A stretch of DNA of 29,027 nt from positions 1 through 29,027 of the IMG/VR virus record IMGVR_UViG_3300028025_003591; one strand, 5' to 3'. The stretch is from a virus. Positions within the stretch are counted from its first letter, which is position 1, and each line of letters begins with the position of its first letter. Below, one piece after another: positions 1 to 29,027 of the stretch. A program made the position numbers and the translations under genes. The notes beneath the pieces are model-generated. The model ran no database searches and was not told the DNA's origin. It saw only the letters and a program-made list of their open reading frames with translations.

Positions 1-1505
1 GCTTGCATTTGCTTAGCGTACATTATATTTCGTAGATTAACATTATTTAGGTCTTTAAAATAACTGTTAGTAGTGAGCCACCCAAACAGAACTAGAGGCA
101 TTACTAAGTCATCATGGTAACCTTCATCAGCTTCATATGATCCTTTTTTCTCAATAAAGGTCGAGATTTCGGAGATCGTATCAGCATCATTTATAATAAG
201 TTTGTTTTCCTCAACGAGTGCTTTAAAGTTATGACACCCAATTCGTTTGATTTTTTTATCGGTATTAACACCCAACTGTGTTTTACCACCACCAAAACCA
301 CCTGAGACAGTCTGTCCCAAAGCGTGTCTTGTAACCATCAATATATTTTCGTATTCCATCTCAGAATATAGGATGTGAGCAACCTGTTCCGAGATGTTAA
401 TTTCCAATAATACCCATGCTTGGTTGTAGTCTGATCCAACTTTATAAATCACATTTGGATAGAGCAACGGACTAATTTCATTATTACGATACTTTGCAAC
501 GATTCTGTAAGGAACCTCTGTAATATCAATAACTTGGAATGCTGAATAATCCCCACCAACACCTTTTGCTATATCGCAAACCATACAATAACTATGACCA
601 GCCTGTGGGTTTACATATACATCTAACCCATCTTTCTGATAGACGATAGTATCTGGACTCATTCTAGAAATAGCATCTGCTCTAACTAGAGTAAGAGAAG
701 AACCTAAGAAGTTACAAAGAACCTCTTGAGTAAATTTAAGTTCACCAAGCTGTGCTTTTTGTTCTGCAGCCCATGCTTCATCACGACCTGGAATTTCCCA
801 GTATGGTATGAATAGATTAACGAATCCATTTCTACCCTTTTCAGCATCTGTCCAAAACTTCCAGAAATGATTATATCCTAAAGGAGTTGAAGACAATAGA
901 ATCTTAGTAGTCTGACCAGCTGAAATCGTAGGATAGACTGAAGTAAAGAATTCTTCTGCCACATTGTTTGGAATAATCGCTGCCTCGTCAACATACAACA
1001 TGTTTACTGATTTACCACGAATACCAGACTTACCTGTTGCAGCAGTGAATACTTTTGATCCATTCTCTAATTCAATATCACCTTTGTTCCAAGTAGTAAC
1101 ACCTTGCTGCATCCACTTTGGTAGCAACTCATACATTGTTTGATAACGATCTAAAACCTCACGAGCAGCAGTTGCTTTGTTCGCAAGGATAGCCACAGTT
1201 TTGTTGGCTTGGAAAATCGTATACCAAAGAATGTAGGCTGCAGAGGTAGTTGTCTTACCTTGCTGACGACCTTCCATAAGAATCACACGACGATTAGTAT
1301 GGATTACATTTACTTTGTTTTTCTGGCAATCATACAGTTTAAACAACTGTAAGCCATGATCCAGTGTAACAATATAGCAGTAGGTCTCGATAAAATATAT
1401 CGGATCTGCTGCACACTTCATGTACTCTTTTACATCTTCAGGTGTAAAATCAACGGTAACTCCAGCTGCTTTTAAATTGGAGTTTGAATTATAAATTTGT
1501 GCCAT
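1..1505 (-). CDS. terL: Terminase large subunit gp17 (C-terminus beyond window)
   Basis: This is the ATPase and nuclease motor that packages DNA into the prohead. About 501 codons are visible, and the frame runs open through base 1, so the C-terminus is missing. The ATPase domain shows a Walker A (GRQQGKTT, residues 79-86) and a Walker B-like MLYVDEAA. The RNase H-like nuclease domain shows an acidic VCDIAKGVGGDYSAF, an E-containing LLEINISEQ and a late YHDDLVM, matching the three acidic clusters of T4 gp17. The ATG at 1505 overlaps the gp15 stop as TAATG. The N-terminus before Walker A is about 80 residues shorter than in T4. No small terminase (gp16) lies between this gene and gp15, where T4 has it. 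The assignment is secure. Confidence 0.96.
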   Translation of the reverse strand, partial: MAQIYNSNSNLKAAGVTVDFTPEDVKEYMKCAADPIYFIETYCYIVTLDHGLQLFKLYDCQKNKVNVIHTNRRVILMEGRQQGKTTTSAAYILWYTIFQANKTVAILANKATAAREVLDRYQTMYELLPKWMQQGVTTWNKGDIELENGSKVFTAATGKSGIRGKSVNMLYVDEAAIIPNNVAEEFFTSVYPTISAGQTTKILLSSTPLGYNHFWKFWTDAEKGRNGFVNLFIPYWEIPGRDEAWAAEQKAQLGELKFTQEVLCNFLGSSLTLVRADAISRMSPDTIVYQKDGLDVYVNPQAGHSYCMVCDIAKGVGGDYSAFQVIDITEVPYRIVAKYRNNEISPLLYPNVIYKVGSDYNQAWVLLEINISEQVAHILYSEMEYENILMVTRHALGQTVSGGFGGGKTQLGVNTDKKIKRIGCHNFKALVEENKLIINDADTISEISTFIEKKGSYEADEGYHDDLVMPLVLFGWLTTNSYFKDLNNVNLRNIMYAKQMQ

Positions 1506-2251
1506 TAGAAGTTAGATGTCCAACTCTCATTATCAACTGTTGCAGTAGTTACATCACCTTCTGCCGTATAAATTCTATTTGGGTTACTAAAGTTTTCGTT
1601 CTGACCAACATTAGCATTAACAGTATCGATAATACTTTGACCAGAAATTGGTCCAAATAAATTCATTTTCATTTGAAAGCTAAGAGTATGAGTAACAAAC
1701 CTACGAGTTTGGAAATCTCCATCATAATCATCTTGAACCGATACACTATTTAACACGATAGGAACATCAAGTTTAACATTCATATCTGGAACTGCATTAA
1801 GAGTCAATGTATACTCAGGTGTAAAAGTAGGAAGAATTTGTTCTATAATTTGTAGACCATCTTCTTGAGTTTTTGTTAGAATGTATAATGATAAATCAAT
1901 ATTGTATGGAACAGGAGTATACATAGTAGATACTGAACCAGTACCATCACCACATTTTATCTGTTGCATGCGATTTACTTTACGAGATGGATCATAGTTA
2001 TAACCAATAATTTCAAAAGACATTCTTGGTAGAGTTGTATAAACATGATTTTCCAAAGTTGGATCTTGTTCCAAACGAACAATCCACTTTTCCTTTGGTG
2101 CATAAGCCAGTGGAATCTGTAATCTTTGAATTACCGTACCAGTTACAGAATCACCTTCACGACGATCGATATAGATGTCGCTGAATAGTGAACCAAATCC
2201 TACAATGCACTTGCGGATTATTCCGTGGTAGTATACATTACTGTTTAACAT
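1505..2251 (-). CDS. 15: Tail sheath stabiliser and completion protein gp15
   Basis: This 248-residue protein fits T4 gp15, which caps the tail tube and sheath and forms the head-tail joining surface. The evidence is overall sequence character (N-terminal NVYYHGIIRKCIVGFGSLFSDI, then a beta-rich body with VPYNIDLSLYILTKT and FVTHTLSFQMKMNLFGP), its size close to T4 gp15, and its position between gp14 and gp17. Its ATG overlaps the gp14 stop as TAATG, and its own stop overlaps the terminase start in the same way. This suggests coupled translation of three virion genes. Residues 1-200 look family-like; the last 40 or so are N/T-rich and probably flexible. It is a cytoplasmic assembly component that ends in the virion. 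Confidence 0.9.
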   Translation of the reverse strand: MLNSNVYYHGIIRKCIVGFGSLFSDIYIDRREGDSVTGTVIQRLQIPLAYAPKEKWIVRLEQDPTLENHVYTTLPRMSFEIIGYNYDPSRKVNRMQQIKCGDGTGSVSTMYTPVPYNIDLSLYILTKTQEDGLQIIEQILPTFTPEYTLTLNAVPDMNVKLDVPIVLNSVSVQDDYDGDFQTRRFVTHTLSFQMKMNLFGPISGQSIIDTVNANVGQNENFSNPNRIYTAEGDVTTATVDNESWTSNF

Positions 2252-3180
2252 TATGGGTTATTATCTCTGTCAATTTCACCGAATGGATTTGATACGCTAA
2301 ACAATACATCCTGTGCTTGTGTTTTAAACTTATTGTTATCACCGAAGGATTCTGGCTTATCAATATTAATATCAATAGAAGCAGTTGCTACCGCACCAGA
2401 TCCGCCACCGCCAGTTATAGAAACTACTGGAGCAGTTTGATATCCACTACCTGGATTTGTTACATCAATGCGAATAATTTTATTTGCAGTAGCACCTGTT
2501 CCACGAACAGCAGTTGCTGTAGCACCAAAACCAGTTGCGCTTGTGAATGATACTGTTGGAACTGAAGTATATCCTGTTCCTTGAGTTGTCATTGTAATCT
2601 TAGTAACTTCACCGAGTGGAGATCTAGTTGTATTAGTGGTAAATGTTTTGAGAGTTTCAAAGGCATCAATTGGTGCAATGCCAGTATCAATTCTTTCAGA
2701 AGCATACTGGAACAATTCAACTTGTAGTTTGTAAACATATAGTTTACCAAGCTGATAAAATGGATCTTGATGGGCAACAAATTTAATTTCAAACAAACCT
2801 TTAGTTAATGGAAAGTAAATTAAATCACCTTCGCATGGTCTATTTGGTAGAATGGTTTGACCATAGCGACCAACCATCTGTTCCCAGCGACGACGAGCAA
2901 CTACCAATGTAGCTGACTGTTCCATCATAAGACCAAACTTCTGAATGAACGCACCTTGTCCACCAAGAGAATCTACATTCTCAAAATACATTTCAATTGG
3001 AAATGAAGAGGTAAATTTTGATAGACGATCTTCACCAAGAATCTCGTCTTTTGAAACTAATGTTCTTGGAATGTACATGAACTCATTACCATAAATCTTA
3101 AGAGATTCGATAATTAGATCTTCAACTAGGTACTGCTCATTTCTAGTACCATGAGAAAAATAAACATTAGTTGTTGACAT
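2251..3180 (-). CDS. 14: Neck protein gp14
   Basis: The 309-residue protein matches T4-type neck protein gp14, which with gp13 closes the filled head and connects it to the tail. Family-like segments are the N-terminal NVYFSHGTRNEQYLVEDL, the EFMYIPRTLV region, FENVDSLGGQGAFIQKFGL (residues 67-84) and the C-terminal DVLFSVSNPFGEID. Residues about 189-268 are an apparent insertion of two G/A/T-rich modules (GTGYTSVPTVSFTS and GSGYQTAPVVSITGG, each followed by a GxGAxATA-like stretch). T4 gp14 is shorter and lacks them. It lies one base after gp13 and overlaps gp15. A ribosome site AGGA stands five bases before the ATG. Confidence 0.92.
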   Translation of the reverse strand: MSTTNVYFSHGTRNEQYLVEDLIIESLKIYGNEFMYIPRTLVSKDEILGEDRLSKFTSSFPIEMYFENVDSLGGQGAFIQKFGLMMEQSATLVVARRRWEQMVGRYGQTILPNRPCEGDLIYFPLTKGLFEIKFVAHQDPFYQLGKLYVYKLQVELFQYASERIDTGIAPIDAFETLKTFTTNTTRSPLGEVTKITMTTQGTGYTSVPTVSFTSATGFGATATAVRGTGATANKIIRIDVTNPGSGYQTAPVVSITGGGGSGAVATASIDINIDKPESFGDNNKFKTQAQDVLFSVSNPFGEIDRDNNP

Positions 3181-3181
3181 G

Positions 3182-4138
3182 TTATCCTAAAAAGAAATCA
3201 AGAGGTGCTGATTTATTTTGTAATTCGTCTTCTAGATCTTTAATTTCCGTAGTGGCTTCGTCATATAGTTTATCACCATCCAGAGTTACACCACCTGGAA
3301 GTTGAATGCCAGAGAATTTTTTAATGTTGGTTGCCCACTGTTTTTTAAACAATGCAATAACATAGTGTTTTAACCACTGTTCGTTGTAAACTTTACTCCA
3401 TGTGGTCGGATCCATTGCACGATAAGACTGAACAATAATATAATCACCAAGAATAAAATCTGTTGCCCAATTAGCGTCTAGGTATAAACGACCATTTAAA
3501 CGATTGAACCTAAATCTTTGATGACCATTTAACTCTAAATCTAATAGAGCCAAATGCGACATAACTGTTTTGTAGTAGATTAAAGAAGTAGATGTTAAAT
3601 CATACAAGTCATTTAATCTTAATTGATACTGCAAGTCGAAAATGTTCTTTGATGAAGATGCTTGTCCAGCAGATATAATTTGAGTGACACCCCAAACATA
3701 GTCTGGAATTTCAATATAACGATTATCGTATTCACGAAGTGTGATAGAAGATAGAGTTGCAGTATGCCCTGCTGAACCAGTAATTGTTTCAGCAGCGGTA
3801 AAAGTACCAACAACATTTTTAACTAATAATAGAGTACCAGAAGAAGTTCTACTGGATTCTTGACAAACTTCAGCAGTCGCACCAGAAGTTGCTCCAGTAA
3901 TTTTTTCAGCAAGATTAAATGTGCCTGCTACTGATGTAGATAATGTAATTTCAGAAGCACGAATTTGTTGCTTAAGATAAATCTGCTCAATACCTTCATA
4001 GTGATATATTTTCCAATAATCAAGTGCTTCATCAAGACGATCTTCTAGTTGATCATCATCCACATTTATCTCGAGCACGGGAGCACCCAGTGCTCTTAGC
4101 GCATATTGTTTTAACCCATCTCTTGTAGAAACAGCCAT
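3182..4138 (-). CDS. 13: Neck protein gp13
   Basis: The 318-residue protein matches T4-type head completion protein gp13, the partner of gp14 at the portal-tail joint. Diagnostic stretches are the N-terminal LKQYALRALGAPVLEINVD, the acidic DDQLEDRLDEALDYWKIYHY, YIEIPDYVWGVTQI (residues 141-154), and the C-terminal region with LGDYIIVQSYRAMDP and KHYVIALFKKQWATNIKKF. Residues about 66-133 are an apparent insertion of two related modules (GTFNLAEKITGATSGATAEV and GTFTAAETITGSAGHTATL) that separates two halves adjacent in shorter homologues. The start is ATG at 4138 with AGGA upstream. It opens the gp13-14-15-17 block just after a tail-fibre gene. Confidence 0.92.
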   Translation of the reverse strand: MAVSTRDGLKQYALRALGAPVLEINVDDDQLEDRLDEALDYWKIYHYEGIEQIYLKQQIRASEITLSTSVAGTFNLAEKITGATSGATAEVCQESSRTSSGTLLLVKNVVGTFTAAETITGSAGHTATLSSITLREYDNRYIEIPDYVWGVTQIISAGQASSSKNIFDLQYQLRLNDLYDLTSTSLIYYKTVMSHLALLDLELNGHQRFRFNRLNGRLYLDANWATDFILGDYIIVQSYRAMDPTTWSKVYNEQWLKHYVIALFKKQWATNIKKFSGIQLPGGVTLDGDKLYDEATTEIKDLEDELQNKSAPLDFFLG

Positions 4139-4139
4139 T

Positions 4140-6731
4140 TTAGTTTCCTAACTTTGCTTTTAGTTCTTCGATTTGTTTTTGCTGTTCTTTAATAGCTTCA
4201 ACTAATAATGGAATCATTCTTTCATAATGAATAGTTAAGTATGTTGCATCGATTGGAGCAGGAACAACGATCTCTGGTAGAACTGCCTGAACTTGTTGAG
4301 CAGACAAACCTACTTCTTGTTTAGAAGAATCGTATCCTAATGATGCAGCAGTTTCATTTGCATGATAGTGGAAACCATCAAGAGAAAGGACTTTCTCCAA
4401 AGCATTTTCGATATTGCCAGTACGAGTCTTAAGACGATCGTCTGAGTAGTAACCAGTAATAGTTCCAGTTGCACGGATCTCACCAGCAGTACCAGAAGCA
4501 GCAGTTCCAACTCCAATTGAACCTAACTGTATACTAGTATTAGTTGGAATAATTTCTGGGATAGTCCAAGTAACTGCAACAGAACCATCAACAGATTTAC
4601 CAGTACCACCAAGAGTGATAGTTCTAGCAGTACCCCAAGATGCAGTAGTAATTGCTGCAGAACCATCAAATGCAGTTCCGTTAATATTTCGTGGAGTAGT
4701 CAGCGTAGCTGCAGAACCAGTAATACGAAGAGCATCAATAACACCTAGTGTACCAGACAGAACACCACCAGTATTAGTTGCGTCTGGAATAAAGGTAAAG
4801 AATCCAGTGCTATCGTCAAAGCCAAAGAAACCATTCTTGGCAGTTCCACTGAACCAGCGGAATTGAACACCACGATCTAAGTTGTTATCTACTGTTGGAA
4901 CAGTATCACCACCCAACTGTAGAATTAAGTTATCTAAGTTAACAGTACTAGAATTAACTGTAGTAGTTGTACCATTGACTGTTAAGTTACCAGTAATAAC
5001 TGTATTAGCATTATTTAATGTTAATGTACCAGTTGCAGCACCAATAGAAAGTGTGCTTGCTGCACCGAAAGCATTGACAGTAGTGGCTACTGTATTAAAA
5101 ATATCCATCGATGCACTACCAGCAACAACGCTAGTAGTCAATGTCGGACTAGTACCAAACACTATAACACCTGTACCAGTTTCGTCAGTAATGGCTGTCG
5201 CCAACTGAGCAGAAGTGGCAGTTAAAGTATTGTTTGTTAAGTTGATAGTCTTATTAGTAAGAGTATCTGTTGTTGCTTTACCAACTAATGTATCAGTAGC
5301 TGCAGGTAATGTTAGAGTAGTAGTACCAGCTACAGCAGTGGCAACAAGAGTAGTTGTACCAGATGTAGATCCGTTTACTGCCACACCAGTAGTAACTTCA
5401 ACTGTACCTAATTTTAGCCAATCATAAACTGCGCCAGTTAATGAGACTGTATTAGTTGGCTCAGCAATACCACTAATCAATAACCACTTTGCTGAACTAG
5501 CTTGTTTTATCAAGCCAGTATGTAATGCACTACCAGAAGTGTAGTTACCAACAAAACCAATGTCTAGAATATTTGCAGGATTACCTTCTGCTAGTCTAAT
5601 AATGTTATCATCAATAGACAAACTTGTAGCATTAAGGGTAGTTGTTGTACCATTAATTGTTAAGTTACCTGTAACTGTTAAATTATTATTAACAGTTGTA
5701 GTACCAGTAGCTGCACCTAGAGAAACTGTAGTAGCTGCACCACCAATATTAAGAGTAGTGGCAGTTACATTGAACACATTCTGAGTAGTTTGTGTTCCAA
5801 CTAGCGTACCAGTGTAATCTTTAAGATTAGTTCTATTCCATTGACCAACTTGAGTTGATGCAGTTCCTGCACCATCCTCAGCATAAAAATCTAAGTCACC
5901 ATTTGATGCACTTGCAGATGTTTCTGCAATAATAAAAGTAAATCCATCAACTGATTTTACACCGCCCAGAGATGCCCATGCTGCTGCAGCATATCCTTCA
6001 AAAGAAGAAAGAGTACTATTATAGCGGATCATACCAGTGGCAGGAGTTACTGGTCTTTGACCAGTACTACCAACTGGGATTTTCCAGTTGCTTGAACCCG
6101 TGGCAGTAAGAATATCTAATCCAGCTAAAGAAGCACTAGTGCTACCCAAAGAAATTGCAGTAGAACCAACAGTAATTTGTCCAGCTGCCCAAGATGGAGC
6201 AGAAGAAGCACCAGTAGAAATAAGGAAAGTTCCTGAAGCACCTGGAGCAATAAAGGAAGTTGTTCCAGTATCTGCTTGGTAAGGTAGGTAACCAGCTGAT
6301 CCACCAGCAATGTTAGTGGCAGTAACGGCAGTGCTAGAAGTACCTGCAGTAATTGAAGCTGGAGAAACCCACGCAGGTACACCAGATCCAGAAGAAACTA
6401 AAAGTTGTCCAGAAGAACCAACACCAGTAAAACCGATACTGCTATTTGTAGAATAAGCAACCGCACCAGAAGCAGCAGATAATGACGCACCAGTACCACC
6501 GTAACCTAAACCGACAGGTTGACCATTCCAAACAGAGTTTGTAGATAATGTTTTATTGGTTAGAGTCTGAGCAGAAGTATTATTAATTAAAATGGCTCCA
6601 CCACCTGGAGTTACACCATCATGAAGTCTAAATGTTTTTACTTCAGTGTCATAGGTAATCTCACCAATAGCACCTGTGAATGCATTGTTCTGGGTAGTAG
6701 TTCCTCTTCTAAATTGTACTTGCGTTGCCAT
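4140..6731 (-). CDS. Tail-fibre protein with C-terminal S74 intramolecular chaperone
   Basis: A long fibre-like protein of 863 residues. The N-terminus (residues 1-40, FRRGTTTQNNAFTGAIGEIT then FRLHDG) resembles the major-tropism-determinant N-terminal domain found at the start of phage receptor-binding proteins. The middle is low-complexity T/S/G/A beta repeats with recurring TLTNKTL and LPAATDTLVGKATTDTLTNK units, as in trimeric fibre shafts. The C-terminus (about 761-863) is a peptidase S74 chaperone: SDDRLK gives Ser763 and Lys768 with the usual five-residue spacing, then GLSAQQVQAVLPEIV and an EAIKEQQKQIEELKAK coiled coil. Such domains trimerise the fibre and then cut themselves off before the Ser. 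A strong AGAGG ribosome site precedes the ATG. The receptor is unknown. Confidence 0.88.
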   Translation of the reverse strand: MATQVQFRRGTTTQNNAFTGAIGEITYDTEVKTFRLHDGVTPGGGAILINNTSAQTLTNKTLSTNSVWNGQPVGLGYGGTGASLSAASGAVAYSTNSSIGFTGVGSSGQLLVSSGSGVPAWVSPASITAGTSSTAVTATNIAGGSAGYLPYQADTGTTSFIAPGASGTFLISTGASSAPSWAAGQITVGSTAISLGSTSASLAGLDILTATGSSNWKIPVGSTGQRPVTPATGMIRYNSTLSSFEGYAAAAWASLGGVKSVDGFTFIIAETSASASNGDLDFYAEDGAGTASTQVGQWNRTNLKDYTGTLVGTQTTQNVFNVTATTLNIGGAATTVSLGAATGTTTVNNNLTVTGNLTINGTTTTLNATSLSIDDNIIRLAEGNPANILDIGFVGNYTSGSALHTGLIKQASSAKWLLISGIAEPTNTVSLTGAVYDWLKLGTVEVTTGVAVNGSTSGTTTLVATAVAGTTTLTLPAATDTLVGKATTDTLTNKTINLTNNTLTATSAQLATAITDETGTGVIVFGTSPTLTTSVVAGSASMDIFNTVATTVNAFGAASTLSIGAATGTLTLNNANTVITGNLTVNGTTTTVNSSTVNLDNLILQLGGDTVPTVDNNLDRGVQFRWFSGTAKNGFFGFDDSTGFFTFIPDATNTGGVLSGTLGVIDALRITGSAATLTTPRNINGTAFDGSAAITTASWGTARTITLGGTGKSVDGSVAVTWTIPEIIPTNTSIQLGSIGVGTAASGTAGEIRATGTITGYYSDDRLKTRTGNIENALEKVLSLDGFHYHANETAASLGYDSSKQEVGLSAQQVQAVLPEIVVPAPIDATYLTIHYERMIPLLVEAIKEQQKQIEELKAKLGN

Positions 6732-6751
6732 TTATTATTCCTCTTTCGATA

Positions 6752-6759
6752 TATTTATG
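6752..6759 (-). promoter_or_regulatory. Possible T4-type late promoter box (one mismatch)
   Basis: The minus strand reads CATAAATA, one base from the T4 late consensus TATAAATA. It ends about 20 bases before the ATG of the 863-residue fibre gene and overlaps the stop codon of the preceding gene. Position and orientation fit. The mismatch and the AT-rich background keep this tentative. Confidence 0.4.
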
Positions 6760-9613
6760 CTTGGGCTTCTGACCAGAATAAGTTGATGTTTGTGGTGCAC
6801 GAAGAAGCAGATAAGTTTTTAATAACAACTGCCAAGACATCTGGACCATCTGGATAATTACTATATCCACCAATAGCAGAATTAGTCAATTCTTTTAACT
6901 GACCCAAGTCGATTTCAGCAAAACCATTAACCTGCGCAAGCGTCGCAAACACTTGTTCACCTGGAGTTGCAGTAGTAGTAACGCTTGTTGAAATTTGCGC
7001 AAATGATGGTTGGGATCCTAATGAGCTAGTATTAACAGAATTCCATGTTAATGAAGACGCATCAATATTACCTGGATTCAAAATACCGTAAACTTGAATA
7101 TTTTGTGTTGATGTCATCTGTAGTTTTTGTAGCAATAACTGAGATCTATTAATTAAATCTCGTTCACCTAAAGTTCCAGATATAGAGTTTGATACAGATG
7201 GAGCTAATCTTAAGAAGAAAGCTGTTTCTGATGAGTCTGCTGGAATATTATTATTTAATGATGCATAGTTAAAAAAGTATCCACGATCAGTATCAAATCC
7301 ACCATCCATAATATAAGATGAACCCCAGTGATTAATAACTGGTGATGCTGTACAACTAATAAGAATAACTGAATTAAAACCATTACCAACTACATGGGAT
7401 GCAGCTGCACCACCACTAAATGTTTTCTGAGATCCGCCAGCAAATTGTTGGAAGGAAGCACCTCTGGTGCAACCATTTAAAATATTACCTGCTTTACTAC
7501 TATAATTAATGCACTCATTTTCTATCATTACAGTTCCGCTAGATGGGAAACGATATCCATCTACTAACTCAATTGATGTTGCAGAATTACTAATAGTAGT
7601 GGCTAATCTTCCAATAACAGATTCATTGATCGCTTGGTAACGAACTGCGCTGTTACCAGATCGCATATAGGCTTCGTCATTTAAGTTATTCTGTTTCATA
7701 CGGTGAACAAGAACCATATTACCATCACCACCACGACACATAAAGTCGATAAAACCAGCACCATACCAAGAGAATGAAATACCCAACATTTGCATTTTGT
7801 TAAGGTTTAAATTGTATCCAGAAATACCAGTACCATCAACTTTATCAATATTAAATTGAGATTGAGGAATTCTTTGATCTATAACAACTGCAATTTTAAC
7901 CCCAGTAGAATTTGAGACACCTCTATACTCTGGGTTAACTGTCATTGTATTATCATCAGTAATGGAACCAACCATGTAAGTCATACCACGAATAACAATT
8001 CTATCACCAGCTTTTAATTGTTGAGTGAAACGACAATTTGTGCCAGATATTAATTGTGATCCAGCATTTACTGCCACAAAACCAGATAATTGATATGTAG
8101 CTGATCTTTTAACAACTGCCATTTCTGATCCGTCAAATTCCCAGAATAATCCATTTTGATCATCGAATGGTCCAACACGAACAGAAGCCCCATGCCAGTT
8201 TTTAACTGTGACACGAGGAAGGTTTGTAATAACTGCACTAGTAGAACCTAGTGTACCCTGTGCAGAAACTGTAAAAATATTTTCACTGGTAATACCAGCA
8301 ACACCATATGTTCCGTTGTATCCACTGGTAACAACACCAGAAATTAGAACTGACGCACCAATTTGTAAACCATGGTCAGATTCTGTTGTGACAGTAATTG
8401 TTGAACCAACAGTAGTACCAGAAGCTGAAATTTGGTCAAGGTTAAGAACTGGATTAAATAAAACACCTGAAGTCCAAAGCACACCCTTACCTGATTGGTA
8501 ACGCATATACTTTTTAGTTTGACGAGCAACAGACGCACCATGAGAAGCAACGAAAGTTCCAAGAGTGACACCACCATCAAATGGTCGATGCATAACAAAC
8601 GCATCTGATCTTGTATGAATAACCATAGTAATAGCAGCGGAAGCCACCGCACCACCGACACGAGCAGTAAATGTAAATGTAGTTGGAGATGGAACTGATT
8701 CTGCAAAAAAGTTACCAGTTAATAGTGCGTGGTTTGTCCCAACAGAACTGGCAACACCAACGATAGGAGCACCTGGAACTAAACCATGGTTGGCAGAACA
8801 AGTAACAGTAATAACTGAAGGGTTTGCACCATTAGATGTAACAGTAGATATTGGTAATTGTGACCCAGCATAAAAACCACCACGACGACCATAAGTGGAA
8901 CTACCAAAAATTGATAAACCATTTGTTCCAACAATACCTTTAGCATAGTATGTAAATGTAGTGCTAGTTGGAACAGAGTTAATTACAAAAGCACCTTCTG
9001 CTCTTGCGTAGTTTGCAGTGTTGGTTAATCCAAAAATAATAACTGGATTATTAACAGTAAGACCATGAGCAACAGAAGTAGTTACAGTGATCAATGATGG
9101 AGAATTACCATCAGTAGTGATAGAAGTAATAAACAAATCTAGTCCAGGCTTTTCAAAAATTCCTGGAACATTACGAATGTCAGTATAGTTCTGCCACTTT
9201 GTTGGTTGAAGACCATATTCAAAGTCAGCATCAATTAGTGATTGTGGTTGTGCGATGCGCATTCTTTCAATTGCATCAACACCGAATGCATATGGACGAA
9301 CAATGTTACCAACTTGTTTAGGCGCATCAGTATAAATGGCAATTTTGTCATTGGCTGACATTGCCGAAGTATCTTTACTAAATGTTACAGTAGTAGCACC
9401 ATCTTGTTCGGAATAAAAAGTATTACTATCACTAGGGTCGAATGATACTGTACCACTACGAGTTGGGTCACCAATAGCATAAATGTTTTCTTGGATAGTT
9501 TTATTTGCAACGATCAACAGTTGAGTCGCATCACACTTTCCAGGGAACTTAATAGTTCCAGCATTTGCAATACCTGGAGTAAAAATATATTTTTCAACTA
9601 GTTGGCGAGCCAT
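6755..9613 (-). CDS. Large virion structural protein with beta-sandwich repeats (T4-like marine phage type)
   Basis: This 952-residue protein looks like a tail or baseplate-associated structural protein. Residues 1-105 form a beta-rich head (EKYIFTPGIANAGTIKFPG). The segment 112-143 (VDAIERMRIAQPQSLIDADF, then EYGLQPTKW) resembles a signature I recall from structural proteins of marine T4-like phages. Three Ig-like repeats of the form ITVTT...HGL...V.I.G follow, with HGL at about 183, 276 and 414. The C-terminal third contains DGGFDTDRGYFFNYA and a long regular domain (GTLGERDLINRSQLLLQKLQ). There is no signal peptide, membrane segment or enzyme motif. AAGGA precedes the ATG by a short spacer. 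Its exact position in the virion cannot be told from sequence. Confidence 0.72.
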   Translation of the reverse strand: MARQLVEKYIFTPGIANAGTIKFPGKCDATQLLIVANKTIQENIYAIGDPTRSGTVSFDPSDSNTFYSEQDGATTVTFSKDTSAMSANDKIAIYTDAPKQVGNIVRPYAFGVDAIERMRIAQPQSLIDADFEYGLQPTKWQNYTDIRNVPGIFEKPGLDLFITSITTDGNSPSLITVTTSVAHGLTVNNPVIIFGLTNTANYARAEGAFVINSVPTSTTFTYYAKGIVGTNGLSIFGSSTYGRRGGFYAGSQLPISTVTSNGANPSVITVTCSANHGLVPGAPIVGVASSVGTNHALLTGNFFAESVPSPTTFTFTARVGGAVASAAITMVIHTRSDAFVMHRPFDGGVTLGTFVASHGASVARQTKKYMRYQSGKGVLWTSGVLFNPVLNLDQISASGTTVGSTITVTTESDHGLQIGASVLISGVVTSGYNGTYGVAGITSENIFTVSAQGTLGSTSAVITNLPRVTVKNWHGASVRVGPFDDQNGLFWEFDGSEMAVVKRSATYQLSGFVAVNAGSQLISGTNCRFTQQLKAGDRIVIRGMTYMVGSITDDNTMTVNPEYRGVSNSTGVKIAVVIDQRIPQSQFNIDKVDGTGISGYNLNLNKMQMLGISFSWYGAGFIDFMCRGGDGNMVLVHRMKQNNLNDEAYMRSGNSAVRYQAINESVIGRLATTISNSATSIELVDGYRFPSSGTVMIENECINYSSKAGNILNGCTRGASFQQFAGGSQKTFSGGAAASHVVGNGFNSVILISCTASPVINHWGSSYIMDGGFDTDRGYFFNYASLNNNIPADSSETAFFLRLAPSVSNSISGTLGERDLINRSQLLLQKLQMTSTQNIQVYGILNPGNIDASSLTWNSVNTSSLGSQPSFAQISTSVTTTATPGEQVFATLAQVNGFAEIDLGQLKELTNSAIGGYSNYPDGPDVLAVVIKNLSASSCTTNINLFWSEAQA

Positions 9614-9622
9614 GTTTTTCCT

Positions 9623-10657
9623 TTAGAAACCAAAAATAATAGAGTAAGCAATATAGTCAGCTTTAATAGACTGATCGATATTATTCAATGAAACGATACC
9701 ATCAACAACAAGAGTACCCATGTTATAGATGTACTCAGAAAGTCCAGTTACTAATCCTAGATCTTCTGTAATTGTTACAACCAAGTCAGTGACTAAACCA
9801 AGATCCGACTGAGCATTAGTGGCAAAAACTGCAGAGGCTATTACAGCATCTGGATTAGAATTTTGCCAGATCGATCCGTTAAATTTTAAAACTTGCTGGG
9901 CAGTTGGTGATGTGATAGTAACATCAGTTAAACCATCTAATGTTGCTGCTGAGTTTGAAACCCACTGAACACCAGATCCAGTTGACGCTAATAGATAACC
10001 ATTTGCACCTGTGTTACCCCCAGCAGTTAATGCGCCAGTTAAGATTGCGCCATTTAGAGTTTTGTTTGTTAAAGTGTCGGTCGTGCTACGACCGACTAAT
10101 GTATCTGTAGTAGTTGGTAAAGTTAATGTACCAGTATTAACAATTGTTGAAATTACTGGAGATGTTAGAATTTTGTTTGTTAAAGTGTCGGTCGTGCTAC
10201 GACCGACTAATGTATCTGTAGTAGTTGGTAAAGTTAATGTACCAGTATTAACAATTGTTGAAATTACTGGAGATGTTAGAGTTTTGTTTGTTAGAGTTTG
10301 TGTACCAGTTAAAGTAACACCAGAACTACTCCACTCAACACCACTACCAGTAGATATTAAAAATTGACCATTAGTACCAACTGAATCTCCAGCCTGTAAT
10401 GTGCCTGTTAATCTTACAGCTGATAATGTTTTATTTGTTAGGGTTTGTGTTGCATCTAATGTGGAAACTGCAACGATAGACTCTGTTATTCCATCGTCTT
10501 TTTTGAAAAATAGGTTACCATTGTAGGTATTGATCGCAATCTCACCCAGCGCAATATCGGTGGTGAGAGGAATTTTACCTGGAACTGCACTTCGTTTTAA
10601 AATAACGATGTTTGAGTTTAAGGTAAGTGGTGGGCTACCGCCTCCTGCAGCTGGCAT
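9623..10657 (-). CDS. Small tail-fibre protein with a recent internal tandem duplication
   Basis: This 344-residue protein starts MPAAGGGSPPLTLNSNIVIL and has a short LGEIAINTYNGNLFFKKDDG segment like other phage fibre N-termini. The middle repeats TLTNKTL and TLTLPTTTDTLVGRSTTDTL, the shaft unit shared with the 863- and 867-residue proteins nearby. Two consecutive 37-residue units (about 126-199) differ by one residue, Ile versus Thr in TNK[I/T]LTSP. The C-terminal 65 residues (DLGLVTDLVVTITEDLGLVT, then SIIFGF) are non-repetitive and could be the tip or an attachment domain. A possible ribosome site AGG lies eight bases before the ATG, directly after a 14-base palindrome. No chaperone or enzyme domain is visible. 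Confidence 0.75.
   Translation of the reverse strand: MPAAGGGSPPLTLNSNIVILKRSAVPGKIPLTTDIALGEIAINTYNGNLFFKKDDGITESIVAVSTLDATQTLTNKTLSAVRLTGTLQAGDSVGTNGQFLISTGSGVEWSSSGVTLTGTQTLTNKTLTSPVISTIVNTGTLTLPTTTDTLVGRSTTDTLTNKILTSPVISTIVNTGTLTLPTTTDTLVGRSTTDTLTNKTLNGAILTGALTAGGNTGANGYLLASTGSGVQWVSNSAATLDGLTDVTITSPTAQQVLKFNGSIWQNSNPDAVIASAVFATNAQSDLGLVTDLVVTITEDLGLVTGLSEYIYNMGTLVVDGIVSLNNIDQSIKADYIAYSIIFGF
10061..10282 (-). repeat. Tandem direct repeat, 2 x 111 bases, one mismatch
   Basis: Bases 10061-10171 and 10172-10282 are identical except at one position (10170 versus 10281). The period is exactly 37 codons, so the fibre frame is kept. Each copy contains a perfect 9-base inverted repeat with a 3-base loop, GTCGGTCGT-gct-ACGACCGAC, at 10076-10096 and 10187-10207. 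The near identity indicates a recent duplication inside the fibre shaft. Confidence 0.93.
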
Positions 10658-10668
10658 TATAATAACCT

Positions 10669-10682
10669 ATTCTATATAGAAT
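10669..10682. repeat. 14-base perfect palindrome next to a ribosome site
   Basis: ATTCTATATAGAAT is a perfect dyad that ends immediately before the AGG ribosome site of the 344-residue fibre gene, 11 bases before its ATG. It could be an operator, an RNA stem affecting initiation, or chance in AT-rich DNA. Confidence 0.35.
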
Positions 10683-10684
10683 TT

Positions 10685-10728
10685 AAAACAAAAACCAGTA
10701 TATACTGGTAGTGGGAATTACACCCACT
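10685..10728 (-). terminator. Two hairpins and a T-run after the 867-residue fibre gene
   Basis: Reading the minus strand after the stop at 10746, there is first AGTGGG-7 base loop-CCCACT (10728-10710). The 16-base palindrome ACCAGTATATACTGGT follows (10709-10694), then TTTTTGTTTT. The second hairpin has a 6-base stem and a 4-base loop directly followed by T residues, the layout of an intrinsic terminator. The stems are short, so termination may be partial. The gap (10658-10745) is the longest gene-free stretch here. Confidence 0.5.
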
Positions 10729-10745
10729 CATGTATTTAGCGAATT

Positions 10746-13349
10746 TTAATAAGTGCCACCATCAATCTGGAATCCATCCAATAATGAAGTCGCAGCACCT
10801 GCACCGATAATATCAGTGCCAACATAAATTTTCTTGGCAACGGACAAACCACCAGACATAACAACACCAGCAGTTCCAAGTGGACCAGCTTCAGTAGTGT
10901 TAGTAAATGTAATTAGACCAGAACCAGCAATAGTAGTACCACTAAAAGAAGAAGCAGTTATTGTCTTATTGCTTAGTGCTTCAGATCCAGCTAGAGTAGC
11001 AAGAGTACCAGTAACAGGTAGTGTTAATGAGGTGTTTGCAGTTGCAGTAAATGTCTGAGTAAACGCACCAGCATGGGATACATTACCTGCTAGAGTTAAT
11101 GTATTTGATCCGTTGTTTACACCAGTACCACCATAAGTTGGACCAACGATAGTACCTTGCCAAGTACCAGTTGCGATAGTACCAAGAGTAGTAATAGTTG
11201 CTTGACCAACATAACTTGAAGAGATGTCAATCGCATCAGCAGAGATAGAGATACGGTTATTAGTACCAACTGCGTTTAGTGTATTACCAGTTTTAGTTAA
11301 ACCATCACCAGCAACAACTTGCCCAGCACCAGAGAACTGAACATAGTCAATTCCAGTAGTACCAATTGTAATAGCACCATTAGTAGTTACAACAAAACCA
11401 TTATCAGCGTTAACTGTACCTTCTTGAACAAAACAGAAATCTCCACCTTCAACTTCTAAAACGCTAGCATTACTATCATTGTCAATAGCACGAGTAAGAA
11501 CCCAGTTTGTAGAAACAGTACCAACAGTGGTTACTGTATAGATACCATTTTGGAAAGCAGTTGATTGATCTTTAACAAGAACACGCTGTCCAGCTGTTAA
11601 GACGATCGAATCAATTGTAAAGGCAGCTTGAGATCCAGAGTTAGTTAATGTAGCACCAACACCAGAAGATCCGTTAGCATATGTTGCAGTTAAGTTTGCA
11701 GTAGTTGCTGCACGAACTGCATCTTTAACCTTTAAACCAGTTTTAACAGCGTCAACATAGTTCTTAGTTGCAGCGTCAGTAGACTGAGTAGGTTCAGCAA
11801 CAGAGGTGATTCGTTTGTTGGCAACATCAACAGAACCAGTACCAGTTGGAACTAGGTTAACACTGTTGTTACCAGCTGCAGCATTAACAGTCATATTACC
11901 AGAAGTGGCAGTAATGCTAGTTGCTAGAGCAGCACCAAGAGTTGGAGTTACTAGAGTTGGGCTAGATGCGAATACTAAAGCACCAGAACCAGTTTCATCA
12001 GAGATAACACCAGCAAGTTCGGCAGAAGTAGTTGCAGCAAATACGCTTAGTTTGTTTGCTACATAAGCAACAGTACCACCACCACTGAATGCCACAGAAG
12101 AAGTATCTGTACCAGTGAATGTTAATGTATTGCTTGCAGTAAGAGTTTTACCATCAGCGATAGTTAAAGTAGAACCAGTTGCTGGAGCAGTAATTGTTAC
12201 TTTATTAATTGTAGTGGCAGAAGCAACACCAAGAGTTGGAGTTACTAGAGTTGGGCTAGATGCGAATACTAAAGCACCAGAACCTGTCTCATCAGAAACC
12301 GCAGTTGCCAGTTGGGCAGATGTCATAGTTACGGTGTTTGAACCGAAACTAATTGTCTTGTTAGTTAGTGTATCAGTAGTGGCACGACCAACTAGTATAT
12401 CTGTTGCTGCTGGCAGAGTTAATGAATTTGACCCAGCAACAGCAGAAGCAAGTACAGTAATTGTACCTGAAGTAGATCCATTAAATGTAGCACCTGTAGA
12501 ACCAATGGTTGCACCATTGATTGTTGGGCTAGTTAGTGTCTTATTAGTAAGAGTCTGAGTACCAGTTAGCGTAGCAACAGTCGAATCTATATCGAATGTA
12601 ACGCTAGTAGCTGTACCAACTGCAGCAACTGTAGAAGTAATACCAGTACCACCAACGAAGGTAACAGTATCAGTGGCAAGAGCAACAGAGTCAGTACCAG
12701 TGTCACCAGCAATACTAAGAGTAGTGGTAATTGAAGCAGTAGAAGCTGCAGTCAAACGACCTTGAGCATCAACAGTAAATACTGGGATTGCAGTGGCAGA
12801 TCCGTAACTACCTGCAGTTACTGCAGTGTTAATTAAAGAAAGTGTAGAAGTATTAGAACCATCAGAGTTGGTAACAAGAATCTGACCAGCAGTACCAGTT
12901 ACTGCACCGCCAACTGTATCAAAGATGAACTCGGCAAGACTATCTGAAGTTCCATTAATGTATACATTATTAAGAACTGTTTTACCAGTACCGTTTGGAG
13001 TAAGAACAATGTTACCATTGGTATCAGTTGAACTGATAGTATTAGTGCTACCAGTAAGAGTTAGATTACCAACATTAAGGTTATTAATTTTACTGCTGGC
13101 ATCAAGAACAATCGCAGATGACGCAGTTAGCGTACCTGGAGTATGATCCAACATGTCGGTAAAGTATTTACCACCGATGACAAAGTGGTTTGCTGCATTA
13201 CCTGATGTTTCTGTACCAAAACCAATGTATAGGCGATCACCACCATTAGAACCATTGTCGGTTAATGCTGAATACGCTAATTCGCCAGCACCCAGCGTTG
13301 CTGGATTACCTGTTACTGACGAACGCTTTATGCGAATAATAGATGCCAT
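10746..13349 (-). CDS. Long tail-fibre shaft protein
   Basis: This 867-residue, T/S/G/A/N-rich fibre protein has a structured N-terminus (MASIIRIKRSSVTGNPATLG, then GELAYSALTDNG and DRLYIGFGTE) like other marine phage fibres. The shaft contains repeats such as TLTGTQTLTNKTLTSPTING and two copies of DETGSGALVFASSPTLVTPT. A less repetitive domain starts near TDAATKNYVDAVKTGLKVKD and includes VLVKDQSTAFQNGIYTVTTV, a unit found in many phage tail fibres. The C-terminus ends in VMSGGLSVAKKIYVGTDIIG and QIDGGTY, with no S74 chaperone, unlike the fibres at 4140 and 21843. GGAG precedes the ATG. A terminator-like structure follows the stop. The function is inferred as host adhesion. Confidence 0.82.
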   Translation of the reverse strand: MASIIRIKRSSVTGNPATLGAGELAYSALTDNGSNGGDRLYIGFGTETSGNAANHFVIGGKYFTDMLDHTPGTLTASSAIVLDASSKINNLNVGNLTLTGSTNTISSTDTNGNIVLTPNGTGKTVLNNVYINGTSDSLAEFIFDTVGGAVTGTAGQILVTNSDGSNTSTLSLINTAVTAGSYGSATAIPVFTVDAQGRLTAASTASITTTLSIAGDTGTDSVALATDTVTFVGGTGITSTVAAVGTATSVTFDIDSTVATLTGTQTLTNKTLTSPTINGATIGSTGATFNGSTSGTITVLASAVAGSNSLTLPAATDILVGRATTDTLTNKTISFGSNTVTMTSAQLATAVSDETGSGALVFASSPTLVTPTLGVASATTINKVTITAPATGSTLTIADGKTLTASNTLTFTGTDTSSVAFSGGGTVAYVANKLSVFAATTSAELAGVISDETGSGALVFASSPTLVTPTLGAALATSITATSGNMTVNAAAGNNSVNLVPTGTGSVDVANKRITSVAEPTQSTDAATKNYVDAVKTGLKVKDAVRAATTANLTATYANGSSGVGATLTNSGSQAAFTIDSIVLTAGQRVLVKDQSTAFQNGIYTVTTVGTVSTNWVLTRAIDNDSNASVLEVEGGDFCFVQEGTVNADNGFVVTTNGAITIGTTGIDYVQFSGAGQVVAGDGLTKTGNTLNAVGTNNRISISADAIDISSSYVGQATITTLGTIATGTWQGTIVGPTYGGTGVNNGSNTLTLAGNVSHAGAFTQTFTATANTSLTLPVTGTLATLAGSEALSNKTITASSFSGTTIAGSGLITFTNTTEAGPLGTAGVVMSGGLSVAKKIYVGTDIIGAGAATSLLDGFQIDGGTY
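11933..11990 (-). repeat. 58-base direct repeat, copy A
   Basis: This is identical to 12227-12284, with a spacing of 294 bases (98 codons), inside the 867-residue fibre gene. It encodes the GALVFASSPTLVTPTLG motif. Exact identity beyond what the protein requires suggests a fairly recent internal duplication or gene conversion. Confidence 0.9.
12227..12284 (-). repeat. 58-base direct repeat, copy B
   Basis: Second copy of the 58-base repeat at 11933-11990, in the same frame. The flanking bases diverge at once on both sides. Confidence 0.9.
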
Positions 13350-13363
13350 CTTTTATTTCTCCG

Positions 13364-13609
13364 TTAAAATTCTCCACCTTCCATGTTCTGAGCATCGAGG
13401 GTGGTGGTGGATGTCCACTTATTTGTTGTTGTTCTGTATACTAAAACTGATCCATTAATCTTAGTAGTTGTATCGACATCTGCAATCGCACTCAATGATT
13501 CTACCACTGCTGGATTAGTAACAGTTGATGATGAAAGAGTCAATACCCCTTCGGATACTGCAACTGTTAATGCTTCATCAGGTGAAACTACCGCTATTGT
13601 ATCTGCCAT
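13364..13609 (-). CDS. Small tail-associated protein with a fibre-tip-like C-terminus
   Basis: This is a complete 81-residue reading frame. The second half (ADVDTTTKINGSVLVYRTTT, NKWTSTTTLDAQNMEGGEF) resembles a short module I recall from T4-like marine phage tail proteins, of the form DVDT...G.VLVY....KW..T..L..Q.M.GG.F. It starts one base after the stop of the upstream 111-residue gene and ends 14 bases before the long fibre gene, inside a unit of small structural genes. There is no signal peptide or membrane segment. A minor tail or attachment protein is the best guess. Confidence 0.66.
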   Translation of the reverse strand: MADTIAVVSPDEALTVAVSEGVLTLSSSTVTNPAVVESLSAIADVDTTTKINGSVLVYRTTTNKWTSTTTLDAQNMEGGEF

Positions 13610-13610
13610 A

Positions 13611-13946
13611 TTATATCTGAGTAATTTGTGGTGTTACTGTTACAATACCTTCAACCACTCTAGTTTTAGTCGTAGCAGGAGAAGTTATTTCTACATCATA
13701 AAGCCATCTGCCAGAAGGGATAGCCTCTGATTGAGTGTTTGATAATTGTAATCTAATCTTACCAGTAGCTGCATTATAGATACTAGCATTAAAGTTATAT
13801 ACAGTACTAGAACTGTATGATTTTCTAATTTGTGAAGCTACAGTATACCCAGTCAAATCTAGTGCTTGACCATTAGAAGCAGTCACAGTAATAATATTAC
13901 TATAAGTGCTTCCAGCATCTACAAAAAGGTTGCTAATAGTAGCCAT
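13611..13946 (-). CDS. Small beta-rich tail protein (baseplate upper-protein-like)
   Basis: The 111-residue protein has the pattern of a single beta-sandwich: AGSTYSNIITVTASNGQALD, LTGYTVASQIRKSYSSS, GKIRLQLSNTQSEAIPSGRW, LYDVEITSPATTKTRVVEGI. This resembles N-terminal domains of phage baseplate upper (BppU-type) proteins and short Ig-like virion proteins. It is the first gene after the best late promoter in the window, with GGGGA upstream of the ATG. It is followed one base later by the 81-residue gene, so the two are probably co-translated. The exact role is not known. Confidence 0.66.
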   Translation of the reverse strand: MATISNLFVDAGSTYSNIITVTASNGQALDLTGYTVASQIRKSYSSSTVYNFNASIYNAATGKIRLQLSNTQSEAIPSGRWLYDVEITSPATTKTRVVEGIVTVTPQITQI

Positions 13947-13972
13947 TTTTATTTAATCCCCAGTTTACATCT

Positions 13973-13980
13973 TATTTATA
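13973..13980 (-). promoter_or_regulatory. T4-type late promoter box TATAAATA
   Basis: A perfect match to the T4 late promoter -10 element on the minus strand, in the 53-base gap between the 708-residue RCC1 gene and the 111-residue gene, about 27 bases before the latter's ATG. In T4 this box is read by the gp55 sigma factor with the gp45 clamp. It probably drives the small genes and the 867-residue fibre. Confidence 0.65.
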
Positions 13981-13999
13981 AACTAAGGGATTTGCTTTC

Positions 14000-16126
14000 T
14001 TACAAATCAGTTCTTGTAAAGTTTGCCTGACCCCAACCATGTTGTGATGGGTTGTTTGAGCCATCCCATCCGTAGTACCAAGCCATAGGACCAGTAGAAA
14101 GAACGAATCTATTATTAGTGGTAATGAAACAGAAACCAGATTCTGAAGATTCACCCACAGCACCAATCATATAAGCAGGTTCATGGAATCTTGGTTGCAT
14201 TGGATGATATGCTCCTCTTTGGAAATGTTCCCATGGTAATCTGTTACCACCACGATTATGTTGAGCAGTAGGATCAACACCTCCGTTATTACCAACACCA
14301 CGAGAATAGGGAGTTCCATTCGTTCCGTTTGACCATGTTCTTCCGTCTGAGTTTTGGAAAATAACTTTTAAGTTTGCAGTTTGCTTAGATGTATGAATAT
14401 ACTTAATATCAGTCATATTACCCATATGAATAGGAACTGGAGTCTGAGTGTTTGGGTTATTGTAGGCATTATCAGAAACACACTCATCATAGTTTAGATG
14501 TTTTCTATATGTTGGAATAGAACCTTGTCCGTTATCACCAATTAGAAACATAGCACCAGTACCCTTTTCTTTGATAACTATACCATGGGTCATGTTACTT
14601 CGATTGATTAGCCAGAACTCTTCACAGTTTCTCATGACATCATTAAGATTACCTATCTCAGACATTTTATTACCAATGCCTTTAGAATTTCTACGGTAAT
14701 TAAATAATTGAGCAGCTGGAGTAAAGACGCCAATATATGTTTGGTTTGTATTGCCCATACCATAAATAGACGCACCACTTGCACCGTAGTAACCAACATA
14801 GTGCAAAGTTCCGTCGTTGGTTAAAACAACTCCATTACCATAGGATCCTTGTCCTTGGAACATAACTTTCTTAATACCACCAAATCTTGCCCAGTTATAT
14901 TTAATTCTTTCTGGACGATAAAGATTACCATAGTTACCTTGTCCTAGTTGCCCGTAACCATTATAACCCCAAGAATATAAATCACCATCTTGAGTTAATG
15001 CGTATGAAGATTGGTAATCATATCCAGACATCCACATATCTACAATAGCTTTACCATGAAAATAATTTTGTGGTATTACTGTTGGTGTTGAGTAGTTAGA
15101 TGTATTACCGTGTCCTAATTGTCCGTAGCCATTATATCCCCATGTCCACACACGACCTGTATTATCTAATGCATAGCAAGAGTGAGTATCAGTATCTTCT
15201 GAATATACACCCTTTGCAGAGTGACCAGCTTTAATAACAAATACATCTCTTAGTACACCAGTTCCTCTAGCACCAGATCTTCCAACTCTTCGGAAATATT
15301 GTCTGTTAGTAGTAGTTCCATCACCATTTTGTCCATGCCCAGCGTAACCACATTTATATAATTCGCCATTATCAAATAAAGCAAATGTAAAGGCATCTGT
15401 TCCTGTGAGTTGGATTAATTTTGGAGCACCACCAGTAATTGATGGTCTATATCCATCGATATAATCATAGAAATCAAAACCAGCATTTTTAGTGAAATTA
15501 AATGTACCACTGGCATTCACATTATTAGAAGCCAACCAAGTAGTTCTTTCACCTAGTCCGTGTCCAATATCACCATAATCACGACCCAAGAAAGATAACT
15601 CATAGTTACCATTAATTGTCATGACATTAATATATCCTGTCTGGTTAGCCATATTATTATCTTCGCACATATTGCGAGTCCAACCCATTGGAGGATATAG
15701 CGCAAATTGTAGTTGATTTTTCGATCTATCCAGTCTAGAACATTCTGCAATTTTAGTCCACTTAGTTGTAACTGCACCATTCTCATAAATTGGATGTCCA
15801 CCAAAATTATCAGTAACACACTGGAAAAAGTCACCATTGTAACGAACAATGTCGCCAACATAATGTTGATCTTTAAATGCCCAGTCACCTTTATAGACAG
15901 AACCACTTATTACTAGAGTCCAGTTAGTCGTATCAATTCCTGGTTTTACTTCATGACCAAATAGATTGTTTTCTACATGGTAGTTGCTATTCATCACATA
16001 GGCTTTACCATTAATACGAACTGTATCATTTATTTTATAAATGGTTCCTTCATCCCAGCTTCCCATCCAATTTTGTTTTAATTGGGTGTAATCTAAGTCA
16101 CCCGCTAAAGATCTTGATAGTGGCAT
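14000..16126 (-). CDS. RCC1-repeat tail adhesin with CBM5/12-like N-terminal modules
   Basis: This 708-residue protein begins with two modules of the carbohydrate-binding CBM5/12 type (W...Y..GD.V...G..Y): MGSWDEGTIYKINDTVRING at about 20-40 and KGDWAFKDQHYVGDIVRYNG at about 78-97. A propeller-like region follows with RCC1 repeats, including VWTWGYNGYGQLGHGN and LYSWGYNGYGQLGQGN and weaker copies such as LYKCGYAGHGQNGDG. The C-terminal 150 residues are N/G/W/H-rich and end FTRTDL. RCC1 repeats form seven-bladed propellers in eukaryotic proteins; here a surface-binding tail protein is the natural reading. It is paralogous to the genes at 17240 and 19386. AAAAAGG precedes the ATG. The sugar or receptor is unknown. 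Confidence 0.78.
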   Translation of the reverse strand: MPLSRSLAGDLDYTQLKQNWMGSWDEGTIYKINDTVRINGKAYVMNSNYHVENNLFGHEVKPGIDTTNWTLVISGSVYKGDWAFKDQHYVGDIVRYNGDFFQCVTDNFGGHPIYENGAVTTKWTKIAECSRLDRSKNQLQFALYPPMGWTRNMCEDNNMANQTGYINVMTINGNYELSFLGRDYGDIGHGLGERTTWLASNNVNASGTFNFTKNAGFDFYDYIDGYRPSITGGAPKLIQLTGTDAFTFALFDNGELYKCGYAGHGQNGDGTTTNRQYFRRVGRSGARGTGVLRDVFVIKAGHSAKGVYSEDTDTHSCYALDNTGRVWTWGYNGYGQLGHGNTSNYSTPTVIPQNYFHGKAIVDMWMSGYDYQSSYALTQDGDLYSWGYNGYGQLGQGNYGNLYRPERIKYNWARFGGIKKVMFQGQGSYGNGVVLTNDGTLHYVGYYGASGASIYGMGNTNQTYIGVFTPAAQLFNYRRNSKGIGNKMSEIGNLNDVMRNCEEFWLINRSNMTHGIVIKEKGTGAMFLIGDNGQGSIPTYRKHLNYDECVSDNAYNNPNTQTPVPIHMGNMTDIKYIHTSKQTANLKVIFQNSDGRTWSNGTNGTPYSRGVGNNGGVDPTAQHNRGGNRLPWEHFQRGAYHPMQPRFHEPAYMIGAVGESSESGFCFITTNNRFVLSTGPMAWYYGWDGSNNPSQHGWGQANFTRTDL

Positions 16127-16145
16127 TTAATTTACCTTTTTCCTA

Positions 16146-16784
16146 TTATGCTTGTTCTTCTGTAAATACTTTTCCTGCTGAGGCTGTAGCTAGTCTCACA
16201 GCTTCTTCTGCAAATGCTTTAGCCATAGCTTCTAAATCTACTTCTGGTTCACTTTCAGAAGATTTTATTCTTTCTAACCTAGCTGCCATTCTTGCTTCTT
16301 CTTCATCCGCATTCTTTTGAGCCTGTTCTAATACAACCTCAGGAATATTATACAAAGAAATTAAATCTTTTTTATGAACAGCAACATCATATGCAGGTAA
16401 ACCCAATTTGTTTAGATACTCTGGATCTTCCTTGTATTTATTTGCAATAGAACCATTGTATAACAATACAGTTTTTGTAAAGTTGCCATCTAGTTTTGTT
16501 TCAATATTAAAGTCATTATCATCAGTAGGTGTCAACATTTCTTCTGTCATGTCTTTATGAACAGAATCATATCTTTTGTTACCAATAGTAATTAAGTAAA
16601 TATTTTCCGCATCCCATTCAGTTGGGTAACGAGGATCTCGGTCACCCTTAAATTGCGTAACACCATTAATTTCTGTATCTTCTTCAAGAATTTTATGAAG
16701 ATCAAATCCTAAAGAAGGAAATGCTGTAGTAGTGTCATCTGTTTGCGATACTATTTTTCTAGTAGTTATCTTGCTCGTTGCCAT
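16146..16784 (-). CDS. Unknown 212-residue protein between RCC1 adhesin genes
   Basis: I do not recognise this protein. It is acidic and mixed in composition, quite unlike the S/T/G-rich fibres around it. Visible features are a central segment with two DxxD/acidic stretches (GDRDPRYPTEWDAENIYLIT, TPTDDNDFNIETKLDG) and a hydrophilic, probably helical C-terminus rich in E, A and K (LEQAQKNADEEEARMAARLE). There are no Cys clusters, signal peptide or membrane segments. AAGGA stands before the ATG, and it is spaced nine bases after the RCC1 fragment and 19 before the next RCC1 gene. A fibre-assembly helper or minor tail part is possible from position alone. Confidence 0.7.
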   Translation of the reverse strand: MATSKITTRKIVSQTDDTTTAFPSLGFDLHKILEEDTEINGVTQFKGDRDPRYPTEWDAENIYLITIGNKRYDSVHKDMTEEMLTPTDDNDFNIETKLDGNFTKTVLLYNGSIANKYKEDPEYLNKLGLPAYDVAVHKKDLISLYNIPEVVLEQAQKNADEEEARMAARLERIKSSESEPEVDLEAMAKAFAEEAVRLATASAGKVFTEEQA

Positions 16785-16793
16785 TTTTATTCC

Positions 16794-17228
16794 TTAAACA
16801 AAATTAGGTACTGGATATGGAGTATTCTGAGGCTCACCTTGACCATTGACACTGTAATTATAGTCTCTGCCGCACAATAGAATTTCTCCTCGTTCTGTCA
16901 ACCAGAAGTTGGCAGTTACATGTCCAGCAGGGGCATCATAATCACCATAACCCCAAATATCTACAACACGATTTCCTGGTTCATAGTAGTTACTAGCCAT
17001 AAAACAACGAGCCCATCCAGCATTAGTGCTGCTGGTTCCATTCTGTTGATGATATGTGTAGTTATTACCTACCACATTCTGATGACCAACACCAGCTTCT
17101 CCATACTGATTCCATCCAGAACCATATGTGATACCATCTTTATCTAAACATACTTGGGTATTAGCACCAGAGCGACCACTACCTGACATACAAACAATAT
17201 CAGTCATCGCTCCCTTTGGTCCAAACAT
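16794..17228 (-). CDS. Displaced C-terminal part of the frameshifted RCC1 gene
   Basis: These 144 residues are almost certainly not a separate gene. The frame is open upstream to about 17285 and there encodes NYNFGSASTTNRLTPAQ, which joins the 17240-19366 protein by a -1 shift. The ATG at 17228 has no ribosome site (GCACAG precedes it). The sequence continues RCC1-type repeats: VCLDKDGITYGSGWNQYGEA and ILLCGRDYNYSVNGQG. Joined, the product would be 857 residues. The break may be a real mutation, a sequencing or assembly error, or recoding. No classic slippery heptamer is visible. Confidence 0.72.
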   Translation of the reverse strand: MFGPKGAMTDIVCMSGSGRSGANTQVCLDKDGITYGSGWNQYGEAGVGHQNVVGNNYTYHQQNGTSSTNAGWARCFMASNYYEPGNRVVDIWGYGDYDAPAGHVTANFWLTERGEILLCGRDYNYSVNGQGEPQNTPYPVPNFV

Positions 17229-17239
17229 CTGTGCTGGTG

Positions 17240-19366
17240 TTAATCTGTTTGTGGTAGAAGCAGATCCAAAGTTATAATTACAGCATTACCGCATCCCCAT
17301 AGTTGTAAACTTGTATCTAAGAAGAATGATAAGTGGCATCCACCTGTTGTTGCCCAAATATTTTTAATGCCACCAGCAATAGACCATCCAGCAGTAGAAG
17401 AAGTTCTTCTTAGTGTACCTGTTGAATTACTATCACTAGTAGTGTTATTAGTTCCTAGTTGCCCAACATCATTATATCCTTGTGTCCATACATGACCTTG
17501 TCCATCAAGAACCATGAGCCACTCTTGATTTTCTGCAGATGGAGTCATAACCTTTTGGATTCCACCATATGTTGCCCAGTTGATAGCAAGTTTATATGGT
17601 GCAGCACATTGAGAAGCAGAAACAAATCCTGTATTTGTTGCAAAACCTAATTGTCCGTAGTTATTTCTACCCCAACCCCATAATTGTCCAGATTCATCTA
17701 GTGCGTGAATAGAGTTTTCTTGAGTAAACACATCAACAATTCTATTATTCTCGAAGAAAATTGCTTTAGGTAAACACATTGGTGTGCGAACATTATCTGT
17801 TTGATTGGCTATTCTGAAACCTGTAGAAAGATGGTTTTCTGGACCAATACCGCATTGTCCGTAACCATTGTAACCCCATGTCCACAACTCACCAAATTCA
17901 TCTAGTGCAGCGTACCAAACGCTGGAGTTTCTAGAATTTGAAGTACCACCTGCTAGTTTAACAATTGAACGATTACCAAATCTTGATTTGTCCAGTTGAA
18001 TATATGCAGACGAATAATCTGCATCTTCACCAGTACCAAGAGAAGAACCAGAAGAAGTACCACCAACAATAACAGTACCATTAGATGTTAGCGAAGCATT
18101 AGTTGTCCACTGCGCATTGTTTTGCATTAGTCGTGGTGCTTGACTCTTTCTAAAGTTTTCAGCAAAAGATTTATTACCAAAGTGCGGGTTTGCATCTGTA
18201 TAGTAATCATTAAAATACTGAGCAGCTTCTTCACCAGCACTTAGACGGTAACTATCTATCTGTCCTGGACCACCCAAACCATAGTAGATATGTCCCTTAC
18301 CAATTCTGTGTCCACGACCATCAGCACCAACAGAAAGAGATCCACGATACTTCATCTGCGCTGGCATATGTGGTGTATTCCATGCCCATGCCCATGCAGC
18401 CAATGAGTTCGTTGCTGGGTCTTTATGAGATGCAGGAATGTTCCAAGGAATACCAGAATATGTACAAGCTACTGTACCAGTACCTGTACCTGTGGCAGTT
18501 GCTACGAATTCAGTTCCAACAGTATTATATGCTGCACCGAAACTAGTAAAGGTGCTTGTACCAACAGTTACAATAGTGTAAGTAGTACCTGCAATCATTG
18601 CAGTCGCACCTATTGTAGTTGCGTTTGAGAAGGTTGGTTTCTTAACATACGGATGTCCTGCCCAATTAAATGGATTTTTATTGACACCGCATACGATTCT
18701 TTCGTGAGGTAAAGCATCGTGACCAATAAGGAATGGTTCCCAGACACCAACATAATCAAAAAGTGGATCCACATTAGTATGACCATTAGTACAGAAATAA
18801 GAATTACCATTTCTTACAACTATCTGACCATCTGTATAATTAGCAGTTCTTGACCACTCACCAGAATATGTCATACCTTCACTTAACAAATCCCAATCGG
18901 TTTTGTTTAGAGCGACTTCATAGGTATTGGCCATTCTTCTTGGACCAATAGCAACCACTCCACTAATAGATCCAGTAGTAAGAGTATTTCGTTTGCTAAC
19001 TTGAATAGTTGATTGTGTTGTTGATATATTAGTGATAGAAATAATTCTACAATCTGGTTCTAAGAAACTAGCATATGCAAATAAATCAGCATTTGCAACG
19101 ATTCTAGAATCTGCAATATTTGGTAAAGTAGTATCCCATGTTACAGTGAAAGTATCAGTACCAAATGTCATTCCACTAATGTTTCCTGTCATTGGGAATC
19201 CACTTAATGGACCAAATAATAAAGATGTATAAGATTTGGAAGTTTCATTCTTATAGATGTAAGATTGTCCGTTATACTGAACAACATCACCTTGTGTATA
19301 TGTAGCAGTAGAACTCCAGGCTCCTCTGTTTACAAATTTAATCTTACCTAATGTTAATGTAGTCAT
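17240..19366 (-). CDS. RCC1-repeat tail adhesin, N-terminal 708 residues of a split gene
   Basis: It is paralogous to the proteins at 14000 and 19386. CBM5/12-like modules appear at about 14-43 (RGAWSSTATYTQGDVVQYNG) and 168-195 (GEWSRTANYTDGQIVVRNGN). Residues 247-303 are an inserted module (MIAGTTYTIVTVGTSTFTSF ... GTEFVATATGTGTGTV) of a type I recall from other marine phage proteins. RCC1 repeats follow: LWTWGYNGYGQCGIG, LWGWGRNNYGQLGF, VWTQGYNDVGQLG. The last residues (AVIITLDLLLPQTD) do not look like RCC1, because the true continuation lies in the -1 frame and runs to 16794. AAGGGA precedes the ATG. As written the product would lack its final blades. It is probably a receptor- or sugar-binding tail protein. 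Confidence 0.76.
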   Translation of the reverse strand: MTTLTLGKIKFVNRGAWSSTATYTQGDVVQYNGQSYIYKNETSKSYTSLLFGPLSGFPMTGNISGMTFGTDTFTVTWDTTLPNIADSRIVANADLFAYASFLEPDCRIISITNISTTQSTIQVSKRNTLTTGSISGVVAIGPRRMANTYEVALNKTDWDLLSEGMTYSGEWSRTANYTDGQIVVRNGNSYFCTNGHTNVDPLFDYVGVWEPFLIGHDALPHERIVCGVNKNPFNWAGHPYVKKPTFSNATTIGATAMIAGTTYTIVTVGTSTFTSFGAAYNTVGTEFVATATGTGTGTVACTYSGIPWNIPASHKDPATNSLAAWAWAWNTPHMPAQMKYRGSLSVGADGRGHRIGKGHIYYGLGGPGQIDSYRLSAGEEAAQYFNDYYTDANPHFGNKSFAENFRKSQAPRLMQNNAQWTTNASLTSNGTVIVGGTSSGSSLGTGEDADYSSAYIQLDKSRFGNRSIVKLAGGTSNSRNSSVWYAALDEFGELWTWGYNGYGQCGIGPENHLSTGFRIANQTDNVRTPMCLPKAIFFENNRIVDVFTQENSIHALDESGQLWGWGRNNYGQLGFATNTGFVSASQCAAPYKLAINWATYGGIQKVMTPSAENQEWLMVLDGQGHVWTQGYNDVGQLGTNNTTSDSNSTGTLRRTSSTAGWSIAGGIKNIWATTGGCHLSFFLDTSLQLWGCGNAVIITLDLLLPQTD
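17243..17285 (-). other. Frameshift interval in the RCC1 gene
   Basis: The upstream frame stops at 17242-17240 and the -1 frame has its last stop at 17288-17286, so the shift must lie between. The region is free of long homopolymers; the longest run is three bases. Joining gives 858 codons including the stop. Confidence 0.75.
18458..18628 (-). other. Inserted 57-residue beta module inside the RCC1 adhesin
   Basis: It encodes a T/G/V-rich unit of the form AGTTYTIVTVG...FT..GA..NTVGT.F.AT..GTGTGTV. The two sister RCC1 proteins lack it, and it interrupts otherwise comparable sequence after the second CBM-like module. It looks like a portable domain. Confidence 0.6.
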
Positions 19367-19385
19367 TTGTTATTTTCCCTTAATC

Positions 19386-21503
19386 TTATTGGTTCTTTAG
19401 TTTAGTCATGACATTCCAATAAGAACCTCTATAGTGCGTTCCACTAATAGTATAGTCATTTGAGTATCCAGTATTATAGCATCGACCTGTAGTTAAATCT
19501 ACATAGAAACCGAACTTATTACTTGAGTGGCCAGTTGGGTAGTATTTCCAGTAAGAACGATATGTACTAATCTGAGCATGTGGATACAATAGATTATTCT
19601 TTAGTCGATAGTTTGCAGAAATATTATCTGGATCTCTGTCTTGTCTCTCATTGTATGTATCTGTATTTCCAGCAGCCCAAGCACCACCATTGTTTGAATA
19701 CCCGCAGAAATACCAATCACCATCACTTCTCTTAACTGACATATTAGTATACGAAGAAGCACCACAATTTGATGCCATATCAACCACATTGGTTAAAGCA
19801 GTTCCACTTCTAAATTGAGTAGCTTGTAAAGTTGAGTAGTTTGTAGTAGATGCTTGTGCCACGGATAGTTGATAGTAACCATTATACCCACAAGTATATG
19901 CAGTATTGGATGAATCTGATGATCCTCTTGTGACCATCATAGATCCGTATTGACCACCGTAGTGCCAAGCATTCCACACATCTGTTAACTTTGTTCCACT
20001 CGGAGAAGTATTTTGTGGGGCTGCTGTCGTCACCGCAGCTGTAACACCATTATACCCTCCAGTATAAACTTCTAGAGGTAGACACACATTATAAGTGTGG
20101 TTATGTGCAAGTTGTCCATAACCATTATAACCCCAAGTCCAAAGAGTATTATCTCTTCTAATAACTAACAGTGATACAGTAGAACCAGATGAATTTCCAC
20201 CACTAGTATTAAATTTCTTAATACCAGTTGTAGAAGTTGTACCCCATGTTTTAACAAATGTTGGTGAAGAACGATTTGTAGTATCACCAACACCTAATTG
20301 TCCGTTACCATTGTATCCTATTGCATACATCTTTCCTTGATCAGTCAAGAACCAGAAAGATCCATAGTTACCACCAGTTGCCCAGATCTCAATAATTTTA
20401 CCATTGGTTGTTTGGTCAAAAGAAACTAGAGTTGGTGCATAATAATCTGTTTGATTACCTTGTCCCAGTTGTCCGTAGCCATTATAACCCCACGCATATA
20501 ATTCACGAGTATCATCTGAGTTACGAATTAAAGCGTAGCAAGATCTTGTGGAAATATTACCGTCAGAAGAAGAAGCAATACGAATCGCTTTCTTAGTGCG
20601 AAGAATTGTTGTTGGACTACTTTTATTAATACCAGCATATCCGCACTGTGTAAAATTAGTATAAGATGTAGTTTGGCCATGTCCACAAGCACCTTGAGCA
20701 TTATATCCTGCAGAGTGTACTTCGCCATTGTCAAATAGTACTAGAGTACCATCAAATCCGCCATCGCTTTCAATTTGAATAAGTTTTGGTGCTGCTGTGG
20801 TTGGAGAAGTTGGAAGAGAACCATCAAACCAACTCAAATGAGAGAACTGTGCTTCTCCTGGAGTTTGTTGTGTTCCTGACGCTACACCAGTACCTAAATT
20901 GTTGCTAGAGTTTCTTCCATAAGACATTAAACCGTATCTTCTATTAACATACTGTACTGCACCATTACCTGCTAGATTAGATCCAGGAGTTTTAAACTCA
21001 CCGAAACTATCGCCCATACCAACATAACTAGTTCCAGGTACTGCAAGCGCATAAGCATCCCAAACAGTTTTATGTGTTGGTGAATAACCTTCGTTTGGAC
21101 CGAACAAATAAGCAAATTTATCTCTCATAGTCCCAGTGGAAATCTTTTTCCAATATGCAGTTTGAGTTGCTGGATTCTGATTTGTACCTGTTTGAATACA
21201 GATATATGAATCTTGTTCTAGATAATTGTGGTGATCATTATAAGGTAGTATTCTTTTATAAGTTATAATATCACCCACAGCATAAGCAGTAGCATTTGAC
21301 CACTCACCAGCTTGATACACACCACCACCCATTAAATCCCAATTCGCAGTGTTTAATTCTGGAGTGGTTGAAGATGAATTGGCTACTTCGCACACATAGT
21401 ATTTGTTTTTGTAAAGAACGATGTCATCTACCAAGTATGATGTGGCTGCAACCCAAGAACCTCTTGGATTAAATCTTAGTTTACTCAATGTTGATATTGT
21501 CAT
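19386..21503 (-). CDS. RCC1-repeat tail adhesin with two CBM5/12-like modules
   Basis: This 705-residue protein has the clearest architecture of the three sisters. CBM5/12-like modules lie at 14-60 (RGSWVAATSYLVDDIVLYKN, KYYVCEV) and 65-121 (AGEWSNATAYAVGDIITYKR). RCC1 repeats include LYAWGYNGYGQLGQGN, MYAIGYNGNGQLGVGD, LWTWGYNGYGQLAH and YTCGYNGYYQLSVA. The C-terminal part (about 600-705) is Y/N/S-rich with a partial last blade (CYNTGYSNDYTIS). There is no catalytic signature. A ribosome site AGG, with a closer ATAGGA, precedes the ATG. The gene directly follows two small fibre genes and probably encodes a host-surface-binding tail protein. An alternative is a structural spike without sugar binding. 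Confidence 0.79.
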   Translation of the reverse strand: MTISTLSKLRFNPRGSWVAATSYLVDDIVLYKNKYYVCEVANSSSTTPELNTANWDLMGGGVYQAGEWSNATAYAVGDIITYKRILPYNDHHNYLEQDSYICIQTGTNQNPATQTAYWKKISTGTMRDKFAYLFGPNEGYSPTHKTVWDAYALAVPGTSYVGMGDSFGEFKTPGSNLAGNGAVQYVNRRYGLMSYGRNSSNNLGTGVASGTQQTPGEAQFSHLSWFDGSLPTSPTTAAPKLIQIESDGGFDGTLVLFDNGEVHSAGYNAQGACGHGQTTSYTNFTQCGYAGINKSSPTTILRTKKAIRIASSSDGNISTRSCYALIRNSDDTRELYAWGYNGYGQLGQGNQTDYYAPTLVSFDQTTNGKIIEIWATGGNYGSFWFLTDQGKMYAIGYNGNGQLGVGDTTNRSSPTFVKTWGTTSTTGIKKFNTSGGNSSGSTVSLLVIRRDNTLWTWGYNGYGQLAHNHTYNVCLPLEVYTGGYNGVTAAVTTAAPQNTSPSGTKLTDVWNAWHYGGQYGSMMVTRGSSDSSNTAYTCGYNGYYQLSVAQASTTNYSTLQATQFRSGTALTNVVDMASNCGASSYTNMSVKRSDGDWYFCGYSNNGGAWAAGNTDTYNERQDRDPDNISANYRLKNNLLYPHAQISTYRSYWKYYPTGHSSNKFGFYVDLTTGRCYNTGYSNDYTISGTHYRGSYWNVMTKLKNQ

Positions 21504-21513
21504 TTCCTATACC

Positions 21514-21843
21514 TTAATATGTAGCAGTTAACTGGCCAGAAGAGTTAATGGCTAGTGTTAATTTATTAGAGAAGAACGCAGTCAGCGCATTTTCAATATT
21601 AGATACAGATGTGCTTGCTTCAGTCCCTAATATTTGATTGTGTATAAGATTACCACTACTGTCTACTGAAAGAACATTGTATCCAGAAACTGAAACTGGA
21701 ACCCAAGCAGTTCCATCCCAAATTTCTACACTGGACAGATCTGTGTTGTATCTGGTCATCCCCTGTACAGGACTTGCTGGACGCTGAGCAGTAGTACCAA
21801 CACCTATGGTAACATACTGGTCGCCTAAGACTGTTGCTGGCAT
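21514..21843 (-). CDS. Small tail-fibre protein
   Basis: This 109-residue protein contains the phage fibre signature TTAQRPASPVQGMTRYNTDL, SSVEIWDGTAWVPVS (residues 17-51), a unit also embedded in the 863-residue fibre as GQRPVTPATGMIRYNSTLSS. The rest is a short beta-rich tail (SNIENALTAFFSNKLTLAIN). Its ATG overlaps the stop of the preceding S74 fibre gene as TAATG, with AAAGGAG upstream, so the pair is translationally coupled. It may be an accessory fibre piece or an adaptor for the preceding fibre. Confidence 0.72.
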   Translation of the reverse strand: MPATVLGDQYVTIGVGTTAQRPASPVQGMTRYNTDLSSVEIWDGTAWVPVSVSGYNVLSVDSSGNLIHNQILGTEASTSVSNIENALTAFFSNKLTLAINSSGQLTATY

Positions 21844-22736
21844 TATTTAACTCCTTTTAATTCTTGTATCTCTTTATTTAGCTCTTTTATCGCTTCTATT
21901 AAAAGAGGGACTAGTTTTTCGTACTGCACTGTTTTGTAATTTTCGCCTGAACGAGAAATCTCTGAACTTTCAAATAACATGATATCAAATGGTGCAGGTT
22001 TAACAACTTCAGGGAGAACTTTTTCTACTTCACCAGCTAAAACACCGACTTGGCTTTCTTTACTAGTATAGCCAAAAGATTCTGCTAACTGGTTTGCTGT
22101 GTAAGTAACACCTCGCAAAGAACATACTTTTTCTAATGCATTTTCAATAACTTGAATATTTTCTTTTAATCGTTCGTCTGAGTAATTAGAGCTAATATTA
22201 CCTGCTGCACGAATCTCACCATCAGTTGTCGGTGGTGTTAAAGATCCACCAACACCTAAACTTTTAAGAGAAGTTACTGCATTTGGTGCGTTTAAAAGCG
22301 GAGAAGGAATTGTACAACCAGTACCACCTACAGAGTTTGATCCTATACTAACACTGGTAGCTGCACTTCCAATATTTAACTCAGTAGCATTAGTATTAAT
22401 TAGATTGAAAGTAGTGGCAGTGGTAGTAATATCGCCACCATTAACTGCCAAGTCTGCAGTTATCGTGGTATTACCAGTTACGGCTAGTGTACTAGAAAGA
22501 GTGGTTGCACCAGAAGCTGCAAGAGTTCCCGTAATGCCGATAGAACCAGAAAGAAACCCTCCAGAACCATCTCTACGAACTACAGCATTAGCAGTATTTG
22601 AGCTAACGGCATCGGTAGTTTCTACTTTAAAGCTGTTCAGGTTTAAGAAATTGGTATCAATTTCTGAGTTTGACAATGGAAGATTCTTGACAGTTGCTCC
22701 ACTGCCAGCAGTACTTCTAGTTGTTATTGAAGCCAT
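21843..22736 (-). CDS. Short tail fibre with C-terminal S74 intramolecular chaperone
   Basis: A fibre protein of 297 residues. The N-terminus (TVKNLPLSNSEIDTNFLNLN) and the middle repeats (TGTLAASGATTLSSTLAVTG, TTATTFNLINTNATELNIG) form a short shaft. The C-terminal 113 residues are a peptidase S74 chaperone: YSDERLKENI gives Ser186 and Lys191 at the standard spacing, then GVLAGEVEKVLPEVVKPAPF and a final coiled coil (EAIKELNKEIQELKG). This domain is homologous to that of the fibre at 4140. A self-cleaved chaperone of about 112 residues is expected. AGGA lies 11 bases before the ATG. It is the first structural gene after the enzyme cassette. Confidence 0.87.
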   Translation of the reverse strand: MASITTRSTAGSGATVKNLPLSNSEIDTNFLNLNSFKVETTDAVSSNTANAVVRRDGSGGFLSGSIGITGTLAASGATTLSSTLAVTGNTTITADLAVNGGDITTTATTFNLINTNATELNIGSAATSVSIGSNSVGGTGCTIPSPLLNAPNAVTSLKSLGVGGSLTPPTTDGEIRAAGNISSNYSDERLKENIQVIENALEKVCSLRGVTYTANQLAESFGYTSKESQVGVLAGEVEKVLPEVVKPAPFDIMLFESSEISRSGENYKTVQYEKLVPLLIEAIKELNKEIQELKGVK

Positions 22737-22765
22737 TTTATTGGTGTTCCTATGGGTTTACAATA

Positions 22766-22773
22766 TATTTATT
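22766..22773 (-). promoter_or_regulatory. Possible late promoter box before the S74 fibre (one mismatch)
   Basis: The minus strand reads AATAAATA, one mismatch from TATAAATA, in the 66-base gap between the oxygenase-like genes and the 297-residue fibre, about 30 bases before its ATG. The placement is sensible, but AT-rich background makes single-mismatch hits common. Confidence 0.38.
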
Positions 22774-22802
22774 ATTTAGGAGTTCTAATAAGGATGCAAT
22801 TC

Positions 22803-23498
22803 TTATGCACTTTCCATATAAGAACCATCGTAATTATTTATAGAAGACTCCAAAATGTTTCGGATATTTGGGTTTCTGGAGTCTACATAAAACCTAACCA
22901 TAATCATGGGAGAATCTCCATAATTAAACGCATTATGATAGTGATAGCTATTAAAACAATATCCTCTCCCCACAGGGTAGTATTCCTCATAAACTGGGAT
23001 CGGTTTATTAAAATCTGAACATCTATAATCCATATAGTGTAGCACACTAAATTTTGAATTCTCGGGCATCTGAATAGGTAACTGCCAAACAGAAATCCAT
23101 TCTGGTTGTTTAGATTCTAATACATGACTATGCCATCCTGCAGAACCATTTGGATTTATTCTTTCTATTCTAGCCAGTAAATTACCAGCACCTAAAGATA
23201 GTAGAAGTTCTCGGAGATAAGGACATTTCTTTATAGCATCAGTCTCTTTAAACTCTCCAGTCCATGCTTCTTTGGGATCAGATTTAGACTCTCCGTTAAT
23301 GCTATACAAAGCGATAGAATCCCAAGAAGATTCTATGTAACATCCAGCTTTGATATCTTCCCAACTATTATATGGATAAAACTGTAAACCTTGTATCTCT
23401 GATAAAATCTTAGATGCATCAAACTCAATAGGTAAAGGAAGATGTGCAATTTGACTTAGTCTATTCAATGTAATCTCCAGTATAAGAATTGACTGCAT
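22803..23498 (-). CDS. Double-stranded beta-helix (Asp/Asn hydroxylase-like) protein, copy 2
   Basis: The 231-residue protein resembles aspartyl/asparaginyl beta-hydroxylase-like oxygenases. ARIERINPNGSAGWHSH (to residue 125) matches the PG..i.wH.x entry strand. WQLPIQMPENSKFSVLHY gives the central strands, and FNSYHYHNAFNYGDSPMIMV (182-201) supplies a distal His, the N-x-G turn and Arg202, the likely cosubstrate-binding residue. The metal motif reads HxH where classical members have HxD. It is a clear paralogue of the upstream 237-residue protein. The ATG at 23498 overlaps that gene by 38 bases. A TTG at 23468 has a better ribosome site and fits the paralogue alignment. Substrate unknown. 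Confidence 0.72.
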   Translation of the reverse strand: MQSILILEITLNRLSQIAHLPLPIEFDASKILSEIQGLQFYPYNSWEDIKAGCYIESSWDSIALYSINGESKSDPKEAWTGEFKETDAIKKCPYLRELLLSLGAGNLLARIERINPNGSAGWHSHVLESKQPEWISVWQLPIQMPENSKFSVLHYMDYRCSDFNKPIPVYEEYYPVGRGYCFNSYHYHNAFNYGDSPMIMVRFYVDSRNPNIRNILESSINNYDGSYMESA

Positions 23499-24174
23499 CC
23501 TGAACTAAATCATACACTAAGTCATCTCTAAGATCTGCAAAGAAACGAATTGTTAGCCTTACACCTTCTTCATCAAAATTAAATACATTATGATAGTGGA
23601 ATGCATTAAACACAACTGGAGTTGACGGTATATAACTAGCTTCGTATACCTTTGGAAGTTCCTTGCCAAAATCAACCATTCTATATTGTTTGTTTGAGAT
23701 TACAGAGTATTTAAACTTATCTGGCATCGTGATTGGTAACTGTATAATCATCATAGTTTCTGGATGATATAATTCAAATGCATGATTATGCCAACCCATT
23801 ACAGTTCCAGGATGAATCTCCTCAATCCTCGCTAGTGCTTTACCACCACCCAACTGTTCAACAATGTCGTAGGTATATGGTAGATATTCAGACAAACCAG
23901 TTTTCTGAAACTGCCCCCAAATTCTTTCTAATTCTCCTGGACCAGCACCTTCTAGTCTATCGCAAAATATTTCTCCATTATAACTGAACAATGATAGATT
24001 ATTCCACTTACTTTTACTGTGCCCATGATTCTCTTGCATAGTAGCTGAGTATGGCATTAGCGGAAATGGACACTCACGAATCTCGTGCTCAATCCTTTCT
24101 GCATCGTATTTAAAATTTAACGGCAGATGAGGAATTCTATTTACTTGATCAACTAATTGTTCTATGTTTCTCAT
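23461..24174 (-). CDS. Double-stranded beta-helix (Asp/Asn hydroxylase-like) protein, copy 1
   Basis: This 237-residue paralogue of the next gene has the same layout: ARIEEIHPGTVMGWHNH (His129 and His131), MIIQLPITMPDKFKYSV, then VVFNAFHYHNVFNFDEEGVR with His193 or His195 as distal metal ligand and Arg206 or Arg210 as possible 2-oxoglutarate contact. This order (PG..x.H, hydrophobic strand, N-x-H..N...R) fits the Asp/Asn beta-hydroxylase group of 2-oxoglutarate/Fe(II) oxygenases. HxH replaces HxD, so iron binding by histidines alone or a lost activity are possible. It overlaps the B12-type radical SAM gene by 26 bases, pointing to one operon. The substrate is unknown; protein side chains are the family norm. 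Confidence 0.74.
   Translation of the reverse strand: MRNIEQLVDQVNRIPHLPLNFKYDAERIEHEIRECPFPLMPYSATMQENHGHSKSKWNNLSLFSYNGEIFCDRLEGAGPGELERIWGQFQKTGLSEYLPYTYDIVEQLGGGKALARIEEIHPGTVMGWHNHAFELYHPETMMIIQLPITMPDKFKYSVISNKQYRMVDFGKELPKVYEASYIPSTPVVFNAFHYHNVFNFDEEGVRLTIRFFADLRDDLVYDLVQDAVNSYTGDYIE
23466..23478 (-). promoter_or_regulatory. Ribosome site suggesting a TTG start at 23468
   Basis: GGAG (23478-23475) stands six bases before TTG (23468-23466). The resulting start, MNRLSQIAHLPL, aligns with VNRIPHLPL near the N-terminus of the paralogue and would shorten the overlap with the upstream gene to eight bases. The ATG at 23498 has only an AGG directly against it. Confidence 0.5.
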
Positions 24175-26053
24175 TAATAAAATTTTCGTAAAAGGTTCTT
24201 ATCTGATAAAATTTATCATATTTTGGAGCAGTGGAAAATTTTAAAGAATTAACTCTTTCAGTCCATTGCTCATATATTGACTCTGGTACATCTAAATTTA
24301 ATTGCTCTGCTAATTCTACTAAGAATTTTAAATAATCTTCCTGAAACACTACAGCACAAGATTGGAAAATGTAACTTAAATTTGCAGACACATTTGTGTG
24401 CGGTAAATTATATTCTCTAAAATCTACAATCTCTTTTCTATTACCTGAAACCAATTCTTGCATCTGATCGCTAAGGTTTCTCATAGCCAAAAGATATTTA
24501 TTATCAGTATCGGACATAACCTTTTGGTATAGATGTCTAAACAGAATAGATGGTCTACTAATTTTACCAGATGCAATATTGGCATCGATAACAATCTTGG
24601 TGAAATCAAATAATGGTCTATTGTAGACGATCCAATAATTCACAAAGAAAAACTCAGTATACTCTTCTTCAGTGTATCCGTTGGCTTTAGTCACAAACTC
24701 CACATCTGAGATATAGACAGGATCATCGGATATATGATATTTAGAGAACTCATCTACATCGTTAAATTCATAGCTATTTAATCTAGACTTACCAACACAA
24801 ACCCTTGCAGTTTTAATACCATGTTCTTTTTTATACTCTGGATCAAAGGCAGGAGAGTCTGGTAGCAGTAACCAAATATATCGTTCAAGTTGATATCCAT
24901 GTTCGTACTGAAGATCTATCTCATCGTAAAAATCTTCCTTCGTGTATCCTGGAAGTCCAAGAATGAATTCAATATCTGAACGAACATCATATGTCTTTTC
25001 CAAGTATCTGGCAAACTCAAAATCTTTTTCTCTTGGTACATCAGTTCTTTTAATGTTTCGTAAAACTTTTTGACTAATAGACTGTAAACTAATTTTGTAA
25101 CGATTAACTGCGCCACATCTTGCCAATGGTTCAATAACAGCCCATCTTGCTTCTTGTTTAGATTTCGTTATACCAAATAGTTCAACTTGAGTTGGCAACC
25201 CATATATGTTCTTAGACTGCTCGATATAATTTGAAACATCAACATCTTCTTTAAAGATTCCATAGTTTGCATCAACAATCTGAACACCTTCAATACCAAA
25301 CTGCGGAATATAATCTAGATCTTGTTTAATCATATCCAGTGGTTTACGAATAACCTTTCCACCGATACCACCACCCCACTCGCAAAATACGCATGCGTAG
25401 GGACAACCTCTAGATAATTCTATTGGAAGAACAAGTGGAACATTAGCTTCCATTGCCAAATCTTTACACTTGTAAATGATATCTTCATTTCCTGGAATCA
25501 TTGCCTGAGGAAATTCAAATGTAACTTTATTTGGAGTTGGTCCACGACCAGTTCTAAAAATAGAAAAACTTACTTGTTTCCAATCAATATCACCTTCAGC
25601 ATATTGATTTAACATATCTTCAATAAACCATTCGCCATAACTAGTAGGTTCACAGATAGCATCTACAAACTTATGACTAAAGAACCAGTCTAGTTTATTG
25701 TGAGTTATACCTAAGTGTGGTCCACCAATTACAATAATTCTTTTTGGGTTCCTATTTTTAATCTCTTTCGCAATAGCCATAATTGCCATATGGCTCCATA
25801 CATAACTAGAAAACAAATAGATGTCAGAATCTTGTTTATCGTAATAGTTTACGATATCATCAAAACTCATTCCCTCAACATCTAACACTGGTTCTTGCCA
25901 AATTACATTTGACGAATACTTACCATTTTTAGTATAATAGTTCTTGAAGTTTAACCAATGGATCGGTAACCTAATAACAGGTGATCTTAGTTCAACTGTT
26001 AAGTATGAGATTTTTATGGATTTTCTGGGTGGCTTCAACATAATCTGTTTCAC
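24149..26053 (-). CDS. B12-binding-type radical SAM protein
   Basis: This 634-residue protein has an N-terminal Rossmann-like region (FSSYVWSHMAIMAIAKEIKN at 81-100, then IIVIGGPHLGITHN at 106-119) typical of B12-binding radical SAM enzymes, but without the DxHxxG cobalamin signature. The radical SAM motif is SRGCPYACVFCEWGG, with Cys217, Cys221 and Cys224 as cluster ligands. A TIM-barrel-like region follows (VELFGITKSKQEARWAVIEP, FILGLPGYTKEDF). The last 220 residues are unassigned and mainly helical. The listed start is GTG; an in-frame ATG at 26041 is also plausible. It overlaps the SPASM gene by 62 bases. Reactions of this group include methylations and C-C bond chemistry; which applies is unknown. 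Confidence 0.85.
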   Translation of the reverse strand: MKQIMLKPPRKSIKISYLTVELRSPVIRLPIHWLNFKNYYTKNGKYSSNVIWQEPVLDVEGMSFDDIVNYYDKQDSDIYLFSSYVWSHMAIMAIAKEIKNRNPKRIIVIGGPHLGITHNKLDWFFSHKFVDAICEPTSYGEWFIEDMLNQYAEGDIDWKQVSFSIFRTGRGPTPNKVTFEFPQAMIPGNEDIIYKCKDLAMEANVPLVLPIELSRGCPYACVFCEWGGGIGGKVIRKPLDMIKQDLDYIPQFGIEGVQIVDANYGIFKEDVDVSNYIEQSKNIYGLPTQVELFGITKSKQEARWAVIEPLARCGAVNRYKISLQSISQKVLRNIKRTDVPREKDFEFARYLEKTYDVRSDIEFILGLPGYTKEDFYDEIDLQYEHGYQLERYIWLLLPDSPAFDPEYKKEHGIKTARVCVGKSRLNSYEFNDVDEFSKYHISDDPVYISDVEFVTKANGYTEEEYTEFFFVNYWIVYNRPLFDFTKIVIDANIASGKISRPSILFRHLYQKVMSDTDNKYLLAMRNLSDQMQELVSGNRKEIVDFREYNLPHTNVSANLSYIFQSCAVVFQEDYLKFLVELAEQLNLDVPESIYEQWTERVNSLKFSTAPKYDKFYQIRTFYENFINEKHRTIS

Positions 26054-27044
26054 TGTTTATTTTAATAATTCTTGGAGCCAACTGTTTCATATGAACACAG
26101 TGTTCTTCAACCATATCATGGTGTTTTAAATCTTTAATTGTTTTCTTACACCCATTACAAATTGCAAACATTGGGCAACCAATACACTCATCCTTTAACG
26201 AATACAATTCTGGAGCATCTTGTAGTGGTGTAATAAACCCACCTTCTTTAACTTCCTTTACAAAGTTAATTGGGTATTCTTTATCGTCACCCATCGCCCC
26301 ACAAGAATAATAATCTCCCTCTGGATTCAATGCTCTTATGTGATCATCACAATTTCTTGCCTGAGGGCAAACATTGGCAATATTATTCAGACGAGTCATC
26401 ATCTGTTTTGTATTAAACTCCCAATGCCAAAGATCTTTCTCGTATACATCAATATACATCTCGTATATCTTACTTAGGCGATAAGGTTTATCCTGCTCAC
26501 CAGAAGCCATGGCATAGTTCAGCTTACACTGAACATCCATTTTCTTGGCTAACTCTACATGTTTTATTGCATGCTTCTCATTTTCCTCAGAGATAACTGC
26601 AATAAATCCTGGACGGTAACCAACTTCTTTTAAGAATAGATCGCTAACATTCCAAAAATCTTTTTCAGTATAGACTCGGTTCTCGTTAATTTTACGACCA
26701 AATCCATATTGAAAACTTGTTGTTACTCCGACTCTTGGGTGTTTGAACAAAGGTGTCCACATCTCTGGTTTCTTGTAGAATGCCCAAAGATTAGTGGTCA
26801 ATCCTAAAGTTGTTATAAGTTTGTGTTCTTCGATATAATCAAGAATCTCAAAATAATACTCTGGCTTTACCATTAATGGATCACCACCATTAACAATAAT
26901 CGTATTTGTGTTTGGAAATCTTTTTAAAAAATCGAATACATGCTGTAAATCAAGTGTGCTGGCTTTGTCTTCTACAAGTTTAGTGGATGAACAAAAGGTA
27001 CACTTAAAATTACATAGTTCCGTTGGTTTGATTATCAGTTCCAT
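25992..27044 (-). CDS. Radical SAM/SPASM-domain protein
   Basis: The 350-residue protein starts with MELIIKPTELCNFKCTFCSS, giving the radical SAM ligands Cys11, Cys15 and Cys18. VNGGDPLM (51-58) is the SAM-binding GGEP-type loop. The C-terminus carries a SPASM arrangement: C232-x10-G-x4-C248, then CIGCPMFAICNGC (287-299) and Cys316, enough for auxiliary Fe-S clusters. SPASM enzymes such as anaerobic sulfatase maturases and RiPP maturases modify peptide or protein side chains, and some act on sugars. CNGC has two residues between cysteines where three are usual. It overlaps the 335-residue gene by 35 bases. The substrate is not identified; no short Cys- or Ser-rich precursor peptide stands out. 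Confidence 0.88.
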   Translation of the reverse strand: MELIIKPTELCNFKCTFCSSTKLVEDKASTLDLQHVFDFLKRFPNTNTIIVNGGDPLMVKPEYYFEILDYIEEHKLITTLGLTTNLWAFYKKPEMWTPLFKHPRVGVTTSFQYGFGRKINENRVYTEKDFWNVSDLFLKEVGYRPGFIAVISEENEKHAIKHVELAKKMDVQCKLNYAMASGEQDKPYRLSKIYEMYIDVYEKDLWHWEFNTKQMMTRLNNIANVCPQARNCDDHIRALNPEGDYYSCGAMGDDKEYPINFVKEVKEGGFITPLQDAPELYSLKDECIGCPMFAICNGCKKTIKDLKHHDMVEEHCVHMKQLAPRIIKINSETDYVEATQKIHKNLILNS

Positions 27045-28017
27045 GCGTCACTTTATATTTACTAAGCCATTCTGTATTATCTTTGTTCTGTAGAATTGCG
27101 TTCCAAAAGATTGGATTTACAGAATCAAAGTTGGAAAGATTTGGGAATACCAATTGGTGTTGTGAAGCAAAGACTGGATCTAAAATGTAATCTTCAACCA
27201 ATTCTCTTTTAGTCAATCCTTTAATAGAATTAACGATGTCGCCATATTCTTGTGTATTATTCACTACGCTAAAGAAGTGATTACCATAATCATATCCATA
27301 AACTTCTTTGATAGTATTATGGATACCATCGACTGGCATCAATTCATTAATGTCAAATTTGGTTAGATAAGAATTAATATAGTCTGCATTTGTTAAGTTT
27401 GCGATAGTATATTCATCATTAGTCATAATTGCTGGAAGGGTTTGTTCAGCAAATTTTAACCAAAACCCTGGAGATCCATCGTACATCTCGTCAACACGAT
27501 CTATACAAAAATCTAGTGAGTGCGTGTCACCTTGAATTGCATTGGCATATTCTATTTCTACTCTAACATATTCTAGAGAAGCAGCAAACTCTGAAGTCTC
27601 TGTTGTTAAGTTTAGTTGTTCTGGTAATTCAATACGAGTAACTTCTCTTAATCCAGTAACTTGTAGTCCATAGTTATAACTTCCAAGACCATAGTTTTCT
27701 TTTAACCTATCATAAGAATACATTTCGTTAAGAGCAGTTTCGTTTAGTACAGCACCAAAGAAAAAAGAATATACATACTGAAATGTTTCATCATCACAAT
27801 ATATGATAGTTTTTACATTTGAGAAGTCTTCATGAATATCTGCAAATAATTGATCTAGTATAACAGGTGTTACAGTCTTATAAATTTTGTAGATATCAAA
27901 ACAATTGTTTATTTGAGGATCATCAATATTTTTATGATCACCAAGCCATACATGTTTAGCAGTTTCTACAATATTATTTGTAGTTGAGAGATAGCAGTTG
28001 TCGAATAGAAATATCAT
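27010..28017 (-). CDS. Unknown protein with LFxxCY N-terminus (335 residues)
   Basis: I do not recognise a named family. It opens MIFLFDNCYLSTTNN, and the next protein upstream opens MLHLFNSCYVYP; both later have IYxDxxxF (here residues 72-79, IYCDDETF) and an NxF-like spot near residue 40. The two are therefore probably distant paralogues. The rest is acidic, mixed alpha/beta, without membrane segments or metal motifs. The start ATG overlaps the upstream stop as ATGA. It lies directly before the SPASM gene with a 35-base overlap, so it could be a partner or substrate of the enzymes. That role is inference from position only. Confidence 0.78.
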   Translation of the reverse strand: MIFLFDNCYLSTTNNIVETAKHVWLGDHKNIDDPQINNCFDIYKIYKTVTPVILDQLFADIHEDFSNVKTIIYCDDETFQYVYSFFFGAVLNETALNEMYSYDRLKENYGLGSYNYGLQVTGLREVTRIELPEQLNLTTETSEFAASLEYVRVEIEYANAIQGDTHSLDFCIDRVDEMYDGSPGFWLKFAEQTLPAIMTNDEYTIANLTNADYINSYLTKFDINELMPVDGIHNTIKEVYGYDYGNHFFSVVNNTQEYGDIVNSIKGLTKRELVEDYILDPVFASQHQLVFPNLSNFDSVNPIFWNAILQNKDNTEWLSKYKVTHGTDNQTNGTM

Positions 28018-28895
28018 ACTAAGATACCCATTTGTTGAATTTCATGCTTTGGCATTTTTAATAACCATCGTAATAACCAAATGTCAATCTTATCGCCCAT
28101 ATTTTTGTTTGCCGATAACAACAGTAAAAACAGTGGATCTTTTATCATCTCTGAAATGTTATTAATGCTGTAGTATTTTAAAATAGTAGGATCTGTGAAT
28201 GTATTAAATTCTTTTCGCATTTCCATATACAAATCTTTCATAGAAACTACTGTGTCAAATGAAGCATTTCTATAATCACTAACCCAAGAATTATTCGGTT
28301 CTTTTCTTGATAAGTATTTGGCTTTCGCTTCTGGGTAGAAAGAATACACATATCGATTAACAATATTATTAATAGTGCTATAATCTCCAGAAGCCACTTT
28401 CCATTCAACACCTGCGTTTTGTTTAACCCAAGTTTCTGATAGTTTAAATGGATCATCTTCAGGAATGTCTTCTAATGACATAAACATATCAGAAAGAACT
28501 TTTATATTAGCTCTGCTTGTTTCGGATTGTATTAACTTTGCTCGTGTATTTAAACGAAGAGCAAACAGTTTGGCAGCATCTAAGAAAAACTCTTTACTTA
28601 AATTTGTAACTTGAGTTTTTAATTTAGCAGTAAAGAATTTTACAAAACTATCGTTATCAGCGTATATCACAAACGCTTGTTTATTACTTAAAACTAATTC
28701 TAGTATTCCGCTAGAAGCAAAATGTTCAAAGCAAGAAAATCTTTGGAATGCATCCTTTGCGCTAGAATTATTGTAATAAAAACTATTAGTTACTACAGGA
28801 GTATTGGTGTGGTCTTTTCCTACCACCAAATATTGTTTTGTTGGATCAAATAATTCTACAGGATAAACATAACAAGAATTAAATAAGTGTAGCAT
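28014..28895 (-). CDS. Unknown protein with LFxxCY N-terminus (293 residues)
   Basis: A paralogue-like companion of the 335-residue protein: MLHLFNSCYVYP at the start, NSFYYNN near residue 37 and IYADNDSF at 77-84. The C-terminal two thirds are helical and K/E/N-rich (AAKLFALRLNTRAKLIQSET, ISEMIKDPLFLLLLSANKNM, WLLRWLLKMPKHEIQQMG). No catalytic motif, signal peptide or clear transmembrane helix is visible. Its ATG overlaps the upstream partial gene by 17 bases and its stop overlaps the next gene by four, so all belong to one transcript. Function unknown. Confidence 0.77.
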   Translation of the reverse strand: MLHLFNSCYVYPVELFDPTKQYLVVGKDHTNTPVVTNSFYYNNSSAKDAFQRFSCFEHFASSGILELVLSNKQAFVIYADNDSFVKFFTAKLKTQVTNLSKEFFLDAAKLFALRLNTRAKLIQSETSRANIKVLSDMFMSLEDIPEDDPFKLSETWVKQNAGVEWKVASGDYSTINNIVNRYVYSFYPEAKAKYLSRKEPNNSWVSDYRNASFDTVVSMKDLYMEMRKEFNTFTDPTILKYYSINNISEMIKDPLFLLLLSANKNMGDKIDIWLLRWLLKMPKHEIQQMGILV

Positions 28896-29027
28896 CGGCT
28901 TCTTTGATCATTGAATTTAATTGTTGTGGGGTAAATTTAGCGTCTAAAATAATTTTTAAAATTGGGAAAAACAAACATGTTTTAGAAGACAGATAATAGG
29001 TTAATGTTTTACCAGAATATATTGGTC
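28879..29027 (-). CDS. C-terminal end of an unknown gene cut by the window edge
   Basis: This is an open frame running in from the right edge, with 48 residues visible (SGKTLTYYLSSKTCLFFPIL, then ILDAKFTPQQLNSMIKEADA) ending in TAA at 28881-28879. It overlaps the next gene by 17 bases, the same dense packing as the rest of the cassette, which supports it as real coding sequence. The product cannot be named. Confidence 0.6.
   Translation of the reverse strand, partial: PIYSGKTLTYYLSSKTCLFFPILKIILDAKFTPQQLNSMIKEADATLI

Follow-up and report, generated by a model that had tools for sequence, protein, structure and literature searches.

The stretch analysed here, referred to as the window, is a 29-kb viral contig of the T4-like type. 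Its low end carries genes for a head closure (Hc2) protein, a tail sheath stabiliser and the large subunit of the terminase, and fibre genes follow; a gp14-like gene is located at 2251-3180. The seven overlapping frames at 22803-29027 that were originally listed as one cassette are all present on the minus strand. From the window edge inwards they encode the C-terminus of fam4, a conserved partner protein that measures about 250 aa when complete and is here cut by the edge (28879..29027); two LFxxCY proteins of 293 aa (fam19, 28014..28895) and 335 aa (fam17, 27010..28017); a SPASM-type radical SAM enzyme of 350 aa (group 0A, 25992..27044), which served as the anchor gene of our cassette survey; a B12-binding radical SAM enzyme of 634 aa (fam8, 24149..26053), a probable C-methyltransferase; and two hydroxylase-like proteins (fam12), namely a candidate Fe(II)/2-oxoglutarate oxygenase of 237 aa (23461..24174) and its paralogue of 231 aa (22803..23498). 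Directly downstream, the cassette ends at a minus-strand gene (21843..22736) for a tail fibre with a Peptidase_S74 intramolecular chaperone (PF13884, E 2.3e-14), which also matches a tail fibre PHROG.

According to the coordinates, the successive frames overlap by 38, 26, 62, 35, 4 and 17 bases from the low end upwards, and these overlaps of 4 to 62 bases support the single operon proposed for them. Terminator-like and promoter-like sites inside the cassette were no more frequent than expected by chance, and scans of the window for T4 late promoters and terminators also gave chance levels. Two exact T4 late-promoter octamers (TATAAATA), a chance-level count, were found on the minus strand, one at 22842-22835, shortly upstream of the S74 fibre gene, and one at 13980-13973, shortly upstream of the gene for a 111-aa protein. 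In addition, three paralogous proteins of about 705 aa in the tail-fibre region (14000-16126, 17240-19366 and 19386-21503) match RCC1-type profiles and are likely receptor-binding proteins; the first, which was the one scanned against Pfam, carries a carbohydrate-binding module as well.

Only the second part of the cassette lies in the window, and the upstream remainder was seen on a longer contig (L006) of a near-identical phage, whose SPASM enzyme is 98% identical to that of the window. Going upstream on this contig, a full copy of fam4 (L006:7405-8166, plus strand) is followed by the gene of a 173-aa protein, fam5 (L006:6884-7405), two places upstream of the window edge, and then by another radical SAM gene; a tail fibre gene precedes these. 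As described below, fam5 is our substrate candidate.

Pfam model PF04055 confirms the presence of two radical SAM enzymes, one of SPASM and one of B12 type. The SPASM enzyme matches PF04055 above cut-off and phrog_1802 at E 1e-54, while its match to the SPASM model TIGR04085 is below cut-off (E 1.1e-4); its CxxxCxxC core and C-terminal Cys residues are conserved in 67 relatives, the cysteine pattern expected of SPASM maturases. When the six window proteins were compared with annotated phages by tblastn, the SPASM enzyme alone gave matches, to jumbo-phage proteins with 48-59% identity. The B12 enzyme was placed in the superfamily by PF04055 together with a partial match to the B12-binding model PF02310 (E 2.2e-5), and its best NCBIfam model is the KedN5 B12 radical-SAM methyltransferase, with E 3e-36 and a score of 124.7 bits that does not pass the cut-off of 700. 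C-terminal Cys clusters of the SPASM/twitch type, which are typical of peptide-modifying radical SAM enzymes, occur in all four main radical SAM groups of the cassettes. In two loci (L093 and L094) a B12 radical SAM gene stands alone beside tail-fibre genes, without a CHxS protein, and the opposite strand has other radical SAM-like genes.

The two hydroxylase-like proteins are 36% identical and have their conserved residues in common, the invariant ones being HxH (129/131), D168, HYH (193/195) and R210. In an hhalign comparison with the 2OG-FeII_Oxy_5 family, HxH, H and R fall on counterpart positions, although the match is weak (E 0.005). The label "beta-helix oxygenase-like" in the original prediction is plausible, but searches against PDB sequence profiles, PHROGs, Pfam and NCBIfam gave no family match.

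By hhalign, the LFxxCY proteins are homologous to one another (E 8.6e-7) and are distant members of a widespread partner family, fam10 (E 6.6e-18 for fam19 and 1.2e-11 for fam17). The consensus of this larger family begins M.HLFNKVY...D, and the Cys is not conserved. Searches of Pfam, NCBIfam and PHROGs with the two proteins themselves returned nothing. An AF2 model of a fam10 member is confidently folded, and Foldseek found no match for it in the PDB at E<=0.001. Membership of fam4 in this family was ruled out by hhalign, and the same method established no tie between the family and fam39, a partner protein of some other cassettes.

In the clade of the window, fam5 ends in CHSNCHGSCHGSI, from which RGRR is absent. 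Its relatives in other phages end in CHxSCHxSCHxSRGRR, which is almost invariant although the rest of the protein has diverged; the CHx(S/N) unit occurs three times in the tail, and most relatives have RGRR after it. Among 73 aligned relatives, the residues C, H, C, H, C, H of the tail are conserved at 99-100% and the Arg residues of RGRR at 90-100% of the sequences having those columns, and the mean majority residue reaches 0.86 in the tail versus 0.44 elsewhere. No other Cys is present in 123 of the 168 distinct tailed fam5 sequences. According to the AF2 model (pLDDT 82), the protein has a folded domain of about 150 residues, to which a flexible C-terminal tail, modelled with low confidence, is attached. 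Foldseek found no relative of this model in the PDB; since no solved structure matches the substrate domain, a role at the fibre is argued from the neighbourhood only. Likewise, no NCBIfam model matched fam5. Comparison with annotated phages by tblastn gave no matches because only the tail is conserved, and a DNA pattern of the tail was used to find fam5 in place of the protein search. The fam5 matches in the viral library include the fam5 protein of Agrobacterium phage Atu_ph07. Natural variants of the motif (L018:5301-5954, CHSSCHSSHSSRNRR; L070:4748-5437, CHYSCFTSSCHFSRGRR) show tolerant positions. Myoviridae sp. ctijX18 has three larger proteins of 504-660 aa with a substrate-like fold (BFVD A0A8S5USJ7, A0A8S5USJ8 and A0A8S5USV2).

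The tail protein and the enzymes are linked in both directions. Among 80 loci found through the SPASM enzyme, 61 contain fam5, and in each of the remaining 19 the contig breaks off next to the cassette. In the other direction, the DNA pattern of the tail by itself identified 120 loci, of which 115 contain cassette radical SAM enzymes, the other five being short or cut, and 105 contain fam4. These counts include related contigs, the distinct tailed fam5 sequences numbering the 168 given above. A ribosomal precursor with a conserved core is therefore encoded beside modifying enzymes, as is the case in RiPP systems.

The common gene order is cupin, radical SAM 0B, fam5, fam4, fam10, radical SAM 0D, an optional B12 radical SAM gene, optional oxygenases, the SPASM enzyme 0A, radical SAM 0C, fam6 and an oxygenase. 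In the window clade the order is 0B, fam5, fam4, two LFxxCY proteins, 0A, the B12 enzyme and one or two fam12 genes, a reduced form without the cupin, 0C, 0D, fam6 and the usual oxygenases. The joint loss of these enzymes and of RGRR suggests that they act on the RGRR end, as far as a single clade can indicate. A third form of the cassette (L036, L063, L104, L108, L113 and similar loci) is marked by short fam5 genes in tandem, by more than one fam9 radical SAM gene and by a different partner, fam39. Independent scattering of the genes in related genomes was looked for and not seen, and the core stays together across very different phages. The precise composition seen in the window, with both LFxxCY proteins, the B12 enzyme and two hydroxylases, is limited to one clade; in other phages, other oxygenases and further radical SAM enzymes occupy the cassette position.

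Jumbo phages of Burkholderia, Agrobacterium, Sinorhizobium and Pseudomonas carry the cassette too, and there its genes have been annotated one by one. For example, the Burkholderia jumbo phages FLC6 (gp70-gp82) and S13 carry a cassette composed of a cupin (gp70), radical SAM enzymes (gp71, gp76, gp79 and gp81) and 2OG oxygenases (gp80 and gp82), in which gp72 takes the place of the CHxS-tail gene; however, the existing annotation proceeds gene by gene, gp72 is listed as a hypothetical protein, and no system was recognised. The proposed association with fibres holds, as the window cassette ends at the S74 fibre and other phage cassettes adjoin tail-fibre genes. An S74 fibre was found in only 29 of 220 tail-bearing phage loci, many of which are short stretches. 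In pelagimyophages, radical SAM cassettes are reported to lie in a hypervariable host-recognition cluster next to gp14 and to differ between close relatives (PMC7029224), a variation that fits a role in host contact, and 12 radical SAM genes are reported from one marine genome of the T4-like type (PMC5332604). These cassettes resemble that of the window in phage group and in position beside gp14 and tail fibres; from this likeness, rather than from direct comparison of the genomes, they are very probably of the same kind. However, the radical SAM genes are named there in passing, and the passages found in the two papers give no substrate, partner genes or function.

Outside phages, a scan of bacterial contigs identified the tail in nine assemblies that were examined further, most of them labelled Bdellovibrionota, and the SPASM enzyme is present in all nine. 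Three of the 18 genome pattern matches (L102, L105 and L106) were rejected as chance matches. No match to Terminase_6N and, except for one weak match, no phage sheath was found in the nine assemblies. The tail-bearing bacterial contigs are up to 382 kb long, and a gene of ordinary metabolism, for acyl-CoA dehydrogenase, is one that was seen in the vicinity. In five Bdellovibrionota genomes with enough flanking sequence, proteins with a prepilin-like N-terminus and a C-terminal Peptidase_S74 domain are encoded beside or around the CHxS cassette (L257:10658-11692, L261:7959-9143, L263:9544-10497, L266:7547-11212 and L267:9628-10917), and PF07963, the prepilin-type N-terminal segment, was matched in several predator S74 proteins. 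Eight of the 14 S74 domains of these five genomes lie at the cassette; under random placement this corresponds to P 2e-8, a value that is descriptive only since the association was noticed after looking. In a sixth genome (G005), an S74 gene and a fragment of the SPASM enzyme are on one contig.

The exact tail pattern occurs in five of 192 sampled genomes of the phylum, so that the system is patchy. In the tree of the SPASM enzyme the Bdellovibrionota rows are not united, four changes being needed, which suggests exchange with phages. S74-chaperoned MAT fibres are used by predatory Bdellovibrio in prey recognition, and the paper describing them does not mention radical SAM (PMC10769870). The fibre genes next to the cassette, both at 21843-22736 of the window and in the Bdellovibrionota loci, resemble MAT fibres in encoding an S74 chaperone. 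However, the cassette-side S74 proteins of the predators have prepilin-type N-termini instead of the MAT domain order, and the MAT arrangement, in which a conserved beta-rich domain comes after a signal peptide, was not found in them; they can be regarded as pilin-fibre chimeras unlike the published MAT fibres.

Two known kinds of system share features with the cassette. In proteusin or polytheonamide-type pathways, a radical SAM epimerase, B12 radical SAM methyltransferases and a 2OG hydroxylase act on one ribosomal product. These RiPP pathways resemble the cassette in their mix of enzyme classes, but here there is no proteusin precursor, no exporter or protease was seen among the partly annotated neighbours, and the core, made up of CHxS repeats and 12-16 residues long, is attached to a folded domain. 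In HxsABCD, the His-Xaa-Ser repeat protein HxsA occurs with the radical SAM maturases HxsB and HxsC. The likeness consists of a His-x-Ser-containing repeat at the end of a ribosomal protein and two or more radical SAM enzymes. In contrast, the unit here is Cys-His-x-Ser with an RGRR end, the SPASM enzyme of the window fails the HxsC model (31.5 versus a cut-off of 267.9 bits), fam5 has no NCBIfam match and so does not fit the HxsA model, and oxygenases and a B12 enzyme are added at phage fibre loci. HxsABCD is mentioned in PMC9062424. The expectation that this set of genes had not been described as a system agrees with the library of papers searched, where no account of such a system turned up.

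Taken together, the enzyme classes and the linkage between tail and enzymes support the originally suggested multi-step modification of a protein or peptide, and point to the tail as the modified part; the occurrence of fibre genes beside the cassette in two unrelated settings argues for a role at the fibre. We infer the order and chemistry of the steps from the enzyme classes. The most economical explanation is a RiPP-like system, encoded in host- or prey-contact loci, that rebuilds the CHxS tail borne by a folded protein. Accordingly for the window, we consider it likely that its genes form the second part of such a RiPP-like system, located in the host-recognition region of a T4-like marine phage, and that the CHxS tail modified by it belongs to a host-contact protein associated with the fibres. 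In this scheme, fam4 and the proteins of the LFxxCY/fam10 family would hold the fam5 substrate, the SPASM radical SAM enzymes would cross-link or otherwise rebuild its tail, the B12 radical SAM enzyme would methylate it and the oxygenases would hydroxylate it. The modified fam5 would then join the tail-fibre apparatus and contact the host surface, adhesion being its presumed role.

Alternatively, the tail protein might be modified to yield a released peptide that would be a true RiPP, for example a bacteriocin, a signal or a metallophore; the CHxS tail would be cut off and either exported or freed at lysis. In favour of this, a longer precursor ends in a short conserved core, and several tailoring enzymes are present. 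However, the precursor here is a folded domain of about 150 aa instead of a short leader, and its core hardly differs between marine phages and jumbo phages from soil. In addition, the cassette has fibre genes as neighbours, and no cassette-wide protease or exporter family appeared in the survey of gene order (where neighbours were partly annotated), so we regard release as improbable. It is equally unlikely that the tail binds metal or Fe-S as a cluster carrier serving the radical SAM enzymes, the real target being a tail fibre or a host molecule. Many radical SAM systems work without a carrier of the tail type, the strict RGRR end would be left unexplained, and the folded domain of fam5 itself varies while the tail does not. 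What such a carrier would account for is that a Cys/His-rich tail always accompanies Fe-S enzymes, and T4-like marine phages with many radical SAM genes are reported to encode Fe-S carriers too (PMC5332604). Finally, the original guess that the LFxxCY proteins are the substrates is probably wrong and deserves hardly any weight: in the window clade their genes are found immediately upstream of that of the SPASM enzyme, but their family has no Cys in its consensus, and its size, diversity and confident fold are rather those of a partner protein, whereas a far better candidate with a much stronger substrate motif linked to those enzymes, the CHxS-tail protein, lies just outside the window.

If the modification of the CHxS tail is accepted, its cassette in unrelated jumbo phages and predatory bacteria may represent a shared route to a modified host-gripping part. 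A bolder and more tentative reading, which we hold as possible but short of probable, is that phages and predatory bacteria share an adhesion device that has moved repeatedly between them: a small protein would be mounted on trimeric fibres, and several enzymes of the radical SAM, B12 and oxygenase kinds would turn its CHxS tail into a tip of non-standard chemistry by which the target cell is gripped. Radical SAM genes are often listed in marine and jumbo phages, and a conserved substrate candidate makes their purpose testable in cultured phages. If the interpretation is true, the radical SAM systems that modify proteins would gain a new member, whose target sequence is very simple and near-universal; phage host recognition would make use of heavily modified protein tips that are invisible from sequence alone, and predatory bacteria would use the same kit.
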